This document shows positions 1 through 64,000 of a stretch of 64,000 nucleotides of DNA, in pieces. Origin of the DNA: Polyangiaceae bacterium. GTDB lineage: Bacteria > Myxococcota_A > Polyangia > Polyangiales > Polyangiaceae. The notes under the pieces are model-generated. The model ran no database searches, was not told the DNA's origin, and was given only the letters and a program-made list of their open reading frames with translations. The stretch covers positions 62,001 to 126,000 of the forward strand of contig JAHBVX010000015.1 of NCBI GenBank assembly GCA_019637295.1, in the 5' to 3' direction. The stretch's first letter is position 1, and every line of letters begins with the position of its first letter. The position numbers and the translations under genes were made by a program.

Positions 1-232
1 GTGCGCCGATGAGCTGCAGGTGCTCCAAGTCGCGGTACAGCGTGCGTCGCGAGCAGGGCTCGTCCACCGCGCTTGCGAGCTGCTCGAGGGTCAGCCCGCC
101 CGGCGCCGCGTTCAGCGCGAAGTGCAGCTTCAGCAGGCGCGTCGCCTGGCGCCCCCGGTGGATGGGCTTGGCGCGCCCTCCGTTCGTGTGAGCCGTGCTG
201 GCCTTCGGGGGCTGCGCTCGCGGTTGTCCCAT
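1..232 (-). CDS. HTH (WYL/DeoR-type) transcriptional regulator, N-terminal part
   Basis: This gene runs off the left edge, so only 77 N-terminal residues are seen. It reads from an ATG at 232 on the minus strand. After a basic, disordered start comes a winged-helix DNA-binding domain (residues 28-77): RQATRLLKLHFALN, then LTLEQLASAVD, then the recognition helix SRRTLYRDLEHLQLIGA. The pattern 'S-R-R-T-x-Y-R-D-L-E-x-L' is typical of HTH_11 domains in WYL regulators, which usually bind DNA in the cytoplasm and sense ligands or nucleic acid through a C-terminal WYL domain. That domain, if present, lies outside the window. Family is fairly sure; target genes are unknown. Confidence 0.75.
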   Translation of the reverse strand, partial: MGQPRAQPPKASTAHTNGGRAKPIHRGRQATRLLKLHFALNAAPGGLTLEQLASAVDEPCSRRTLYRDLEHLQLIGA

Positions 233-309
233 GCCGATGCAGACTCCGGTCTATCGGTGCAGAGCGGCGACCTCAATGCTGAATGTCCGTTCCCGCGCCG
301 CGCCGACCT

Positions 310-1113
310 TCAGCGCAGCGCGGTGGAACACCGCCTGCGGCGCAGCAATCCCAAGCACGCGAGCAGCGGGAGCCCGAGCCAACCCACCAGTGAGCGTGTC
401 GAGCTCACCGAGCAGCCTCTCCGGCAGCCGCCCTCGCCCTCGCCCACCGGCGCATCCAGGGCAGGGCTCGCCGTGCTTCGCGGGCTCGGTAGGTCGCTCG
501 TCGCTCCGCCGCTGGCGGCTTCCTGGGTGTCGGGTGGCGTCGCGAACTCTGCCGTGTCACCGCTGGGCGCGGGTGGTGTTCCCGCGGCGTCGCTCGTGAC
601 GATCGTCGCGCCGGACTTGCCGGCGGCGCTCGGTGGATAGCAGTGCGCTACGGGTCGGCACTCGGCGGGAGCCTTGCAGGGACCGTCTTGCCCGCAGATG
701 CCCAGACTGACCCAAGCCTTCTTGGGGGGCCCTTCGGGTTGCGGCCGTGGCGGGCCGCCGAGCAAGTTGTCCCGCGGCACCGGCCGCTGCGCGCCCCAGC
801 CCCAACCAGTCCAGTGCAGCTCGCGAAACTCCTGACAGGTCTCGACCAGGAGGCAGCGTCGCCCGTCGTCGCATTGCTCGTCCGATGAGCACGGCGCGAG
901 CACACACTTTCCGCCGAGCGCTCCCCGGTAGCCGGGCGCGCAGTTCTTGGGTGCTGCCAGCACACATCGGGGGCCACCGTGATCCGTGACGCCGACCTGC
1001 CCCGGGGGGCAGCTCTTCGGTGGTGGAGGCACGGCGTCCGCGTGCGCCGTGCTGCTCGCGCCGAGCCCCAGGGTCACGATCACCAGCGCGAGGGCCTTCC
1101 GTGGTTGTCTCAT
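310..1113 (-). CDS. Secreted Cys-rich protein with MYXO-CTERM-type sorting tail
   Basis: The product has 267 residues. I chose the ATG at 1113 because it is followed directly by a signal peptide (MRQPRKALALVIVTLGLGA, cleavage likely after AHA). The mature part is Cys- and Pro-rich, with pairs such as CSSDEQCDDGRRC, and has no catalytic motif I recognise. The C-terminus carries GCRRGC, a hydrophobic stretch (LVGWLGLPLLACLGLL) and RRRR. This is the layout of the MYXO-CTERM signal, thought to be processed by a dedicated sorting system and to anchor proteins at the myxobacterial surface. The gene may share a strand with the regulator at the left edge, but a 77-base gap separates them. Function unknown. 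Confidence 0.75.
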   Translation of the reverse strand: MRQPRKALALVIVTLGLGASSTAHADAVPPPPKSCPPGQVGVTDHGGPRCVLAAPKNCAPGYRGALGGKCVLAPCSSDEQCDDGRRCLLVETCQEFRELHWTGWGWGAQRPVPRDNLLGGPPRPQPEGPPKKAWVSLGICGQDGPCKAPAECRPVAHCYPPSAAGKSGATIVTSDAAGTPPAPSGDTAEFATPPDTQEAASGGATSDLPSPRSTASPALDAPVGEGEGGCRRGCSVSSTRSLVGWLGLPLLACLGLLRRRRCSTALR

Positions 1114-1194
1114 GGTGCCAGTATACGACCAACGGAGCGCGAGCTGCTCGGCCAGTGGAAAGTGGCAGCCTCCTGACAAAGCGCAGCTTCCGAG

Positions 1195-2772
1195 TTGTCG
1201 AGAGTGGGCGGTTGGGGGACGCTAGCGCGACGCGTGCCACCACCACGCCCGGACCCCTACCGGGAGCTCTTCGAGCGCTCGGCTGACGCCATTCTCATCA
1301 TCGAGGACGGGCGCTTCGTGGAGTGCAACCAGGCGACGGTGGAGATGCTCGGCTACGAGCGCAAGGAAGACCTGCTCCGCGCCCACCCTGCGGAGCTGTC
1401 GCCGCCGACGCAACCCGATGGTCGCAGCTCCTTCGAGAAGGCGGACGAGATGATGGCCCTCGCCTTCGAGCGAGGCAGCCACCGATTCGAGTGGGACCAC
1501 CTGCGCGTGCATGGCGAGGTGTTTCCCGTCGAGGTCTTGCTCACCGCGGTCCAACATGACGAAAAGCGCGTGCTGCACGTCGTGTGGCGGGACATCACCG
1601 ACCGCAAGCGGCTCGAGGCGCAGCTCAGGCACTCTCAGAAGATGGAGGTCATCGGGCGTCTCGCCGGAGGTGTCGCGCACGACTTCAACAACCTGCTGGT
1701 CGCCATCCTGGGCAACGGCGAGCTGCTGCGCGCCAAGCTGCAGGACAGAGCCGACTTGACCGAGTTCGTGGACGAGATGCTCAGGGCCGGCCACCGGGGC
1801 GCCGAGCTGGTCCGGCAGCTGCTGTTCTTCAGCCGCAGCCACGAGACGCCCTGCGAGGTCATCGATCTGGTCCCGGTGTTGCGCGACGTACAGCGGATGC
1901 TCGAGCGGCTGATCGGCGAGGGCGTCCGGTTGGCCGTGCACGCAGGCGCCCATCCGCTCCCCATTCGGAGCACGCGCTGCCAGGCCGAGCAGATCATCGT
2001 CAACCTGGTGACCAACGCCCGCGACGCCATGCCCAAGGGAGGGACCGTCAGCGTGGGGCTCGAGCGGGTCCAGTTAGCCAGCGACAGCATCGGAGCGGTC
2101 GAACGACTCGCCCCCGGTCTCTATGCCCTCTTGTCCGTCTCCGACTCCGGAAGTGGCATGACCCCCGACGTCGTCGCCCGAGCGTTCGAACCATTCTTCA
2201 CCACCAAAGCGGTGGGCGCCGGAACCGGGCTGGGGCTCTCGACGGTCTACGGCATCGCCAAGGAGAGCGGCGGCGGAGTGCGGATCGACTCCGCGCCGGG
2301 ACGAGGCACCCGGGTCGAGGTCTACTGGCCGCTGTACGCGGGGGAAGCGGTCAGTCTGCCGCCCCGAGACGTGTCGCCGACCCGCGACGGGACGGAGCGG
2401 ATCGTGCTCGCCGAAGACGATGACCACGTCGCCAAGGTCGTACAGCGCGCGCTCGTCGCGCGCGGGTACCAGGTGGAGCGCGCCTGCGACGGCTGCGAAG
2501 CCCTGGATTGGGTCCTGGGCCAGCGCGGAACCGTCGACCTGCTCGTGACCGACGTCGTCATGCCTCGCATGGACGGACCCGAGCTCGTCCGGCAACTGAG
2601 GGCGCGCGGCGTCGAGGTGCCCGTGCTGCTGATCTCGGGCTACACCAAGGGTGCTCTCGACGGGCTCCAGCTCGATGACGGCAGGCACGGCTTCCTGGCC
2701 AAGCCCTTCACCGCGACGGAGCTGGCCAACAAGGTCCGTGAGTTGCTCGATCGGCGAGCCTCGTCGGGCTGA
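1195..2772 (+). CDS. Hybrid PAS sensor histidine kinase with receiver domain
   Basis: This is a cytoplasmic two-component sensor of about 525 residues without membrane segments. A PAS domain (about 20-137) comes first. A HisKA helix follows with the phospho-acceptor His at residue 162 in GGVAHDFNN. The ATPase domain has the N box LVTNARDAMP and glycine boxes SDSGSGM and GTGLGLSTVYGI. A receiver domain (about 400-525) ends the protein, with acidic pocket EDDD, phospho-acceptor Asp453 in LLVTDVVMP, and the conserved Lys in LAKPF. The kinase may phosphorylate its own receiver or pass phosphate on. The first open codon is TTG at 1195. GTG codons at 1204 and 1234 are equally possible starts, since no clear ribosome-binding site decides. 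Confidence 0.88.
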   Translation: MSRVGGWGTLARRVPPPRPDPYRELFERSADAILIIEDGRFVECNQATVEMLGYERKEDLLRAHPAELSPPTQPDGRSSFEKADEMMALAFERGSHRFEWDHLRVHGEVFPVEVLLTAVQHDEKRVLHVVWRDITDRKRLEAQLRHSQKMEVIGRLAGGVAHDFNNLLVAILGNGELLRAKLQDRADLTEFVDEMLRAGHRGAELVRQLLFFSRSHETPCEVIDLVPVLRDVQRMLERLIGEGVRLAVHAGAHPLPIRSTRCQAEQIIVNLVTNARDAMPKGGTVSVGLERVQLASDSIGAVERLAPGLYALLSVSDSGSGMTPDVVARAFEPFFTTKAVGAGTGLGLSTVYGIAKESGGGVRIDSAPGRGTRVEVYWPLYAGEAVSLPPRDVSPTRDGTERIVLAEDDDHVAKVVQRALVARGYQVERACDGCEALDWVLGQRGTVDLLVTDVVMPRMDGPELVRQLRARGVEVPVLLISGYTKGALDGLQLDDGRHGFLAKPFTATELANKVRELLDRRASSG

Positions 2773-2936
2773 CGCAGCCCGTTCCCGCGCCGCGCCGCGC
2801 CGTGCCTCCCAGCGCGCCCCCGGCGTGGTCTCACAGCCTCGATCCCGCCCGTCCGCCCCGCAGTAGTTTCGAGGAGTTGGCTTCCTCCAGGAGCTTTCGA
2901 GCCCAGGCGAGGCACTAGGCCTGATAGGCGTGAAGG

Positions 2937-3722
2937 GTGGCGCGCCCCTCGACGATAGTCGTCCTCTCCCTGATGACCCTCGCGGCGCTTCCGGGCTCTG
3001 GCTGTGGCGAAAGCAACCAAGGCACGAGCGAGCACGGTGGCCCGAAGACCGTCGCTGAGTTCAGTGAACTCTACGCGGACGCGCGCTGCTCGGATGCCGT
3101 CGCCTGCTGCGCTGCTGGCAATTGGGCCCACGATGTCGACGGGTGCCGAGTCGTCAAGGCATCCACCTTTCGACTGGTCAACGGCCACAACCCGATCCAT
3201 TTTGACGCGGTAGCCGCCGAACAGTGCCTGACGGAGCTGCGCGCGCGGGCGCAGAGTTGTGGCTCCCGCCTGCCGGTCGCGTGCCGGCGCGTGTTCTACG
3301 GGGACACGGCGCCCGGCGCGCCCTGCAGCGACGAAGGGGACTGCGCCCTCCCCGACGAGGGATACGCCACCTGCCTGGGCAAACCCGGCTCCCGCGCTTG
3401 TTTCGTCCATGTTCGGGGCGGGGTCGGGGACGCTTGCGGGAGCAGCGAGAGCAATGTGGAGGTGGACTGTGATCTCGATCCCGCCCTGTATTGCGACAGC
3501 TCGAGCTACACGTGTCAACCGCGACGAGCCTTGGGGGCGGCGTGTGCGCCCGCGCACGAGGCGTGTGTCGACGGAGCCTATTGCGCGGCGAGCGGAACCT
3601 GCGTGCCAGCCCTCGCCGCAGGCGAGCCTTGTGACGGAGCCGGATGCCTCCATGGGTTCTGCAACGCCAACACGAACGTCTGCACCAACCACGGCCCGGA
3701 CACCTGCTACGTGCCGCTCTGA
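2937..3722 (+). CDS. Cys-rich lipoprotein
   Basis: The 261-residue product begins with GTG, preceded by GAAGG. The signal sequence ends in the lipobox-like GSGC, so lipid attachment is likely at about Cys23. The mature region has an N-terminal helical part with paired cysteines (CSDAVACC), then several 'PC-x-EGDC' and 'GAAC-x(6)-C-x-DGAYC' units of the kind seen in Dickkopf-like Cys-rich repeats of myxobacterial surface proteins. No enzyme motif is visible. It faces away from the kinase upstream by 164 bases and is probably a separate transcript. Function unknown. Confidence 0.7.
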   Translation: MARPSTIVVLSLMTLAALPGSGCGESNQGTSEHGGPKTVAEFSELYADARCSDAVACCAAGNWAHDVDGCRVVKASTFRLVNGHNPIHFDAVAAEQCLTELRARAQSCGSRLPVACRRVFYGDTAPGAPCSDEGDCALPDEGYATCLGKPGSRACFVHVRGGVGDACGSSESNVEVDCDLDPALYCDSSSYTCQPRRALGAACAPAHEACVDGAYCAASGTCVPALAAGEPCDGAGCLHGFCNANTNVCTNHGPDTCYVPL

Positions 3723-3753
3723 GTGCAGCAAGTCGCGGTGACTCCGCGTTAGC

Positions 3754-3873
3754 TCACGGGAACCTCACCACCACCGACCTCGTGCTGCCGGCTAGGACGT
3801 CGATCGCGACGGCCTTCTTCCCGAGCTCGGGATGAGCGAACGTGACGGTATGGGGGCTGCGGCGAGACGTCAT
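3754..3873 (-). pseudogene. Relic: C-terminal tail of a PEGA-type domain
   Basis: A 39-residue reading frame (ATG 3873, TGA 3754-3756) contains HTVTFAHPELGKKAVAI and SVVVRFP before the stop. This matches the last strands of PEGA domains as found at the ends of myxobacterial kinases and TPR proteins. A stop codon lies five codons upstream in the same frame, and no start with a ribosome-binding site is seen. It is most likely the leftover 3' end of a lost gene and not a small gene. Confidence 0.5.
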
Positions 3874-3937
3874 GCAAGGACTACATCACCGCGGCCGCGG
3901 GCGGACAACGGTCCCCGCGCAGGCGCGCGCGCGCTGC

Positions 3938-4540
3938 TCAGGGCTTGCACACGCCGTGGGTCGCGTGGCCCACGTTCAGGCAATCTTGCACCGCCCCGCA
4001 GTAGCTCGTCCCGAGGGGGCAAATGTTGGTGCACTTGCCCTGGAAGCACTGGAACAGAATGTCGCAGTCGGAGCTCTTGCTGCACGCGGCGTTGAGGTTG
4101 CCGCAGGGGCCGCAGCTCTCGCAGGTGCCCTGACTCGGCCCGGAGATGCGGCACACCTGCAGCGCAGGGCAGCCCGTGCCGTAGCCCGGCGTGCTGCACG
4201 CGGCCCCCGACGGCTCCGGCAGCGACAGCCCTGGGTGCATCGCGCCGCTGCCGCCCGTGCCGCCCAGCGCGCCCCCGCTGCCGCCCGTTCCCGCACCGCC
4301 GAGACCTCCGCTCGCGCCGCCCGCTGCGCTACCGCCCGCTCCGCCCGCTGCGCTACCGCCCGCTCCGCCCGCTCCGCTCGCGCCGCCCGCGCCGCCCAGA
4401 CCTCCACCGATCCCTCCGCTTCCGCCGACGCCTCCGGAGAGACCTGCGCCCCCGCTGCCACCGGGTCCGAGCTCTTCGCTCTCGGCGCACGCCGCGAGCG
4501 CGGCGGTGAGCAGAGCGAGCAGCGCGCAGCGTGCGACCAT
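3938..4540 (-). CDS. Lipoprotein with Gly/Ala-rich linker and Cys-rich domain
   Basis: The 200-residue product starts at ATG 4540, directly before a lipoprotein signal peptide (MVARCALLALLTAALAAC). The lipobox is LAAC, with the lipidated Cys at residue 18. A long Gly/Ser/Ala linker (about 25-100) follows, built from imperfect GGAGGS-type units. The globular end has twelve or more cysteines (for example CESCGPCGNLNAAC), probably disulfide-bonded. The linker and disulfide head suggest display on the outer surface. The end of a broken reading frame (4541-5147) lies immediately upstream. Function unknown. Confidence 0.75.
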   Translation of the reverse strand: MVARCALLALLTAALAACAESEELGPGGSGGAGLSGGVGGSGGIGGGLGGAGGASGAGGAGGSAAGGAGGSAAGGASGGLGGAGTGGSGGALGGTGGSGAMHPGLSLPEPSGAACSTPGYGTGCPALQVCRISGPSQGTCESCGPCGNLNAACSKSSDCDILFQCFQGKCTNICPLGTSYCGAVQDCLNVGHATHGVCKP

Positions 4541-5147
4541 GGAGGTGCCCACACTGTAGCGCCGTTCGCGCGCTGCGCGTAGACAACCGCGAAGTGCGTC
4601 GGGTCGACGAAGCCGCAAGCCCAGCGGACGCTGGCGAGCCTTTGCGTCTGCGCCCCGCTGTCGAGGTCGATCTCGAGGAGCGCTCCCGGGGCGCCCGCGC
4701 AGACGAAGACCTTCTCCTGCCCCGGGACGAGGCACAGCCCGTAGACGTCCTGCGTGTCGGTCCACGGGAGCGGGCGCACCGTACCGTCTTTTCGCGGACC
4801 TCGATGGCCGCGGGCGTGTACGGGTTTCCCGCCGCGAACCGGCGCACGAGCACCATGCGCCCGCGCGGGGTCGGGCCGGCCTCCTGCAGCCCCTTCTCCA
4901 GCTTGAAGTGCGCCTGGGCCTGGGCGAACGGATGAGGCGGCGGCGCGCCTTGGAAGAGCTGCACCTCCGCGGGCGCCACGGCGGGAGCCGCCGGCGCAGG
5001 CGTGGCCGCCGGAAGGATCGTGGCGAGCCCGTCGGGGATCGGCTGGCCGCGCTTGGTCTCGGCCTCCTTCACGTGCTGGAGGAACGCGTCCCACGACGCG
5101 AACCAGCGGATCATCGCGTCCTCGAGATCGAGCTCGGCGGCGATCAC
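4541..5147 (-). pseudogene. Frameshifted gene with beta-propeller-like C-terminal half
   Basis: Reading starts at GTG 5147, overlapping the upstream gene's stop as GTGA. The first frame encodes an acidic N-terminus (LDLEDAMIRWFASWDAF), a Pro/Ala stretch and VLVRRFAAGNPYTPAAIEVR. At about 4787-4796 the frame is lost. One inserted base in CGCGAAAAGAC restores KDGTVRPLPWTD, then DVYGLCLVPGQEKVFVCAG and LLEIDLDSG, which look like propeller blades. The restored frame has no stop before it runs into the lipoprotein gene at 4540, so the 3' end is also lost or fused. This is either a decaying gene or two sequencing errors. Confidence 0.55.
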
Positions 5148-5467
5148 TCCGCGCGGGAGACCCCGAAGGCGATCTCGCCGCCCGCGCTCATTCCGATCTG
5201 CACCCCGCTCGCGAGCTCGCCTTCGCGCGGGTCGCTCTCGCCGGTGTCGTCCTTCACCTGCTGCCACGTGTCCGCGAGCCCGCGGAGGTAACGGGACTCG
5301 ACGCGCCGCCAACCGAGGTCGACCTTCACCTGACGCGTGCCGAGGAGCGTGATCAGCTCGGACACGTCGGCCGGCGCCGCCGCCGCCGCCGCGGCCATCG
5401 CGGGGGTCAGGGTGCCGGCGGCGCCAGCGGCGCGCGCGCGCGCCACGTCCACGAGGTTCTTGAGCAT
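5144..5467 (-). CDS. Small hypothetical protein, first gene of a broken operon
   Basis: The 107-residue product starts at ATG 5467 with a good ribosome-binding site (GGGAGAAAG) a few bases before it. It has an Ala-rich N-terminal helix and then ELITLLGTRQVKVDLGWRRV and WQQVKDDTGESDPREGEL. There is no signal peptide or membrane segment, so it is probably cytoplasmic. Its stop overlaps the start of the frameshifted gene (4541-5147) as GTGA, which suggests co-translation of the pair when intact. I do not recognise the family. Confidence 0.55.
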   Translation of the reverse strand: MLKNLVDVARARAAGAAGTLTPAMAAAAAAAPADVSELITLLGTRQVKVDLGWRRVESRYLRGLADTWQQVKDDTGESDPREGELASGVQIGMSAGGEIAFGVSRAE

Positions 5468-5636
5468 GTTCCGACTTTCTCCCGGTTCGAGACTGGGCGC
5501 ATGCTCACTCGGGTGCGATCGGGGGTCCAACGGGTGGAGCTCGTCTGCTCGTCGTGCGTCCGGGCCCGCGTCGCCGGTGAGCGCCTTGGCGGGGCACGCG
5601 CCCTGTCGCTCCGGGCAAGACGAGTTGGTTCAATGC

Positions 5637-6107
5637 TCAGTCTGCGTCGCCACGGTTCCCGCGTGCGTGGCCCCGTGACGTGGTCACCGATGCGCCCCAC
5701 GGCTTCCCTCCGCGTCGCACGCTGCGCGCCGCGAGGGCGAGGGAGAGCATGACGAGGAGGGTCGTGGAGCCCGGCGTCGGGGACACCGCGCAGCCCCGTC
5801 CGCGGGGCGAACGTTCGGCTCCGCGCTCGCGCCGCCGGTGTTCGGCGCGCCGCCGGTGTTCGGCGCGCCGCCGGTGTTCGCGCCGCTCGAGCCGCCGCTC
5901 GACGTTCCCGCGCCGCCCGAGGCACCCGCCTGCCCGCAGTCCTCGTCCGCCCGCCGGCTCGATGAGATGTCCCATCGCGCAGCGCGTGCCGGCGTCGTCC
6001 ACGAAGATGGGCAGCACTCGCCCGGGGAAGCGTCGGTTCTTGGGGAAGACGCCCCGCTCGCGGTACTGGCTCAGCCGCTGCAGGCGCGTCGCGCGCTCCC
6101 GCTGGAC
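5637..6107 (-). pseudogene. Broken MYXO-CTERM protein gene
   Basis: Three pieces of one gene can be read in different frames. From 6107 comes RATRLQRLSQYRERGVFPKN, then VLPIFVDDAGTRCAMGHLIE. A one-base shift near 5945 gives DEDCGQAG followed by a Gly/Ser/Asn linker with three APNTGG units. A second shift near 5805 gives the sorting tail GCAVSPTPGSTTLLVMLSL and the basic SVRR. The signal peptide and start are missing, because the ArsR promoter occupies that place. The layout resembles secreted myxobacterial proteins ending in a MYXO-CTERM signal. Degeneration is the likely explanation; frameshift sequencing errors cannot explain the missing start. Confidence 0.6.
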
Positions 6108-6133
6108 GGACCCAATAATATAGTCCTTGCGTT

Positions 6134-6153
6134 ATATAACATCAATGTTATAT
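6134..6153. promoter_or_regulatory. Palindromic operator of the ArsR gene
   Basis: A perfect 20-base palindrome, ATATAACAT-CA-ATGTTATAT, stands in an AT-rich island in otherwise GC-rich DNA and ends two bases before the ATG at 6156. ArsR-family repressors bind such imperfect or perfect 12-2-12-type repeats over their own promoter. The -10-like TATAAC lies inside the left arm, so a bound repressor would block transcription. Autoregulation is inferred. Confidence 0.7.
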
Positions 6154-6155
6154 TG

Positions 6156-6503
6156 ATGTCCGTGCAGGCGCAGCGCTCATTGGACGCGACGTTGGTGGCC
6201 CTGTCGGACCCGACCCGGCGCGCGATCCTCGCGCGGCTCGCCGGGGGAGAGGCCACCGTCAACGAGCTGGCCGAGCCCTTCACGCTCTCGCAGCCGGCGA
6301 TCTCCAGGCACGTCAAGGTGCTCGCGGAGGCCGGGCTGATCCTGCAGCGAGTGGAGGGAGCCAAGCGCCCCTGTCGCCTCGCCCCCGGAGCCTTGTCCGA
6401 GCTCGACGAGTACCTCGGGATGCTGCGCAAGGCGCTGGAACGAAACTACGGCCGCCTCGATCGTCTCTTGGCGAGTCAACGGAGAAAGGACAGCAGGTCA
6501 TGA
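6156..6503 (+). CDS. ArsR-family winged-helix regulator
   Basis: The 115-residue product starts at ATG 6156, just after the palindrome. The ArsR helix-turn-helix is clear: LVALSDPTRRAILARLAGGE, VNELAEPFTLSQPAISRHVK (recognition helix) and VLAEAGLILQRVEGAKR. No metal-binding Cys cluster (ELCVC) is present, so it is of the non-metal type usually paired with SRPBCC proteins. Its stop overlaps the next start as ATGA. It probably represses the ArsR-SRPBCC-VOC operon. Confidence 0.9.
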   Translation: MSVQAQRSLDATLVALSDPTRRAILARLAGGEATVNELAEPFTLSQPAISRHVKVLAEAGLILQRVEGAKRPCRLAPGALSELDEYLGMLRKALERNYGRLDRLLASQRRKDSRS

Positions 6504-6982
6504 GCAAGTTGGTTCTGGAGACCGAAGGGGAGACCTTCGTCATCGTCAAGCGGCGGTTCGAAGCGTCGCCCGAGGCGGTGTACCGCGCGCACATGGAACC
6601 CGAGCTCATTCAGCAGTGGATGCTCGGCCCTGACGGCTGGACGATGCCCGTGTGCGTCAACGACGCTAGGCCCGGCGGCAAGCTCCGCTACGAGTGGGCT
6701 GATGGAAAAGGCGGAGGCTTCTACCTGACCGGGGAGATCCTCGAGCTCGACCCCCCGCATCGCATCGTTCATGTCGAACGGATGCACCTGCCCGACCCCA
6801 CCCCGGACAATCACATCGTCACGACGTTCACGCCGGATGGCTCCGGAACCCTCATGACCATGCGCATGACCCTCCCCGACGCGGAGACCCGCAAGATGAT
6901 GCTGGGCTCGGGCATGGAGCACGGGATGGAAGCGTCGTACGAGCGGCTCGAGCGCGTCAGCGGCTGGAGCGGTGCAGCGTGA
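6500..6982 (+). CDS. SRPBCC (AHSA1-like) domain protein
   Basis: The 160-residue cytoplasmic protein has the Activator-of-Hsp90 homologue 1 / START-like fold: VKRRFEASPEAVYRAHMEPE, LIQQWMLGPDGW, GGKLRYEW and a C-terminal helix GMEASYERLERV. Such proteins bind hydrophobic ligands in a central cavity; the ligand here is unknown. It overlaps the ArsR gene at its start (ATGA) and the VOC gene at its end (GTGA), so the three are translationally coupled. ArsR-SRPBCC pairs are common stress or small-molecule response units in bacteria. Confidence 0.88.
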   Translation: MSKLVLETEGETFVIVKRRFEASPEAVYRAHMEPELIQQWMLGPDGWTMPVCVNDARPGGKLRYEWADGKGGGFYLTGEILELDPPHRIVHVERMHLPDPTPDNHIVTTFTPDGSGTLMTMRMTLPDAETRKMMLGSGMEHGMEASYERLERVSGWSGAA

Positions 6983-7395
6983 CCGCGCGCGAGCCCGAGG
7001 CTGTCGCGAGGTCCTCCGTTCACCTCAGCATCGACGTCCCGAACCTCGACCGAGGCATCCACTTCTACGGCCGCGTGTTCGGCTTCCGCGAGACCTCCCG
7101 GCCGTTCCCGACGATGGCCATCCTCGACGCCCACAACGTCACCGTGTGCATGCACGAAAAGGCGGCCGGCACCCAGAGCTCACCCGCAGGCGACGAGGTG
7201 CGTCGCTACGAGCGGCACTGGACGCCGGTGCACCTGGACCTGCACGTCGCCGAGTTCGACGCCGTGCTGGCCAACGTGCGGGCCGAGGGCGGCTTGGTGG
7301 AGAGCGAGTTCCGAACTCAGGGGCCGAAGCCGGTCGCGTTCTGCAGCGACCCGTTCGGCAACGGCTTCTGCGTGATTGGCGACCGCTCGCGGTGA
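6979..7395 (+). CDS. VOC-family (glyoxalase/bleomycin-resistance fold) protein
   Basis: The 138-residue protein starts at GTG 6979, overlapping the SRPBCC stop. It has the paired beta-alpha-beta-beta-beta layout of VOC proteins: VHLSIDVPNLDRGIHFYGRV, then HLDLHVAEFDAVLANV, ending in FCSDPFGNGFCVIGD, where 'DPFGNGF' is the family signature. Candidate metal ligands are His17 region, His near VHLDLHV and a C-terminal acidic residue. Substrate unknown. It is the last gene of the ArsR operon, which suggests a role in detoxification of a small molecule. Confidence 0.85.
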   Translation: MTAREPEAVARSSVHLSIDVPNLDRGIHFYGRVFGFRETSRPFPTMAILDAHNVTVCMHEKAAGTQSSPAGDEVRRYERHWTPVHLDLHVAEFDAVLANVRAEGGLVESEFRTQGPKPVAFCSDPFGNGFCVIGDRSR

Positions 7396-7495
7396 GCGTA
7401 GAACGCTGGCGTCATGCGCCCGACCACGCCCCACGACCCGAGCCTGGATCTCGAGAGTCCGGACGCGGGCCGCGCATGGCGTTCCCCGAGGGGAG

Positions 7496-9412
7496 CTAGG
7501 AGAGCGGCTTGGACTGCGAGTCGAGCATGCGCCTCATCACGGTCGCGAGCTCGGATTGGTCCACGGGCTTGAGCACGACCTCCGTGACGCCAGCTTCGGC
7601 GAGCAGCTCCGGGGTGAGGTCTTCGGTGTAGCCAGTGAGCAGCAGGATGGGCACTGGCGCGAGGGTGGTGATCGACTTGGCTAGCTGCAGGCCGCTCATC
7701 TTCGGCATCGACAAGTCCGTGACCACGGCGTCGAACGAGCCCGGAGCGGCACGAAAGGCCTCGAGCGCCTCCTCTGGATCGGAGAACCCCGTAGGTTCGT
7801 AGCCGAGCGCGCGGAGGCGACGTTGCCCGACGTGCGCCAGCGCGACCTCGTCGTCCACGAGCAGCACGCGCTGGCCCGCGCCGCGGGGAGCGACGGACAC
7901 CCCGGTGACGGGAGCCTCCGCTTGGACCGCGGGCAGCAGGCAGTGGACCGTCGTCCCTGCGCCGACGCTGCTCTCGAGCCACATCGTGCCCTCGTGGTCT
8001 CGGAGGATGCCGTGCACGATCGGGAGCCCGAGACCCGAGCCGTCTCCCGGTGGCTTGGTGGTGAAGAACGGATCCATGGCCTGCGCGCAGGTGGCGGGAT
8101 CCATCCCGACGCCCGTGTCCCGAACGGCCAAGAGCACGTGAGGCCCTTCCCGCAGTGACGGGTGCTGCCGGGCGAAGTGATCCCGCACGTACATCGGTTG
8201 GAGACGCACCGAGATGGTGCCGCCGTCTGGCATGGCATGCGCCGCGTTGGTCGCCAGGTTCATGAGCACCTGGTGCATGGAGGTGGCGTCCGCCAGCACC
8301 CGCGGCAGCGGATCGGCGAAGTCGGCGGCAATCCGCACGGCCGCCGGGAGCGTGGCGCGCATCATGCGGACCGCCTCGCCCAGGGTCTGGGCCAGGTCGA
8401 GGGGCTGGCGGACGAGCTCGCTGCGGCGGCTGAAGCGCAGGATCCGCTCCACGATCCCCTTGCCGCGACGCGCGGCCGCGAGCAGGTCGTCGAGGTCTTG
8501 GGCCTGGGCAGCGTCCGCGCAAGCGTCCCGCGCCAGCTCTCCGTAGCCGACGATCATGCCGAGGATGTTGTTGAAGTCGTGGGCCACGCCGCCGGCGAGA
8601 CGACCAACGGCCTCGAGCTTCTGCGCCTGACGCAGCTGGTCCTCGAGCTTGCGACGCTCCGACTCGGCGTGGCGCCGCGCGCTGATGTCCACGATGGACG
8701 AGAGCACGAACAAGCCCTCGTCCGTCTCGATGGGGTTGAGACCGATTTCGACGGGCACCTGGCGCCCGTCCTTGTGCAGTCCGAACAGCTCCCGTCCGAC
8801 GCCCATCTTGCGCGCCCGCGGATCCGCGAAGAACAGGTGGCGGAACTCGGGGTGCCGAGCGCGGAGGGGCTCCGGCACCAAGATGTCGATCGATTGGCCG
8901 AGCAGCTCGGCGCGGGTGTAGCCGAAGAGGCGCTCCACCTCTTGGTTGACGAGCAGGATGGTGCCGGCGGCGTCCACCATGACCATGCCGTTGGGCGACG
9001 ACTCCACCGCGATACGAAAGCGCTGCTCCGCGCGCTGCCGTGCGCTGATGTCGACGATGGAGCTGATCACGTACATGCCCTCCTCGGTGGCCACCGGGGT
9101 GAGGCCGATCTCCACCGGGAACTCGGTCCCGTCCTTGCGCAGGCCGTAGAGGTCGCGGCCGGCGCCCATCGAGCGCACGCTCGGCGCGTGCTGGAAGGTG
9201 CCTCGGAGCGCCGGATGCTTGCTGCGATATCGCTCTGGAACCAAGAGCTCGACGGGCTTGCCCAGCAGCTCCTCCCGGGAGTAGCCGAAGAGCCGCTCGA
9301 CCTCGCGATTGACCAAGACCATCACGCCGAGGGAGTCGATCATCAGCAGTCCACTGGGGGACGACTCCACCGCCGCTCGCAGTCGAAGCTCTACGGTCTT
9401 GTGGTCGGACAT
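7496..9412 (-). CDS. Tandem-PAS hybrid histidine kinase with receiver domain
   Basis: The 638-residue cytoplasmic sensor has two PAS domains (about 5-127 and 132-249) that are close copies of each other, sharing AVESSP, VNxEVERLFGY, KDGxxxPVEIGL and SSIVDISAR. A coiled linker leads to HisKA with His278 in GGVAHDFNN. The ATPase domain has MNLATNAAHAMP, RDTGVGM and GSGLGLPIVHGI. The receiver has VDDE, Asp566 in VVTDLSMP and the Lys in VLKPV. No membrane segment is seen. It lies convergent to the VOC gene and has no dedicated regulator next to it, so its partner is elsewhere. Confidence 0.9.
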   Translation of the reverse strand: MSDHKTVELRLRAAVESSPSGLLMIDSLGVMVLVNREVERLFGYSREELLGKPVELLVPERYRSKHPALRGTFQHAPSVRSMGAGRDLYGLRKDGTEFPVEIGLTPVATEEGMYVISSIVDISARQRAEQRFRIAVESSPNGMVMVDAAGTILLVNQEVERLFGYTRAELLGQSIDILVPEPLRARHPEFRHLFFADPRARKMGVGRELFGLHKDGRQVPVEIGLNPIETDEGLFVLSSIVDISARRHAESERRKLEDQLRQAQKLEAVGRLAGGVAHDFNNILGMIVGYGELARDACADAAQAQDLDDLLAAARRGKGIVERILRFSRRSELVRQPLDLAQTLGEAVRMMRATLPAAVRIAADFADPLPRVLADATSMHQVLMNLATNAAHAMPDGGTISVRLQPMYVRDHFARQHPSLREGPHVLLAVRDTGVGMDPATCAQAMDPFFTTKPPGDGSGLGLPIVHGILRDHEGTMWLESSVGAGTTVHCLLPAVQAEAPVTGVSVAPRGAGQRVLLVDDEVALAHVGQRRLRALGYEPTGFSDPEEALEAFRAAPGSFDAVVTDLSMPKMSGLQLAKSITTLAPVPILLLTGYTEDLTPELLAEAGVTEVVLKPVDQSELATVMRRMLDSQSKPLS

Positions 9413-9487
9413 GCCCTCTAGCTTCTGACTTTAACAGGACCGGTACTGCCGTCCAGCAGCTCCGGACGCCGATGGCGCGCGGCGGGC

Positions 9488-9739
9488 GTGCCGGAGGAGA
9501 GGGGCAGCTGCCGCGTCGAGCTCGATCTGCGCGGCTATCAGGCGTCTGGCATGTCTCATCCCAAGCACTGCCCGGGCCAGCAGAACACGTATCGCGAGTC
9601 CCTCGAGACGCTCAGCGAGACGAGCTTCCGAGTTCACGTCGAGTTCGAGGTCGCGGACGGCTGCGGTTGTCCGGGCCCACGCCCCGCGCCGCTGTGCAAG
9701 ACCGACGGCCCGGTCGCGCTCACCTGCGCGTGTCGGTGA
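9488..9739 (+). CDS. Small Cys-rich hypothetical, possibly a fragment
   Basis: An 83-residue frame opens at GTG 9488. It reads RVELDLRGYQASGMSHPKHC, ETSFRVHVEFEVADGCGCPG and ends LCKTDGPVALTCACR. The six or more cysteines suggest a secreted protein, but no signal peptide precedes them. The frame is open further back to 9422 without another start. It may be the 3' end of a truncated Cys-rich secreted protein. Weak support as a real gene. Confidence 0.35.
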   Translation: MPEERGSCRVELDLRGYQASGMSHPKHCPGQQNTYRESLETLSETSFRVHVEFEVADGCGCPGPRPAPLCKTDGPVALTCACR

Positions 9740-9763
9740 GCGTCCGCCGCAGCGGTGGAGCCG

Positions 9764-10837
9764 TCACTCCACCTCCACTCGGACGAGGTCGGCGCGCTCA
9801 TCGGGACGGACATCGAAGAAGTAGAGGTGCTGCGTATCCAGCACGAGGCCGCTGGGCCAGCACACGCCCGTCACCCAGTCTTCGCCCGTCGTGTCGGCGA
9901 GCGACTGCCGCTCGACGGTGCCGTTCGGACACGCTCCTCCGTCGCGAAAGAGGTGATTGCCCACGTCGAAGTGAATGCCGGAGCTCGAGAGGATCTGCGC
10001 CGGCGTTCCCCCGCCCTCCGGCACGCCGACGAGCGCGGGGCTGGCCGTCATCGTCCTCCAGTAGAACGACCCCTGACGTAGCTTCAGGTCGGACCAGGGG
10101 TCGGCCCAGGTCGCGAGCGGCTCGAGCAGGTCCGTCGCCGAGTCGTAGGCCGTGATGGCGCCAGCGCCCTCCAGGTAGATGCGAGTTCCGGAGGCTGCGA
10201 ACGGCCGGCGCTCGGCGAGCGCGGTCATGTCCTCGACGACCCCACCCCCGGTGGGGATCCGCCGCAGGACGTCGCCCGCGGTGAACCAAACGTACCCGCC
10301 GGACACCACCAACGAGTGCGGTGCCATCTGGGTGAACGTCGCGAACGGCACCAGCTCTCCAGTGTCCACGTCGACGATCTTCAACCAGCCATCCGCCGGT
10401 GGACCTTCCCCTTGGAACCCCTTGCCCGCGAAGAACAGCCGGGTCTCGCTGACGGCCAGCTCGCTGGCGCCGTCGGGGAACTGCGCGACCACCGCGGCGT
10501 CGCCCGTCGCTTTGTCGAGGCGGTAGATCGAGTGGTGGCTCGCGCCGACCTCGGTCTTCACTCCGAAGTACACGCTCGAGGGCGTGAGGATTGGTCCAAT
10601 CGCCGAATAGCCCACGGCGATCCGGGTGACCCCGTGTGTTCCCGCGGGGCCCCAGCCACCGAGGCCGGTCGCGGGCGCGCCGCCGGTCGCGCCGCCCGAC
10701 CCCCCGCTGCCGCCGGCACCGCCGCTGCCTCCGCTCGGCGCCTGACCGCCGCTCCCTCCCGCCGCATCTTTGCCGGTATCTCCACCGCAGCCGGCCATCG
10801 TGAAGAGCGCAGCTACGCCCAGGAGAAGGAACCTCAT
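9764..10837 (-). CDS. Lipoprotein with beta-propeller-like repeats
   Basis: The 357-residue product starts at ATG 10837 in front of MRFLLLGVAALFTMAGC, a lipoprotein signal with Cys17. A GGSGG-type linker (about 25-60) leads to a repeat-rich domain with blade-like strands: VTRIAVGYSAIGPILT, SIYRLDKATGDAAVVAQF, LFFAGKGF, VDVDTGELVPF, VWFTAGDVLRRIPTGGG and LYFFDVRPDE. These resemble PQQ/YncE-like propellers that often bind ligands or act as scaffolds. It is likely exported and lipid-anchored. It stands divergent from the toxin-antitoxin pair. Function unknown. Confidence 0.75.
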   Translation of the reverse strand: MRFLLLGVAALFTMAGCGGDTGKDAAGGSGGQAPSGGSGGAGGSGGSGGATGGAPATGLGGWGPAGTHGVTRIAVGYSAIGPILTPSSVYFGVKTEVGASHHSIYRLDKATGDAAVVAQFPDGASELAVSETRLFFAGKGFQGEGPPADGWLKIVDVDTGELVPFATFTQMAPHSLVVSGGYVWFTAGDVLRRIPTGGGVVEDMTALAERRPFAASGTRIYLEGAGAITAYDSATDLLEPLATWADPWSDLKLRQGSFYWRTMTASPALVGVPEGGGTPAQILSSSGIHFDVGNHLFRDGGACPNGTVERQSLADTTGEDWVTGVCWPSGLVLDTQHLYFFDVRPDERADLVRVEVE

Positions 10838-10903
10838 GCGCCAGCGCGAAGCAACGAGCATGCCTGGTTGCTTGTGCCAGGGTGGGCCACCCGTGAGGAG
10901 CGT

Positions 10904-10951
10904 CGTACAGCGCGCAGTCCGCGCCGCGGCCCAACGCGACTTCGACGGCGC
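10904..10951 (+). repeat. Diverged 48-bp copy of the TPR gene 5' part
   Basis: This stretch matches 13973-14020 at 44 of 48 positions and encodes VQRAVRAAAQRDFDGA, against VQRAARAAEQRDFDGA in the TPR gene. Here it lies between a divergent lipoprotein gene and an antitoxin gene, without a gene of its own. It looks like a remnant of a paralogous TPR gene. Confidence 0.6.
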
Positions 10952-10976
10952 CCCTGCGCCGAACTCGTCGGGGTTC

Positions 10977-11240
10977 GTGCCCAACGCGTTGCAGGTCGAT
11001 CGCCTGTCCATCACCATGGACCCGAACCTCGGCGCTGCGGCGCGACGCGCAGCCAAGCGAGCCAAGGTGAGCCTCTCTGCGTGGATCGCGGAGGCGACGG
11101 CAGATCGCGTGCGCAATGAGCTGCTGGGCCAAGCGCTGGATCGCTGGGAGAAGGAAGACGGCGCGTTCAGCAGGGACGAACTCGACGCCGCCGCCCGGGC
11201 CCTCGCCGCGCCCGCCGGGCGCAAGCGGCGGCGCGGGTGA
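10977..11240 (+). CDS. Antitoxin of a PIN-type toxin-antitoxin pair (VapB-like)
   Basis: The 87-residue product has the sequence RLSITMDPNLGAAARRAAKR, VSLSAWIAEATADRVRNE and a long charged C-terminal helix. This resembles ribbon-helix-helix antitoxins paired with PIN toxins: the N-terminal strand binds DNA and the C-terminal tail covers the toxin. GTG 10977 is preferred because it leaves the whole strand in place; TTG 10989 or ATG 11016 are alternatives. Its stop overlaps the toxin start (GTGA), so translation is coupled. Confidence 0.75.
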   Translation: MPNALQVDRLSITMDPNLGAAARRAAKRAKVSLSAWIAEATADRVRNELLGQALDRWEKEDGAFSRDELDAAARALAAPAGRKRRRG

Positions 11241-11614
11241 AGGCGGTGCTGGATGCGGGCGCGCTAGTCGCCGTGGAGCGGCGGGATCGGCATGTCGGCG
11301 CGTTGCTGCGTGTCCTGCAGCAGCGCCGGGTACCCCTGTGGACCAGCGCGGCGGTGCTCGCGCAGGTGTGGCGAGATGGAGCGCGGCAGGCGACACTCGC
11401 GAGGTTGCTGCAGGGAGTGGGGGTGCGGCCCTTGGCGATGGATGACGGGAAGCAGGCAGGAGCGCTGCTGGGCTCAACGGGCACGGACGACGTCGTCGAC
11501 GCTCACCTGGCGCTCTTGCTGGAGGCTGGTGACCGGGTCCTCACCAGCGACTCCGACGACGTTCTGCGACTCCTGGCGGCGCGCCGAGTACGAGCCATCG
11601 TCGTGCCGATCTAG
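11237..11614 (+). CDS. PIN-domain ribonuclease toxin (VapC-like)
   Basis: The 125-residue protein has the acidic residues expected of a PIN active site: Asp6 (AVLDAGALVA), Glu14 or the acidic region near it, Asp84/85 and Asp88 in TDDVVDAHLALL, and Asp105/107/108 in TSDSDDVLRLL. VapC-type toxins are Mg-dependent RNases that cut tRNA or rRNA; the target of this one cannot be read from sequence. Length is normal for the family, and no inactivating change is seen. Confidence 0.85.
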   Translation: MKAVLDAGALVAVERRDRHVGALLRVLQQRRVPLWTSAAVLAQVWRDGARQATLARLLQGVGVRPLAMDDGKQAGALLGSTGTDDVVDAHLALLLEAGDRVLTSDSDDVLRLLAARRVRAIVVPI

Positions 11615-11728
11615 CTCGACTCGAGCGCGCTTGCGCGATCGAGCACGAGCGGCAAAGGAGCCAGTCCTTCGTCGAATCCCTCGCCAGCCTCGGCTCAAAC
11701 GGGTGAAACCAGCCGGACCGCATGCTGC

Positions 11729-11759
11729 AGGGCTCGCAGGTTGAAACGGTGCGAGCCCT
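11729..11759. other. Perfect 10-bp stem-loop downstream of the toxin gene
   Basis: AGGGCTCGCA and TGCGAGCCCT form a perfect inverted repeat around an 11-base loop. It lies 114 bases after the PIN toxin stop and 122 bases before the next gene. There is no T-run, so it is not a textbook terminator. It may end transcription in a GC-rich host or act in the leader of the downstream gene. Confidence 0.45.
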
Positions 11760-11880
11760 CGGCCTCGTGCGGGCAACGCAAACGGAAAAAGTTCGCGCTT
11801 GCCGTTGCATGAGTCTCCTTGTATCCGTGAGACTGGCGGCCGTCCCCCGCGAGCGCCGGTCCGCCAACCGAGAGTCGACG

Positions 11881-13755
11881 ATGAGAGTGGTGCTTCTAGC
11901 CATGAGTTTGTTGCTGTTGGGCGTCAGCGGCTGCCGCCAGCAGCGGCCGGTCACCGCGACCAGCGACAGTCGCTGCAAGGCCGATCCGAAGGACAAGGGG
12001 CGCCCGATGGTCGTCGAGTGGCCGGCGGCGGACCGCGCGGCGCTCGAAGCCGAGGCGGCCCACAGCGTGGTGGTGGTGTCCTATCGCGATTGCGAGCTGC
12101 GCGTGCTCTCTCAGTGCAGCGTCCCCGGTGGCTACGAGCTGACGCGCACCACGCCCGCTCGCGACTACGTCGACATCCGCAGCGAGGACGAGCTGTTCGC
12201 CAGCCTGCCCTTCGGCGCTGCGAAGTTCAGTGCGGAGGTGCGCGCGGGCCAAGCGCTCCGTCTCGACTACTTCGTGATTGGCCAACGCCGCGCGAACACC
12301 ACGGCGGTCGACGCCGAGCAACTTGGCCCCGACTGCAAGGAGGCGACCCATTTCGTGCGCGCCATGATGATCGGAGCCTCCACGCTGAGCACCGGGGCTC
12401 ACCACGCCGCGGGCGCGCGGACCGGCGTGCTCGGGGCTCAGGGTGGCGGGCACACCTCGGGCTCGTCGCGGCGACTGGCGTCCAACGGTAAGATGCAGGA
12501 GTGCGACGAGAGCACACCCGGTCTCAGCTGCCATGCGTTGGTGCAGCTCGACCTCGCGCCCTTGCGCGCGTCCAACCCGGGAAGCGCGGTCATCGCGCCG
12601 GCCATGGCCGGCGACGTTCACGAGGGGACGCTCGGTAGCGGCAGCCAGCGCATGAGCAGCGGCGAGTTCGCCAACAGCTACACCGTAGAGTCGGATGGGA
12701 AGCAGCCCTTGCGTATCGCCATGGACTCCTCGGAGTTCGACGCGTACCTGGTGGTCAGGACGCCCGACGGGCAACAGTTCGACAACGACGACGCGCCGGG
12801 TCGGGACAGCAACGCGCTGGTGGAGTTGCCGCGCGCCCTCGCCGGCAGCTACCGGGTGATCGCCACGACCTACCAGAGCGGGCAGGGTGGACGCTATCGC
12901 TTGACGCTGCAGAACGGACGGATCGCCCCCACGGCAAGCACGCCGGAGCCAAGCGCCAAGCCACCCACCGCCAACTTCGGCACCATCCGCCTGAGCAACG
13001 GGTTCTCGCCGGATCCCCAGCTCGCCTCGGGCAAGGCCGGAGGGAAGCTGGACGCCAAGACGAAGCACGCGGACTGCACCGGCTGGATTGACGAACGTCC
13101 CGATCACATCCTGGAGCTGGGTGCCTCCTTCCCGTTCCTGCGGATCTTCGCGACCTCCAGCGCCGACACGTCTCTGGTGGTGGAGGGCCCGGGCGGGGCC
13201 GTGCAGTGCAACGACGACGAGTTCGGTATTCACCCCTCCATCGAGGGGCCCGCTCAGGCTGGGACGTATCGGATTTGGATCGGCAACCTCAAGCCGGGTC
13301 AGGTCGCTGACTATCAGCTCACGTTCACCGAGCGCCTGGGCAGTTCCCCGTTTCAGGTCGTCGACAGCCGTGCGACGTTCGGGGCCACCGTGGTGCAGCC
13401 GGGCTTCAGACCGGACCCGATGGTGCTCACTGGCAAGGCCGGGGGCGAGCAGGAGGCCAGTCGTCGCAAGGCGGGCTGCGCAGGCTTCGTCGGCGAGAAG
13501 CCGGACCATGTATTGCAGCTCACGGGAGGCTTCAAGTTCCTGCGGATGATTGGCAAGTCGACGGCGGACACGTCGCTCGTCATCGAGACGCCCTCCGGCG
13601 CCATCCTGTGCGACGACGACACCTTCGGCCACCACCCGTCGATCGACGGAGCCATGACGGCGGGCGTTTACAAAGTCTGGGTCGGGACCATGAGCAAGGG
13701 TGAGGCGCTGCCGTACAAGCTCCTGCTCTCGGAGCTCGAAGCCTCGCGGCCGTGA
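11881..13755 (+). CDS. Lipoprotein with repeated PPC-like jelly-roll domains
   Basis: The 624-residue product starts at ATG 11881, next to the signal peptide VVLLAMSLLLLGVSGC (lipidated Cys19). An N-terminal domain (about 20-270) is followed by a pre-peptidase C-terminal-like domain: EFDAYLVVRTPDGQQFDNDD and YRVIATTYQSGQGGRYRLTL. Two further homologous copies of about 110 residues follow, each with ADTSLV(V/I)E-P-G, C(N/D)DD-FG-HPSI and a Y(R/K)(I/V)W(I/V)G strand. PPC-type domains usually help secretion or surface binding. No peptidase domain is attached, so it may bind surfaces or polymers itself. Confidence 0.75.
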   Translation: MRVVLLAMSLLLLGVSGCRQQRPVTATSDSRCKADPKDKGRPMVVEWPAADRAALEAEAAHSVVVVSYRDCELRVLSQCSVPGGYELTRTTPARDYVDIRSEDELFASLPFGAAKFSAEVRAGQALRLDYFVIGQRRANTTAVDAEQLGPDCKEATHFVRAMMIGASTLSTGAHHAAGARTGVLGAQGGGHTSGSSRRLASNGKMQECDESTPGLSCHALVQLDLAPLRASNPGSAVIAPAMAGDVHEGTLGSGSQRMSSGEFANSYTVESDGKQPLRIAMDSSEFDAYLVVRTPDGQQFDNDDAPGRDSNALVELPRALAGSYRVIATTYQSGQGGRYRLTLQNGRIAPTASTPEPSAKPPTANFGTIRLSNGFSPDPQLASGKAGGKLDAKTKHADCTGWIDERPDHILELGASFPFLRIFATSSADTSLVVEGPGGAVQCNDDEFGIHPSIEGPAQAGTYRIWIGNLKPGQVADYQLTFTERLGSSPFQVVDSRATFGATVVQPGFRPDPMVLTGKAGGEQEASRRKAGCAGFVGEKPDHVLQLTGGFKFLRMIGKSTADTSLVIETPSGAILCDDDTFGHHPSIDGAMTAGVYKVWVGTMSKGEALPYKLLLSELEASRP

Positions 13756-13829
13756 CGAGTCAGGACTCGGGGGCCGCCTGAGAGTGGCACACTGAAGTCG
13801 GCTATACTCCCAGCGGTGAGGACGACGGC

Positions 13830-15074
13830 GTGACTGACCGTGACGCGATCCTGGCGCGCCGCGCCTTGTTCGTGGGCGCGGCGCTGGCCAGCATCGCTCC
13901 CGGCGCGCGAGCGACGGACCGGTGCCGGCCAAGCGAGCCGACGGAGGCCGACCGCAGCGCGAGCGAGGACCACGTGCAGCGCGCAGCCCGCGCCGCGGAA
14001 CAACGCGACTTCGACGGCGCGCACGCGGAGCTGACGCGGGCCTACGAGCTCAGCCCGAGCCCGCGCCTCGCGCTGCAGTTGGCGCGCGCGGCGCGCGCGG
14101 CGGGCAATGCCGTGGCGCTGGCGCGGGCCCTCGAGCGCTACGTCGCCTGTTCGGACGATGAACGGACGCGGGAACGGGCGCGCGCACAGCTGTCAGAGAT
14201 CGCCAGCACGCTCGGGGTCATCGAGGTGCGCGCACCTGCAGAGAGCGAGGTCACCCTCGACGGGGTCGTGCTCTCCGCGGAGGTTCGCGCGTACACGCTG
14301 TTCGTCACACCCGGAGAGCACGAGCTGGTCATCAGCGACGGCCGGGGGAGCCGCCGCACGCAGGTCAGCGTAGGGGCAGGGGAACGCCAGGTGATCGAGG
14401 TCGAAGCGCCGCCGGACTGCGACGCTGAGCCCGCGTTGTGCATGCCGTGCCTCTCTCAGGTGACCTGCGACGACGACCCGGCGCTCTGCATGCCGTGCCT
14501 GTCGCCACCCCCGCCGGAGCGGTGGGTGCGCCAAGCTCACTTGACGTTGGAGGCGGGCTACGCCCTGCATCTCGACTCCTCCCGCGATGAGAGCGACGAC
14601 GGCGTAGGTCACGGTCTGTGGCTCGCGCCCATGCTGAACCTCCCGCTCGGCGACGTATCGTCGCTCGGGCTCGGTGCGTACCTGGCGCCCGCCTGGACCC
14701 CCGACGGCGACTTCCTGCGCTTCGGTCCCGACGCACGAGTGCGTGTCGGTGGGGCGAACTGGGCCGCGGGAGTCGGGGTTCGCGGCGGCTGGCTCGCCCT
14801 GCTCCGCGACGAGCCGCGAGACGGACGCTCGCGGCCCGTGTCGGGGTGGGTCGTCGAGCCCTACCTCGATCTGATGGCGCTGCGCGTGTTCGAGCGCGTG
14901 ACCGCGGGATTGCGTGCGAGCCTGCTGCTCTCCCGCGAAGCGAGCCGCGACGCCGAGCGCTTCGGCCTCAGTCACGTCACGACCGGGCTCTGGATCGGCT
15001 ATGCGTTCGGACGGGATTGCGACGAGGACCTCTCGTGGACGTGTCCCAAGCGGGGTCTGCTCGACGAGCGGTAG
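13830..15074 (+). CDS. Exported TPR/PEGA-like protein with beta-barrel-like C-terminus
   Basis: The 414-residue product starts at GTG 13830 with TGAGGA upstream. A signal peptide (ALFVGAALASIAPGARA) is followed by TPR-like helices (residues 48-125, VQRAARAAEQRDFDGA, ALARALERYVACSDD). A PEGA-like domain (VIEVRAPAESEVTLDGV, TPGEHELVISDGRG) comes next. A duplicated ALCMPCLS unit leads to a region of alternating strands that looks like an outer-membrane barrel. This architecture is common and uncharacterised in myxobacteria. It probably spans periplasm and outer membrane. Confidence 0.7.
   Translation: MTDRDAILARRALFVGAALASIAPGARATDRCRPSEPTEADRSASEDHVQRAARAAEQRDFDGAHAELTRAYELSPSPRLALQLARAARAAGNAVALARALERYVACSDDERTRERARAQLSEIASTLGVIEVRAPAESEVTLDGVVLSAEVRAYTLFVTPGEHELVISDGRGSRRTQVSVGAGERQVIEVEAPPDCDAEPALCMPCLSQVTCDDDPALCMPCLSPPPPERWVRQAHLTLEAGYALHLDSSRDESDDGVGHGLWLAPMLNLPLGDVSSLGLGAYLAPAWTPDGDFLRFGPDARVRVGGANWAAGVGVRGGWLALLRDEPRDGRSRPVSGWVVEPYLDLMALRVFERVTAGLRASLLLSREASRDAERFGLSHVTTGLWIGYAFGRDCDEDLSWTCPKRGLLDER
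13973..14020 (+). repeat. Partner copy of the 48-bp repeat at 10904
   Basis: This is the intact, coding copy, inside the first TPR helices of the gene at 13830-15074. Four of 48 bases differ from the copy at 10904-10951. Confidence 0.6.
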
Positions 15075-15153
15075 GGGGCCTGCGATGTTCATCGATGCCG
15101 CCAGGTGCCGCACACGCACGCCGCGCCCGCGCCGCCATGTTAGTCCGGGGAGC

Positions 15154-16101
15154 ATGTCTGCTTGGCGACTGGCTTGTGTGGCCATCGCGCTCTCGTGCTC
15201 GGCGTTCGGCGCCGATGGGGTCGTGCGCTTTCGCGTCGAGTATCGCGCGCCGCCCGAGTGCCCGGATGCACGCGCGTTCGTGGCGGGTGTGACGGGCCGC
15301 ACCAAGCACGCGATAATCGCTCCGGGCCCCGACGCCAGAGCGGTGGAGGTCGTGATCGAGAGCGCGCCTGCTCTGGAAGGTCGTGTACGGATCGCGGGCC
15401 CACGTGGCGAGCTCGCGGAGCGCAGCGTGCGGGGGGCGGCCTGTCGTGAGGTCGTGGACGCGCTCGCGCTGATCACCGCGCTGTCGTTCGATCCCGAGGC
15501 GTCGAGCGAAGTGACGCGCGACCCCGTGCCCGAGCCCGCAGCACCCCCGCCCGTCGCGGCCGGGCCCAGGGCGCAGTCGCTTGTGTGGTCCCTCTACGCC
15601 GGACTGACGCTGGTGCCGTTCGAGAGCGCGCTGCCCGGCTCGGGTCTCGGCTTCGGCGCCGCCGCCGGCGCGAGCTCGGAGGGGGCCATCCTCGCGCCGC
15701 TCACGCTGCTGATGGTGCGCCGGACCACCGGCGACGTCGCGAGGGTCGGCGGTCGGGCCGAGCTGGGGGTCACCAGCGCGGGGCTGGTGGGCTGCCCCGT
15801 CCGCATTCCAGCCCAGGGGTCGCTCGCGCTCAGGCCCTGCGCTGGCTTCGAGCTCGGGCGGCTCGACGCCGAGGGCGTGAACCTCACGCAGGGTAGACGG
15901 CACAGCAGCGTGTGGCTCCTGCCCACCGTCGGCGCGCGGGGACAGTGGCAGTTCAGCGCGCCCTTCGTCGCCAGCGCGGAGCTCGGCGCGGGCTTCCCGC
16001 TGAAGCGGCAGCACTACACCTTCGACTCCGGCGAGCGGGTGCACGACATTCCCCGGGTGTCGCTCGGGGCGGCGCTCGAGCTGGGCGTCGAGCTGCGCTG
16101 A
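15154..16101 (+). CDS. Exported hypothetical protein, probable periplasmic plus barrel
   Basis: The 315-residue product starts at ATG 15154, with GGGGAG upstream and a signal peptide (LACVAIALSCSAFGA) after it. The N-terminal third (RVEYRAPPECPDARAFVAGV, REVVDALALITALSF) resembles a small periplasmic domain found ahead of beta-strand-rich regions in myxobacterial proteins. After a Pro-rich linker, the rest consists of amphipathic strands (VWSLYAGLTLVPF, GLGFGAAAGASSEGA, ending in GAALELGVELR), like a small outer-membrane barrel. It follows the TPR protein in the same direction and precedes the sigma factor, so it may be the same operon. Function unknown. Confidence 0.65.
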   Translation: MSAWRLACVAIALSCSAFGADGVVRFRVEYRAPPECPDARAFVAGVTGRTKHAIIAPGPDARAVEVVIESAPALEGRVRIAGPRGELAERSVRGAACREVVDALALITALSFDPEASSEVTRDPVPEPAAPPPVAAGPRAQSLVWSLYAGLTLVPFESALPGSGLGFGAAAGASSEGAILAPLTLLMVRRTTGDVARVGGRAELGVTSAGLVGCPVRIPAQGSLALRPCAGFELGRLDAEGVNLTQGRRHSSVWLLPTVGARGQWQFSAPFVASAELGAGFPLKRQHYTFDSGERVHDIPRVSLGAALELGVELR

Positions 16102-16149
16102 GCCGCACTTCGGGTGATCAAACCGGACCCCCGAGCGCACTCCCGGCAT

Positions 16150-16716
16150 ATGCTCGGCCACGCTTTGGCGATCGAGAGCCCGATGCCGCGGTCCGTCGCG
16201 CGCGACGACGCGCGGGGGTTCGTGCGCGAGCATCACGGCTTCGTGACCCGAGTTCTGTGGAGCCGGGGGGTCCCACGAGGGGCGCTCGATGACGCGGTGC
16301 AGCAGGTGTTCATGGTCTCGCTGCCGCAGCTCGGCTCGATCCGCGTCGCCCGCTCGTTCCTGTACGGCGTGTGCGTGAGGGTTGCCCTCGAGCAGCTCCG
16401 GAGCGCACGCCGACACGTGCTGCCGGCGGATGGGGACGCAGAGCAACGCCAGGTATCGCCCGAGCCTCAGCCCGACGAGCTGCTGTCCGCCAAGCAGCGA
16501 CGCGCGCAGCTGGACGACGTGCTCGCAGGCATGCCCGAGGACGTGCGCACCGCTTTCGTTCTGTTCGAGCTCGAGGACCTGACCATGCGTGAGATCGCCG
16601 AGGTCACGGGCACCGCTCCGGGTACCGTCGCCTCGCGCCTTCGACGCGGACGAGAGCTGTTCCAGGCCGCGGCGACGCGACTGCGCGCGCGCGCTGCGCG
16701 AGAGGAGACCCCATGA
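16150..16716 (+). CDS. ECF-type RNA polymerase sigma factor
   Basis: The product has 188 residues from ATG 16150 (GTG 16114 and ATG 16183 are alternatives). Region 2 reads FVREHHGFVTRVLWSRGV, DDAVQQVFMVSL and SFLYGVCVRVALEQLRSARR. Region 4 reads AQLDDVLAGMPEDVRTAFVL and REIAEVTGTAPGTVASRLRR, the DNA-binding helix pair. Its stop overlaps the downstream gene as ATGA, the usual link to a cognate anti-sigma factor. It probably directs transcription in response to an envelope signal relayed by that partner. Confidence 0.85.
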   Translation: MLGHALAIESPMPRSVARDDARGFVREHHGFVTRVLWSRGVPRGALDDAVQQVFMVSLPQLGSIRVARSFLYGVCVRVALEQLRSARRHVLPADGDAEQRQVSPEPQPDELLSAKQRRAQLDDVLAGMPEDVRTAFVLFELEDLTMREIAEVTGTAPGTVASRLRRGRELFQAAATRLRARAAREETP

Positions 16717-17348
16717 GCGACCTCGAGAGACTCCGCGACGTGGGCGACGACCTCGAGCGCGCGCTGTTGGAAGCGGCGTTCGAGCCGGACGAGGAGCGCG
16801 CGCGGGAAGAGCGCACCCTGATGGCGCTGGGGCTCGGGGTGCCAGCGGGCTCTGGCGCCGACGGCGCGGGTGGAGCCGCGGCGAGCAGCGGCGGTGCCCT
16901 GGTCGGCAAGTGGCTTGCGCTGGTCGCCGCGGGTGGCGGTGTGGTCGCCCTCGCCGTCGTCGGGCTCCAAACCGAGCGCGCTCCCGCGCCCGCCCCGAGC
17001 GCCACCCCACCGGTGAGCCTCGCGGAGGGTCCTCCCCCAGACATCGCGCCGCCCCCTGCGACCGCCGAGCTGCAAGCGCCGGTCGCCGAGCCTAGCGCGC
17101 CGCGCGCGATGGGTCGCCGGCCCAAGGCTCCGGCCTCGGCTGCGTCAGCCCCGGTCGATCCGAGCGCGCTCACGCGCGAGATCGCCGCGCTCGACCGCGC
17201 GCGCACGGCGCTGAGGGCCGGCGACCCCGCCCGCGCCCGCGCCGAGCTGGATCGCTACGATCGCGAGTTTCCGTTCGGCGCTCTGGGCCCCGAGGCCCGT
17301 GCGTTGCGTGTGCGAGTGGACGAGAAGGCGGAGCCCGTGAAGAAATGA
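16713..17348 (+). CDS. Single-pass membrane protein, probable anti-sigma factor
   Basis: The 211-residue product has a cytoplasmic acidic N-terminus (about 1-60, LERALLEAAFEPDEERAREE), one membrane helix (about 68-88, WLALVAAGGGVVALAVVGL), a Pro/Ala-rich periplasmic spacer and a C-terminal helix pair (EIAALDRARTALRAGDPARA) like a lone TPR. It lacks the zinc HxxxCxxC motif of ZAS anti-sigma factors. The overlap with the sigma gene and its topology are the grounds for the call. Its own stop overlaps the next lipoprotein gene. Confidence 0.6.
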   Translation: MSDLERLRDVGDDLERALLEAAFEPDEERAREERTLMALGLGVPAGSGADGAGGAAASSGGALVGKWLALVAAGGGVVALAVVGLQTERAPAPAPSATPPVSLAEGPPPDIAPPPATAELQAPVAEPSAPRAMGRRPKAPASAASAPVDPSALTREIAALDRARTALRAGDPARARAELDRYDREFPFGALGPEARALRVRVDEKAEPVKK

Positions 17349-17872
17349 TGATCAGAGACCTCCCCTGGTTGCACTCCTTCGGCATGGCTCCTGTTCGAGG
17401 CGTTCTTTCGGTCGGTCTGGTCGTCGCGGCGATGCAGCTCACGGTCGGGTGTAGCGACGAGAGCTCGAGTTTGGGCGGGAACGACACCGCTTGTAAGAGT
17501 CACAACTGGCGCCAGCCCACGCCCCAGGGAGTGGTGTGTCCGGGCGCCGAGGGTTGTCTGTGCGGCGCGGGTCAGGTGTGTTGCATCCAGGTCGTGAACA
17601 ACCAAGCCGTCAGCGGTAGCTGCGGCGCGCTCACCGAGTGCGCGGGCCCAGCCCTGACCTGCGATGGCAGCGAAGACTGCCCGACCGGACAGGTCTGCTG
17701 CCTGATCGCCACCGTGGGCGGTGGCAGCGAGTGCCGCGAGCCCAAGGACTGCTTCTTCAGCGACGAGCTCACGACGTGCCGTGGAGACTCGGAGTGCAAT
17801 GGCATCGAGCGCTGCGAGCCGTCACAGCCTGGCTCACTGTTGGCCGGTGTGGTCGCGGCTTGCTTGCTCTGA
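17345..17872 (+). CDS. Cys-rich lipoprotein
   Basis: The 175-residue product overlaps the anti-sigma-like gene (ATGA). Its signal region (PVRGVLSVGLVVAAMQLTVGC) ends in a lipobox with Cys36 if ATG 17345 is used; the inner ATG at 17384 gives a more usual length. The mature protein has repeated 'CPTGQVCC' and 'CLCGAGQVCC' units, typical of myxobacterial disulfide-rich lipoproteins. A hydrophobic C-terminus (LLAGVVAACLL) may be a second anchor. Position after the sigma/anti-sigma pair suggests it belongs to that operon. Confidence 0.65.
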   Translation: MMIRDLPWLHSFGMAPVRGVLSVGLVVAAMQLTVGCSDESSSLGGNDTACKSHNWRQPTPQGVVCPGAEGCLCGAGQVCCIQVVNNQAVSGSCGALTECAGPALTCDGSEDCPTGQVCCLIATVGGGSECREPKDCFFSDELTTCRGDSECNGIERCEPSQPGSLLAGVVAACLL

Positions 17873-17898
17873 CCCGAACGAAGAGAGACGAGGGACCG

Positions 17899-18444
17899 AT
17901 GAGACGACTCATGGTGACGTGTGCCGTGCTGTGCGCGGCGTGTGGTGGCGCGAGTGATGATGGGCTGATGGGACCGGGCGGCGCGGTGACGGGAGGCGCA
18001 GCAGGAGCCGCGGGAGGAGCCGGCGCGGCCACGGGCGGTGAGGCGGGCGCAGTGGGCGTAGCCGGCGCAGCGGGCGTAGCGGGGGCGCCGGGCGCAGGCG
18101 GCGCAGGGGGCAGCGGCGGCGCAGGGGGCAGCAGCGGCGCAGGGGGCGGGGGCGGAGTCGCAGGCTCGTCTGGCGCCGCGGGCGCGGGCGGCGCGGGCGG
18201 CACCAGCGCGGGCAAGAAGTGCTTCGTGGACGGGGACTGCGCGCCGCTCGTGTGCAGCTGGAAGACCAACACCTGCACCGCGCCGCTGCCCGCTGGGGCG
18301 CCGTGCTTGCGAGACGTGGAGTGCGCCGGCGCGCTGTGCAGTTGGAAGAGCGACACCTGTATCGCACCACAGCCGAGCGGCGCAGCGTGTGTGCGAGACA
18401 TCGAGTGCGCGAGCAAGAAGTGCGTAGGCTTCGGCTGTCAGTGA
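17899..18444 (+). CDS. Lipoprotein with long Gly/Ala linker and Cys-rich repeats
   Basis: The 181-residue product starts at ATG 17899, 26 bases after the previous gene. The signal MRRLMVTCAVLCAAC gives the lipidated Cys15. Residues 27-110 are almost only Gly, Ala, Ser and Val. The C-terminal part has three 23-residue repeats of the form 'C-x(4)-EC-x(3)-LCSWKxxTC', probably a disulfide-knotted head. The stalk-and-head layout fits cell-surface display. Function unknown. Confidence 0.7.
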   Translation: MRRLMVTCAVLCAACGGASDDGLMGPGGAVTGGAAGAAGGAGAATGGEAGAVGVAGAAGVAGAPGAGGAGGSGGAGGSSGAGGGGGVAGSSGAAGAGGAGGTSAGKKCFVDGDCAPLVCSWKTNTCTAPLPAGAPCLRDVECAGALCSWKSDTCIAPQPSGAACVRDIECASKKCVGFGCQ

Positions 18445-18757
18445 CGTCATTCGGCAGGTGATCACTGCTGCGCTCGACGCCTACTCGCAGCGCCTGCGCC
18501 TCGCGGCGCGATGCGCATCGCCGAGAACTCACCCGCCAGCTCGAGCGCGCTCCGATAGGCGTTTCGCAGCATCGTGATCGCTCGTTCCGGCGCTTCGGTG
18601 AGGAGGCTCAGAGCTAGTGAGGCCGGGTGATCCTTGGGGTTCGACGATGGCGGACCTCGACGCGTGTACCCCTCAGGCTTGCCAGTTCTCGACCCGGAGC
18701 TGACTCACTCTGCGAAAGAGCCTTGACGAAGCTACCTTGGTAGGACAAATTCATACC
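18445..18757. other. Gap between lipoprotein and toxin-antitoxin genes
   Basis: No convincing gene lies in these 313 bases. A minus-strand frame reads MLRNAYRSALELAGEFSAM and stops after 36 codons, without a ribosome-binding site. It may be a remnant but matches nothing I know. The right end holds the promoter region of the MazF-type pair. Confidence 0.4.
18723..18750 (+). promoter_or_regulatory. Candidate promoter/operator of the MazF-type pair
   Basis: A -35-like TTGACG (18723-18728) is followed 16 bases later by ACAAAT, a poor -10. Between them the palindrome CTACC-TT-GGTAG (18732-18743) could bind the ribbon-helix-helix antitoxin. The start codon GTG 18758 is so close that the transcript would be almost leaderless. 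Confidence 0.4.
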
Positions 18758-19024
18758 GTGAGCGCCAAGTCCGAAAAGATCGGAGTGAGCCTCGACCGAA
18801 GCCTCTTGGCTCGGGCAGAGCGGCTCCGCCAGGCGACGGGCGAGACGCGGAGCGCGTTGCTCAGTCGGGCGCTGCGGCAGTTGTTGCAGCTCGAGGCCTA
18901 CGAGCGCGAAGTCGAGCGATACGTGGCTGCCTACCGGGCCATGCCCGAGACCTCGCGTGAGATCGGCGAGGCGCGCAAGCTCGCGCGCCGAGCGATCGCC
19001 GATCTGCCTTGGGACGAGACGTGA
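18758..19024 (+). CDS. Ribbon-helix-helix antitoxin of a MazF-type pair
   Basis: The 88-residue product begins at GTG 18758 (TTG 18737 is the outer alternative). The N-terminus has the RHH pattern: KIGVSLDRSLLARAERLRQA and ETRSALLSRALRQLLQLEAY. The C-terminal tail (ARKLARRAIADLPWDET) ends in the Pro-Trp-acidic motif that MazE-like antitoxins use to cover the toxin. The stop overlaps the toxin start (GTGA). Confidence 0.8.
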   Translation: MSAKSEKIGVSLDRSLLARAERLRQATGETRSALLSRALRQLLQLEAYEREVERYVAAYRAMPETSREIGEARKLARRAIADLPWDET

Positions 19025-19323
19025 GGCGCGGCGAAATCTGGTGGGCAAAGCTGGACAAGCGCCGACCGGTCGTCCTGGTATCCCGTGACGAGGCCTACGT
19101 GGTGCGTGCACTCGTCATCGTGGCGCCCGTGTCGACTACGGTGCGCGGTTTCGCAGTCGAGGTCAAGGTCGGTCGCACCGAAGGTCTGCCGAGAGGTGGA
19201 GTCGTCAACTGCGACTGGCTGGTGACTGTGCCCAAGGACGACTTGCTGGAGCGCGCCGGGAGCCTCACCGCGGCGAGGCTGCACCAGCTCGACGATGCGT
19301 TGCGCTTCGCGTTGGGGCTCTGA
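19021..19323 (+). CDS. MazF/PemK-family mRNA interferase toxin
   Basis: The 100-residue protein starts at GTG 19021. It shows the family signature at its start (RRGEIWWAKLDKRRPVVLVS), the strand LVIVAPVSTTVRG with the conserved Ser/Thr, and GGVVNCDWLVTVPK. MazF toxins cut single-stranded mRNA at short motifs. The length is typical. It is clearly paralogous to the toxin at 62867-63181. Confidence 0.87.
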   Translation: MRRGEIWWAKLDKRRPVVLVSRDEAYVVRALVIVAPVSTTVRGFAVEVKVGRTEGLPRGGVVNCDWLVTVPKDDLLERAGSLTAARLHQLDDALRFALGL

Positions 19324-19381
19324 AGAGGCCGTCGAGCGAACTCACTTCGTGGGGGCGGCCGGCATACAGAACCGCTCGGTC

Positions 19382-21352
19382 TCAATCGCCAGCAACTGCC
19401 CGCTGCCTCGCCAGCTTCGCCGCGGTCTGCACCAGCTTGCGGAACTCGGCGCGGGACTCGTGGTCGCGGCCCTCGCCTACGGCGGCGAGGCCGAGCACCT
19501 GTTCGTAGGTCGCGTTGCCCTTGTGCTCGGAGTCGCGCAGCAGCATGCCGAAGGCGGCCACCGCCGAGGCGAAGCGGAAGTCGTGGCTGGCGTCGGAGAG
19601 GTGCTTGTGGCTGTCGCGGATGGGGACTTCCATCAACTGGCTCTGCTGGCCGTCGGGCGCTTTGTAGCGCAGCCGCACGGTGAGAAGCTCGCCGCTGTGC
19701 GCAGCGGTGCTCGGACTGGTGGGCTTCTGGTACTTTAGACCATCGACGTCGCCGCCAGGCACCTTGCCGCCTGCGGGCACGACCTCGTACAGCGCGGTGA
19801 CCGTGTGGCCCGCGCCGATGTCGCCGGCGTCCTTCTTGTCATCGTTGAAGTCGCGATGGGCGAGCACGCGGTTCTCGTAGCCGATGAGACGAAACGCCTC
19901 GACCGCGAGCGGGTTGAACTCGAGCTGCAGCTTCACGTCCTTGGCTACAGTCACGAAGGTGCCCGCGGCCTGCTCGACCAGCACCTTGCGAGCCTCGGCG
20001 ATGTCGTCGATGTAGGCGTAGTTGCCGTTGCCCTTGTTGGCCAGCTTCTCGAGGGTCGAGTCCTTGTAGTTGCCCATGCCGAAGCCGAGCACGCTCAGGA
20101 ACACTCCGGTCTTCGCCTTCCGCTCGATCAGGTCGACCAGATCGCTCTGGTTGGTGACGCCCACGTTGAAGTCGCCGTCGGTGGCGAGCACGACGCGGTT
20201 GACGCCGTCTTTCACGAAGGCGCTCTCGGCCGTGCGATACGCCAGCTCGATGCCCTCGCCGCCGTTGGTCGAGCCGCCGGCGTCCAGCTGCTCCAGCGTC
20301 GACAAGATCTCGTCCTTGTTGCTGCCGCGGGTGGGGGGCAGGACCAGACCCGAGGCGCCCGCGTACACCACCATGGCCACCGTGTCGCGTTCGTCCATCT
20401 GCTCGACCACCAGCTTGAGCGCGCGCTTCAGCAGCGGCAGCTTGTCCGGCGCGTTCATCGAGCCCGACACGTCGAGCAAGAACACCATGTTGAGCGGGGG
20501 GCGGCCCTTCATGTCCAGCTCTCGAGCCTTGATGCCAATGCGCACCAGCCGGTGCTGCGCTGCCCAGGGCGCTGCGCTCACCTCCGTGGACACGGCGAAG
20601 GGACTGCCGGCGGGCGGCGCCGGGTAGTCGTACTGGAAGTAGTTGATCAGCTCTTCGATCCGCACCGCGCCCTTGGGCGGCAACTTTCCGTCGCGCAGCA
20701 AGAAGCGCCGCACGATGGAGTACGACGCGGTGTCTACGTCCACGGAGAAGGTGGAGCGCGGATCGGTCTTGACGCTGATGAACGGGTTGTCCGCCAGCGA
20801 GTCGTAGCTCTCGGTGTCGTGGGTGAACCCGGGCAAGCGCTCGCCTGTGTCGCTCTTGAACTTGCCTCGCCCGAGCGCCCCCTGGTCGCCCGGGAGCTTC
20901 GTGGCGGCTGACGACGCCGTCGCGGGCGGCAAGTCCATACTCTTACCGTCGACGTACCCGACGGCGTGTTGCTCCTCCGGGCTGCGGCCGGCGCTGCTCA
21001 CGTACAGCACCGCAGCCGCGGCCATGGGCAGCGTGACCGACGCCGCCAGCAGCACCCGCCGCAGGAGCTTCTTCCCGCTGCCACCGCGCTCGGCGCGCCT
21101 CGCGGAGTTGCGCTCGGGTCCGAGACCGTCCGTCAGGGCCTGCTCGATGCGCTCTCGCTGCGCGCTCGAGAGGGTGGAGTCACTCTCGGAGAGGTGCTCG
21201 GACAGCTCGCTCGACAGCGCTCGCAGCGCCTCGACCTCGGCCTGCGCCCCGGGGCTCTCGGCCAGCGCGCGCTCGAATCGTTCTACCTCGCTCTCGGGCA
21301 GCTCGCCCAGGGCGTAGGCCGTCACTCGCGGATCGTTCGGCTCGATGTTCAT
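19382..21352 (-). CDS. Anti-sigma-like/von Willebrand factor A fusion (YfbK-like)
   Basis: The 656-residue protein starts at ATG 21352, overlapping the sigma gene's stop. The cytoplasmic N-terminus (1-95) has the ALGELPESEVERFERAL signature of anti-sigma factors. A membrane helix (about 97-117, VLLAASVTLPMAAAAVLYVS) follows. The exported part is of YfbK type: an N-terminal VWA-associated domain (STFSVDVDTASYSIVRRFLL, AVRIEELINYFQYDYP), a VWA domain with intact MIDAS site (FLLDVSGSM; also DGDFNVGV) and the C-terminal DUF3520-like region. VWA domains bind metal and partner proteins. The architecture suggests an envelope sensor that holds the sigma factor. Confidence 0.85.
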   Translation of the reverse strand: MNIEPNDPRVTAYALGELPESEVERFERALAESPGAQAEVEALRALSSELSEHLSESDSTLSSAQRERIEQALTDGLGPERNSARRAERGGSGKKLLRRVLLAASVTLPMAAAAVLYVSSAGRSPEEQHAVGYVDGKSMDLPPATASSAATKLPGDQGALGRGKFKSDTGERLPGFTHDTESYDSLADNPFISVKTDPRSTFSVDVDTASYSIVRRFLLRDGKLPPKGAVRIEELINYFQYDYPAPPAGSPFAVSTEVSAAPWAAQHRLVRIGIKARELDMKGRPPLNMVFLLDVSGSMNAPDKLPLLKRALKLVVEQMDERDTVAMVVYAGASGLVLPPTRGSNKDEILSTLEQLDAGGSTNGGEGIELAYRTAESAFVKDGVNRVVLATDGDFNVGVTNQSDLVDLIERKAKTGVFLSVLGFGMGNYKDSTLEKLANKGNGNYAYIDDIAEARKVLVEQAAGTFVTVAKDVKLQLEFNPLAVEAFRLIGYENRVLAHRDFNDDKKDAGDIGAGHTVTALYEVVPAGGKVPGGDVDGLKYQKPTSPSTAAHSGELLTVRLRYKAPDGQQSQLMEVPIRDSHKHLSDASHDFRFASAVAAFGMLLRDSEHKGNATYEQVLGLAAVGEGRDHESRAEFRKLVQTAAKLARQRAVAGD

Positions 21353-21903
21353 TGGGCGCTCCTCGCGTTCAACAGTGCTTCCGAGTCGGGGCCGAGCTCG
21401 TCCTTGATCCTCTTCAATGCCGTGTGCAGCATGACACCCACGTTCGACACGCTGGTCTGCATCACTTCGGCGATCTCTTTGTAGCGCAGCCCAGCAGCGA
21501 ACTTCAGGGTCACGGCTTGGCGCTGCGGATCGCTGAGCGCGGCCATCGCCGCTTCGATCCGATGCACGGACTGCCGTCGCTCCAGCTGGCTGACGGGTCC
21601 GCTGTCTGGGCTCTCCATGTCGTCCTCCTCATCCGAGAGCGGCTCGAGGCGGCGCCGCTGCCGATGCGCGTCGAGCGCGCGGTTCTTGCACACGGTGAAC
21701 AACCAGGCCACCAGGTGCGCCTCCACCTCGCTGCGCTCGGCCTTGCACAGCGCGACGAACGTGTCCTGCACCACGTCGGCGGCGTGGGCGCTGCCCACGA
21801 TGCTGCGCGCGAAGCGGAGCAGGGGTTTCTCGTAGCGCGCCAGGGCCGCCCTCACGAAGGCGCGATCATCGGCGTCGGCTGGTGGCTGGGGGTCCCGTTC
21901 CAT
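21349..21903 (-). CDS. ECF RNA polymerase sigma factor (RpoE-like)
   Basis: The 184-residue protein has region 2 (LLRFARSIVGSAHAADVVQD, TFVALCKAE, AWLFTVCKNRALDAHRQRR) and region 4 (AMAALSDPQRQAVTLKFAAG, YKEIAEVMQTSVSNVGVMLH). The stretch between is acidic. The ATGA overlap with the anti-sigma/VWA gene argues for a cognate pair. The promoter is not evident. Confidence 0.9.
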   Translation of the reverse strand: MERDPQPPADADDRAFVRAALARYEKPLLRFARSIVGSAHAADVVQDTFVALCKAERSEVEAHLVAWLFTVCKNRALDAHRQRRRLEPLSDEEDDMESPDSGPVSQLERRQSVHRIEAAMAALSDPQRQAVTLKFAAGLRYKEIAEVMQTSVSNVGVMLHTALKRIKDELGPDSEALLNARSAQ

Positions 21904-22124
21904 GGCCTCACCAGGACAACGTGGCCGGCGGAGTTTTGTTAGGCACTACGCGAAGATTTCTCTTCGCCTCCTCCAGGAACCCTGGGATTTCAGGGTCTTG
22001 CCCGAGCTTGCTCGACACCTCGAGCTCTCGACCAAGCGCGGGGTCCGCTGCTCGATGACACGACGTCCCGCGAGGCCCTGCGCGACCAGCTCGCGAGGGC
22101 GGCGACGAGCCCCGCCGCCTCGGC

Positions 22125-23078
22125 TCAATCGCCTACGATGATCTCCACGCGACGGTTCGTGGCTCGGCCTTCGGGCGTCTTGTTGTCGCCGATCGGCACG
22201 CTCTCGCCTCGACCGACGGCCTTGATTCGCGCGGCGGGGACGCCCTGGCTGATCAGATAGGTCCTGACCGACTCCGCGCGCGCCTGAGACAGCTTCAGAT
22301 TGGTGGCGTCCGCGCCGACCGAATCCGTGTGCCCCTCGACGGTGATGCTCTTGTTGTCGGGCTGGTTCTGCAGCACTTCGGCAACTTTGGCCAGCCGCTG
22401 CTCGGCGATCGGCAAGAGCTGGGACTTGCCCGTTGCGAACAGCACGCCACCGTCCAGCGTGATGACCATCCCGCGCTGCTCTTCCTTGATGCGTGCGATC
22501 TCTTCCAAGCTGGCCAGCGCCGCTGCCGCCTTCTTCTCTGCCGCGATGCGCGCGACCTTCTCGGCCTCCAGCGCCTTTTGCCGAGCAGCGAGCTCCGCTT
22601 CTTGCTTCTTGAGTACGGAGGACTGCTCACTCACCTGGTTGGTCTGGGCGGCCAACTCTCGGCGCACCCGCTCCAGCTGCTCCCGGTTCGCCTCGAGCTC
22701 GCTCTGAGCCGTCTTGCGCAGCGCATCTTGGGTCTCTTTGTACTTCTTGTCGGCGGCTTGGATGTCCAGCTGGGCTTGCGCATAGCCCGCCTTCGAGGTC
22801 GCCAGCGCTGCTTTGCGCTTGGCAATGTAGGCCAGGCTCTTCTCCTCGTCGGAACCGTCGTCCGCCTCGTGCGCTGCCTCGGCGCGGTCCAGCGCCTGCT
22901 TGGCGCTCAACAGTTCGTCCGGCACGAGTTGCGCCGCCGGACCCGAGCGGGCCTCGGCGTACGCACGGCGGGCATCCACCAGCTCCGGGGTGGGCTGCGC
23001 TGCGCCACAGGCCAGCAGCAGAGAGCCACAGACTGTCCCACTCAGCAACGTGCGAGCAAGTTGTTTCATCTTCATCAT
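22125..23078 (-). CDS. OmpA-family lipoprotein with coiled coil
   Basis: The 317-residue product starts at one of three ATGs (23078, 23075, 23069) after GGCAGGAG. The signal LLSGTVCGSLLLAC has lipidated Cys24. A DUF4398-like helical region (LVDARRAYAEARSG, LLSAKQALDRAEAAHE) and a long coiled coil (about 90-205) follow. The end is a complete OmpA peptidoglycan-binding domain: GGVLFATGKSQLLPIAEQRL, ITVEGHTDSVGADATN, LSQARAESVRTYLISQGV, RGESVPIGDN and GRATNRRVEI, with the Asp and Arg that hold diaminopimelate. It probably tethers the outer membrane to the wall. The DUF4398 gene upstream is likely its partner. Confidence 0.9.
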   Translation of the reverse strand: MMKMKQLARTLLSGTVCGSLLLACGAAQPTPELVDARRAYAEARSGPAAQLVPDELLSAKQALDRAEAAHEADDGSDEEKSLAYIAKRKAALATSKAGYAQAQLDIQAADKKYKETQDALRKTAQSELEANREQLERVRRELAAQTNQVSEQSSVLKKQEAELAARQKALEAEKVARIAAEKKAAAALASLEEIARIKEEQRGMVITLDGGVLFATGKSQLLPIAEQRLAKVAEVLQNQPDNKSITVEGHTDSVGADATNLKLSQARAESVRTYLISQGVPAARIKAVGRGESVPIGDNKTPEGRATNRRVEIIVGD

Positions 23079-23103
23079 CTCCTGCCGTCGAGAGTTCGGG
23101 TTC

Positions 23104-23454
23104 TCACTTCTGCTTCAGCGCTTCGACCTTCTGCTGGGCCTCGCGAGCTTCAGCGCGCAGCTGCTCTTCGCGGGTCAGTGCCAGCGCCAGCTCGGCGTCC
23201 GCCTCGGCGCGCTTCAGCGCCAACTCCGCGAGCTCGTTGTCGCCGTTGGCCATGTGAGCCTCCGCGCTCTCCACTTGGTCCTTCGCCATCTTGAGATGCA
23301 GCGCAGCCTGCGGGACGTTCTGCGCGCCCACCGCCTCGGCGGCGCTCACGGCGGCCCTGGATTGAGCCGACTGCGCCTCGGGTTTGGGCGCTCCACCGCA
23401 GGCAGTGACCAGTGCGGCCGCGGAAACCAGGGAAAGGGCTGTCAGAAGTCGCAT
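23104..23454 (-). CDS. DUF4398 lipoprotein
   Basis: The 116-residue product starts at ATG 23454 behind a strong GGAGG. The signal LLTALSLVSAAALVTAC gives lipidated Cys19. The rest is helical, with PQAALHLKMAKDQVESAEAH and LKRAEADAELALALTREEQL, the DUF4398 pattern. It ends 25 bases before the OmpA-type gene, which carries the same domain, so the two probably form an operon and may interact in the periplasm. Confidence 0.85.
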   Translation of the reverse strand: MRLLTALSLVSAAALVTACGGAPKPEAQSAQSRAAVSAAEAVGAQNVPQAALHLKMAKDQVESAEAHMANGDNELAELALKRAEADAELALALTREEQLRAEAREAQQKVEALKQK

Positions 23455-23715
23455 GTTTCCTCCACGGGGTTAGCCTAGTACGCTGGGGTTCTGTCGCGCG
23501 GACTTTTGTCCTCGACGCGCAGAGGAGTTTTTCGCATCCCTTCTCCGACGGCAAGGCTCGGAGAACGACACCGGTCGACACGGTCCATGCGAGCGTGGCA
23601 GTTTGCCACAGGGTAGAGCGCCGGGGTGGACGGTCCTGGACCGGGGTCCTGCTCTGGTGTCGCGCCGCTCTGTCGGCGGAACTCGAGACGCGGGCACGGC
23701 GAGTCGCGCGCCGCG

Positions 23716-24807
23716 CTACATCATCCTGGACATGAAGGTGACCAGCGCGAGCTTGTCCGCCACTCCCGGCTGCCCGCTGACCTCGACGTGTTCGAGCAGC
23801 GGAGAGACGAGCGCCCGATGCGGGCGTGACCGCAGCTCCCTCGCGCCCCACTCCGTCTCCGCGGGTGGGATCACGCGGTCACCTGCGCCGTGCAGCAAAT
23901 AGACGGGCGCGGCGACGTCGTGCAGGCGCCCAGCGGGAGACAGCGCGGCGAGCGCGGCCTGCTCAGCGGTGAGCAGCCGCTCGAGCTCCGGGCGGAGCTC
24001 GGCGAGCCTCCCCGACTCGAGCAGCGCGAAGAGCCGCTCCCCGCGCTCCGTCACGCGCCTTGACGCGCGTGCGGTGGCAGCGGCGCGATCCTCCCGCAGC
24101 CAGAAGCGCAGGGTGTCGCGCATCGCGGGGACGTCCTCGGGGTCGACGAAGTGGTCCACGTAGCGGTAGACGAGCACGACGAGGCCGTACTCGTGGGCCT
24201 GCTCCTGGGCGGGGCCGTCGGGGGTCTCGACGCGGTCGCTGAGCAGGAAGCGCAGCACACGGGCGAGATCGTGGTGGCCGCCGACGCTGGTGACGAACTC
24301 GACGTGTCGTCCGACCTGGGGCCGACTGCTGGCGACGAGCGCTAGCCCACCGGCGAAGCTGAAGCCGAGCACGCCGACCTTCGTCCCCGCTGCCAGGTCG
24401 CCGCTGGACAGCCAGTGGACGGCGTCCTCGATGGTGTCGGCGCCGCGGATGGTGATCGAATACTGCGTGAGGTCGTCGAGCTCGGGGGTGAGTACGACGC
24501 GCCCGGCGCGCGCGAGCTGGCGCGCGAAGGGGACGAGGCGCCGCTCGTCGATGCCGCGGTAGTGCACGCCATGCGCGACGACGAGCCCGGGCCCCGGCGC
24601 TCCCGCGGCCGATCGGTACAGGCGGGCGCGGACGGGCCCATGCCGTCCCGGTAGCTCGACGTCGGTCTCCAGGAGCTCGGCCGCCGCTGCATCGGCTCTC
24701 CCCAGGGACTCGAGCAGGCGCGTCGCCCGGGCGTGGCGCAGCACGGGATCGTGGCCCAGGAGCAGCGCCAGGGCGGCGGCGACGAGCAGCAGCGGCAGGC
24801 GGCGCAT
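23716..24807 (-). CDS. Alpha/beta-hydrolase family protein, membrane-anchored
   Basis: The product has 363 residues from ATG 24807 (GTG 24822 is an alternative). A hydrophobic segment (LPLLLVAAALALLLG) at the start acts as signal or anchor. The hydrolase fold shows GLVVAHGVHYRGIDERRLVP (oxyanion region), the nucleophile elbow GFSFAGGLA with its Ser, and the acid/His end YLLHGAGDRVIPPAET and LEHVEVSGQP. A helical lid region lies between. It probably cleaves an ester or related bond in the envelope. Substrate unknown. Confidence 0.8.
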   Translation of the reverse strand: MRRLPLLLVAAALALLLGHDPVLRHARATRLLESLGRADAAAAELLETDVELPGRHGPVRARLYRSAAGAPGPGLVVAHGVHYRGIDERRLVPFARQLARAGRVVLTPELDDLTQYSITIRGADTIEDAVHWLSSGDLAAGTKVGVLGFSFAGGLALVASSRPQVGRHVEFVTSVGGHHDLARVLRFLLSDRVETPDGPAQEQAHEYGLVVLVYRYVDHFVDPEDVPAMRDTLRFWLREDRAAATARASRRVTERGERLFALLESGRLAELRPELERLLTAEQAALAALSPAGRLHDVAAPVYLLHGAGDRVIPPAETEWGARELRSRPHRALVSPLLEHVEVSGQPGVADKLALVTFMSRMM

Positions 24808-24901
24808 GCTCGATGATGACACGCCGGCCGCAACGTGCGGCGGCCCGCGACAATTCTCTACGCCGCGTGACAGGTCACGACAGGGGCGGGCGACCCTCGG
24901 G

Positions 24902-25591
24902 TCAGAAGCACGTACCGATGAGGGTGCAACGCTGTCCCAAGCCGCAAGCGTTCCCTCCGCAGACGCAGACCGCGAAGCCAGAGCAAACCCCTCCGTTCAA
25001 GCACGAAGCGTCGCTGCTGCAGGCGCACACGTAGACGCCGCTCGGCGTCTGGTCACAGGCGAAGCTCGGCGGACACGCGTTCTGGCAACCACCGCACGTC
25101 GCCGTCGTCTTCAGATCCGTCTCGCAGCCGTTCCCCGCTAGACCGTCGCAGTCGGCGCGGTGATCGGGGCACGCTGTGACCTTGCATGCACCGTTGACGC
25201 AGGCGGTCGTCCCGATGGGTGCGCTGCAGGCGTTGCCGCAGTGCGCGCAGTTCGCGCTCGTTCCGAGCGTCGTCTCGCAGCCGTTGCTCGCGACGCCATC
25301 GCAGTTGGCGGTGCCGCCCGCGCAGCCCGCGTCCGCGTCCACGCCGGAGTCCGCGGGAGCGCCGCCGGACGCGCCGCCCCCGGCGCCCGCGGCGCCGCCG
25401 GCCTGGGTGCTGCCGCCGGACGACGGCAATCCCCCGGCCCCCGCCAGAGCCGCTTCGGCGGCCGAGTCGGCGGCGTTGGCGCCGCCGGACGCGCCCGCGC
25501 CGCGATAGTCGTCCAGGTTCGACGCCGAGCACGCGGCGAGCACCGTGAGCGCTGCCGCGAGCTCGGTAGGAGACCACCCAGTGAGCCGCAC
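24902..25591 (-). CDS. Cys-rich lipoprotein
   Basis: The 229-residue product begins with GTG 25591; the signal ELAAALTVLAAC gives the lipidated Cys21. A Gly/Ala/Ser linker (about 30-85) precedes two repeats of the form 'NCDGxxxNGCETxLxTxxxCxxCxNAC', a unit common in myxobacterial surface lipoproteins. The C-terminal part has GGVCSGFAVCVCGGNAC. It stands just upstream of the hydrolase on the same strand. Function unknown. Confidence 0.7.
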   Translation of the reverse strand: MRLTGWSPTELAAALTVLAACSASNLDDYRGAGASGGANAADSAAEAALAGAGGLPSSGGSTQAGGAAGAGGGASGGAPADSGVDADAGCAGGTANCDGVASNGCETTLGTSANCAHCGNACSAPIGTTACVNGACKVTACPDHRADCDGLAGNGCETDLKTTATCGGCQNACPPSFACDQTPSGVYVCACSSDASCLNGGVCSGFAVCVCGGNACGLGQRCTLIGTCF

Positions 25592-25923
25592 GCGCGAAGT
25601 CTAGCCTGCGGGTTCGAGGTTGGCGATTGGCGTGCGTCGCGCGGTCCGTCAGAGCCGCGTCAGCCCGGCCGTTCGGCGCAGCTTTCACTCGGACACCGCC
25701 CGGGAGGCGCCGCACCTCCGCGTGCTCGCCGAGGTCTTCTTCCGCCGCGCGGCCATTGTGACCGCGGCAGCGTGAGGCCAGTGCTTGGCATCACGACGTT
25801 GGCACGTGATCACCGCGTCGCGCCGCCGCACAGTGCTGGTGAGACGCGGGCACGTCGGCACCGCGCCGCCCCGGCAACCTCTCAACGAAGCTTGCGCACG
25901 ATGTCGACTAGCGAGACGGCGCT
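25592..25923. other. Gap holding a relic of a surface-protein C-terminus
   Basis: No intact gene lies in these 332 bases. On the minus strand the bases near 25649-25685 read LRRTAGLTRL and a stop, matching LRGTAGLTRL at the end of the EGF-like lipoprotein gene at 31358. The rest shows nothing recognisable. Confidence 0.5.
25637..25683 (-). repeat. 47-bp repeat shared with 31346-31392
   Basis: Forty-three of 47 bases match the 3' end of the gene at 31358-33271, including its stop codon and some bases beyond. All four differences are G-to-C exchanges. Confidence 0.6.
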
Positions 25924-26295
25924 TCAACGGATGAGGACGGCCTGGCAGGCGGGGTGGGCGTTGACCCAGAGTTCGAGGTCTGCGACGTCGACGTGGCCGG
26001 CCGCCACGATCTGCTCGCAGGTGAGCTCTTGAATCCGACGCGAGCACTCGAACGTCGCGCTGACGCCCTGATCAGCCTTGATGTTCTCGAGGGCCTCGAC
26101 GTTGCACCGGTAGGTCGACTGAAACAGCTCGTATGCGGCATTCGCAGCGTCGTGGTCGTCGGTGCACGAGAAGACCCGCGCGCTGATGCCGTAGCCGACG
26201 TCTCTGCACGGCTCATCGTCGTCCATCTCGTATCCCGTGCAGCCGGGTGGGATGAAGGCCAGGACGGTGAAGGCGAACGTGAAAGTACGGGGCAT
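25924..26295 (-). CDS. Small lipoprotein, four-Cys helical domain
   Basis: The 123-residue product starts at ATG 26295, just before a signal peptide (RTFTFAFTVLAFIPPGC, lipidated Cys19). The mature part is acidic and helical with four to six cysteines (EPCRDVGYGI, RVFSCTDDHDAANAAYE, STYRCNVEALENIKAD, ELTCEQI). No known domain. It ends the minus-strand run after the barrel-like genes at 26328 and 27581 and may be co-transcribed, since only 32 bases separate it from the first of them. Confidence 0.65.
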   Translation of the reverse strand: MPRTFTFAFTVLAFIPPGCTGYEMDDDEPCRDVGYGISARVFSCTDDHDAANAAYELFQSTYRCNVEALENIKADQGVSATFECSRRIQELTCEQIVAAGHVDVADLELWVNAHPACQAVLIR

Positions 26296-26327
26296 GGTCT
26301 TGCTCGGCGATGGCGACTGCGAGCGCG

Positions 26328-27581
26328 TCAATCGAAGCTCGCCCGGATCTGCAGCCTCACGTGATTGTCGGCATAGGGAAAGGCCGACATGACTTCGGGG
26401 GAGTTGAGCTCGAGCTGCGCCACGACGGGGATCGTGTCACGGCCGGTCAGGTAGCTCACGGAGGCACGCAGGCGATATCCGCCCTCGATACCGTAGTAGT
26501 ACATCGTGGGGACCTTCATGACGCCGAGGCTCGCGCGCCAAACACTGGAGCTGGAACGGAGGTCGCGTGTAGGGTTGGGGTGGGCATTGCCCGACGTCGG
26601 ATAGACCTTGTCGTCGTGCCACGCCAGGTTGATCTCGTCGAGGTCTTGGAACGGATGAGCGTACGCCGAACCGATGATGTCGACCTGCTCGCCGATGTTC
26701 CACTGCTCGAGGTGAACGGTGGTCACGGAGAGGTTGCCCAGCGACCGACGAGCGCTGTCGAGCTGGTTGGCGGCGACCTGCCGCGGATCGATGGGGGCGC
26801 GCCACTGGATGCGGCGCAGGAATAGAGCGGTGGAACCAACCTGGTCGAGCGTGCGGTCGGGAAGCATCCAATCGACGTTCGAGAGCCCCGCCTTCACGTA
26901 GGCCAACTCCGCCAGGCGTTCGTTGACCGCAGCGCGTGTGAACAGCCCGGAATAGGGGCTGTCGATGCTGCCAAACACACCCTCGGTACCCACGTACCCT
27001 ATGGAGATGTTGGTGATCGCGGCATCCACCGCGAGTCCGGCCACGTAGTCGGAAGCGAAAGAGAAGTCGCCCTCGCGCACGGCGCGGGGCCAGGCCACTC
27101 CAGCGAGGGGAGCGACCAAGCCATAGGGCAGACTGCCCAGGAGGAGGAAGGCCGGCCCATAGTAGCGCCCCGCCGGGCCGAGTGGAGTGAGCGCCGACGC
27201 CGTGATGGCGGTGGAGTAGAACGCGGAGAGGCCTTCGGTGAACTCATACGTGAACCCCCAAGCCGTCGCCGTGATGTCCAAGTGGCGCATCGCGGGCTCG
27301 CCATCGCAGTTGGAAGGCAGCGTCAACACGTTGAAAATGGAGTTGACCTGCAGCGCGAAGCGAAAGTCCTTGCCGCTCGGGTCGGCGAGGGCGGGGACCA
27401 GGGTCGACTCGAACAGCCCCACCGCGCCGTAGATCTGTGCATTGGTGACCAGGGCGTGATCTGTGAGCATCCGGCGCGTGGTCCCGGGAATGCTTTCGCA
27501 CAGGCCGTAGGCACGTCCTGTTAGCATGAGCGTTGCGCTCGCGACGAGCGCTGCCATCGGGACATCGTGGAGAGGGCGCAT
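26328..27581 (-). CDS. Exported protein, probable outer-membrane beta-barrel
   Basis: The 417-residue product starts at ATG 27581 and has a signal peptide (MAALVASATLMLTGRAYG). The mature part is rich in amphipathic strands with aromatic ends (GFTYEFTEGLSAFYSTAI, RYYGPAFLLLGSLPYG, MYYYGIEGGYRLRASVSYL, VRLQIRASFD at the very end), as in outer-membrane barrels. Its start shares a base with the stop of the gene at 27581-28258 (TGATG), so the two are translationally coupled. No homologue recognised. Confidence 0.65.
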   Translation of the reverse strand: MRPLHDVPMAALVASATLMLTGRAYGLCESIPGTTRRMLTDHALVTNAQIYGAVGLFESTLVPALADPSGKDFRFALQVNSIFNVLTLPSNCDGEPAMRHLDITATAWGFTYEFTEGLSAFYSTAITASALTPLGPAGRYYGPAFLLLGSLPYGLVAPLAGVAWPRAVREGDFSFASDYVAGLAVDAAITNISIGYVGTEGVFGSIDSPYSGLFTRAAVNERLAELAYVKAGLSNVDWMLPDRTLDQVGSTALFLRRIQWRAPIDPRQVAANQLDSARRSLGNLSVTTVHLEQWNIGEQVDIIGSAYAHPFQDLDEINLAWHDDKVYPTSGNAHPNPTRDLRSSSSVWRASLGVMKVPTMYYYGIEGGYRLRASVSYLTGRDTIPVVAQLELNSPEVMSAFPYADNHVRLQIRASFD

Positions 27582-28258
27582 CACCACAACTCCCACGCCA
27601 GACCCAGCGAGAGCGTGAACACGTACTCGCGGTTGTCACGCGCATCGCGAACGTCAGGAATCTCGAACCCCACACGAAGATCCAAGGGGTGGGCAAAGAG
27701 GAACCCCCAACTGAACGATCCAGCCGCTCCCAAGACCTGCTCGTCCGTCGACTCGACCGACCCTCCTCCAGCGTCCTTCTCGCGGTTCTTCAGGCTCAGC
27801 GCTGCGCCGGCTTCGAAGAGGAGAAAGATCGGCCCCAGATCACTGCTCTCGAGGTACAGGATCACACCCCCGAGCAGCGGAACATAGCTGCGCGTCAGCG
27901 TGTATCCCGTCTGCCGGATGTCCCCCTCACCCCTCCGCGTCACCTCGTTCATCCCCACGAACTGGTGCATGTAGCCAACCCGAACGTGAAAGGCCGTCGG
28001 CTCGCCAAGCGCGAGACGCAGTCCGCCGCCAGCACGCGACGAGTCGAGGCCATTGGGATTGCCCTCCAGCAGCGTGCCCGGCGCTCCAGCGATCACCTCC
28101 AACGTGAGTGCCCCGCCGGGAAACTCCGAACCGGCCCGCGCTTCGGCCGTCGTCAGCGTCCCGAGCAACGCGCTCACCGTGAGCGCGACCACCGTCCGCC
28201 AGCTTGGAACTGCACAGCGGCGCCGATCACGCTCGCTGCCTCGCCTCGCCCAGCCCAT
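27581..28258 (-). CDS. Exported outer-membrane barrel-like protein
   Basis: The 225-residue product starts at ATG 28258 and carries a signal peptide (VVALTVSALLGTLTTAEARA). Strand-rich segments follow (GGLRLALGEPTAFHVRVGYM, YVPLLGGVILYLESSDLGPI, GSFSWGFLFAHPLDLRVGFE, ending FTLSLGLAWELW with a C-terminal Trp). A terminal aromatic residue is the usual signal for the barrel-assembly machine. With the next gene it probably forms a two-component outer-membrane unit. Function unknown. Confidence 0.65.
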   Translation of the reverse strand: MGWARRGSERDRRRCAVPSWRTVVALTVSALLGTLTTAEARAGSEFPGGALTLEVIAGAPGTLLEGNPNGLDSSRAGGGLRLALGEPTAFHVRVGYMHQFVGMNEVTRRGEGDIRQTGYTLTRSYVPLLGGVILYLESSDLGPIFLLFEAGAALSLKNREKDAGGGSVESTDEQVLGAAGSFSWGFLFAHPLDLRVGFEIPDVRDARDNREYVFTLSLGLAWELW

Positions 28259-28351
28259 AGCCACATCCTCGCACGGGACGCGAGCGCCGGTAAAGCGGGC
28301 GGCGGCGCGTGCGCGTAGGAAACGAACTGCCAGAACCCGTCCAGTCCGAGG

Positions 28352-28464
28352 ATGTGTGTGGAAATGCCGAGTGCCGCCGCGATGTCCTTGTCGGAGTAGC
28401 CCCGCGAAACGGCGAGTGCGACCTCGCGCATGCGGCCGTCGCGGAGCCCAGTCGCATCGCACAC
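28352..28464 (-). pseudogene. Relic of a LuxR-type helix-turn-helix domain
   Basis: One frame reads LRDGRMREVALAVSRGYSDK and DIAAALGISTH, a good match to the first helices of LuxR/GerE DNA-binding domains. After ISTH the expected recognition helix (TVRxHV...) is missing, and an unrelated sequence continues into the barrel gene's upstream region. No start or receiver domain precedes it. This is a remnant of a regulator cut on both sides. Confidence 0.55.
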
Positions 28465-28536
28465 GCAGCACGAGTTGCTGTCGGAGCTGTGCGATCAGTA
28501 CGGCTTCACCCAAGCCTGGGGTGCCTCATCGCTCGG

Positions 28537-30040
28537 TCACACCACTTCGAGCGCGTACTCGTGAAGATTGGTCGAGTGCACCCTGGCGATCAACAGCTTG
28601 CCGGGCTGGAAGTTCTCGAGCATCTCCCGCTGGATGTTCGTCCGCACCTCGGACCGGTAGGCCGGGCCATCGTCTGGGGTGATCAGCAGGCTGAGCTCGA
28701 CCGTCACTCGGCCTGCTCCGGGATCGGTCGGTGCCGTCTTCGCGGCCAGCACGTGGGCGCCGTACGCGCGTCCACTGGCTCGCAGCTTGGCGCGGCGCCG
28801 AGCCCGCGCCGCGCCGCCCAGTCCAACGGGCAGAAAGATCGCCAGAATGCCGCCGAGCAAGATGGAGAAACCGACGCCGCTCACGGTCATCTCCACGCCG
28901 AGGGGGCCGAGCAGCGGCGGAAGCAGCAGCGCGCTCGCTGCCCACACCAGGCCGTAGGTGCCCATCAGAGTCAGGGTCAGCCCCCCCATGGCTCCGCTCT
29001 CCAACGACGCGGGCTCGAGCTGCGCCATACGCCGCTCTGCCTCGGGCTCGCTCCTCGGGCACAGCTGCCACTGGGAGTGCGCCGACACGAAGCGCTTGGT
29101 CCGGCGCCTCCCGAGCGGTCCCACCTCGCGCTTCGCGGCGATGAGCACGTCGACCGCTATCACGGACTGGCCGCTCTTCTCCCACGCGTCGGCGCACAGC
29201 ACCGCGCACTCCGGCGCGTAGGCGTGGCTGAGCGGGAGGTCCCCGGTACCGAGTGCACGCCGTGTCCGCGAGGAGATCGCGCGCGAGGTCGCTGCGGCCC
29301 GGGCGCTCGAGGCAATGGGCGCGCAGCGCCGCGCAAGCGGGCTCGTGCTCGTCGTCGAGCGGCACCGCCTCGTGGTCGGTCCCCAGCACGTTCACCACAC
29401 CCTGAAAGTCCCCTCGAGTGGTGTCGACGAGCGCGCGCGCGAAGCGGTAGGCGGTGTCGCTGGCGAGGTCGTCCGGCGTGGGATCGCACCCATCGAGCCA
29501 CGCCTGCGCCGCCTGCAGGTCTCCCGCCGTGCAGGCGCTGCGTGCCAGCGCGGCGCCCAGGGCTTGCCGGGACGGCTTCTCTCGCGCGACGTCCAGCGCG
29601 CCTTCGAGCAAGCTCCGGGTTCGCAGCGCATCGCCCTCGTACTCGAAGTGCTCGGCGAGCCCCAGCGTGAGCCGATGCAGGAGGCGTTCGGCGTCCGGGT
29701 TCGGCGTGGCCGCCAAGTCGTGCCTGGCCCGCTGCCAATGCCCGAGCGCTGCGCCCACCTTCCACGGCAAGAGCTCCGTGCCGGCGAAGCAGTCCGCGAC
29801 CTCCGGCGGCGTTGCAGGCGCGTGGCGATCCTGCTGGCGAAGCGCGTCGAGCCGCGCGGCCTCCGCCACCGCGGGTGTTCGAGGGATGGCCCGCGACCCG
29901 TGCACCGCCTGCTGCTCCGCGCCGCAGTGAGTGCAGCCCTGCCGACCGCCGGCGGCGCCCAGCGCCAGCGGTGCGCCGCACACCGTGCACGGGACGACCC
30001 GAGCTTCGAACGCGAACGAGGTGTTCACTGGAGTGCTCAC
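28537..30040 (-). pseudogene. Zinc-ribbon/TPR-like membrane protein, frameshifted
   Basis: From GTG 30040 the first frame has a zinc ribbon (CTVCGAPL ... GCTHCGAEQQ) and helical repeats (LLPWKVGAALGHWQRARHDL, FEYEGDALRTRSLLEGALD, RSACTAGDLQAAQAWLDG). Near 29259 the frame is lost; a two-base gain in GGCGTG (to GGCGCGTG) would join it to PLSHAYAPECAVLCADAWEK. That frame encodes two membrane helices (LTLMGTYGLVWAASALLLPP, FSILLGGILAIFLPVGLGG) and a C-terminal domain (TVELSLLITPDDGPAYRSEV) ending at 28537. Coding quality is good on both sides, so the break is recent or a sequencing error. Confidence 0.65.
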
Positions 30041-30233
30041 TCTATCGCGAGTGGGCTCGGCGGAGCGAAACGATCGAGCGCCTGACTACCCGCTGCTATT
30101 CGCGTATCCTGGCCAGGTGGTGTCTCGACGGCTATCAATCCTGCTGCGCCGGAGAGCTGCTAGACCAGCTGCGGAAACCACCCCCAACGTCGAGCCGGAG
30201 CGGCGCCTTTCCACGAGGTGAAGAAGAGCAGCC

Positions 30234-30611
30234 ATGACCACCACCGATCCGGACTCCGTCTCCCCGGCCGAGCGGCGCGAGCGCACGGCCCTCTACCGTC
30301 ACAGGCTGCTGTTCGTGGGTGGCTTGGCTCCGATGTTCATCGGTGCCATGGCGATGAGCCTCTCGCGGTGGCTCGGCCTGGCGCTCGTGGCGGCGTCCGG
30401 CGCCTGCTACGTCGCCTCGGGGCTGTACGCCATGGCGGCGCGGCGCCACATGTTCGCCTTCCGCAGCGTCAACTCCTTCGGCACGATGTGGGTGCGCGCC
30501 AGCGAGCGGGATCGTGTCGGCGCATCCATCGCGGGAGGACTGCTAGTCGTACTCGGGCTGGCGGTCATCGCCGCGACTGCGAAGCTGGCTTGGCGGCTCG
30601 AAGGGGGCTGA
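30234..30611 (+). CDS. Small membrane protein
   Basis: The 125-residue product starts at ATG 30234 after AAGAAGAG. It has three hydrophobic segments: LLFVGGLAPMFIGAMAM, WLGLALVAASGACYVASGLY and IAGGLLVVLGLAVIAATAKL. The N-terminus and the loop between segments two and three are basic. I see no known motif. It is divergent from the frameshifted gene and precedes kptA by 76 bases. Confidence 0.65.
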   Translation: MTTTDPDSVSPAERRERTALYRHRLLFVGGLAPMFIGAMAMSLSRWLGLALVAASGACYVASGLYAMAARRHMFAFRSVNSFGTMWVRASERDRVGASIAGGLLVVLGLAVIAATAKLAWRLEGG

Positions 30612-30652
30612 TCGCCGGGCCGACTCGACTCGCCCCGGTCGACACGCGACGG

Positions 30653-30669
30653 TTCCGCGTCTGACCGGC
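30653..30669 (+). repeat. 17-bp exact repeat shared with 33342-33358
   Basis: TTCCGCGTCTGACCGGC occurs here, 19 bases before the kptA start, and again in the gap upstream of the EGF-like lipoprotein gene. Both copies are outside coding sequence, which hints at a shared regulatory site, but two copies are weak evidence. Confidence 0.3.
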
Positions 30670-30687
30670 AATATCGAGCACGTCGTG

Positions 30688-31233
30688 ATGTCCCGAAAGC
30701 AGACCGCCACCAGCAAGTTTCTCAGTCTCGTGCTGCGCCATGAGCCAGGGCTCATTGGCCTGGCGCTGGATGCCGACGGTTGGGTGGACGTCGACGAGCT
30801 CTTGGCGCGCTGCAACGCCCACGGGCGAGCCCTGTCGCGTGAGTCGTTGCTCGAGATCGTTCGGACCAACTCCAAGCAGCGCTTCGCGCTCAGCGCGGAC
30901 GGCGCGCGCATTCGCGCGAGTCAGGGCCACTCGGTGCGCGTCGAGCTGGGCTACCCGCCGGCCGTGCCCCCGGAGCTCCTCTTTCACGGGACGGTCGCGG
31001 CGAACCTCGAGGCGATTCTTGCTCGGGGCTTGCACAAGATGGCGCGTCACCACGTCCACTTGTCGGCCGACGAGGCCACCGCCAGGGCGGTGGGTGCGCG
31101 CCGCGGGAGACCGGTCGTGCTGCGCGTGGCGTCCGGTCGCATGCACGCCCACGGTATGGCGTTCTACGTGAGCGACAACGGCGTGTGGCTCACGGACGCG
31201 GTGCCTCCGGAGTACCTCGAGTCGCCGGGGTAG
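30688..31233 (+). CDS. kptA: RNA 2'-phosphotransferase (Tpt1/KptA)
   Basis: The 181-residue protein moves a 2'-phosphate from RNA to NAD, giving ADP-ribose 1'',2''-cyclic phosphate. The family motifs are all visible: SKFLSLVLRHEPGLIGL (catalytic Arg/His), DGWVDVDELLA, TNSKQRFAL, IRASQGHS, LLFHGT, HHVHLS and VWLTDAVPPEYL. Length is standard. In eukaryotes it completes tRNA splicing; in bacteria its role is unclear, perhaps repair of RNA ends or ADP-ribosylation. The neighbours give no further clue. GTG 30685 is an alternative start. Confidence 0.93.
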   Translation: MSRKQTATSKFLSLVLRHEPGLIGLALDADGWVDVDELLARCNAHGRALSRESLLEIVRTNSKQRFALSADGARIRASQGHSVRVELGYPPAVPPELLFHGTVAANLEAILARGLHKMARHHVHLSADEATARAVGARRGRPVVLRVASGRMHAHGMAFYVSDNGVWLTDAVPPEYLESPG

Positions 31234-31345
31234 CGATCTGCTCCGCGCCGCAACGGCCCGCGGGGGACAACGAGCACGGCTCCTCGCTCGCGACCGGTGC
31301 AGCTCGTTCGCTGAGCCGCGCCCGCGTCACGCTATCTGCCAACGG

Positions 31346-31392
31346 TCGCGCCGTCCGTCACAGCCGCGTCAGCCCCGCCGTTCCGCGCAGCT
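31346..31392 (-). repeat. Partner of the 47-bp repeat at 25637
   Basis: This copy covers the last ten codons and stop of the gene at 31358-33271 plus bases after the stop. Forty-three of 47 bases match. Confidence 0.6.
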
Positions 31393-33271
31393 CCGGCGTG
31401 GCCACGGAGCCCAGCGCCGTCAACCCCGCCAGGCCAAACGAGAAGAGCCGGGTGGGCGCCGCCGCCGGCGCGAGGTCGAAGCCGCCCAGGAGCCGGTCCT
31501 GCACCTCTGCGGAGGTCAAGCTACGAAACACCTGCGGATGTGCGGTCAGCGCGCTGAAGTTCGCTTGACTTCCCCCGAACGCGACGATCCGAGCGCTGGT
31601 CGGCGTGTACCCGCCCTCGACGTTCGCGAGGAACCCCGACTCGTAGCTGTAGATGACGCCCCCTGCGAACTTCGCGTTCGACGCGATCTCGATGGTCAGC
31701 GTCTCCTCGTAGGTGCGAATGCAGATGAACGCTTGCGGATTCTGCGACGCAATGCGCAGCACCGTCCCTGGTCCGGTGTAGCTCTCGTAGCCCACGATCT
31801 CTCTGCCAGAGCCCGAAGCCGCGAGCACGTGCGTGCCCTGCGGACCGTTGTAGAAGTAGTCGGACTTACCCGACGCCGTGTCGTAACCGTCGAGCCCGAG
31901 GCGGTGAGCGGCGTAGGCGCAGCCAGCCACGCGACGCTGCTCCTCCGTGAGGACGGCGGCAGCGAGCACAGCGAGCGCTCCGCCGGGGAGGAGCGCGAGG
32001 CCGCCGTAGGAGTGGCTCGCGCCGAGCGCCGTCATACCGGCGAGGTCGCCCGCCGGCGTCGCCTGCCCCGTCACCGGGTCGATCGCGATCACGCTCGGGG
32101 ACGAACCTTGAGATCGAAGGACCAGTAGCCGATCGGCGCCGGGGTCGTGGGTCATGGCCCACACCCAGCTCTCGCCCGTCGGAGCGACATCTTCCACCGT
32201 TCCGGTCTGAGGATCGACGGACACCAGCGTGTAGGGACTACCCGAGCGCAAGCTGTGCAGCTTGCCCGTGAGCGGGCGCCAACCCAGGGGTGTGCCATGC
32301 CCCATGCCCAGCGCCGCGATCAGCGTCGTCGCGCCGGACGCGACGTCCAGCGTCGAGATCTGCGAGCCCGAGGACACGTACAGCGTGCCTGCTGCAGGAT
32401 CCCTGGCCAGACCTCGAATGTCCGAGTCGATGGTGCGAAGCGGCGCGCTCTTGCCCGTCGACGAGTCGAGCGCTACCAGCGCGCGTCGGCCCTCGACGAC
32501 GCCGGTCGTGAGCAGGTCGAACCCGCCGACCGCGTCGCGGACGCAGTGCCCCTGCGAATCCGCGCTGAAGTCAGGCGCGCACTCGCCGCACGCCGAGCCC
32601 GCGTAGCCCACCGGACAGACGCACCTCGCCGGCTCACGGCGCTCGTCGTCGAAGCAGTGTCGAGGTGCACCGCAGTCGATGTCCGGGTGATCGCACGTCT
32701 GATAGCAGAAGCCGTCCCCGCGTCGCGCGTGACCTGGAAGGCACAGCTCGCAGCTGGCGCCGGTGGTTCCGCTCGGGCAACCGCAGGCTGCCGTGCCCGT
32801 CGAGTCGTCACAAACGAGCGGCGCCTCGCACTCCACGTTCGAGCTCGGGTGACCGCAGGCCTCGGCGCACGTCCCGTCCTCGTCGTTGTCCTGATATCCC
32901 TCGGCGCACTGCGCGCAGGTTGGCCCGGTGTACGCTGGAAAGCACTGACAGCGGTCGCCCAGCGGCTCGCTGACGCAGAGCCCCCGCGACCCGCAGGGGT
33001 TGTCGTCACAGTCGATGGGCTCGGGGACGCACGCGGACCCCAGGAGCACGTACCCTGCCTCACACTCGGCGCAGTCCACGCCCGTGTGGCCGGTCACGCA
33101 CACGCACGCCGGCGCTTGGCCCGACACGTCGCAGCGCTGGTACTCGCCGCAGGTCTGGTCCCCGCACTTGGAGGCCTTGGCCGGTGCGTCTTCGCTCGAG
33201 CACGCGCCGACGAAGAGAACGCCGCTCAGAGCGAGGCCGAACCCGGTCAGCCTGAGGCACCTTCGCCGCAT
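31358..33271 (-). CDS. EGF-like/laminin-type lipoprotein with propeller-like domain
   Basis: The 637-residue product starts at ATG 33271. The signal FGLALSGVLFVGAC has lipidated Cys23. Residues 30-250 hold several EGF-like units (CVCVTGHTGVDCAECEAGYV, CQCFPAYTGPTCAQCAEGYQ, CGCPSGTTGASCELCLPGHA, CVCPVGYAGSACGECAPDF). The rest has propeller-like repeats (VALDSSTGKSAPL, TLYVSSGSQISTLDVASGAT, VSVDPQTGTVEDV, IAIDPVTGQATPAG). It is probably surface-displayed and binds other cells or polymers. The C-terminal LRGTAGLTRL recurs as a relic at 25.6 kb. Confidence 0.78.
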   Translation of the reverse strand: MRRRCLRLTGFGLALSGVLFVGACSSEDAPAKASKCGDQTCGEYQRCDVSGQAPACVCVTGHTGVDCAECEAGYVLLGSACVPEPIDCDDNPCGSRGLCVSEPLGDRCQCFPAYTGPTCAQCAEGYQDNDEDGTCAEACGHPSSNVECEAPLVCDDSTGTAACGCPSGTTGASCELCLPGHARRGDGFCYQTCDHPDIDCGAPRHCFDDERREPARCVCPVGYAGSACGECAPDFSADSQGHCVRDAVGGFDLLTTGVVEGRRALVALDSSTGKSAPLRTIDSDIRGLARDPAAGTLYVSSGSQISTLDVASGATTLIAALGMGHGTPLGWRPLTGKLHSLRSGSPYTLVSVDPQTGTVEDVAPTGESWVWAMTHDPGADRLLVLRSQGSSPSVIAIDPVTGQATPAGDLAGMTALGASHSYGGLALLPGGALAVLAAAVLTEEQRRVAGCAYAAHRLGLDGYDTASGKSDYFYNGPQGTHVLAASGSGREIVGYESYTGPGTVLRIASQNPQAFICIRTYEETLTIEIASNAKFAGGVIYSYESGFLANVEGGYTPTSARIVAFGGSQANFSALTAHPQVFRSLTSAEVQDRLLGGFDLAPAAAPTRLFSFGLAGLTALGSVATPELRGTAGLTRL

Positions 33272-33415
33272 CCGATCGAGGCTATCCCGCCTCGTGGAGC
33301 GAGGCCACCCGCGCGCGCGGGGGACGCGCGGGGAGGCGTGTTTCCGCGTCTGACCGGCCCCATCCTCTTCCGGGATGGCTGGCGTGCCCGACCGGGTGTC
33401 ACCCCGCACCACGCG

Positions 33416-33429
33416 TTGACAGCGGTCAA
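33416..33429. promoter_or_regulatory. Palindrome TTGAC-AGCG-GTCAA upstream of the flavoprotein operon
   Basis: A perfect 5-base inverted repeat with a 4-base spacer lies in the 326-base gap before the operon at 33598. It overlaps a -35-like TTGACA. This is a candidate operator; no regulator gene is next to it. Confidence 0.35.
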
Positions 33430-33506
33430 GCGCCGCTGCACAAGGTCGCGCTGGCGAGCACGCGCCCGCCAAACCGAACCATGTCTCACCGCTGACTGCA
33501 CCCGAC

Positions 33507-33525
33507 GGCCCAACGGGTTTGGGCC
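33507..33525. other. Hairpin in the leader of the flavoprotein operon
   Basis: GGCCCAA-CGGGT-TTGGGCC is a perfect 7-bp stem with a 5-base loop, 72 bases before the ATG at 33598. No T-run follows. It could be a leader structure or a terminator of upstream transcription. The rest of the gap 33272-33597 shows no gene. Confidence 0.45.
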
Positions 33526-33597
33526 AAGACGCCGCTCGGGGCGTGACGGTGAGCCTCGCTCTCCCTCGCGCCATCCGGGCGCAAGAGGAGAACGAAC

Positions 33598-34722
33598 ATG
33601 AGCCAAGAAGACCTTCACGCACGCGTCGATCAAATCGCCAGCGACGTCGTCGCCAAGCATGCTGGCGCCGTGGACGAGCAGAGCGCGTTTCCGGAAGCAT
33701 CCATCGCCGCGCTGCGGGACGCGGGCCTCCTCGGCCTGGTGAGCGCCACCGCGGTCGGCGGACAAGGCAAGGGCCTGAGAGACGCGGCGCTCGTCGTGGA
33801 GCGCCTGGCGCGCGAGTGCGGCTCCACCGCGATGGTGGTGTGCATGCACTACGCGGCGACCACGGTGCTCGAGAACCTGGGTTCGGAGAGCGTGCGTCGC
33901 GACATCGCCGCGGGCAAACACCTGACCACCCTCGCCTTCTCCGAGGCGGGCTCACGCAGTCAGTTCTGGGCGCCGCTCGGCACCGCGACCGAGCAGGGCG
34001 GCAAGATCGCGCTGAACGCGCGCAAGAGCTGGGTGACGTCGGCCAACCGCGCCGACAGCTACGTGTGGAGCAGCAAGCCCGTGGCAGGCGCGGAGGCGAG
34101 CACCCTGTGGTTCGTTCCACGCACGACCCCGGGACTGCGCGTGGACAGCGGCTTCAATGGGCTGGGGCTGCGCGGGAACGACTCGTGCCCGGTCACCGCG
34201 GAGGACGTGCGCATCGATCCGGCCTGGCGGCTGGGCACGGACGGACAGGGCTTCTCGCTCATGCTGGAGATGGTGCTGCCCTGGTTCAACGTGATGAACG
34301 CGGCCTGCTCGGTGGGGCTGATGGAGGCCGCCACCTCGCGCACCGCGGCCCACGTGAGCAAGACGGCGTTCGAGCACTCGAGCAGCAGCATCGCGGAGCT
34401 GCCGACGGTGCGCGCCTACATCGCACGCATGCGGATCAAGACGGACATGTCCCGGGCCCTGCTGCTCGACACCTTCGCCGCGATCGAGACGCAGCGCGCC
34501 GATGCGGTCTTGCGCGTACTGGAGAGTAAGGCCGCCGCGGGCGACACCGCGGGCGAGGTGCTGGATCTCGCGATGCGCGTGTGCGGCGGCGCCGCGTTTC
34601 GCAAAGAGCTCGCCGTGGAGCGCATCTTCCGCGACGCCCGCGCGGCGCTGGTCATGGCGCCCACCACGGACGTGCTGTACGACTTCATCGGCAAGGCGTG
34701 CTGCGACATGCCGCTGTTCTGA
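33598..34722 (+). CDS. Acyl-CoA-dehydrogenase-fold flavoprotein, catalytic Glu absent
   Basis: The 374-residue protein starts at ATG 33598 after GAGGAG. The N-terminal helical domain (FPEASIAALRDAGLLGLVSA), the beta domain (TLAFSEAGSRSQFWAP, ARKSWVTSANRADSYVW) and the C-terminal helices (VCGGAAFRKELAVERIFRDA, TTDVLYDFIGKACC) follow the ACAD order with FAD-binding residues kept. At the place of the usual catalytic Glu (YEGT-type motif) it reads VMAPTTDV, so Ala replaces it. ACAD-fold monooxygenases of DszC/SfnB type also lack it and oxidise sulfur or nitrogen compounds. The operon with sulfur-like partners supports oxygenase activity, but this is inference. Confidence 0.8.
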   Translation: MSQEDLHARVDQIASDVVAKHAGAVDEQSAFPEASIAALRDAGLLGLVSATAVGGQGKGLRDAALVVERLARECGSTAMVVCMHYAATTVLENLGSESVRRDIAAGKHLTTLAFSEAGSRSQFWAPLGTATEQGGKIALNARKSWVTSANRADSYVWSSKPVAGAEASTLWFVPRTTPGLRVDSGFNGLGLRGNDSCPVTAEDVRIDPAWRLGTDGQGFSLMLEMVLPWFNVMNAACSVGLMEAATSRTAAHVSKTAFEHSSSSIAELPTVRAYIARMRIKTDMSRALLLDTFAAIETQRADAVLRVLESKAAAGDTAGEVLDLAMRVCGGAAFRKELAVERIFRDARAALVMAPTTDVLYDFIGKACCDMPLF

Positions 34723-34733
34723 GCGAGGGCATC

Positions 34734-35582
34734 ATGACCGAACCTCGCACGCTGATCATGGGCGCGGTGGCCTACGACCCCAAGGTCGTGACCATCTGGG
34801 AGGGCTTCAAGGCCTGGTTTGCCCCAGCCGGGCTGGCCTTCGACTACGTCCTCTACTCCAACTACGAAGCGCAGGTGCAGGCCCACCTCGCCGGCCACCT
34901 GCACGTGGCTTGGAACTCGCCGCTCGCCTGGCTGCAGGCCGAGCGAGCGGCAGCGCGCCGCGGGCGGCGGGCCGAGGCCATCGCCATGCGGGACACGGAT
35001 CGGGATCTCACGAGCCTGATCCTCGTGCGCGCGGACTCGCCCATCGAGAGCGTCGCGCAGCTGTCCGGCAAGCGGGTGGGCGTCGGGGCCTCGGACTCGC
35101 CGCAGGCCACCCTCCTGCCGCTGCTGCACCTGGCCGAGGCGGGGCTCGAGCCTCACCGTGACTTCCAGGTGGTGGAGCACGACGCGCTGTTCGGCAAGCA
35201 CGGCGATCACATCGGTGGTGAGCGGGACGCCGCGCGTGCGCTGGTGGCGGGTACGGTAGAGGCCGCGTGTGTGATCGACGGCAACCACTTGGCGTTCACC
35301 CGCGAGGGCACGCTGCCGTCGAATGGGGTGCGCGTGCTCGCGCAGACGGCGAAGTACGATCACTGCAACTTCACCGTCTTCGACGACGCGCCCGCGTCGC
35401 TCGTGAGTCGCTTTCGTGAGCTCTTGCTGAGCATGTCTTACGACGACCCGGTGGTGAGGCCGCTGCTCGATCTCGAGGGGCTCAAGCAGTGGACGGTGGG
35501 GCGCACCGAGGGCTATGCCGCGTTGGGTCGCGCGATCGATCGCTTCGGCTCCATCGACGCCTTCCTCGCGCAGGTGGGCTAG
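34734..35582 (+). CDS. PhnD/SsuA-like substrate-binding protein without signal peptide
   Basis: The 282-residue protein starts at ATG 34734, 11 bases after the flavoprotein gene. It has the two-lobe periplasmic-binding fold of the PhnD/SsuA type: MGAVAYDPKVVTIWEGFKAW, LHVAWNSPLAWLQAERAA (the ligand-loop motif), SLILVRADSPIESVAQL, GKRVGVGASDSPQATLLPL and AACVIDGNHLAF. The N-terminus begins directly with the first beta strand and has no signal peptide, so it stays in the cytoplasm. No ABC permease or ATPase is near. It may be a ligand sensor or carrier for the flavoprotein and diiron enzyme. Confidence 0.78.
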   Translation: MTEPRTLIMGAVAYDPKVVTIWEGFKAWFAPAGLAFDYVLYSNYEAQVQAHLAGHLHVAWNSPLAWLQAERAAARRGRRAEAIAMRDTDRDLTSLILVRADSPIESVAQLSGKRVGVGASDSPQATLLPLLHLAEAGLEPHRDFQVVEHDALFGKHGDHIGGERDAARALVAGTVEAACVIDGNHLAFTREGTLPSNGVRVLAQTAKYDHCNFTVFDDAPASLVSRFRELLLSMSYDDPVVRPLLDLEGLKQWTVGRTEGYAALGRAIDRFGSIDAFLAQVG

Positions 35583-35591
35583 CAGGACGCG

Positions 35592-36803
35592 ATGCCCGAG
35601 TCCGCCTTCGTCGACCTGGGCGACTTGCCGCTCGGCGAGGGCGGGCACCTGCTCCTCAAGCGCGCGCTGTGGCAAGCCGGCGCCGGCGAGCGCGTTCGGG
35701 TCTCGGGCAGCGCGAGCACCCTGGCCGTGGACCTCGCGCCCTGGTGCCGGCAGCAGGGCCACGAGCTGCTCGAGCTCGTGACCACCGAGCCGGGCGTGAG
35801 CGCCACGATCGCGCGCGGTCAGGCGCTCGGGGCGCGCCATCGGGGAGCCGAGCGTGCGGGTCACGCAGTCGCGTCGCGCCCCGACGCGGTGGTCGACAAG
35901 CCGCCGGAGCGCTGGGGGCTCGCGGCGCGCGGCGCGCTGGTGGAGGCGGGCACTCCCCGCTTCGGGTTCACCCTCGACGACAAGGACGCGGTGTGGACCG
36001 ACGACGCGTCGCGCCTGTACGCGCAGGCGGTGGCCGCGCAGTGGGATCCGGCGACGGCGATCCCCTGGGCGGAGGCGCCGGCGCTGCCCGACGCGGTGGA
36101 GGACGCCGTCGTGCAGCTGATGACCTACCTGATCGAGAACGAGACCGCGGCGTTGATCCTGCCGGCGCGCTTCATCGCGCGGCTGCACCCGCACTTTCGC
36201 GAGGTCATGCAGCTCTTGGCGGTGCAGGCGGCGGACGAGGCGCGTCACATCGAGGTGTTCACGCGGCGCGCGCTGCTGCTGCGCAGCGAGCTGGGCTTGT
36301 CCACCGCGGGGGGACAGGCCTCCTTGGCGACGCTGCTCGACGAGCCGGACTTCGCCCTCGCGTCGTTCTTGCTGAGCGTGCTCGGCGAGGGCACGTTCCT
36401 GTCGCTGCTCGGCTTCCTGCGTGAGCACGCGCCGGATCCGGTCACCGAGGCGGTCGCGCGGCTCACCGCGCGCGACGAGGCGCGCCACGTGGCCTTCGGC
36501 ATGGCGCACCTGGTTCGGCACGCGGGGCGCGATCCGGCGCTCTTGCCTCGGCTGGCTGCGGCCGTGGAGCGCCGTCACGACGCTCTGGCCAACACCGCCG
36601 GACTCAACGACGAGGTGTCCGACGCGCTGCTGCTCCTCGCGGCGGGCTCCTTCGAGCCGCCGGCGCTGCGCCAGGGCCACGCGCGGGTGATGACCTTGGT
36701 GGCCGACATGGACGCGGGACGCCGTCAGCGCCTGGTGCGGCTCGGCTTCCCGGAGGCTCAGGCCGAGCAGCTCTCGGCGCTGCACACCAGGAACTTCATG
36801 TAG
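35592..36803 (+). CDS. TusA-like/ferritin-like diiron fusion protein
   Basis: The 403-residue protein starts at ATG 35592, 9 bases after the previous gene. Residues 1-65 look like a TusA/SirA sulfur-carrier domain (VDLGDLPLGEGGHLLLKRAL, APWCRQQGHELLELV), but the CPxP Cys is missing (LPLGEGG). After a linker, a ferritin-like four-helix bundle has two ExxH motifs (ADEARHIEVF and RDEARHVAFG) and two single Glu in LIENETAALIL and LGEGTFLSLL, the ligand set of a diiron centre. Such enzymes activate O2. The fusion of the two domains is the oddity, and function is unknown. Confidence 0.75.
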   Translation: MPESAFVDLGDLPLGEGGHLLLKRALWQAGAGERVRVSGSASTLAVDLAPWCRQQGHELLELVTTEPGVSATIARGQALGARHRGAERAGHAVASRPDAVVDKPPERWGLAARGALVEAGTPRFGFTLDDKDAVWTDDASRLYAQAVAAQWDPATAIPWAEAPALPDAVEDAVVQLMTYLIENETAALILPARFIARLHPHFREVMQLLAVQAADEARHIEVFTRRALLLRSELGLSTAGGQASLATLLDEPDFALASFLLSVLGEGTFLSLLGFLREHAPDPVTEAVARLTARDEARHVAFGMAHLVRHAGRDPALLPRLAAAVERRHDALANTAGLNDEVSDALLLLAAGSFEPPALRQGHARVMTLVADMDAGRRQRLVRLGFPEAQAEQLSALHTRNFM

Positions 36804-36846
36804 CGATTCACGCAACTGGCCAGCGGCCCCGCCCGAAGGGGAGGGC

Positions 36847-37857
36847 ATGTCGAGTACCGCGAGCGTCTCAGGGCCGGCGCGTCGTCCCGAGCCCGGCGCC
36901 GACCCCGCCGCAACCCTCCGCTCCACCACCCGCGTCGCCCGGCCTGCCATCGCCGCCGGCGTGGCGCGCGCCAAGCTGCCGCCCGCCGTCGAGCTGCTCG
37001 CGAAGCGACCCGACGCGTCGCAGCTCGGCCGGCGGCTCGATGCCTTCCTCGAGGCGTCGCACCCCACGTTCTCGGTGGACGGCGAGTCGGTCCGCGTGCC
37101 GCTGCACTTCACCTCGCTGTACGGCGACGGAGGCAGGCGCATGACGCTGGCGCTCGCCGAGATCAAGACGCTGCTCGGTCCGCAGCGCTTCGCCCAGTTG
37201 GCGACGGACGTCACCTCGGCGCTGAGCACCCGCGGTCAGCCCGCGCAGATCCAGCGCACGGTGCAGGCGCTGATCGACGCGGGGGCCCTCGCGCGCTACC
37301 CCGGGGTGGAGCCCCAGGCAGCCGTGCGCAAGCTGATGTTCGAGCTGCGCATTGGCCTCGACTGCATGGGCTACACCTTGGCCGCCGCTCAGTACGCGCG
37401 CGGCGTGGGCGACAAGTCGGCTCCCGCGAGCAGCTTGGGAGTGACGGATCGCTTCCGCTTCAATTTCGCCCAGGCTCTCGCGCGCGTGTCGCCGTCCTCC
37501 ACGCAGCCGGGGGATGTACTGCACCTGCCGGTCGAGGACGGCATGCGCGAGCACAACGTAGTCGTGCGGGCCAATCAGGTCGTGCGAGTCGCTCCTGGCG
37601 AGACGGTGACCGCAGCCAAGCGCGAGGTCCCAGCGAGCTTCGTGGCAGCCGCCAGAGAGCTGCGCGTGTTCACGGTTGACTCGTCCTGGGGCGGCGGGGC
37701 TCGCGGTGACTTCGGCGGCGCCGAGCGCCGAACCTGGGTGTTCAACCCCGAGACTCAGCGCTGGGGCAGCTGGACGGCGACGGGTCGGTTCGAGCAGGGG
37801 CCGGCGCCCGGCGGTCACTCCATGCTCGTCGCGCTCCGTCCGGCGGGCGAACGGTGA
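36847..37857 (+). CDS. Hypothetical protein with papain-like/NlpC-like features
   Basis: The 336-residue product starts at ATG 36847 after GGGGAGGG. The N-terminus is basic and disordered; no signal peptide is clear. A possible catalytic triad stands in order: Cys in IGLDCMGYTLAAAQYARG, His in MREHNVVVRANQ and Asp in VFTVDSSWGGG. The order Cys-His-Asp and PGDVLHLP before the His are like those of NlpC/P60 amidases. I infer a peptidase or amidase fold. Its stop overlaps the next gene's start (GTGA). Confidence 0.5.
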   Translation: MSSTASVSGPARRPEPGADPAATLRSTTRVARPAIAAGVARAKLPPAVELLAKRPDASQLGRRLDAFLEASHPTFSVDGESVRVPLHFTSLYGDGGRRMTLALAEIKTLLGPQRFAQLATDVTSALSTRGQPAQIQRTVQALIDAGALARYPGVEPQAAVRKLMFELRIGLDCMGYTLAAAQYARGVGDKSAPASSLGVTDRFRFNFAQALARVSPSSTQPGDVLHLPVEDGMREHNVVVRANQVVRVAPGETVTAAKREVPASFVAAARELRVFTVDSSWGGGARGDFGGAERRTWVFNPETQRWGSWTATGRFEQGPAPGGHSMLVALRPAGER

Positions 37858-39185
37858 AGTCGGCACGCTCGGGTCGCCGAGCCCTGACGGCCCCATGTTG
37901 GTTCGGCGCGGTCACGGCGTTGGTCGTCACGGCGCTCGCGGCGCATCGCTACCATCACGCGGAGCTGTCGCGCGCGGCGCGCGCTTCTTCCGCGCTGTGC
38001 CCGCCTCAGGCTGCCCAGTCCGACCCGGGCCCGATGGCGCCCATCGCGCCCGCGCACCCGGATGACGCACCCGGCGCTCCCACCTTCGTGCTCGACAAGA
38101 GCGATCCCGCGTCGCTGCCCCCCTTCGCGGAGCCCCTCGAGCCGGCGCCCCCGCGGGAGCCCACCCCGCCCCCGGCGCCGGTCCGTGGTCCGCGTCCCTC
38201 GCACGAGCAGGGCGCGCTCGCGGTGGCCAAGGGTGTCGCCGTGAAGCACTCCTTCGCGCCGAGCGTGCAGCCGGGCGCGGTCGCGATGTGGCCGCGCTCG
38301 ACGCTCAGCTTCGTGGTGGCGCAGCACACCCTGCGCGACCGCGCACGCCACTGGCTGGTGGAGGTAGGCGCCGAGGGCACGGTGCTACGCACCGCGCACT
38401 GGCCGGAGCCCCTCCGGGCCGAAGGCGTGGACGTGTCGAACGACGACTCGGTGCTCGCCGTCGGCGTGGGCTCCGACGGCGTCGCCCGGCTGTTCATCTA
38501 CGACGCGTCGCTGCGCTTGCGGCACCAGCGACGCGTCGCCTCCGCCATCGCGGGCGCTACGGTCAAGGCGCTCGGCTCCCTCGCGGTCGTCGTCTCGAGT
38601 GACGGGGACAGCTCCACGCTCAGCGCGTTCGATGTGCGCAGCGGAAAGCAAGTCGCAGCGCGAGTGTACCCAGCCCGTTTCGCGCTCGACCGCGGCGTGG
38701 ATACCGACGCGGAGCACCTGTACGCTGCGACCTACGGCCCGCTGCGCGAGGTGGTCCAGTTCGACGCGGGTCTGGTGCCGGTGCGTCGCCACGGACACCA
38801 CGCTCCCCAGGACGATGTGGGCAACTTCGCGCGCGGGGAGCCGATGGTGCTCGCGTGGAGTCGGGTCGCGGCGTTTCCCGAGGCCGTCTTCGTCTTCGAC
38901 CGCGAAATGCAGGTCGAGGCGCGCCTCCCGGCGGACCCGCAGCTCGGGGAGCCATGGGCCCGGAACATGAGCGGACGCGTGCTCACGGCTCGAGGCTTTG
39001 GTGCCGCGGAGCTCGGTCAGCCCCTCACGGAGCAAGTTCGCTTCGACACGCAGGAGCTAGTGGACAGCGCGGGGCTGCGTCACGTCGCCAATGAGCCCGT
39101 CGCCGCGTTCAGCTGGGTACACGAGTTCTTCCTGCTCACCCGCACCCCGTGCCTGCGCATCACGTCGGTGCGCTACCCGGAGTGA
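37854..39185 (+). CDS. Membrane-anchored beta-propeller-like protein
   Basis: The 443-residue product starts at GTG 37854, overlapping the upstream stop. A single N-terminal membrane helix (CWFGAVTALVVTALAAHRY) is followed by a long Pro/Ala-rich spacer (about 50-130). The outer domain has blade-like repeats: DVSNDDSVLAVGVGSDGVAR, LGSLAVVVSSDGDSSTLSAF, TDAEHLYAATYGPLREVVQF and EAVFVFDREMQVEARL. It is translationally coupled to the papain-like protein and may present or regulate it in the periplasm. Function unknown. Confidence 0.65.
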   Translation: MKSARSGRRALTAPCWFGAVTALVVTALAAHRYHHAELSRAARASSALCPPQAAQSDPGPMAPIAPAHPDDAPGAPTFVLDKSDPASLPPFAEPLEPAPPREPTPPPAPVRGPRPSHEQGALAVAKGVAVKHSFAPSVQPGAVAMWPRSTLSFVVAQHTLRDRARHWLVEVGAEGTVLRTAHWPEPLRAEGVDVSNDDSVLAVGVGSDGVARLFIYDASLRLRHQRRVASAIAGATVKALGSLAVVVSSDGDSSTLSAFDVRSGKQVAARVYPARFALDRGVDTDAEHLYAATYGPLREVVQFDAGLVPVRRHGHHAPQDDVGNFARGEPMVLAWSRVAAFPEAVFVFDREMQVEARLPADPQLGEPWARNMSGRVLTARGFGAAELGQPLTEQVRFDTQELVDSAGLRHVANEPVAAFSWVHEFFLLTRTPCLRITSVRYPE

Positions 39186-39197
39186 GTCGTGCTCTGC

Positions 39198-39563
39198 TCA
39201 CGGCAAGCCCGCCCCGCGCCGAAACTCCAGGCACTGGCGTGAGCCCTTCGCGAAGACGCGACAGGTCGTGCCGCGGTCGTCGTAGATGCGGCAGGCGTGC
39301 TCGCTGCTGTCCGTGCCGAGGTGGACGCAGCTGCCGTCCGGGCGCGTCGCGAACGCCACCGCGCCGAAGTGCCCGGGCTGAGTGGCCCGGGCCAGATCTG
39401 CGCGGCCTGCGCGACTCCAGCGCGCCAGATCCTCCGGCGGGATCAAGATGCGGCCGTCGCTGCCCTCGCGACAACACGCGCCGCAGGTCAGACAGTCGAG
39501 CGTCGCGGGCTCTCGCAGGATGGGGCCGCCGCGGGCGTCTTCGTCGCTGACCGGCGCACTCAT
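39198..39563 (-). CDS. YkgJ-family Cys-cluster protein
   Basis: The 121-residue protein has the family's metal-binding cluster: TLDCLTCGACCREGSDGRI near the start, then SCVHLG, HACRIYDDRGTTCRVF and QCLEF. YkgJ/CxxCxxCC proteins bind zinc or iron and are poorly understood. It is convergent with the propeller gene and lies 10 bases before the lipoprotein gene at 39574-40080 in the same direction. A relative stands at 44935-45522. Confidence 0.85.
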   Translation of the reverse strand: MSAPVSDEDARGGPILREPATLDCLTCGACCREGSDGRILIPPEDLARWSRAGRADLARATQPGHFGAVAFATRPDGSCVHLGTDSSEHACRIYDDRGTTCRVFAKGSRQCLEFRRGAGLP

Positions 39564-39573
39564 CCCTTGGCGC

Positions 39574-40080
39574 TCACGAGTTGCGCAGGTACCAGCGCCC
39601 GTCGATGCGGGCGAAGCGGATCGTCTTGCCGCGCGGCGTTTCGAACGTGGCTTCAGCGCCCCGCTCGTCGAGCCGGGGCGTGGTGTCGCGGATCGACTCC
39701 AGCATCTCGAGCAACTGCTGCGGCTTGTCCGAGTCGGCGAACTCCTCGACCAGCGCGGCGAGCCCGCCCTCCTTCTCGGTGAACCGCGCCAGGTCTTGGG
39801 GGTGCACGAGCTCTTCGATGAGCGTCCGGTAGTCCCTCTGGCGCAGCATTCGGATCGCCTCGTCGATGGTGCCCGAGAGCGTGTCGCGGGATGCGCGGTC
39901 GGCCTCGTTCGGTACGCTGACGACGGGGGCCGACTCGTCGGGAGTAGGAGCCGTGACCGTGGCCACGGGAGCGCTGGGCTCGCTGCGCCTGCCGCCAGGC
40001 GATGGAGACGTAGCGCACCCCGCGACGACGAGCGCTACGCCGAGCTTCCCCAGGCTGGAGCTTCCCGTCGCGCACGCCAC
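39574..40080 (-). CDS. Lipoprotein with helical C-terminal domain
   Basis: The product has 168 residues from GTG 40080, which directly precedes a lipoprotein signal (SSSLGKLGVALVVAGC, lipidated Cys20). After a Pro/Ser-rich spacer the mature part reads IDEAIRMLRQRDYRTLIEEL, VHPQDLARFTEKEGGLAALV and FETPRGKTIRFARIDGRWYL, a small domain that resembles the lipoproteins of myxobacteria with a DUF4878/nuclear-transport-factor-like fold. It is probably co-transcribed with the YkgJ gene. Function unknown. Confidence 0.65.
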   Translation of the reverse strand: MACATGSSSLGKLGVALVVAGCATSPSPGGRRSEPSAPVATVTAPTPDESAPVVSVPNEADRASRDTLSGTIDEAIRMLRQRDYRTLIEELVHPQDLARFTEKEGGLAALVEEFADSDKPQQLLEMLESIRDTTPRLDERGAEATFETPRGKTIRFARIDGRWYLRNS

Positions 40081-40153
40081 CGCCGACTCATAGCACGTCG
40101 CGGCGACGCCGGGCACGCGGCGTGATAGAACCGCCGCTCGTCGGGAGATCGCC

Positions 40154-41266
40154 GTGCACCGCCTGGCTCGAGTCGTCGTTGCAGTGTTCGTCGTAGTGGC
40201 CCTGCTCGCGTGCAAGCGGTTCAGCGCCAAGGGGCGCGAGCCCGCGGCCCACCTCGGTCGGGTGAAGGTGGGGGGCAAGTGGGGCGTCATCGACGGCAGC
40301 GGCGCCACGCTGATCCCGCCTCAGTTCGACTTCATCGCCGACTTCGAGGAAGGCCTGGCGGGTGCGCGGGTGGGCGAGGGGGAGGCGGCGCTGTGGGGGT
40401 TCGTGAACGAGCGGGGCGAGTGGGTCATCCCCGCTCGCTACCCCAAGACGCGACCGTTCTCGGAGGGATTGGCCGCAGTTCGTGATCCGAACTCCAAATT
40501 GTGGGGCTTCCTGGACGGCAAGGGAACGTTCCGCATCCCGCCGCGGTTCGAGTTCGCCCTCAGCTTCAGCGAGGGCTTGGCGCCCGCCAAGGAGCCAAAC
40601 AAGAGCTGGGGCTACATCGACAAGTCCGGGAGCTACGCGATCGCGCCCCGTTATTGGGACGCGCACCGCCACAGCGAGGGGTTGGCGGCGGTGCAGTCGG
40701 ACAGCTGGAGCTTCATCGATCGCAGTGGCAAGACCGTGTTTGGCGGTCGGTACACCAGCGCCGGGAGGTTCCGCGAGGGTCGCGCGGCGGTCTGGATCGC
40801 GGCCGGTGGGCGGCTCGGAACCGCGGTGCGACGGTACTGCTACTTCGTCGACAAGAACGGCAAGCCACCTCACACCTTCAGCGATCAGGCGGACGGCTGC
40901 GGGGAGCTCGAGGCGGGGCGCGCGCCCGCGTCCGTGAAGAGTGGGGGCCAACTGCTCTGGGGCTTCATGGACGCGGAGGGCGACTTCGCCATCAAGGCGC
41001 AGTTTCGCAAGGTGCGCCGCTTCAGCGATGGGCTGTGCGCCGTACAGGATCACAAGTCCGGCGCGTGGGGCTTCATCGGGTTCGACGGCGCGTACGTGCT
41101 GCGCCCCGAGTACGAGGCCGCCGACGACTTCGTCGATGGCATCGCGCCCGTCAAGCGAGAGGGAAGCTGGGTGTACATCGACAAGCGCGGCGAGGTCGCG
41201 CTGCCCACCCGCTATCAGGACGCCATGCCCATGGTTAGCCGCAAGGCGGCGGGCCTCCCACTGTGA
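40154..41266 (+). CDS. WG-repeat lipoprotein
   Basis: The 370-residue product starts at GTG 40154 after GGGAGA. The signal VVVAVFVVVALLAC has lipidated Cys20. About ten WG repeats follow: KWGVIDGSGATLIPPQFDFI, WGFVNERGEWVIPARY, WGFLDGKGTFRIPPRFEF, WGYIDKSGSYAIAPRY, WGFMDAEGDFAIKAQF and others, ending VYIDKRGEVALPTRYQ. Such repeats form a beta-rich solenoid or propeller and occur in envelope proteins of unknown role. It is divergent from the lipoprotein gene at 39574. Confidence 0.85.
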   Translation: MHRLARVVVAVFVVVALLACKRFSAKGREPAAHLGRVKVGGKWGVIDGSGATLIPPQFDFIADFEEGLAGARVGEGEAALWGFVNERGEWVIPARYPKTRPFSEGLAAVRDPNSKLWGFLDGKGTFRIPPRFEFALSFSEGLAPAKEPNKSWGYIDKSGSYAIAPRYWDAHRHSEGLAAVQSDSWSFIDRSGKTVFGGRYTSAGRFREGRAAVWIAAGGRLGTAVRRYCYFVDKNGKPPHTFSDQADGCGELEAGRAPASVKSGGQLLWGFMDAEGDFAIKAQFRKVRRFSDGLCAVQDHKSGAWGFIGFDGAYVLRPEYEAADDFVDGIAPVKREGSWVYIDKRGEVALPTRYQDAMPMVSRKAAGLPL

Positions 41267-41272
41267 CCGAGC

Positions 41273-42883
41273 TCACCTCGACCGGATAGCCGCGCGACGC
41301 CTGCGCGCGAGCAGGAGGGCGCCGAGCAGCAGCCAGGCCGGGTGACGCTCGCGCGTCGAGCTGACGCGGCAGCCGCAGCCGCCGTCGTCGTCGCCCGAGC
41401 TGGCGGCCGCGCCACTGCCGCCGGAGCCGCCGCCGCTGCTCGCCGCGCCCGTGCCCGTTGCGCCGCCCGACGTGGAGCCTGCGAGCCCGCCGCCAGCGAC
41501 GCCACCACTGGCTGCGCCGCCGCTGCCGGGACCCTGGCCGCCGCTCCCGGCCCCACCGCTCGCGCCGCCGGACTTCAGCGTGCTGTCGGGGGACCAGCCC
41601 GGGTTCTGCCCTTCGCCGTGGTAGGCGCCGCGGAAGGTTCCGTCCTTCAGCGTCCCGTTGAAGTCGCGATCGTGGTCGCTGCCGGAGCTCACGGGCGACA
41701 GATCGATGGCGCTGCCCTTCAGCCCGCCGCCGGCCTTGGGAAAGAAGTCCATCTGCCCGAGCACCGTGCTCGGCGCGCCCACGTAGTTGCCGGCGTTCGC
41801 GACGCTGTCGGTGACGTTGTCCGTCTGGCCCGTCACCGTGGCGTTGAAGGGGCTCGGGGAGAAGATGGCGTTGCCCCGCACGAAGCTCGCGCCCGAGGGC
41901 GCGCTGCCGAAGGAGATGCCCGTCTGGGTGGCGTAGATCGTGTTGTTGTACACCAGCGCGTCGATCACGGTCTTGCCGTCGTGGTTGGCGAGCCGGATCG
42001 CGGCGTGCGCGGAGTCCACCAGCACGTTGTCGTGGATGTGCAGCCGCCCGTTGCCCTGAAAGAGCGCGTCCCCCGGGTTGTGAAAGAAGAAGTTGCCGTA
42101 GATCTCGGCGCGATCGCCGGAGCCTGGCCCACTGCTGGGTGGTCCGTCCACGAGCACGTTGGGGCGCGCGCCGTCGGGGCTCGGCTTGTCGTTCTTGATG
42201 AACACGTTGTGACGGATGATGGCGACCCGGTCGTCCGTGGGGACGCTGGGCACGTCCGCCTGCTGGCGATGCAGCTGGTACTTGATCTGCATGTTGTAGC
42301 CCAGCGTGTCCGCGAACAAGTTGTGCTCGATGAGGCCGCCGATGAACGCGCGCGTGCCGTCGCTGTTGCCGAAGTAGGCCCCGGTGCCCGCCCCCGCGAT
42401 CACGTTGCCGCGCACGATCCAGTCCCAGGCGACGATCTTGGTGCTGATGCCGACGGTCTGCTGGCTGTTATCGTGTCCCGTGATCCTGCAGCCCTCGATG
42501 GTGATGTGGTGAGCCCAGTCGGTGGCTTGCCCGCCCGCCTTGATGGCGTCCACCGGGACGCCCTGACCGTCGAGCACCAGGTTGCGAATGGTGACGAAGC
42601 TCGCGCGCCGGATGTCGATGGTGTTCTTGCCGCTCTTGGCCAGAAACCGGGCGGGCGCGCCGCTGGCTGGTCCCTCGATCACGATCGGACTGCCGGGCGC
42701 GCCGTTCAGGTCGAACAGGTTCATCCCGTTCAGGTAGTCGCCACCGGCGAGCGCGAGGGTGTCGCCGGGCTGCAGCGTCGCCAGCTTCTGCTGATAGTCC
42801 GCCGGCGTAGCCGGTACGGTCTCCGCGAGCGCGGGCGAAGCGGCGAGGCAAGACGCGAGCAAGGCAGGCAGAGCGCGGCGCAT
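41273..42883 (-). CDS. Secreted parallel beta-helix protein with MYXO-CTERM tail
   Basis: The 536-residue product starts at ATG 42883 with a signal peptide (LPALLASCLAASPALA). Residues 25-420 form a right-handed beta-helix of pectate-lyase type: ADYQQKLATLQPGDTLALAG, IDIRRASFVTIRNLVLDGQG, HHITIEGCRITGHD, IVRGNVIAGAGTG, IIRHNVFIKND and NNTIYATQTGISF. It may be a polysaccharide lyase or binder; no catalytic residues can be assigned. A long Gly/Ser/Ala linker leads to the sorting tail GCGCRVSSTRERHPAWLLL and RRRR. Likely surface-anchored polysaccharide-processing protein. Confidence 0.82.
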   Translation of the reverse strand: MRRALPALLASCLAASPALAETVPATPADYQQKLATLQPGDTLALAGGDYLNGMNLFDLNGAPGSPIVIEGPASGAPARFLAKSGKNTIDIRRASFVTIRNLVLDGQGVPVDAIKAGGQATDWAHHITIEGCRITGHDNSQQTVGISTKIVAWDWIVRGNVIAGAGTGAYFGNSDGTRAFIGGLIEHNLFADTLGYNMQIKYQLHRQQADVPSVPTDDRVAIIRHNVFIKNDKPSPDGARPNVLVDGPPSSGPGSGDRAEIYGNFFFHNPGDALFQGNGRLHIHDNVLVDSAHAAIRLANHDGKTVIDALVYNNTIYATQTGISFGSAPSGASFVRGNAIFSPSPFNATVTGQTDNVTDSVANAGNYVGAPSTVLGQMDFFPKAGGGLKGSAIDLSPVSSGSDHDRDFNGTLKDGTFRGAYHGEGQNPGWSPDSTLKSGGASGGAGSGGQGPGSGGAASGGVAGGGLAGSTSGGATGTGAASSGGGSGGSGAAASSGDDDGGCGCRVSSTRERHPAWLLLGALLLARRRRAAIRSR

Positions 42884-42900
42884 GCCCCCATGAAACCGGC

Positions 42901-43686
42901 TCAGCGTGAGGCTGTAAAGTCGGCACCGGCGCCGTCCAGCATTCCCAAGCTCTCCAGCAGCGCCCGGACCATGGTGAGGTGCTGCTCCACCCGCAGGGGC
43001 ACGGGTTGCCCGATGCGCGTGGTCTCCAGCACGAGGGTGGGGACACCGAGGACCTCAGTCGCGGAGCGCGCCAGGCTACCCGCAGGTCCCGGCGAGATCA
43101 GCTCGAAGTGGCGCCTGGGGTCGGCGACGGTGGCGTTGACCTGATGGAGCAGCGTCGCCGCGAGCGGCGCGGTGGTCGCGGTGACCCGCTCGTCCGGCAC
43201 GAACACCACGGAGCTGCCCATGGTGGCGGGGTCGAGGCGATGAACGCCCCAGCCCTCGTGCAGATCGAGCAGCACGTGTGGTCGAGTGCGCGTCACGAGC
43301 GACCACAGCTGCCGCGCGTGCGGGCTCTTGGGCTCGTCGCCCGCCCGCGTGGGGAAGTTGCGGTTCAGATCGGCGAAGCGCTCTCCGGGCAGCAGCCGGC
43401 TTCGGCGCGCGAGCGCGCGCGGGTTGGCGCGGGGTACGGTGACGAGGGTGCCGCGACGCAGCTGCCAGTGCCGCACTCGCTCCGCCGCCAGCGGCGGCGC
43501 GGGCTCGTCGCCGTGGATGCCCGCGACGACCAGGATGGTGGGACCGCCCCGCGGGCCGCGGGTCTCGAAGTAGGGCGTCTCGTCGCCAGTGCCGGCGGAG
43601 AGCGTGTGCCGTGGCGTCTGTTCGCTGGCCGTGGCCGCGCCGGACCAACAAACGAAGAATGCCGTGAAGGCGATGAGGTGCTTCAT
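42901..43686 (-). CDS. M14-family (succinylglutamate desuccinylase/AspA-like) zinc enzyme, exported
   Basis: The 261-residue product starts at ATG 43686, overlapping the upstream stop. It has a signal peptide (LIAFTAFFVCWSGAATA). The zinc site is visible: His and Glu in GIHGDEPA, and the second His in LLDLHEGWGVH. Substrate-binding Arg residues sit in VPRANPRALARR and DLNRNFPTRAGD. The C-terminal catalytic Glu is in TLVLETTR. Such enzymes cleave amide bonds, for example in peptides or murein. It is coupled with the PLP enzyme upstream and precedes the beta-helix gene; the three may act together outside the cell. Confidence 0.83.
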   Translation of the reverse strand: MKHLIAFTAFFVCWSGAATASEQTPRHTLSAGTGDETPYFETRGPRGGPTILVVAGIHGDEPAPPLAAERVRHWQLRRGTLVTVPRANPRALARRSRLLPGERFADLNRNFPTRAGDEPKSPHARQLWSLVTRTRPHVLLDLHEGWGVHRLDPATMGSSVVFVPDERVTATTAPLAATLLHQVNATVADPRRHFELISPGPAGSLARSATEVLGVPTLVLETTRIGQPVPLRVEQHLTMVRALLESLGMLDGAGADFTASR

Positions 43687-44906
43687 TTCGTGCGCCCGGC
43701 GCGCGGGAAGTAGGCATGGAACGCGCGCGGCAACGACGCCGGATCGACGCCATCGCCGCGCGGCGCGGCGGAGGAGTGCGTGTTCCAGAACAGGTGGACG
43801 GCGTCGGGGTGGAGCGGGGCGCGCACCCGCAGCGCGGCGAACGACTTGCCGGTGTACACGGGCTCGAGCGCGTGATCGAGGTGCGCGGCGTACTCGGTCA
43901 TGGCGCGCTTGGCCGAGTCCGTCGGCGCCGCGTAGCCAGCGCCCAGGAAGCGGCCCTCTATTTCGAAGCGCGCGTCGTCGAAGCGGACGAGCGGGAAGCT
44001 CGGCTCCGCGTCGCGCAAGAAGCGAACCGTGGCGTCGAACAACGCGACGGCCGCGGCGCGAGTCGAGGTGGGCACGCTCGACACGCGCACCGCGATGATG
44101 CGCCCGGGCAAGCCCGAGGCGAGCGCACCCACGAGCAGGCCGATGGCGCTGCCCATGGTGCCGAGCGGCAGATAGATGAAATCCGGCGGTGGCAAGAGGC
44201 CGCTGTCCACCTGCGCCTTGAGCTCGTAGGCGGCGCTGACGAAGGCCACGTTGCCGAGGGGTGTCGAGCCGCCGGGTGCGATGAGGTAGGTCGAGCCCTC
44301 CGCCAGGAGCCGGCGCGCGAGGGCGTTGGCCGCTGCCATCGAGTGAGCGGCGCGAAGCTCCGCACCCAGCGCGTGACTCGCGAGCAGGTTGCGGCGGACG
44401 TGCTCGGCGGGGCGCTCGGGCACGAGCAGCAGCGTCGCGCTCAGGCCGAGCTCGGACGCGAACGCCGCGGTCGCGACGGCTTGATTCGAGCCGGCGGCGC
44501 CGATGGTCACGATGCGTGTCGCCTCCGCGCGGCGCGCTTCGCCCAGGAGCCACTCGAGCTTGCGCGCTTTGCCGCCGCCGTACACTGGGCTCGCGAGGTC
44601 GTCTCGCTTCACCCACAAGGAGCGGATGCCGAGGCGTGCGGCGAGCGACTTCGACTCGACCACGGGCGTGGGCAGCGCACACAAGGACACGTGCGGAAGC
44701 GCGCGCGAGAGCTCGGGATGAGCGACGAACAGCGCAGGCGGCTTGGTCGCAGCCGCGTCGGGCTCGGACGGCGCGGGCGCGAGGGGCGGGGCGTGCTCAC
44801 CGGCCGGACGCGTCTCGAATCGCGCCGCTGGCGTGGGTGCGGGAGGCAGAGCGGGGCCGGCGCATGCGAGCGCGAACCCCGAGAGCCACACCGTGCGGGT
44901 TGCCAC
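43683..44906 (-). CDS. PLP-dependent D-cysteine desulfhydrase/ACC-deaminase-like enzyme, predicted lipoprotein
   Basis: The 407-residue product has a lipoprotein signal if it starts at GTG 44906: TVWLSGFALAC, with lipidated Cys14. After a Pro/Ala spacer the catalytic domain (about 90-400) follows the ACC deaminase/D-Cys desulfhydrase family: SLWVKRDDLASPVYGGGKAR with the PLP Lys, VTIGAAGSNQAVATAAFASE, LIAPGGSTPLGNVAF and LPLGTMGSAIGLLVGA. These enzymes are normally cytoplasmic, so export is unusual. Longer GTG starts exist, but they overlap the YkgJ gene. It may release sulfide or ammonia from amino acids outside the cytoplasm. Confidence 0.72.
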   Translation of the reverse strand: MATRTVWLSGFALACAGPALPPAPTPAARFETRPAGEHAPPLAPAPSEPDAAATKPPALFVAHPELSRALPHVSLCALPTPVVESKSLAARLGIRSLWVKRDDLASPVYGGGKARKLEWLLGEARRAEATRIVTIGAAGSNQAVATAAFASELGLSATLLLVPERPAEHVRRNLLASHALGAELRAAHSMAAANALARRLLAEGSTYLIAPGGSTPLGNVAFVSAAYELKAQVDSGLLPPPDFIYLPLGTMGSAIGLLVGALASGLPGRIIAVRVSSVPTSTRAAAVALFDATVRFLRDAEPSFPLVRFDDARFEIEGRFLGAGYAAPTDSAKRAMTEYAAHLDHALEPVYTGKSFAALRVRAPLHPDAVHLFWNTHSSAAPRGDGVDPASLPRAFHAYFPRAGRTK

Positions 44907-44934
44907 CGATCCAAGGCAACGCCAGAGGCCGAGC

Positions 44935-45522
44935 TCACATTCCACGGGACGGTGAGCCGCTCGCCAGCATGCGCTCGACGAGCGCCCGGGCGCCGTGCAA
45001 GCGCTTGCCCAGCACCTGACGGCGTCGCTGCAGGCGGTTCCAGTCGGCGATGGAGAGGGCGTAGGCGGCGAGCTCCTGTCGCAGCGCCGCGTGGTCGTGG
45101 CGGAGCTGGGGTACCGAGACGCGGCCATCCGTGGCGTGGTCGCATTCGAGCCCGCGCAAGAGCCGCAGTCGTCGCACCCCGCCGCGCCGGCCGAACTCGG
45201 CGCTGAGGGGGTAGGCGCGACATGCCCGCGGGCGGTGGGCGTAGGCGCTGCACTGGTTCGCAGCATCGAGGAGCGAGCAGCCCTCGGGCTCGCGACGAAG
45301 CGCCATCAACCGGCGCCCGACGTCGAGCAGCGCGAAGGTCTCCGGCTCCCCGGTCATGTCCACCTCGTCGGGCGCGAGCCACTGCACGAGTACGTCGGGG
45401 CGGAGCCCGGTGCCGCTCACGAGCGCGCGCAGATCCGCGGAGGTGAGCGGCACGACGGTGGTCTTGCAGCAGTTGCCGCAGCTCGTGCAGCGAAAGTGGA
45501 GCAGCGACAGGCCGGAGGCCAT
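44935..45522 (-). CDS. YkgJ-family Cys-cluster protein
   Basis: The 195-residue protein begins MASGLSLLHF and then RCTSCGNCCKTTVVPLTSAD, the family's Cys cluster. A second group (EGCSLLDAANQCSAYAHRP, RACRAYPLSAEF, LECDHA) completes the probable metal site. It is longer than the copy at 39198. It ends 29 bases before the PLP enzyme gene on the same strand, so the four genes 45522-41273 may be one transcript. Confidence 0.85.
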   Translation of the reverse strand: MASGLSLLHFRCTSCGNCCKTTVVPLTSADLRALVSGTGLRPDVLVQWLAPDEVDMTGEPETFALLDVGRRLMALRREPEGCSLLDAANQCSAYAHRPRACRAYPLSAEFGRRGGVRRLRLLRGLECDHATDGRVSVPQLRHDHAALRQELAAYALSIADWNRLQRRRQVLGKRLHGARALVERMLASGSPSRGM

Positions 45523-45585
45523 GGCCCCTTCCTAACCGCTGAGGCGCGCCGCGCACAAGTGGCCACACTTCTCGGACATGAACCG

Positions 45586-46122
45586 CTAGTCGTTCAACTT
45601 GATGACACCGGAGCACGACGACGGCAGGCTGGACTCGATCTGTGCGCAGGAGGCAGCCGCGAGATCCGAATGGCATTGCCCGGAGGACGGGCCGATCCCC
45701 ACGGCCAGCGAGCAGTTGAGGGATGACTGCACTGCGTTCACGCACTCCGCGAGGGAAGCGAGCCCACAGGCTGCCGCTCGATCGCAGTACCTGCCGATGA
45801 AGTCCGTACACCAGTTCACGGCCGGTTGTGGGTCTGCGACGTTCTCGCAGGCGACGGGCAGCGAGGTGCAGGACGCTCCCGGCAGTGCGTCCATGCACGC
45901 CTGCATCACCGAGTCGCTCTTGCAATACAGTGACTGGAAGAAGTCATCGCACTCAGCCCGCGAGAAGGTCGCACACTGGTCGGCGAAGTGGTCACAGGCG
46001 GCGTCTTGCCAAGCGAGGCAGACGTCAGTGCGGGCTCCGCTCCCACCGCCGCCTCCTCCTCCGGAGCCACCGCTAGAGCAGGCCATGCCGCACAGCACCA
46101 GGGACAGGAGCGCCACCCTCAC
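45586..46122 (-). CDS. Cys-rich lipoprotein
   Basis: The product has 178 residues from GTG 46122 (an outer GTG at 46179 is possible). The signal VALLSLVLCGMAC gives the lipidated Cys15. A Gly-rich spacer leads to a helical domain with about 14 cysteines (DVCLAWQDAACDHFADQC, RAECDDFFQSLYC, QACMDALPGASC, NWCTDFIGRYCDRAAACG). The pattern of evenly spaced Cys in helices is seen in other myxobacterial lipoproteins. It ends facing the YkgJ gene. Function unknown. Confidence 0.7.
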   Translation of the reverse strand: MRVALLSLVLCGMACSSGGSGGGGGGGSGARTDVCLAWQDAACDHFADQCATFSRAECDDFFQSLYCKSDSVMQACMDALPGASCTSLPVACENVADPQPAVNWCTDFIGRYCDRAAACGLASLAECVNAVQSSLNCSLAVGIGPSSGQCHSDLAAASCAQIESSLPSSCSGVIKLND

Positions 46123-46316
46123 GCGGTCATGAGTACCAGGAGCGGGCAGCGCACGCAACGACCTCGGGGTTCGTTTCACCGGACCCTGCGCTACGGGTGC
46201 TCGATGAGCGCCTCCCGGATGATGGTGAGCGCTACCCGTCGCCTAGGGCTCGGTGCGCTCCGGTTGGTGGGACACCGAGCTCCGCGTCGTGGCGCTCGGG
46301 CAGCCGCCGTGTCGTG

Positions 46317-47147
46317 TCAGTCGCTCGCCGCGGGGACCAGTGGGACGACTGCGATGGCGTCCTCGGAGGGGGCGAGGTCGATCCAGACGGTGAACCCGGG
46401 AGCGCCGACCAGCGTGAGTGGCTCGTCCGCGCCGCTCGCGTACGCCTGGCCCGACGTGGACGTGAAGGTCAACGCGCCGATCTCCTTGGCTGCGGTGTCG
46501 ACGGCTTGATACGCGGTCGGTCGAGTCTCGTAGCTCTGGAAGGCCAACTCCGCGTCCTCCGTGGGGAGCTGAACCCGGAGGCGGGCTGGCGAGATCCCGA
46601 CGCCCGCGGGATCGAACATGCGAGCTCGCAGACCGACGAAATCGGCGGGGCCCTCGTCGGAGACGTAGCCATAGTACCCCTCGACCAGATCCGCCGTCGC
46701 CGCGAAGACGTAGGAGTGGCCTGGCGTGAGCACATCGGGCCCGGTGACCTCCTGGAAGCGGAGCGTGAAGCAGAAGTCACCCTGGTGCAGCCCGAGCTGC
46801 GCGTGATCCCGCACGGCCGCGCAGCTCGCGAGCTGCGGCTCCGTGGTGGTGAACGGCTCGGTTGCATAGAAGAACGCCTGCTCGACCCAGAGCGAGAGCG
46901 ACAAGCTCGAGTCGTTCGCGAAGCGAACTTGCGCTGGTGCCTCACCGGGCTCGGTCTCCGCGACGAAGGAAGCGAACAGCATCGGCGGCGCTGCGCCGCC
47001 GCCCGCCGCGCCGCCCATCGCGGACTCACCGCCGGTGTTGCCGACTCCGCCGCCCGCCGCGCCGCCCGAGGAGCCGTTGGCAGGCTCCTCGCCGTCACCG
47101 CAGCCAGAGATCGCCAGGCAGAACGAGACCGCAGACCAGAAGCGCAT
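46317..47147 (-). CDS. Lipoprotein of beta-rich fold
   Basis: The 276-residue product starts at ATG 47147. The signal MRFWSAVSFCLAISGC has lipidated Cys16. A short Gly-rich linker leads to strands such as VRFANDSSLSLSLWVEQAFF, FCFTLRFQEVTGPDVLTPG and RVQLPTEDAELAFQSYETRP. The organisation resembles the DUF4397-type immunoglobulin-like lipoproteins. It is divergent from the selenoprotein gene, 128 bases away, so both promoters lie in that gap. Function unknown. Confidence 0.62.
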   Translation of the reverse strand: MRFWSAVSFCLAISGCGDGEEPANGSSGGAAGGGVGNTGGESAMGGAAGGGAAPPMLFASFVAETEPGEAPAQVRFANDSSLSLSLWVEQAFFYATEPFTTTEPQLASCAAVRDHAQLGLHQGDFCFTLRFQEVTGPDVLTPGHSYVFAATADLVEGYYGYVSDEGPADFVGLRARMFDPAGVGISPARLRVQLPTEDAELAFQSYETRPTAYQAVDTAAKEIGALTFTSTSGQAYASGADEPLTLVGAPGFTVWIDLAPSEDAIAVVPLVPAASD

Positions 47148-47275
47148 GGTGAGGGCTGAGCCTAACATCCGCGCGCTCGCGTGGCACCCTCGCGACTTGA
47201 CGGATGTCATACGACGGAGACAGACTCGACTGAGCTCGTTGCTGACGCGATTGCTCCATGTCACGAGAGAGAGCG

Positions 47276-47920
47276 ATGGCACGGGTCGAGTTGCTGGTTC
47301 TCTCCGCCTTGGCGCTCTTGGGTTGCGGGGCCGAGGACGAGCGTCCCCGCCTGACCCACGCAGACGCTGGTCCGGACGTCGACGTGGACGCGAACTACGA
47401 AGCGAAGGCCCCCTACGCGTGCGGTTGGGCGCACGGCGACCCCGGCAACCTCGAGAGCACCGGCGCGGAGGAAGGAGACGTGATCGAGAACGTGCCGCTC
47501 GTCGACCAGTGCGGTGAGACGGTCCCGCTGTGGGACTTTGCTGGCCAGTACCGCATGTTGTTCATGACGACGGTCTGGTGAGGACCCTGTCGTCAAGAGG
47601 CAGTTGGCCTCGAGAAGAAAGCCGCCGAGTTCGCGACCAGCAGTGGACTCGACTTCTCGTACATCATCGCCCTCACCGAAGACATCCAGGGCAACTTCGT
47701 GAAGGCCTCCGACGCGGCCTACTACGCGTCGACCTTGGACATCCAAATCCCGGTGACCGCGGACGTCGCGTTCCGTCTACTCGAAGCCACTCCGTGGACC
47801 GGGGCGGCCCGGCCCGGCAAGTGCATCCTCACTCCCACCATGGAGATCCTCAGGTGTCATGTCGGCGAAGACGATGACGAGGCATTCGCTGCCATCGTCC
47901 AGCACGCCGCGGGGCGCTAG
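47276..47920 (+). CDS. Thioredoxin-like lipoprotein with in-frame TGA: candidate selenoprotein
   Basis: ATG 47276 follows GAGAGAG; ATG 47258 is an outer alternative. The signal LLVLSALALLGC has lipidated Cys17. The redoxin domain begins at about residue 65 (VIENVPLVDQCG, LWDFAGQYRMLFMTTVW). Codon 102 is TGA, read as Sec, giving TVW-U-GPC instead of the usual W-C-G-P-C. The same frame runs on for 112 codons to TAG 47918-47920 with a thioredoxin-like fold (GLEKKAAEFATSSGLDFSYI, IQIPVTADVAFRLL, GKCILTPTMEILRCHVG, where cis-Pro follows Thr). A hairpin starts 15 bases after the TGA. The full 214-residue product would be a periplasmic or surface Sec-Cys redox enzyme. A nonsense mutation is the alternative, but it would have had to hit exactly the catalytic Cys. 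Confidence 0.83.
47597..47611 (+). promoter_or_regulatory. Candidate bacterial SECIS hairpin
   Basis: GAGGC-AGTTG-GCCTC forms a perfect 5-bp stem with a 5-base loop holding G-U, beginning 15 bases after the TGA at 47579-47581. Bacterial SECIS elements, which bind SelB, lie at this distance and need a G-U in the apical loop. The outer helix cannot be confirmed by eye. Confidence 0.5.
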
Positions 47921-49955
47921 TCTCGCGCTGTGCCTGGCGCTCGTTGCTGCTTGCTCGGAGAGCGAGCGCTCCGCGGGCGGAACGGGAGGCGCCGGGCCCG
48001 ACGTGTTCGTACGACGCGTCGTCGCGGTCACCCTCGACGGCGTGCCGGTCGCCGGCGCGAGCGTGCTCCAAGGAGGGAACCCCGAGCGCTGGACCACCGA
48101 CGACGGCGGACGTGCGGAGATCTCCATCGACCCGACGATCGCCGAGGTGGGCGAGATGGTCGTGATGGCCGCTCACTCCGAGGCGCGGACCGGCTTCGTC
48201 TACGATCCGGGGCCGGCGACGCCAGACCCGATCGAGATCGCGCTCCGCCGCTTCGACCGGACCGACAATCCGGCGTACGTGTTCGGTGATCCCGGCGAGC
48301 CCACGCGTCGTGAGTCCACCGGCCAGTGTGCGCACTGCCACGGTACGATCAACGCCGACTGGGTGAACACGTCGCACCGCGCCGCAGCCAAGAATCCGAC
48401 CGTCCACGATCTGTACGCGGGCACCGTGACCGCGATCGCCACCGCTACGGAGTGCGCTGCCGCGGGAGGCACTTGGGACTTGGCCACCGAGCCTGGCACC
48501 GGCGCGAGCGTCTCTCGCTGTCATCTGGGTGACGGCGTGCTGCCGGCGCTCAACCCCGGCGGTGCTCCGGCGGCGTTCGGTGGTTGCGCGGACTGTCACG
48601 CGCCCGGCATCGACGGTGAGCTCGGTGGGCGCGATCTGCTCGAGGCCACCGGCGTGGCGTTCGAGTACGGTGTGCACTGCGACGTGTGCCACCGCACCGA
48701 GTCGATCGACCTGAGCGCGCCAGCGGGCGTCGCCGGGCGGCTCGGTCTGCTCAGACCGAGCGAGAAACCTCCGACACCAGGGCTCGGAGAGTGGCTGCCG
48801 ATCATGTTTGGCCCCCGCTCGGACGTGCCCAATCCGCTCATGGGCGGCGTGGAGCGGGCCCACTTCCACGACGGCAGGCTGTGCGCGGGCTGTCACCAGC
48901 TGGATCAACCCGTGCTCGTCCCCGGGGCCGCGCTGGACGGTGACCGCTGGCCCGACGCCACCTTGCCCATCCACTCGACGTACAACGAATGGCAGACGGG
49001 GCCGCTGAGCGGCTCGCCGTGCGCGAGCTGCCACATGCCGCCGGATCCGAGCGTGGGCAACGGTGCGGATCTATACAACGAGGTGGCGGGACCGGAGGGA
49101 GTCGCGACGGGCTGGAGGCGCGCGCCCGGAGCGGTCAGACGTCACGTATGGCTCGGGCCGCGAGACGCGGCGGGGAGCCTGAGGAAGCTCGGCGCCGCGC
49201 TGTTCATCGACAAGACGCTGGCGGCGGGCGAGGTCGTCGCGACGGTCAGCGTCGAGAACGTCGGCGCAGGGCACGCCATCCCGACGGGCGAGCCCCTGCG
49301 CTCGCTGCTGCTCCTCGTCGAGGCTCACTGCGGGGCCACTCGGCTCGCGCCGACGGGCGGGGACGTCGTCCCGGACTTCGGCGGCTATCTCGAGCGCAAG
49401 CTCGCCGGTGAAGACTGGAACAGTTGGGTGGCGGCGAAGGTCGGTCAGGTCGTTCGCGTAGTCCAGCACACGGGCAAGTTTCACGACTACGTCGGCTTCG
49501 GTCCGTTCGGCGACGGGCGCTTCTCGGCGGCAGAGAAGGGGATGGCGCAGGAGCGACTGGTGGCTGTTCGCACCGTCGTCGGCGTGCAGGGGCAGAGCGT
49601 GAGCTTCGATCAGCCTCTGCCCGTTGGCGATGTCGCGTACCTGGGTGAGAGCCCCGCGACGCTGGTCGACGGCGCGCCGGCCTCGGCGTTGGCTGGCGCT
49701 GCCGGCTTCGGCTTCGCGCGGGTGCTCGTCGGCGCAGACGGTCGTCGCATGGTGCCGCATTTCCTCGCGGTAGACGTGGCGAGCGACAATCGCCTGCTGC
49801 CGCGGGCCAAGTTCGTGAGCGAGCACCGCTTCGCGGCGAGCTGCGCGGAGCCGGAGATCACCGCGCGGCTCGTGCATCGCGCTTACCCGTGGGATCTCGC
49901 GCGCGAGCGACGCTTCGAACTGACCGAGTCCGTGTTCGCGGAGGCTCGCAAATGA
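47859..49955 (+). CDS. Pentaheme c-type cytochrome lipoprotein
   Basis: The 698-residue product starts at ATG 47859 (ATG 47874 is an alternative), overlapping the selenoprotein gene by 62 bases. The signal SLALCLALVAAC marks a lipoprotein. An N-terminal Ig-like domain (VAVTLDGVPVAGASVLQGG) precedes five CxxCH haem sites: CAHCH, CADCH, CDVCH, CAGCH and CASCH. The C-terminal third is strand-rich (VVATVSVENVGAGHAIPTGE) without haem motifs. This resembles the multihaem nitrite-reductase/octahaem-type superfamily in layout. It probably moves electrons at the cell surface with the copper proteins downstream. Confidence 0.85.
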   Translation: MSAKTMTRHSLPSSSTPRGASLALCLALVAACSESERSAGGTGGAGPDVFVRRVVAVTLDGVPVAGASVLQGGNPERWTTDDGGRAEISIDPTIAEVGEMVVMAAHSEARTGFVYDPGPATPDPIEIALRRFDRTDNPAYVFGDPGEPTRRESTGQCAHCHGTINADWVNTSHRAAAKNPTVHDLYAGTVTAIATATECAAAGGTWDLATEPGTGASVSRCHLGDGVLPALNPGGAPAAFGGCADCHAPGIDGELGGRDLLEATGVAFEYGVHCDVCHRTESIDLSAPAGVAGRLGLLRPSEKPPTPGLGEWLPIMFGPRSDVPNPLMGGVERAHFHDGRLCAGCHQLDQPVLVPGAALDGDRWPDATLPIHSTYNEWQTGPLSGSPCASCHMPPDPSVGNGADLYNEVAGPEGVATGWRRAPGAVRRHVWLGPRDAAGSLRKLGAALFIDKTLAAGEVVATVSVENVGAGHAIPTGEPLRSLLLLVEAHCGATRLAPTGGDVVPDFGGYLERKLAGEDWNSWVAAKVGQVVRVVQHTGKFHDYVGFGPFGDGRFSAAEKGMAQERLVAVRTVVGVQGQSVSFDQPLPVGDVAYLGESPATLVDGAPASALAGAAGFGFARVLVGADGRRMVPHFLAVDVASDNRLLPRAKFVSEHRFAASCAEPEITARLVHRAYPWDLARERRFELTESVFAEARK

Positions 49956-51361
49956 CGCGCAACGCCGCGCTGGTCATGCTCGCCTGCCTGGGCTGTGGCG
50001 AGGCGAACGAGCCTGTCGCCGCTCGAGCGAGCCCTCCGCGTGTGCTGTCCTCACCCGCGGAGGCCGTCGACCTCGACGCCGATCCACTCGTCGTGCACGT
50101 GCGCCTGCGCGCAGCGCCCGCGCTGCATCGCATTGGAGACAGCGAGTACCCGGGCTTCGCCTACAACGGACAGCTGCCCGGCCCGACCATCCGCGCCCGC
50201 GTCGGGGACACGCTCGTCGTCGAACTGGAGAACGCGCTCGAGTTCGACACGACCCTCCACTGGCACGGTCTGAGCGTGCCGTACGCGATGGACGGCGTTA
50301 CCTGGCAGACCGGCGCGGTGAAGCCGGGCGAGACGTTCACCTACTCGTTCGAGGTCACGGCTGCCGGCACGTTCTGGTACCACCCGCACTTCGACAGCGA
50401 ACGGCAGGTGGATCTGGGGTTGTACGGCGCGCTGATCGTGGAAGCGCCGACCGAGCCCGCCCTCGACGACGAGCTGGTGCTGATCTTCGACTCCTGGGGA
50501 GAGTTCCGCGCCGAGTCCGGGAGCGGTGGCCACGGCACGCCGGGCACTCGTCCGGGCGCGCTCGAGCCCGCGTTGGGACCGCTGCACACCAACGAACACA
50601 CGCCCGACCCTGGACGATGGACCGTGAACGGGCTGGTCGCGCCGGCGTTCCCGAGCCGGTCGGGCACGTCGCTGCGGGTCCGGCTGATCAACGCCAGTAA
50701 CGACGATTACCTCGACCTGCACTGGTCGCAGATCCGCCAGATCGCCTCGGACCAAGGGCTACTTCCCGCGCTGCAGACGCCGGAGAGGTTGCTGCTCGCG
50801 CCCGGGGATCGCGCGGAGGTGGAGTGGCTGTTGGGCGGGGACGACTTTGGCATCCACGCCGAGCCGTACTCGATGCACGGAGGTGTCGCGCTCGGCGAGT
50901 CGCACGAGCTCCTTCGAGTCGAGACCGAGGGTAGTCGAACCGCACCCCCCGCGCCCGAGTGGCCATTCTCAGGAACGGCAGCGAGCAGCGATCCCGGGTC
51001 CACCGACATCGTGTACGTCTTCACGGGCGACGCCGGCGGTAGCGACTGGCGCATCAACGGCGAACGCTACCCGGACGTCACGATCGAGGAGCTCGACCTC
51101 GGTTCGACGGCGGTGCTCGAGCTGCGAAACGCGTCCGCCACCGAGCACCCCTTTCACCTACATGGTCACGCCTTCGAGGTGCTGGCGGTGGGCGGCGTAG
51201 CGCCGGCGGTCCGGATGCTCGAAGACACGATCAACGTGCGGATCGGCGAGGTGGTCAGGCTCCGTCTCCACGCGGACAACGTCGGCGACTGGATGGCGCA
51301 CTGCCACCTGCTCTCGCACGCAGAAGGCGGAATGATGACGGTGCTTCGGGTGCGACCATGA
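49952..51361 (+). CDS. Multicopper oxidase, predicted lipoprotein
   Basis: The 469-residue product overlaps the cytochrome gene (ATGA). The signal NAALVMLACLGC gives the lipidated Cys13. Copper sites are complete: LHWHGLSVP and FWYHPHFDSE (domain 1), HPFHLHGHAFEV and WMAHCHLLSHAEGGMM (domain 3, with type-1 Cys and Met). Such enzymes oxidise substrates by four-electron reduction of O2, for example laccases, cuprous or ferrous oxidases. No Met-rich insertion is seen. Position between haem and cupredoxin genes suggests electron input from these partners. Confidence 0.92.
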   Translation: MTRNAALVMLACLGCGEANEPVAARASPPRVLSSPAEAVDLDADPLVVHVRLRAAPALHRIGDSEYPGFAYNGQLPGPTIRARVGDTLVVELENALEFDTTLHWHGLSVPYAMDGVTWQTGAVKPGETFTYSFEVTAAGTFWYHPHFDSERQVDLGLYGALIVEAPTEPALDDELVLIFDSWGEFRAESGSGGHGTPGTRPGALEPALGPLHTNEHTPDPGRWTVNGLVAPAFPSRSGTSLRVRLINASNDDYLDLHWSQIRQIASDQGLLPALQTPERLLLAPGDRAEVEWLLGGDDFGIHAEPYSMHGGVALGESHELLRVETEGSRTAPPAPEWPFSGTAASSDPGSTDIVYVFTGDAGGSDWRINGERYPDVTIEELDLGSTAVLELRNASATEHPFHLHGHAFEVLAVGGVAPAVRMLEDTINVRIGEVVRLRLHADNVGDWMAHCHLLSHAEGGMMTVLRVRP

Positions 51362-52182
51362 AGAGTTGGTGTGCAACGTTCAGCCAAGCTTCGGCACTTG
51401 CCGCGCTGCTGCTGCTCTCGTGCTCCCTGGAGCCGGTCGTGCGCACGAGCGAGCTCACTCCGCAACCGGTCACTCCCACCGGGACTTCGAGGCTGGCCGG
51501 CAGCGCCATCATCGTCGAGAGCCAGAACGTCGAGCCGTTGACCCCCGGCTTCCGGCTGCTGGTCTGGGCCGTCACGGAGAGCGGGACGGTCGTGCTCGGA
51601 CCGCTCGTGCCGGGCAATCCGGCTCAGGTCAAGCCAGCGACGGCCGGCATCACCCTGGCGGAGATCGACGAGCTCCTGGTCACCGAGGAGGCGAGCACCA
51701 CGGAGCTGCCCACGACACCTTCTCAGGTGGTCGTCCTTCGTGGCGCGGTCGGCGGGGAGCTCGTCTTCGGCGGAACGCTTCGGGCAGACGACTTCGCCCA
51801 GGCTCGCGGCAGCCTGCGGATCGAAGACGACCGCGCCGAGGTCTCGCTTCGAGACTTGCCGGCGCTGCCCGCGGGCTATCAGTACTCCGTGTGGCTTCAG
51901 ATTGACACCGCAGGCAAGAGCCACGGGCACCTGAGCACCTCGAGTGGCGACCATGGCGGAGTCGGCGCGTCGCCGTCGGGCGAGCTGACGCTGCTCGGGC
52001 CGCTGCCGGACCCTCGAGTGCCCACCCGTTTCGACATCGGTCGCACACTGTACGAGGCACGCGAGTGTTGGATCACGATCGAGTCGCTGCGCGGCGTCGA
52101 CGCGGCGTCGACCTGCACGGCCATGCACGGGGAGGTCGAACTGCCCGAGCTGGGGGAGGCCGCGGAGGGTCACCTACACTGA
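51358..52182 (+). CDS. Lipoprotein of the redox cluster, unknown fold
   Basis: The 274-residue product overlaps the multicopper oxidase stop (ATGA). The signal ALAALLLLSC has lipidated Cys22. Two strand-rich domains follow (RLAGSAIIVESQNVEPLTPG, VLLVWAV-like strands; VVLRGAVGGELVFGGTLRAD, SVWLQIDTAGKSHGHLS). I do not know the family. Tight coupling to the oxidase makes it a likely partner, perhaps binding substrate or copper; there are few His or Met clusters. Confidence 0.65.
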   Translation: MKSWCATFSQASALAALLLLSCSLEPVVRTSELTPQPVTPTGTSRLAGSAIIVESQNVEPLTPGFRLLVWAVTESGTVVLGPLVPGNPAQVKPATAGITLAEIDELLVTEEASTTELPTTPSQVVVLRGAVGGELVFGGTLRADDFAQARGSLRIEDDRAEVSLRDLPALPAGYQYSVWLQIDTAGKSHGHLSTSSGDHGGVGASPSGELTLLGPLPDPRVPTRFDIGRTLYEARECWITIESLRGVDAASTCTAMHGEVELPELGEAAEGHLH

Positions 52183-52198
52183 TTGGAGCGGCGACGTC

Positions 52199-53479
52199 AT
52201 GAAGTCTCGAGCACGTTCCTCCCGAATCCTCCTCGCGGCGATGGCGCTGGCGAGCCTCGTCCTCGTATTCTCCGTCACCCGCGACGCTGAGGCGATCCCC
52301 GCGTTCGCTCGCCAGTACGGTCGTGACTGCCAGACGTGTCACGTCGCGTATCCCAAGCTCACGCCCTTTGGTGAGGCATTCCGGCGCAACGGCTGGCGCC
52401 ACCCGGGAGGGGGCGACGCGGACTACCTGCGCGATCCGCCCATCCCCCTCGGTCAAGAGCAGTACGCGAAGCTGTTCCCGCACACCGTTTGGCCCGGGCG
52501 GACACCGGCGCACATCCCACTAGCCGTGACGATCGCGGCGCGCGCCGACTACGAGCCGCACTCGGACGCCAAGCTGAGCTTTGCGAACATGGCCGGCAAC
52601 GTCGGGCTCGTCGCGGCCAGCAGCATCGACGACGTGTTCTCGGGCTGGGCGGGCGTGACGCTGCGGGCCGAGGGTGACGTCGTGTCGGTGGAGGTCGAAC
52701 GGGTGTTCGGGGTCGTGCAGCCCTTCGACGATCCGGTCATGAACCTGAGGCTCGGTCGCTTCGATCCGACGCTGTGGAATCTCTCGAATCATCGCATGCT
52801 CGGCCTGACGCCCTGGATGATGTCGACGCCAGTGCGTGACAATCCGTTCACGCCGCTGCCGACGCAGACCGGCTTCGAGCTGGGCGGTGTGGTTGGCGCC
52901 GGCAGGGTCGACTACGCCGTTGGAGTGGTGGAGGGAGGAGGCGATCGCGTCAACACCTTCAAGGACGTCTACGCCCACCTCGGCGCGAAGCTCGGCGGCC
53001 TTCGCCTCGACGGCAAGGACGCCGATCAGGTCTCCGCCCAGGCTTGGCGCGAGACGAGCGTACAGCTAGGCGGCTTCGGATACTTCGGGCAGGCCGCGCT
53101 CGGCGATCCCGCGCTTGCCAGTCAGGAGGATCGCTTCTTCCTGGTCGGAGGCGAAGCGTCCGCCACCCTCCGGGATTTCAACCTGATACTCGCCGGCGCC
53201 TACGGCAGAAATCAACGGCCGTCGTTCGCCGAGCCGAACGAGAAGGCCAACACGATCCACCTCATGAGCCAGCTCGACGTGGTCGTCTACCCTTGGCTCG
53301 TCCCCACGGTGCGCCTCGAGTGGCGCGACGTCGCGGACGCAGGCGCCACCCGCGCTAGCGGCGGGGCCTACTGGCTGTTGCGAGCCAACGTCCGCGCTCA
53401 GCTGCTCGCCTCGGTGGCGAACGACGGCGGACACCTCGAGCTTACCCAGGTCCTGGCCGGGTTGAACCTCGCGCTCTGA
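52199..53479 (+). CDS. Monohaem cytochrome/outer-membrane barrel-like protein
   Basis: The 426-residue product starts at ATG 52199 after GGAG. The signal LLAAMALASLVLVFSV is followed by IPAFARQYGRDCQTCHVAYP, a CxxCH haem site in a short N-terminal domain also known from other myxobacterial proteins, then LTPFGEAFRRNGWRHPG. The rest is a series of amphipathic strands ending in HLELTQVLAGLNLAL, as in porins. A porin-cytochrome hybrid of this kind could carry electrons across the outer membrane. It belongs to the redox cluster by position. Confidence 0.78.
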   Translation: MKSRARSSRILLAAMALASLVLVFSVTRDAEAIPAFARQYGRDCQTCHVAYPKLTPFGEAFRRNGWRHPGGGDADYLRDPPIPLGQEQYAKLFPHTVWPGRTPAHIPLAVTIAARADYEPHSDAKLSFANMAGNVGLVAASSIDDVFSGWAGVTLRAEGDVVSVEVERVFGVVQPFDDPVMNLRLGRFDPTLWNLSNHRMLGLTPWMMSTPVRDNPFTPLPTQTGFELGGVVGAGRVDYAVGVVEGGGDRVNTFKDVYAHLGAKLGGLRLDGKDADQVSAQAWRETSVQLGGFGYFGQAALGDPALASQEDRFFLVGGEASATLRDFNLILAGAYGRNQRPSFAEPNEKANTIHLMSQLDVVVYPWLVPTVRLEWRDVADAGATRASGGAYWLLRANVRAQLLASVANDGGHLELTQVLAGLNLAL

Positions 53480-53494
53480 GAAAGACGAAGCAAC

Positions 53495-54307
53495 ATGAAG
53501 ACGTCGATTCCGTGGTGGGTCATGATGGCGGCAGCGCTCGCCTCATCCTCGGCTTGCACCAAGGATCTCGCGGAGCTGGGCATGGGCCCCGTGGTGCCGG
53601 AGTCTCCCGCCGCCGACCATGAAGAGCCGGCGGCCCCAACCCCGCCGGCGGCCCAGGTCTGCAGCTGTCCCCACTCTCACGAGCCCGCGCTCGCTCAGCC
53701 ACTCGCTCCCGGTGAGCCAGACTCCCGCACCGCCAGCGACGGTGGCGAGGCACCGCCGAGCCCCGCGGTCGTCGCGCCCGTGGCGACTGGGGTAGGAAGC
53801 ATCCGAGGAGTCGTCACCAGCCCTCCGCGGTCCACCAGAGCCGTCGTCTACGTGGAAGGTGCTCCCGCCGATCCTAGCCGCGGCATGCGCGCGAGCGTGA
53901 ATCAGCACCGGATGCAGTTCATCCCCCACGTCACGACCGTGTCCGTCGGCGGCAAGGTCGTGTTCCACAATGGTGATCCCTTCCCGCACAACGTGTTCTC
54001 CCCCGACCAAGGAGGCTTCGACTTGGGCACCTGGGGCAAGGGGGGCGCGCGGGTCTACACCTTCAAACGACCAGGCATCTACAGTCTGCTGTGCAACCTC
54101 CACCCCGCCATGCTCGCCTACGTAGTCGCGGTGCCATCGAGCCACTTCGCTGTGACGGATCGCAGCGGTGCCTTCGAGATCCAGGGCGTTCCGCAGGGGA
54201 GCTATCAGGTCACGGCCACCGGCCCGCGCCTCGGGCAAGCGACGAAGACGGTGGCGGTGGCTGGGGGCGAGGTGAGCGTCGACTTCGTACTGGAGAAGAG
54301 CAAATGA
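53495..54307 (+). CDS. Cupredoxin-domain lipoprotein with carboxypeptidase-regulatory-like tail
   Basis: The 270-residue product starts at ATG 53495. Its signal ends ALASSSAC (lipobox). A Pro/Ala spacer with CSCPHSH leads to a plastocyanin-like domain (about 105-210): QFIPHVTTVSVGGKVVFHNG, FPHNVFSPD, then CNLHPAMLAYV, giving the type-1 copper ligands His, Cys, His and Met. A CarboxypepD_reg-like domain (FAVTDRSGAFEIQGVPQGSY) ends the protein. It probably shuttles electrons between oxidase and cytochromes. Confidence 0.85.
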   Translation: MKTSIPWWVMMAAALASSSACTKDLAELGMGPVVPESPAADHEEPAAPTPPAAQVCSCPHSHEPALAQPLAPGEPDSRTASDGGEAPPSPAVVAPVATGVGSIRGVVTSPPRSTRAVVYVEGAPADPSRGMRASVNQHRMQFIPHVTTVSVGGKVVFHNGDPFPHNVFSPDQGGFDLGTWGKGGARVYTFKRPGIYSLLCNLHPAMLAYVVAVPSSHFAVTDRSGAFEIQGVPQGSYQVTATGPRLGQATKTVAVAGGEVSVDFVLEKSK

Positions 54308-54831
54308 CGAATCGCTGGCTGATGATCGCGGCTGTCTCACTCGGCGCTCTGTCGCTCGGCGCCTGCAAGGAGAAGGCAGCGCAGGCGGTCGAGAGCCACC
54401 CCGAGCCGCCCGCGGACAAGCCAGCACCGAAGGCGCCCGACCCTGCCGCCAAGCCGGTCGAATCGGCGCCGCGCGTGATCGAGATCGCGTCCAAGGGCAA
54501 TCGCTTGGAGTTCGACGTCACGAAGCTGACCATGAAGGAAGGTGAGCGCGTGAAGCTCGTGCTCGTCAACAAGGCCACGCTCGACGTCATGCCGCACAAC
54601 TGGGTGTTGATTCGGCCTGGCACCGCGGACAAGGTCGGCGCCGCGGGTCAGGAGCGGTCGGACAGTGACTACGTCGTCCCGAGCCCGGACGTGCTGGCGT
54701 ACACCCCGGTGGCCAAGCACGGGCAGACCGTCGAGGTGACGTTCACCGCGCCGGCCGCCGGCAAGTACGAGTACATCTGTACGGTGATGGGGCACTGGAT
54801 CACCATGAAGGGCGAGCTCGTCGTGGAGTGA
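54304..54831 (+). CDS. Azurin-like cupredoxin lipoprotein
   Basis: The 175-residue product overlaps the previous gene (ATGA). The signal MIAAVSLGALSLGAC has the lipidated Cys21. After a Pro/Ala/Lys spacer comes the azurin fold: GNRLEFDVTKLTMKEGERVK, VMPHNWVLIRPG (first His) and YICTVMGHWITMKGEL, with Cys, His at +5 and Met four further, the spacing of azurin. A blue copper electron carrier at the membrane surface. It closes the redox cluster. Confidence 0.9.
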   Translation: MTNRWLMIAAVSLGALSLGACKEKAAQAVESHPEPPADKPAPKAPDPAAKPVESAPRVIEIASKGNRLEFDVTKLTMKEGERVKLVLVNKATLDVMPHNWVLIRPGTADKVGAAGQERSDSDYVVPSPDVLAYTPVAKHGQTVEVTFTAPAAGKYEYICTVMGHWITMKGELVVE

Positions 54832-54849
54832 GCTCGAGCGGCGCCGTAC

Positions 54850-56070
54850 TCACCGCCCACGCAGCCGCGGCGCGTAGCTGTGACGAAACGACGCGAGCAC
54901 CGACGACAGGCGATTGAGCTGTGGATCCGGCGCGAGTCCGCGGCCCATGCGGGCGAGCTGTTGCTCGTGCCACGCGGCATCGACCAACGCGTCGAGCTTC
55001 TTGGCGCCGAAGCCCCGCAGCCCCGACCGCGCGCGCTCGGCCTCGGCGGACAACAAGCGCGCGGCGAGATCGGGCTCGAGGGCCAGCGGACGCGCGAGCC
55101 CAATGACGTCGGTCGCGCCGCTCGCCACCGCCTCGGCCATGCCCGAAGCGGTGCGAAACCCGCCGGTGACCATCAGCGGCATGCGGGCGTGCTGCCGCAC
55201 GCGCTCGGCATACTCGAGGAAGTACGCTTCGCGCGAGCGAGTACGCGCGTCAGCTCCGTCGAACATGGCGGCCGCCTCGTAGGTGCCTCCGGAGATCTCG
55301 AGCAAGTCGAGGCCCTCGTCGGACAGCGCCTCGACGACCGACATGGACTCCGCTTCACTGAAGCCACCGCGCTGGAAGTCGGCGGAGTTCAGCTTCACGG
55401 CCAGCGCGAAGCCCTTGGTCACCGCGGCGCGCACGGCTCGCACCACCTCGAGCAGAAAGCGCTGTCGGTTCTCGATGCTGCCGCCGTAGCCATCCGTGCG
55501 CTGGTTGGTCAGCGGCGAGAGGAACTGACTGACGAGGTAGCCGTGGGCGCCATGGATCTGCACGCCGTCGAAGCCCGCGCGCTGCGCGACGGCAGCCGTG
55601 GTCGCGAAGCGCGCGACGATCTCCGCGATCTCCGACTCTGAGAGCGCACGCGGTGGGGCGAACAGCCCGAAGGTGCCGCGCAACGCCACGCTCGACGGCG
55701 CGACGGGTCGGGCCGACACGCGTCGCGGCGTCTGCCGCCCCGGGTGGCTGATCTGCATCCACGTGAGCGCGCCGCCGGCCCGCGCCGCCCTCGCCCAGCC
55801 CCGCAGCAGCTCGAGGTCGCGCTCGTCCTCGACGACGACGTTGCCCGGCCCCTCGAGGGCACGGCGATCGACCATGACGTTCCCGGTGAGCAGCAGCGCG
55901 GCTCCCCCGCGACCCCACCGTTCGTACAGCCGCACATGGTGCTCGTTCGGCGCGCCGTCGGGCCCGGCGAGCTTCTCGCTCATGGCGGCCTTCGCCAGGC
56001 GACTTCCGAGCACCTGTCCGCACGGAAGCGTCAGGGGCTCTCGCAGCGCGTGCAGGGTGGGTTCGGTCAT
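54850..56070 (-). CDS. Old Yellow Enzyme-family NAD(P)H:flavin oxidoreductase
   Basis: The 406-residue cytoplasmic protein starts at ATG 56070. It has the FMN-binding barrel: GSRLAKAAMSEKLA, LTWMQISHPGRQ, the active-site IHGAHGYLVSQFLSP with TNQRTDGYGGS, KLNSADFQRGGFSEAE, LLEISGGTYEAA and PLMVTGGFRTASG. Such enzymes reduce activated C=C bonds or unusual aldehydes and quinones. No Fe-S extension of the NADH:flavin type is present. It is convergent with the azurin gene; function is likely general reduction. Confidence 0.92.
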   Translation of the reverse strand: MTEPTLHALREPLTLPCGQVLGSRLAKAAMSEKLAGPDGAPNEHHVRLYERWGRGGAALLLTGNVMVDRRALEGPGNVVVEDERDLELLRGWARAARAGGALTWMQISHPGRQTPRRVSARPVAPSSVALRGTFGLFAPPRALSESEIAEIVARFATTAAVAQRAGFDGVQIHGAHGYLVSQFLSPLTNQRTDGYGGSIENRQRFLLEVVRAVRAAVTKGFALAVKLNSADFQRGGFSEAESMSVVEALSDEGLDLLEISGGTYEAAAMFDGADARTRSREAYFLEYAERVRQHARMPLMVTGGFRTASGMAEAVASGATDVIGLARPLALEPDLAARLLSAEAERARSGLRGFGAKKLDALVDAAWHEQQLARMGRGLAPDPQLNRLSSVLASFRHSYAPRLRGR

Positions 56071-56153
56071 GCCTCGGTCCCGGTCGCGATCGATGCCGCG
56101 GCGTACCACCTGGCGGGTAACACAGGTCAGCGGCCCGTGGTATACACGAGCCC

Positions 56154-56420
56154 ATGAGGGCTGCGCGCTGGCTGTCTCTGGCGACGCGGAAGCGAGGGGC
56201 CGTGCTCGCTGCCGCCTTGGCGTCGACGGCGTTGCTCGCGGGCTGTGGTGAGCGCACGCCCAAGGACGATGGGCTGTGTGACGCCGAGAATCCCAAGGCC
56301 TACAGCAAGGCCCCCTGGCTCGCGAGCTGCGACCAGGTGCGCACCAACGAAGCGCGCCTCGACCCGAGCGGGAAGGTCCTGGAGAAGAACATCCACCGCT
56401 ACATCCACTGCTGCCGCTGA
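56154..56420 (+). CDS. Small lipoprotein
   Basis: The 88-residue product starts at ATG 56154. The signal GAVLAAALASTALLAGC has lipidated Cys31. The mature 57 residues read LCDAENPKAYSKAPWLASCD and end in HRYIHCCR. A tiny Cys-containing exported protein of unknown function. It is divergent from the reductase and convergent with the gene at 56435. Confidence 0.6.
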   Translation: MRAARWLSLATRKRGAVLAAALASTALLAGCGERTPKDDGLCDAENPKAYSKAPWLASCDQVRTNEARLDPSGKVLEKNIHRYIHCCR

Positions 56421-56434
56421 CTCGCCGCCCCCCG

Positions 56435-56935
56435 TCAGAACGTCTCGTAGGTGAGCGCCAGCCGCACCTCGAGGCACGACGCATCGGCTCCTGCATCGAC
56501 GGCGGCGCGCAGCTTCTCGCGCAACGACCGAAACTGCGGCAACGCGTCGAGCCCGTCGGGTCGTGCCTGGGGCTCGGCCTTCGAGAGGTTCGTCTTGCCA
56601 CGGAACACCGCCTCACCGCTGCGCGAGACGCTCCGGAACGAGACACCCTGAGCTCGCAGCAGTGCCCTCCAGCGAGAGTTCCAGTCCGAGACGGTTGGGT
56701 ACTTGTCGGTGCCCACCACCAGTGGGTCGTCTTGGTGCTCCTCCAGCGAGCGCACCACCATCATCAAACGGCCCAGCTCCCGATCCGCGAAGCGCCCTCC
56801 CTTCGTCAGGAGGCGCGCGACGACCCGCTCCGGAGTGCCGTACACCATCCAATGACGGTTGAGCAACCACCACTCGGTCTCGTCGAAATGCCAGCTCTGG
56901 TCTCCGACCGTGACGCGCGCGCTCGGTTGCGTCAT
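56435..56935 (-). CDS. Hypothetical cytoplasmic protein
   Basis: The product has 166 residues from ATG 56935 (the frame opens at 56974). It reads VTVGDQSWHFDETEWWLLNR, TPERVVARLLTKGGRFADRE, MMVVRSLEEHQDDPLVVGTD and DWNSRWRALLRAQGVSFRSV. There is no signal peptide. I do not recognise the family; the Trp-rich N-terminus is the only notable feature. Divergent from the PEGA gene, 128 bases away. Confidence 0.55.
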   Translation of the reverse strand: MTQPSARVTVGDQSWHFDETEWWLLNRHWMVYGTPERVVARLLTKGGRFADRELGRLMMVVRSLEEHQDDPLVVGTDKYPTVSDWNSRWRALLRAQGVSFRSVSRSGEAVFRGKTNLSKAEPQARPDGLDALPQFRSLREKLRAAVDAGADASCLEVRLALTYETF

Positions 56936-57063
56936 GAGTCCGGCGCCGTGACGGGGGGCTCGAAGGTCACGCATCGGATCGTACCCTGCCTGCGGTCGAA
57001 GCGGAATCGGGCTGCCGCGGGGCGGCGCTGTCTACTCGCGGCCAGCTGTACTAGAGTGCGAGG

Positions 57064-58542
57064 ATGGCTCGGGGCCTTGGCATGAACGCGAAGCGCGTGC
57101 CGCACTGCGTTGGGATGTTGCTGTGCATGATCGCCCTCGCCGCGCCGGGCGTCGGGCAAACCGACGACGCGAAGGCGCGCGCACGCGCGCACTTCGATCG
57201 GGGACTTCGCGCGTTCGATCGCAGCGACGACGCTGGCGCGCTGGCGGAGTTTCAGGCGGCGTACGAGCTGATCCCGAACCCCGTCGTGCTCCACTCCATC
57301 GGCCTGGTGTACGCCGCCCTCGGTCGCCCGGTGCAGGCCGTCGACGCGCTGGAGCGCTCCCTGGCGGCGAGTCCCAAGCTCTCGGCGGAGCAGCTCGCCC
57401 GCGCGCGCGCGACGCTCGACGCAGAGCGCGCGAAGATCGGCACGATCCACGTGGTGACCAACGTCGCCGCCAGCGTCGAGATCGATGGCCGCAGCGTGGG
57501 CCGCTCGCCCGGGCAGAGGTCGGTCCCGGTGCCGAGCGGCCTCCGGGTGGTCGGCGCGGTCGCGCCGGGGCACCTGCCGGCGCGCAAGGAGGTGAGCGTC
57601 GCCGGTGGCCAGTCGGTCACCGTGCAGTTCGAGCTCGAGCCCAGCGAGCGCGCCCACGCAACCGTGCAGCTTCGCGTCGACACCCTCGACGCCGACGTCC
57701 GCGTCGACGGCGTCCGGCTGGGCAAGTCGCCGCTCACGGAGAGCCTCACGCTGGCCGCCGGTCGCCGAAGGGTCGAGGTCACACGCGCCGGCTACCAGCC
57801 GTTCCGGCGCGCGGTGGAGCTCGCGCCGGGCAGCACCAGCCGCCTGGACGTGCGCCTCGAGCCAGACGCCGCCGCGGTCGCGCGGACCGGGGGGACCCTC
57901 GCGCTCGAGCTCGACGACGCTCTGGCCGTCGTCTTCATCGACGGCGTCGCGCGCGGTGGTCGAGGGTCGTTCCCGCTGGCGGCCGGCAGACACCGCCTGC
58001 GGGTCGAGCGCGGCGAGTTCCTGCCCATCGATCGCGAGGTGAACGTCGCCCCGGGTCGCACGACGACGCTCTCGCTCTCGCTCTCGCCCACGCCCGAGAA
58101 GCGAGCGAGGTACGTCGATGCCGCGACCGAGCGCCGCACCCTCAGCCTGATCACCGCTGGCAGTGGCGCCGCAGTGGCCGTCGTGGGCGGCACCTTCTGG
58201 GTCCTCAACCAGGGCAAGAAGTCCGATAACCAGCTGGACATCGATCGACAGCTCGGGCGCTGCGCGGAGCTGCCCGCCGCCAGCCCCGAGCGCGTGGCCT
58301 GCGCGCGGGAGGCGGAGCCGCTGCTCGATCGCAAGGACGAGCTCGGCCGGGCCGACTGGATCTTCGGCGCCGTCACCGGCGTGGGGCTCCTGGCCACGGG
58401 CACCGGGGTGGCGCTGTGGCTCACCGGCGACGATCCCGCGCGCTACGATCCGAGGCCCGAGAGCGACGTGTTCGCGAGGCTGCGGGTGGACTCCGACGTT
58501 ACGTCTCGTGACCTTCGCCTGAGGCTCAGCGGCTCCTTTTGA
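57064..58542 (+). CDS. TPR and PEGA-domain protein with C-terminal membrane helices
   Basis: The 492-residue product starts at ATG 57064 or 57082, with a signal peptide (VGMLLCMIALAAPGVG). TPR helices (about 35-120: DAKARARAHFDRGLRAFDRS, VLHSIGLVYAALGRPVQAVD) are followed by four PEGA-type units (IHVVTNVAASVEIDGRSVGR, LRVDTLDADVRVDGVRLGKS, LALELDDALAVVFIDGVARG). Two membrane segments (LITAGSGAAVAVVGGTFWVL, WIFGAVTGVGLLATGTGVAL) close it. PEGA domains are surface-associated; this is a common but uncharacterised myxobacterial architecture. Confidence 0.8.
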   Translation: MARGLGMNAKRVPHCVGMLLCMIALAAPGVGQTDDAKARARAHFDRGLRAFDRSDDAGALAEFQAAYELIPNPVVLHSIGLVYAALGRPVQAVDALERSLAASPKLSAEQLARARATLDAERAKIGTIHVVTNVAASVEIDGRSVGRSPGQRSVPVPSGLRVVGAVAPGHLPARKEVSVAGGQSVTVQFELEPSERAHATVQLRVDTLDADVRVDGVRLGKSPLTESLTLAAGRRRVEVTRAGYQPFRRAVELAPGSTSRLDVRLEPDAAAVARTGGTLALELDDALAVVFIDGVARGGRGSFPLAAGRHRLRVERGEFLPIDREVNVAPGRTTTLSLSLSPTPEKRARYVDAATERRTLSLITAGSGAAVAVVGGTFWVLNQGKKSDNQLDIDRQLGRCAELPAASPERVACAREAEPLLDRKDELGRADWIFGAVTGVGLLATGTGVALWLTGDDPARYDPRPESDVFARLRVDSDVTSRDLRLRLSGSF

Positions 58543-58594
58543 GTCCTCCCGCGCCCGTTGACTCGCGGCTGACGCGGCCGTCTCATCGAGGATC

Positions 58595-61402
58595 ATGACT
58601 CGGGGAACCTGGATCGCGCTGTGCCTCGCGGGGGTGCAGCTCCTGGCGTGTGGCTCGGACTCGACGGCGGAGCGCGCCGCGCTGTCGCGGCTCGGCGAGG
58701 GGTGCCTGCTCGACTCGGACTGTCCGAAGAACGGCGAGGTCTGCGTCTTTCAGCGCTGTCACCGCGAGTGCGAGGTCACGCCGGACTGCAAGAAGTACGG
58801 CTTCGACACGCTGTGCCTGAAGATCGACGAGAAGAAGGTCTGCCAGCTCGGCGACGAGGTGCGCTGCGACGCCAAAGACCCGTGCCCGAGCCCGCTGGTG
58901 TGCAAGGCCAACACCTGTCGCGTCAGCTGCGCGACGGCGAGCGACTGCACGCCGGGCCAGCAGTGCGTCGACGCTGTTTGCGTGGAGGACTACGAGCTGG
59001 TCGACGGCGGCCTGCCCCCGCCGCTGCTCTGCACGTACAACTCGGACTGCGGGGACGGCCTCATCTGTCTGCCCTCGCGGCAGTGCGGAAGACCCTGCAA
59101 GGCGGACAAGGACTGCACGAGCGGACAGAAGTGCGTCGACGAAGCGTGCGTGACGCCGGGCACGGGCCCGACGACGCTCCCAGCGCACTGCAAGAGCGGC
59201 GCGAAGGACGGCGACGAGAGCGCGCCGGACTGCGGCGGGAGCTGCTTGCCGTGCACCAGCGGGAACGCCTGTGGCAAGGCCGCCGACTGCATCAGCGCCG
59301 TGTGCACCGGCTCTACGTGCCAGGAGCCCACCTGCAGCGACGGCGTGCGCAACGGCAGCGAGAGCGGCAAGGACTGCGGTGGGCCGAGCTGCCCGGCGTG
59401 TGCCGCGGCGCAGAGCTGCAGCGCCCCGAGCGACTGCGCCACCGGTGTCTGCAAGTCGGGCCTGTGCGTGGATCCGGGCTGCGCCGACGGCCTGAAGAAC
59501 GGCGGCGAGTCGGACGTGGACTGCGGCGGCGGCGTGTGCCCGCCCTGCGACGGCGCCAAGGCCTGCGTGATCGGCGGCGACTGCAACAGCGGGGTGTGCG
59601 CGGGGTTCGCCTGCGCGCAGCCGAGCTGCAGCGACGGCGTGAAGAACGGCAGCGAGACGGGCGTCGACTGTGGCGGAGGCTGCAGCCCCTGTGGAGTCGG
59701 CGCCACCTGCGCAGCCGGAGGTGACTGCAGCAGCGGCGTGTGCCAGGCGAGCACCTGCGCCGCGGCTACCTGCACCGACTCGACGAAGAACGGCGGCGAG
59801 ACGGACGTGGACTGCGGCGGCCCGGACTGCTCGAAGTGCGCCGCCGGCAAGACTTGCTCGCTGCCCACGGACTGCAGCGGCGGGGCGTGCGCGGGCAACG
59901 TCTGCAAGGCTCTGCACACGCTCACCGTTGCGCTCGCGGGCACCGGTGCGGGCAGCGTACAGGGCAGCGCGGTGGGCATCGACTGCGGCCCGAGCTGCAG
60001 CGCCGACGTCGCGGAGGGCATCACCGTGCAGCTCAGCGCCAGCGCCGCGAGCGGCTCCACCTTCTCGGGCTGGTCCGGCGGTGGCTGCTCGGGCACGGGC
60101 ACCTGCGCGGTGACGGTGAGCGCGGCGGTGACCGTCACGGCCACCTTCGGCGGGACGGCCCCGGGGGCCACGCTGTACTCGAAGCAGTTCGGCGGGGGCG
60201 TCGGGCGCAGCGCCGCCACCACCGACTCGGCGGGCAACGTCATCCTGGCGGGCTCGATGGACGGCGGGCTCAACCTGGGCGGAGGCACGCTGACGCCGGT
60301 AGGCACGGACGGCTTCATCGCCAAGTACCTGCCGAACCTCGAGTACGTCTGGTCCCGCAAGCTGAGCGGAGCGGGCACGCAGCACGCGGTCCGCGCCGTC
60401 GCGCTGGCCGGGGGCGACGTCGTCATCGCCGGGCGCACGGTGACGGCGGCCGCTGACGTCGACCTCGGCGGCGGGCTGCTGAGCTGCAGTGCCAACGCGC
60501 TACTGCTGGCGCGCTATGCCGGCGCCAATGGCCAGCACCTGTGGTCGAAGTGCGTGGGCCAGAACGTGACCGACATTCGCGCACTCTTGCTCGACGCCGC
60601 GGGCAACGTGGTGTTGGCAGGCACGCTGGGCGCGGGCACCACGGACTTGGGCGCGGGGCCGCTGGTGGCCGAGGGCTCGGACATCGTCGTGGCCACCTTC
60701 TCGCCCGCCGGCGCCGCCATTTCCTCCAAGCGGTTCGGCGCTGCCGGCAACGACGTGGGCAGCGATCTCGCTCGCACCAGCGGCGGCTGGCTCCTGGTGG
60801 GCGCCTGCGTCGGCAGCGTCGACTTCGGCGGCGGCAAGGTGACCACCGCCCTCGGCGGCGAGGACATCTGCGTCGCGCGGCTCGACGCCGCTTTTGGCGC
60901 CGTGTGGGTGCGGCAGATCGGGGGCTTGCTGGGCGACCGCGCTCGGGCCGCCGGCTTCACGCCGGCCGGCAAACCACTGGTGGCGGCGACCTTCCGGGAT
61001 CAAGTGGACTTCGACACGGGCATCGCGGACATCGCCGCCGGCAACGAGGACATCGTACTGATGCGCCTCGACGACACCACCGGTGCAATCGAGTGGCACA
61101 AGGTGTACGGCGGCAGTGGCGGAGAGTTCATCCAGGACCTGCTCGTCCACCCCGCCAGCGGCGCCGTAACGCTCGCGGGCGGGAGCCTGTCGCTCGGTGT
61201 GTCGTTCGGGGGTCCAGTGATCGCCGGCGGTAGGTCGTTCGCGGTGAAGCTGGATGCCGCGGGCGCATTTCTCTCTCAGAACGTCTCTGGCGACTCCTAC
61301 AGCGTCGAGACGCTCGCCCCCACTGTGGCGGGAGGGAGCGTGTTCGCGTTCACGAACCCCGGGAACACCGTCGGCGCGTTCCTCTACGTGCTCGCGCCGT
61401 GA
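58595..61402 (+). CDS. Large repeat lipoprotein: Cys-rich repeats, InlB-like and propeller domains
   Basis: The 935-residue product starts at ATG 58595 after GAGGATC. The signal IALCLAGVQLLAC gives lipidated Cys19. Dickkopf-like Cys units (about 35-195) come first. Five repeats of about 45-50 residues follow (CSDGVRNGSESGKDCGG, CADGLKNGGESDVDCGG, CSDGVKNGSETGVDCGG, CTDSTKNGGETDVDCGG). An InlB-like repeat (LTVALAGTGAGSVQGSAVGI, FSGWSGGGCSG) is next. The C-terminal 400 residues have SBBP-like propeller blades (GNVILAGSMDGGLNLGGGTL, VWSRKLSGAG, WHKVYGGSGGEFIQDLLVHP). A surface adhesin-like protein. Confidence 0.8.
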   Translation: MTRGTWIALCLAGVQLLACGSDSTAERAALSRLGEGCLLDSDCPKNGEVCVFQRCHRECEVTPDCKKYGFDTLCLKIDEKKVCQLGDEVRCDAKDPCPSPLVCKANTCRVSCATASDCTPGQQCVDAVCVEDYELVDGGLPPPLLCTYNSDCGDGLICLPSRQCGRPCKADKDCTSGQKCVDEACVTPGTGPTTLPAHCKSGAKDGDESAPDCGGSCLPCTSGNACGKAADCISAVCTGSTCQEPTCSDGVRNGSESGKDCGGPSCPACAAAQSCSAPSDCATGVCKSGLCVDPGCADGLKNGGESDVDCGGGVCPPCDGAKACVIGGDCNSGVCAGFACAQPSCSDGVKNGSETGVDCGGGCSPCGVGATCAAGGDCSSGVCQASTCAAATCTDSTKNGGETDVDCGGPDCSKCAAGKTCSLPTDCSGGACAGNVCKALHTLTVALAGTGAGSVQGSAVGIDCGPSCSADVAEGITVQLSASAASGSTFSGWSGGGCSGTGTCAVTVSAAVTVTATFGGTAPGATLYSKQFGGGVGRSAATTDSAGNVILAGSMDGGLNLGGGTLTPVGTDGFIAKYLPNLEYVWSRKLSGAGTQHAVRAVALAGGDVVIAGRTVTAAADVDLGGGLLSCSANALLLARYAGANGQHLWSKCVGQNVTDIRALLLDAAGNVVLAGTLGAGTTDLGAGPLVAEGSDIVVATFSPAGAAISSKRFGAAGNDVGSDLARTSGGWLLVGACVGSVDFGGGKVTTALGGEDICVARLDAAFGAVWVRQIGGLLGDRARAAGFTPAGKPLVAATFRDQVDFDTGIADIAAGNEDIVLMRLDDTTGAIEWHKVYGGSGGEFIQDLLVHPASGAVTLAGGSLSLGVSFGGPVIAGGRSFAVKLDAAGAFLSQNVSGDSYSVETLAPTVAGGSVFAFTNPGNTVGAFLYVLAP

Positions 61403-61435
61403 GCCCTACGGCCAGTCGCGGCCTGCACGGCGTCC

Positions 61436-62743
61436 TCAGAACGGATTCTCGGGCAGCACCTGCTGCGAGCGCGTGCTCGCCGAGGGTCGCGGGGGCGCTC
61501 TGGGCGGCTTGGCGCTGGCGGGCGCCACCGCTACCGCGCTCGGCGCGTCCGGCGCGGCGTCGGTGGTCGCGCTAGGCGTGGAGGACCTCGGCGCGGGCGC
61601 GTCCGGCGCGTCGTCGGGCGGCGCCCGCTCGGTGCCGATGGGGGAAGCGCTGCCGGCGGGGCGTGGGTCGGGCGTGGAGCGGAGCACGAGCCCGAGCGCG
61701 ATCGCTACGGCGACTCCGATGGCGCCGAGCAGGGCCAGCCGACGGCCGTGCGCGCCCGGAGTGGCGGCCTCGGGCCCGGACGGCGACGTCGTCTCGGCGC
61801 GAACCCCCGCGACCGAAGCGGCGGGCGCGCCGAGCTCCGCCGTCGACTCGGCCGCAGCCGTCGCGTCGAGGGCGAGCGCGCGTCGCTGGCCCAGCTGCTC
61901 GATCGCTTCGATCAGCGCTGCGGGCGACTGAAAGCGCTGCTCGACATCGGTCGCCATCGCGCGCGCGATCAGCCCGTCGACGTCCGAGCCCACGGCCGCG
62001 AACGAGCTCGCAGGCGCAACCCTGCCCTCGTGGATCTTCACGGCGAGCTCGGCCATGTGCTGCGCCTCGTAGGGCTTCTTTCCCGTGATGCACTCGTAGA
62101 GCACCACGCCGAGCGCGTACACGTCGCTGCGACCGTCGACGTACTCGCTGCCGCGCACCTGCTCGGGAGACATGTACCATGGCGTGCCCATCAGGCTGCC
62201 GTCGCGCGTGAGCCCGAGTTCGCCGGTCTGCTCCGGGTCGAACTTGGAGATACCGAAGTCCAGGAGCTTCACGAACAGCGGCTCACCCGGCAGCAAGAAC
62301 ATGTTGTCTGGCTTCAGATCGCGATGAACGATGCCCGCGTCGTGCGCGGCTTGGACACCGCGCGCCGCCTGGAGCACGATCTGGAGGCTCTCGTCCACGG
62401 GCAGCGGGCCGCGCTCGAGCCTCGCGCCGAGGGGCTCTCCGGCGAGCAGCTCCATCACCATGTACGGCTCACCGGATTCGAGCGCTCCGGCGTCGTAGGT
62501 CTCCACGACGTGCGGACTGCCGATGTGGCCCGCAGCCGAGGCCTCGCGCAGAAAGCGCTGCACCAGCGCGGGGCTGCTGCCCGCGCCCGCGAGCATCACC
62601 TTCAGCGCGCGGCGGTGCTTGGTGATCGTGTGCTCGACCTCGTACACGGCGCCCATGCCACCGGCGCCGACGCGCCGGATCACCCGCAGCTTGCCGGCGA
62701 CGATGGCGCCCGGTTCGAACCCGTCGAGTCCCTCGTCTGCCAC
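61436..62743 (-). CDS. Eukaryote-type Ser/Thr protein kinase, single membrane helix
   Basis: The 435-residue protein starts at ATG 62743. The kinase domain (about 16-285) has every key motif: RVGAGGMGAVYEVEH (P-loop), ALKVMLAG (Lys), HRDLKPDNMFLL (catalytic loop), KLLDFGISKF (DFG), GTPWYMSPEQVRG (activation segment) and DVYALGVVLYECITGKKPYE. A membrane helix (about 337-355, LALLGAIGVAVAIALGLVL) leads to a short Pro/Ala/Ser-rich outer tail without a PASTA domain. Myxobacteria have many such kinases. Signal and target are unknown. Confidence 0.92.
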   Translation of the reverse strand: MADEGLDGFEPGAIVAGKLRVIRRVGAGGMGAVYEVEHTITKHRRALKVMLAGAGSSPALVQRFLREASAAGHIGSPHVVETYDAGALESGEPYMVMELLAGEPLGARLERGPLPVDESLQIVLQAARGVQAAHDAGIVHRDLKPDNMFLLPGEPLFVKLLDFGISKFDPEQTGELGLTRDGSLMGTPWYMSPEQVRGSEYVDGRSDVYALGVVLYECITGKKPYEAQHMAELAVKIHEGRVAPASSFAAVGSDVDGLIARAMATDVEQRFQSPAALIEAIEQLGQRRALALDATAAAESTAELGAPAASVAGVRAETTSPSGPEAATPGAHGRRLALLGAIGVAVAIALGLVLRSTPDPRPAGSASPIGTERAPPDDAPDAPAPRSSTPSATTDAAPDAPSAVAVAPASAKPPRAPPRPSASTRSQQVLPENPF

Positions 62744-62866
62744 CCATCCGAGCTTAGTCTGGCTGGTCTCGGGGGAGAACCTTCCTGGCGTCCGTCGCCC
62801 AGCCCAAGGCTCTGGCCCGCTAGCGACTCCACCGCGGGGACACGGTGAACGCCGCGCAGCGCAAGG

Positions 62867-63181
62867 TCAACTGAGCCCCAGCGAGAACTTCAGCGCCGCG
62901 TCGAGCGCCGAGAGCTTGTCATGGGGCAACGGCCCGATGGGTGTGTCCAGCCACGCCTTCGGGATGGTGACGAGCGAGTCGGTGTTCACCACGCAACGGC
63001 GCGGGAGTCCCTCGCGTTTACCCAGGAGCACCTCGCTCGAGATCGCGCGAATGACCGTGGAGACCTCCGCAACCGTGATCGACGTGCGCACCGCGTAGGC
63101 GGAGTCGCGGGACAGCAGGACCACCGGGCGCCGTCCGGCGGGGAGCGGAAGCCGCGCCCACCACACCTCGCCCCGCCTCAC
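62867..63181 (-). CDS. MazF/PemK-family mRNA interferase toxin
   Basis: The 104-residue protein starts at GTG 63181. It has RRGEVWWARLPLPAGRRPVV, LLSRDSAYAVRTSITVAEVS and VVNTDSLVTIPKAWLDTPIG. It aligns along its whole length with the toxin at 19021 (RRGEIWW, SRDxAYxVR, EGLPRxxVVN, SLGL at the end). The start overlaps the antitoxin stop (GTGA). Confidence 0.87.
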   Translation of the reverse strand: MRRGEVWWARLPLPAGRRPVVLLSRDSAYAVRTSITVAEVSTVIRAISSEVLLGKREGLPRRCVVNTDSLVTIPKAWLDTPIGPLPHDKLSALDAALKFSLGLS

Positions 63182-63429
63182 TCCCAGGGCTCCCAGCCAG
63201 CGGTCGCTCCGCTCGCGGTGGCCGTCGTATCGTCGAGGCGCTCTGGACTACGGAGGTAGCCCTGGACATACCGGCGATCTGCATCACCGACCTGCTGTCC
63301 GGCGAGCCACTGCTCGACGGCCTCGGCAATGGCGGCGCTGCGTGACAGGCGCTTCCTGGTCCGAACCTTCTCCAGGGACTTGGCGAGCGCCGCGGGGAGG
63401 CTTATGGCGAACTTGCTGGCCGTGGTCAT
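63178..63429 (-). CDS. Ribbon-helix-helix antitoxin of the second MazF-type pair
   Basis: The 83-residue product starts at ATG 63429. KFAISLPAALAKSLEKVRTR and KRLSRSAAIAEAVEQWLAGQ form a classic RHH domain. The C-terminal tail ends in TAGWEPWE, again with a Trp-Pro-Trp-type motif that fits toxin binding. It is divergent from the truncated MYXO-CTERM fragment at 63485, 55 bases away. Confidence 0.8.
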   Translation of the reverse strand: MTTASKFAISLPAALAKSLEKVRTRKRLSRSAAIAEAVEQWLAGQQVGDADRRYVQGYLRSPERLDDTTATASGATAGWEPWE

Positions 63430-63484
63430 ACCCCAGTCATACCAGCGCGGCGGGTTCCCCGCCAACGGGTCGTTCGTCGGAGCT

Positions 63485-63841
63485 ATGCCGATGGTGAAAG
63501 CGTTCATCGTCGTGACGGCGACGGACGTCGACGTGCACTTCTACAAGCTGAGCGCCGGCGGTACGCTGCCTCCCCCGAACACCGGCGGCGCGGGCGGGAC
63601 GTCCGGGAGCGGGGGCAGCGGTGCCAGCAGCGGAGGAGCGGGCGGCGTACCCGCTGCCAATGGGGGCGACGATTCAGGCGGATGCGGCTGTCGCGTCACG
63701 CGCGGAATCCACGGCGGCGCGCTGCTGCCGCTCGGGCTTCTCGTGCTGGCGGGCTGGGCACGGCGCCGGCGGTCCCACGCGTCTGCACTCCCGCGCGCGA
63801 TCGTGAGACAGTCGCGCCATGCAGACTCTATCGGTCCCTGA
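63485..63841 (+). pseudogene. Truncated MYXO-CTERM protein, N-terminus missing
   Basis: From ATG 63485 the frame reads VKAFIVVTATDVDVHFYKLS, a Pro/Gly/Ser linker (about 28-60) and the tail DDSGGCGCRVTRGIHGG with LLPLGLLVLAGW and RRRR. This is a MYXO-CTERM sorting signal, but no signal peptide precedes it, and such proteins must be exported. The 5' part has been replaced by the toxin-antitoxin pair. The last codons overlap the next gene's start. Likely a relic of a secreted protein. Confidence 0.6.
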
Positions 63842-64000
63842 ACTCACGGCAGACGTGGGGTTGTCGGCGAGGCCCGACGTGCTCCTCATCGCGGCGTCCG
63901 CGTCGGTGGAGGCGCTCGGACCCATGCGCTCCATCGTCGCGATGAAGGAAGCCGCCAACGTCGTGCTCGCGCATCTCACTGAGATTCACCCGAGCGCCGA
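63819..64000 (+). CDS. Hypothetical protein, N-terminal part
   Basis: The gene opens at ATG 63819 and runs off the right edge, so 60 residues are seen: MQTLSVPELTADVGLSA, VLLIAASASVEALGPMRSIV and MKEAANVVLAHLTEIHPSA. The composition is that of a cytoplasmic protein with a short beta strand and helices; no family recognised. It overlaps the MYXO-CTERM fragment in another frame. Confidence 0.45.
   Translation, partial: MQTLSVPELTADVGLSARPDVLLIAASASVEALGPMRSIVAMKEAANVVLAHLTEIHPSA

Follow-up and report, generated by a model that had tools for sequence, protein, structure and literature searches.

Whether the in-frame TGA at 47579-47581 ends a gene, or is read as selenocysteine (Sec) inside a longer one, decides what kind of protein this locus encodes. 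The window, meaning the whole stretch of 64,000 nucleotides from Polyangiaceae bacterium that was analysed, holds on its forward strand a frame that runs from an ATG at 47276 to a TAG at 47918-47920, with this TGA, codon 102, as its sole interruption. Comparison with related sequences indicates, with a probability of about 0.95, that 47276-47920 encodes a selenoprotein. Its product would be a protein of 214 amino acids with Sec as residue 102, composed of a lipoprotein-type signal, a short linker and a TlpA/ResA-like thioredoxin-fold domain.

The reading frame and its TGA codon

The TGA is preceded by codons for TVW and followed by codons for GPC, which places it at the first Cys position of a WCGPC-type motif and makes Sec the first residue of a U-x-x-C pair. 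The second residue of the pair, Cys 105, is the presumed resolving Cys; its codon lies at 47588-47590 (forward strand), and the residue is identical in all 12 aligned rows. After the TGA, 112 codons remain. The G+C fraction at the three codon positions is 0.70, 0.46 and 0.86 before the TGA versus 0.63, 0.48 and 0.80 after it, and because the two profiles are alike, the part beyond the TGA looks like coding sequence in the same frame. A preliminary description of the locus, made from the sequence alone, had given the coordinates of the frame and of the TGA and the residues around it correctly. It had also predicted that gene callers would split or truncate the gene, and the list of open reading frames made with translation table 11 does end it at the TGA (47258-47581, 107 amino acids). 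Annotation of that style would consequently drop the part of the gene with the resolving Cys and the cis-Pro. Translation might alternatively begin upstream, at an in-frame ATG at 47258.

Homologues and exchange between Sec and Cys

Homologues are widespread. At the level of the order, some match to the window's protein is found in 54 of 183 genomes, and the five matches at E ≤ 7.9e-25 in other genomes of the order contain one TGA each. In a sample of the phylum, 306 of 377 genomes match a six-protein profile at E 0.001, mostly weakly. The codon at the Sec column was counted over 87 distinct homologous rows, taken from the best matches returned and from regions that had been chosen, so that the figures describe a selection and not a census. 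Three rows are gapped at this column; the other 84 comprise 45 with TGA, 38 with TGC or TGT and one with GAC. The alignment of codon 102 that the preliminary description had proposed as a check therefore finds both TGA and Cys codons there.

A tree was built from 56 rows, after masking of the Sec residue and removal of rows with E > 1e-20; one row was lost because two domains of locus L113 bore one name. The window's protein falls in a clade of 21 rows, 14 with Sec (TGA) and 7 with Cys, with a support of 100/100, and the whole tree requires seven changes between Sec and Cys. The presence of TGA in the same column in 13 other members of this closest clade is beyond chance and bears out the assignment of Sec to codon 102. 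One genome, G250, holds both kinds of clade member, a Sec form (L081) and a Cys form (L106). With Sec and Cys members of these lipoprotein-type selenoproteins occurring in a single phylum, and together in G250, the exchange of the two residues can be tested between near relatives.

Other Sec-type redoxins were encountered during this comparison. Eight loci in genomes from a different family of this phylum, L113 (G325:C15:33000-42000), L091, L094, L095, L098, L099, L101 and L102, carry at least two adjacent Sec-type redoxin genes, each with its own TGA and mostly with the motif A[FV]WUG[SA]C; these tandem genes are an expanded selenoprotein family. A further candidate selenoprotein, with the motif WUPPC, is found at L058:5148-5864 in G112, far from the window's clade. 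Within the window's order, a candidate Sec redoxin with the motif WUTSC lies near position 4584 of L059 (forward strand) in G051.

Selenocysteine machinery

The window's assembly comprises 7.65 Mb in 25 contigs and is 98.5% complete. Searching it for selA, selB, selC and selD, the check suggested at the outset, returned all four above the curated cut-offs: selA at 478.9 (cut-off 267.9), selB at 272.4 (242.25), selD at 309.3 (125) and a single tRNA-Sec gene (selC) at 70 bits (47). The anticodon loop of this tRNA, CUUCAAA, contains the anticodon UCA. The selD gene itself has an in-frame TGA within the motif GGGUARK (L062:1900-2900, reverse strand) and is a second selenoprotein gene of the genome; the motif fits the SelD UxxK Sec site in Table 1 of PMC13188914.

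The machinery was also surveyed across relatives. The 14 Sec members of the clade come from 13 genomes, and 12 of these were examined, the genome of L074 being left out. All 12 have selA above the cut-off. Among five further genomes with a Cys member, selA passes in four, and the remaining one, G400, has it split between two contigs and scores below the cut-off. Among seven members of the family with distant homologues only, selA is present in three and absent in four. A tRNA-Sec reaches the cut-off in 8 of the 12 examined genomes with a TGA member. Three of the genomes that miss it (G115, G388 and G444) are 73-80% complete; the fourth, G190, is 97% complete and has a best match of 44.2 bits against the cut-off of 47.

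The downstream hairpin

A predicted bacterial SECIS hairpin occupies 47597-47611 of the forward strand, with the stem GAGGC/GCCTC and the loop AGTTG. It begins 15 bases after the TGA and has GU at loop positions 2-3, in agreement with the position and loop that had been reported for it. The register, meaning a 5-bp stem and G at loop position 2, is kept in all 14 Sec rows of the clade versus 1 of 7 Cys rows. In the alignment of the 14 Sec rows, 96.4% of the cells of a six-pair helix can pair, compared with 31-51% when the helix is slid along the sequence, and three of the six pairs have changed on both sides in a compensatory manner. The covariation score of 0.273, against 0.146 in shuffled alignments, was reached by none of 500 shuffles; the number of pairs with a double change was equalled by 10 of the 500 and the number of further pair types by 61. 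The same helix is recovered by RNAalifold. In the Cys rows, 66.7% of the cells pair at this register versus 24-45% when slid, with no double change, which means that common coding sequence or ancestry accounts for some of the pairing.

As the hairpin lies within codons, a null model of synonymous recoding with the window's codon usage was applied. For the 14 Sec rows it predicts 3.69 hairpins where 14 are seen (P ~2e-9 under independence of the rows, which holds only in part). In the window's own case, 26-28% of such recodings yield the hairpin; a single hairpin is consequently rejected as proof, given that about one recoding in four produces one. The window's hairpin on its own is weak evidence, and it is the clade that makes the hairpin evidence strong.

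The published model of the bacterial SECIS element, as given in the accessible part of PMC13188914, specifies an apical loop of 3-9 nt, an upper stem of 4-16 bp, a G in the first two loop positions that is often followed by G or U, a distance of 16-37 nt from the UGA to the apical loop, and a minimum free energy of -7.5 kcal/mol or lower. Measured against this portion of the model, the window's loop of 5 nt and stem of 5 bp are both within the limits, the loop AGTTG has the required G, and the spacing from the UGA to the apical loop is 20 nt, also within the limits. Its energy straddles the -7.5 kcal/mol stated there: -6.9 kcal/mol for the bare stem-loop, -8.3 in 21 nt with flanks and -9.4 in 40 nt. 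The SECIS test that the preliminary description had called for is thus positive on geometry and clade covariation and borderline on energy (-6.9 to -9.4 kcal/mol). A script with four criteria, which takes the energy from the bare stem, passes 11 of the 14 clade rows with Sec and 2 of the 7 with Cys, and the window is among the three Sec rows that it misses, on energy. Outside the clade it passes 27 of 31 TGA rows versus none of 32 other rows. When 61 nt of the window are folded without constraint, an alternative structure that pairs the UGA is better than the hairpin. A ribosome with the UGA in its A site would cover bases of such an alternative fold.

A Cys orthologue, L087 in G429, still has a five-pair hairpin with the loop G in the SECIS register, for which the chance under synonymous recoding is 0.18; it is perhaps a relic of a change from Sec to Cys.

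Two other accounts of the TGA have to be weighed against Sec insertion. The gene could be a pseudogene, or its sequence erroneous, with the TGA arising from damage to a Cys codon or from a miscalled base; one base change turns TGC or TGT into TGA, and relatives with Cys exist. Against this stand the 13 other clade members with TGA at the same codon, the preservation of Pro 180, Cys 183 and Cys 194 in the frame beyond the TGA, and the covariation of the downstream hairpin. Since other genomes have TGA at this codon and still others TGC or TGT, a base error at 47579-47581 is an unreasonable explanation, and the whole explanation, held to be refuted by the relatives, retains a negligible probability. 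The continuation of the frame would equally be expected if TGA were reassigned, or read through in the ordinary way, for example as Trp, with no use of selenium. However, six genes downstream of the selenoprotein gene all use TGA as their stop, which means that the genetic code is unaltered; a complete Sec machinery is encoded in the genome, and the relatives have Cys at the column in question and Trp in none of the 84 homologous rows. This account was rejected on stop usage and on the homologue column, and is scarcely more credible than an error. Sec insertion at codon 102 is the preferred reading of the TGA.

Protein architecture

The signal sequence (47276-47326, forward strand) has the lipobox LLGC, which ends at residue 17. 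Cys 17 would be the lipidated residue and is present in all 12 aligned rows, in line with the exported lipoprotein of the preliminary description; the product is probably exported and lipid-anchored, judging from this signal. In Pfam, the window's protein matches AhpC-TSA (PF00578) at 30.5 against a cut-off of 26 and Redoxin (PF08534) at 30.7 against 26.6. At E 0.001, AhpC-TSA is matched by all 12 aligned members, Redoxin by 6 and the bacterial TSP3 repeat by 11; the one aligned member with no TSP3 repeats is the window's protein.

In the 12-row protein alignment, in which Sec was written as Cys, the invariant positions are the lipobox Cys, His 53, Trp 101, position 102, Cys 105, Glu 108, Pro 180, Cys 183 and Cys 194. 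In L079, a clade member outside this alignment, Phe replaces Trp 101. The codon of Pro 180 lies at 47813-47815 (forward strand). This residue is regarded as the thioredoxin-fold cis-Pro and stands just before a strand in the confident part of the structure model, which upholds the earlier reading of the region after the TGA as a redoxin C-terminus with cis-Pro. Cys 49 and Cys 79 are present in 11 of the 12 rows and are both missing from L070; their joint absence suggests that the two may pair.

The structure model has a mean pLDDT of 84.5 and is low in the first ~40 residues only. Besides ResA, DsbE and Etrx2, the fold and sequence-profile matches include peroxiredoxins and Sco proteins. The TlpA/ResA-like fold and the W-U-G-P-C motif are supported by comparison, and with them the earlier description of the protein as thioredoxin-like. 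None of the eight members scanned passes an NCBIfam cut-off: the window's protein scores 24 for TlpA against a cut-off of 230 and 20 for ResA against 170.

Gene neighbourhood

The end of the selenoprotein gene is overlapped by the start of a gene for a lipoprotein-type cytochrome of 698 residues with five CXXCH motifs (47859-49955, forward strand). It is followed by a multicopper oxidase (49949-51361, forward strand, start approximate), a protein with a sub-threshold anti-sigma match, an exported-type protein with one CXXCH motif and no Pfam match at E 0.01 (52199-53479, forward strand), a cupredoxin-domain protein (53495-54307, forward strand) and a plastocyanin/azurin-type cupredoxin (54304-54831, forward strand, start approximate). 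Both cupredoxins match Pfam Copper-bind above the cut-off, and the second matches NCBIfam azurin below it. The five-haem cytochrome has a Pfam match below the cut-off only, and a PDB sequence search with its family profile finds a short stretch like cytochrome c552; its predicted structure is of low confidence (mean pLDDT 47.4) and was excluded from the fold search. On the other side of the selenoprotein gene, a divergent lipoprotein-type gene at 46317-47147 (reverse strand), with no Pfam match at E 0.01, has relatives beside the redoxin loci L053 and L057.

The five-haem cytochrome lies within 6.5 kb at 10 of the 21 clade loci, the window included, in a count limited at several loci by contig ends or short flanks. 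It is downstream on the same strand at eight of the ten, upstream at L053 and on the other strand at L121, and all nine copies checked have five CXXCH motifs. Five loci have an extra gene downstream of the redoxin, and the copy that was scanned, in L074, matches cytochrome c; in the four of these loci that have the cytochrome, the extra gene sits between it and the redoxin. In the phylum sample, the cytochrome is found at E 1e-60 in 12 of 14 genomes with the redoxin clade versus 58 of 363 others (Fisher P 5e-8, uncorrected for kinship), where the 14 are the genomes with a best redoxin match above 250 bits, a limit set after the list had been seen. Because the cytochrome is frequent in genomes with no clade redoxin (58 of them), the link is a preference and not a rule. 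The pair of cytochrome and multicopper oxidase (window 47859-51361) also occurs in G429 (L138) and G222 (L139) with no redoxin beside it.

Proposed function

Comparison supports the Sec codon with its machinery and hairpin, and likewise the fold and the active-site motif. In the mechanism proposed here, the UGA at codon 102 would be read as selenocysteine by means of SelB, tRNA-Sec and the SECIS hairpin 15 bases downstream. The product, which would be exported and is probably lipid-anchored, would combine a TlpA/ResA-like thioredoxin fold with a W-Sec-Gly-Pro-Cys active site. Sec would attack a substrate disulfide, and Cys 105 would resolve the mixed selenosulfide. Disulfide reduction is a likely activity. 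The clients of ResA and TlpA are apocytochrome c and copper sites. By analogy, the likeliest candidates for the substrate would be the thiols of the co-encoded exported cytochrome or copper proteins, which would be kept reduced; this assignment falls somewhat short of an even chance.

A narrower form of this explanation, and an improbable one, makes the protein a reductant or chaperone for copper sites in the manner of TlpA and Sco, serving the downstream multicopper oxidase and cupredoxins. The presence of the oxidase and two cupredoxins on the same strand and of Sco structures among the fold matches speaks for it, but a tblastn search over the loci then gathered found the oxidase at one locus (L106), versus the cytochrome near 10 of the 21 clade loci; short flanks are common among the loci. 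Lower still is the probability that the protein is a selenocysteine peroxiredoxin, an exported peroxidase and not a disulfide reductase. The Pfam matches to AhpC-TSA and Redoxin would fit this view, and in VIA-align 2 the Bcp peroxiredoxins are level with DsbE and ResA, tied at Z 16.0 to 15.5. The peroxiredoxin active-site motif is PxxxTxxU according to the accessible text of PMC13188914, and it is not kept here: of the 12 rows, two have Thr at position -3 and ten have Ala, the window has Leu and not Pro at -7, and the motif is W-U-x-x-C. Membership of the peroxiredoxin family was rejected on this motif, and peroxidase as an activity is not thereby rejected. For a disulfide reductase, the preferred reading, the neighbourhood allows a wider and speculative picture, in which Myxococcota would possess a selenium-dependent exported module for electron transfer. 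The redoxin would keep reduced those thiols of the five-haem cytochrome and the oxidase that bind haem or copper, or exchange electrons with the cytochrome. As the start of the cytochrome gene lies within the last part of the selenoprotein gene, translation of the cytochrome could be coupled to selenium supply through Sec insertion. This module is doubtful, about as improbable as the copper-site role.

Comparison with known systems

ResA, TlpA and DsbE-type oxidoreductases have the fold and a W-C-x-x-C-type motif in common with the window's protein, and the sequence matches to them are weak. The window's protein differs from them in having Sec for the first Cys, in scores far below the NCBIfam cut-offs and in two additional pairs of Cys residues (49/79, present in 11 of 12 rows, and 183/194, present in all 12). 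The surface thioredoxin lipoproteins Etrx1 and Etrx2 of Streptococcus pneumoniae are thioredoxin-fold lipoproteins too, and are among the sequence and structure matches, but belong to another lineage. Etrx1 and Etrx2 have Cys where the window's protein has Sec. The TUGYCR-motif thioredoxin-fold (seleno)proteins (NF053656) share the thioredoxin fold and the use of Sec or Cys, yet the best member scanned reaches 17.8 bits against a cut-off of 100, and the window's protein is not among the matches at E up to 1.

Full-text literature searches found no paper on selenoproteins of the phylum Myxococcota. Myxobacteria were formerly placed in the Deltaproteobacteria. This older class is rich in selenoproteins, according to the accessible parts of PMC13188914, PMC9312934 and PMC5029168. 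A 2026 catalogue of 119 families includes, in the part available, UxxC selenoproteins with Redoxin or AhpC/TSA domains (PMC13188914), and the accessible part of an ocean survey also contains UxxC selenoproteins of this kind (PMC2398784). The following comparisons are by description and extend to the accessible part of each source. No TSP3 lipoprotein redoxin is named in Table 1 of PMC13188914 to that extent. The Redoxin family selenoprotein (PF08534, UxxC; Table 1 of PMC13188914 and Prx-like 3 of PMC2398784) shares the Pfam Redoxin domain and UxxC with the window's protein. Set against the available description in PMC13188914, the aligned members have a lipobox Cys in 12 of 12 cases, a Redoxin match at E 0.001 in 6 of 12 and TSP3 repeats in 11 of 12 (the window's protein being the exception), and a five-haem cytochrome is often nearby. 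The peroxiredoxin-like thiol:disulfide oxidoreductase selenoprotein (PF00578, UxxC/UxxU), as described in the accessible Table 1 of PMC13188914, shares UxxC and the AhpC-TSA domain, which is found in 12 of 12 members here. The window's protein adds a member to these already catalogued UxxC selenoproteins with Redoxin/AhpC-TSA domains.
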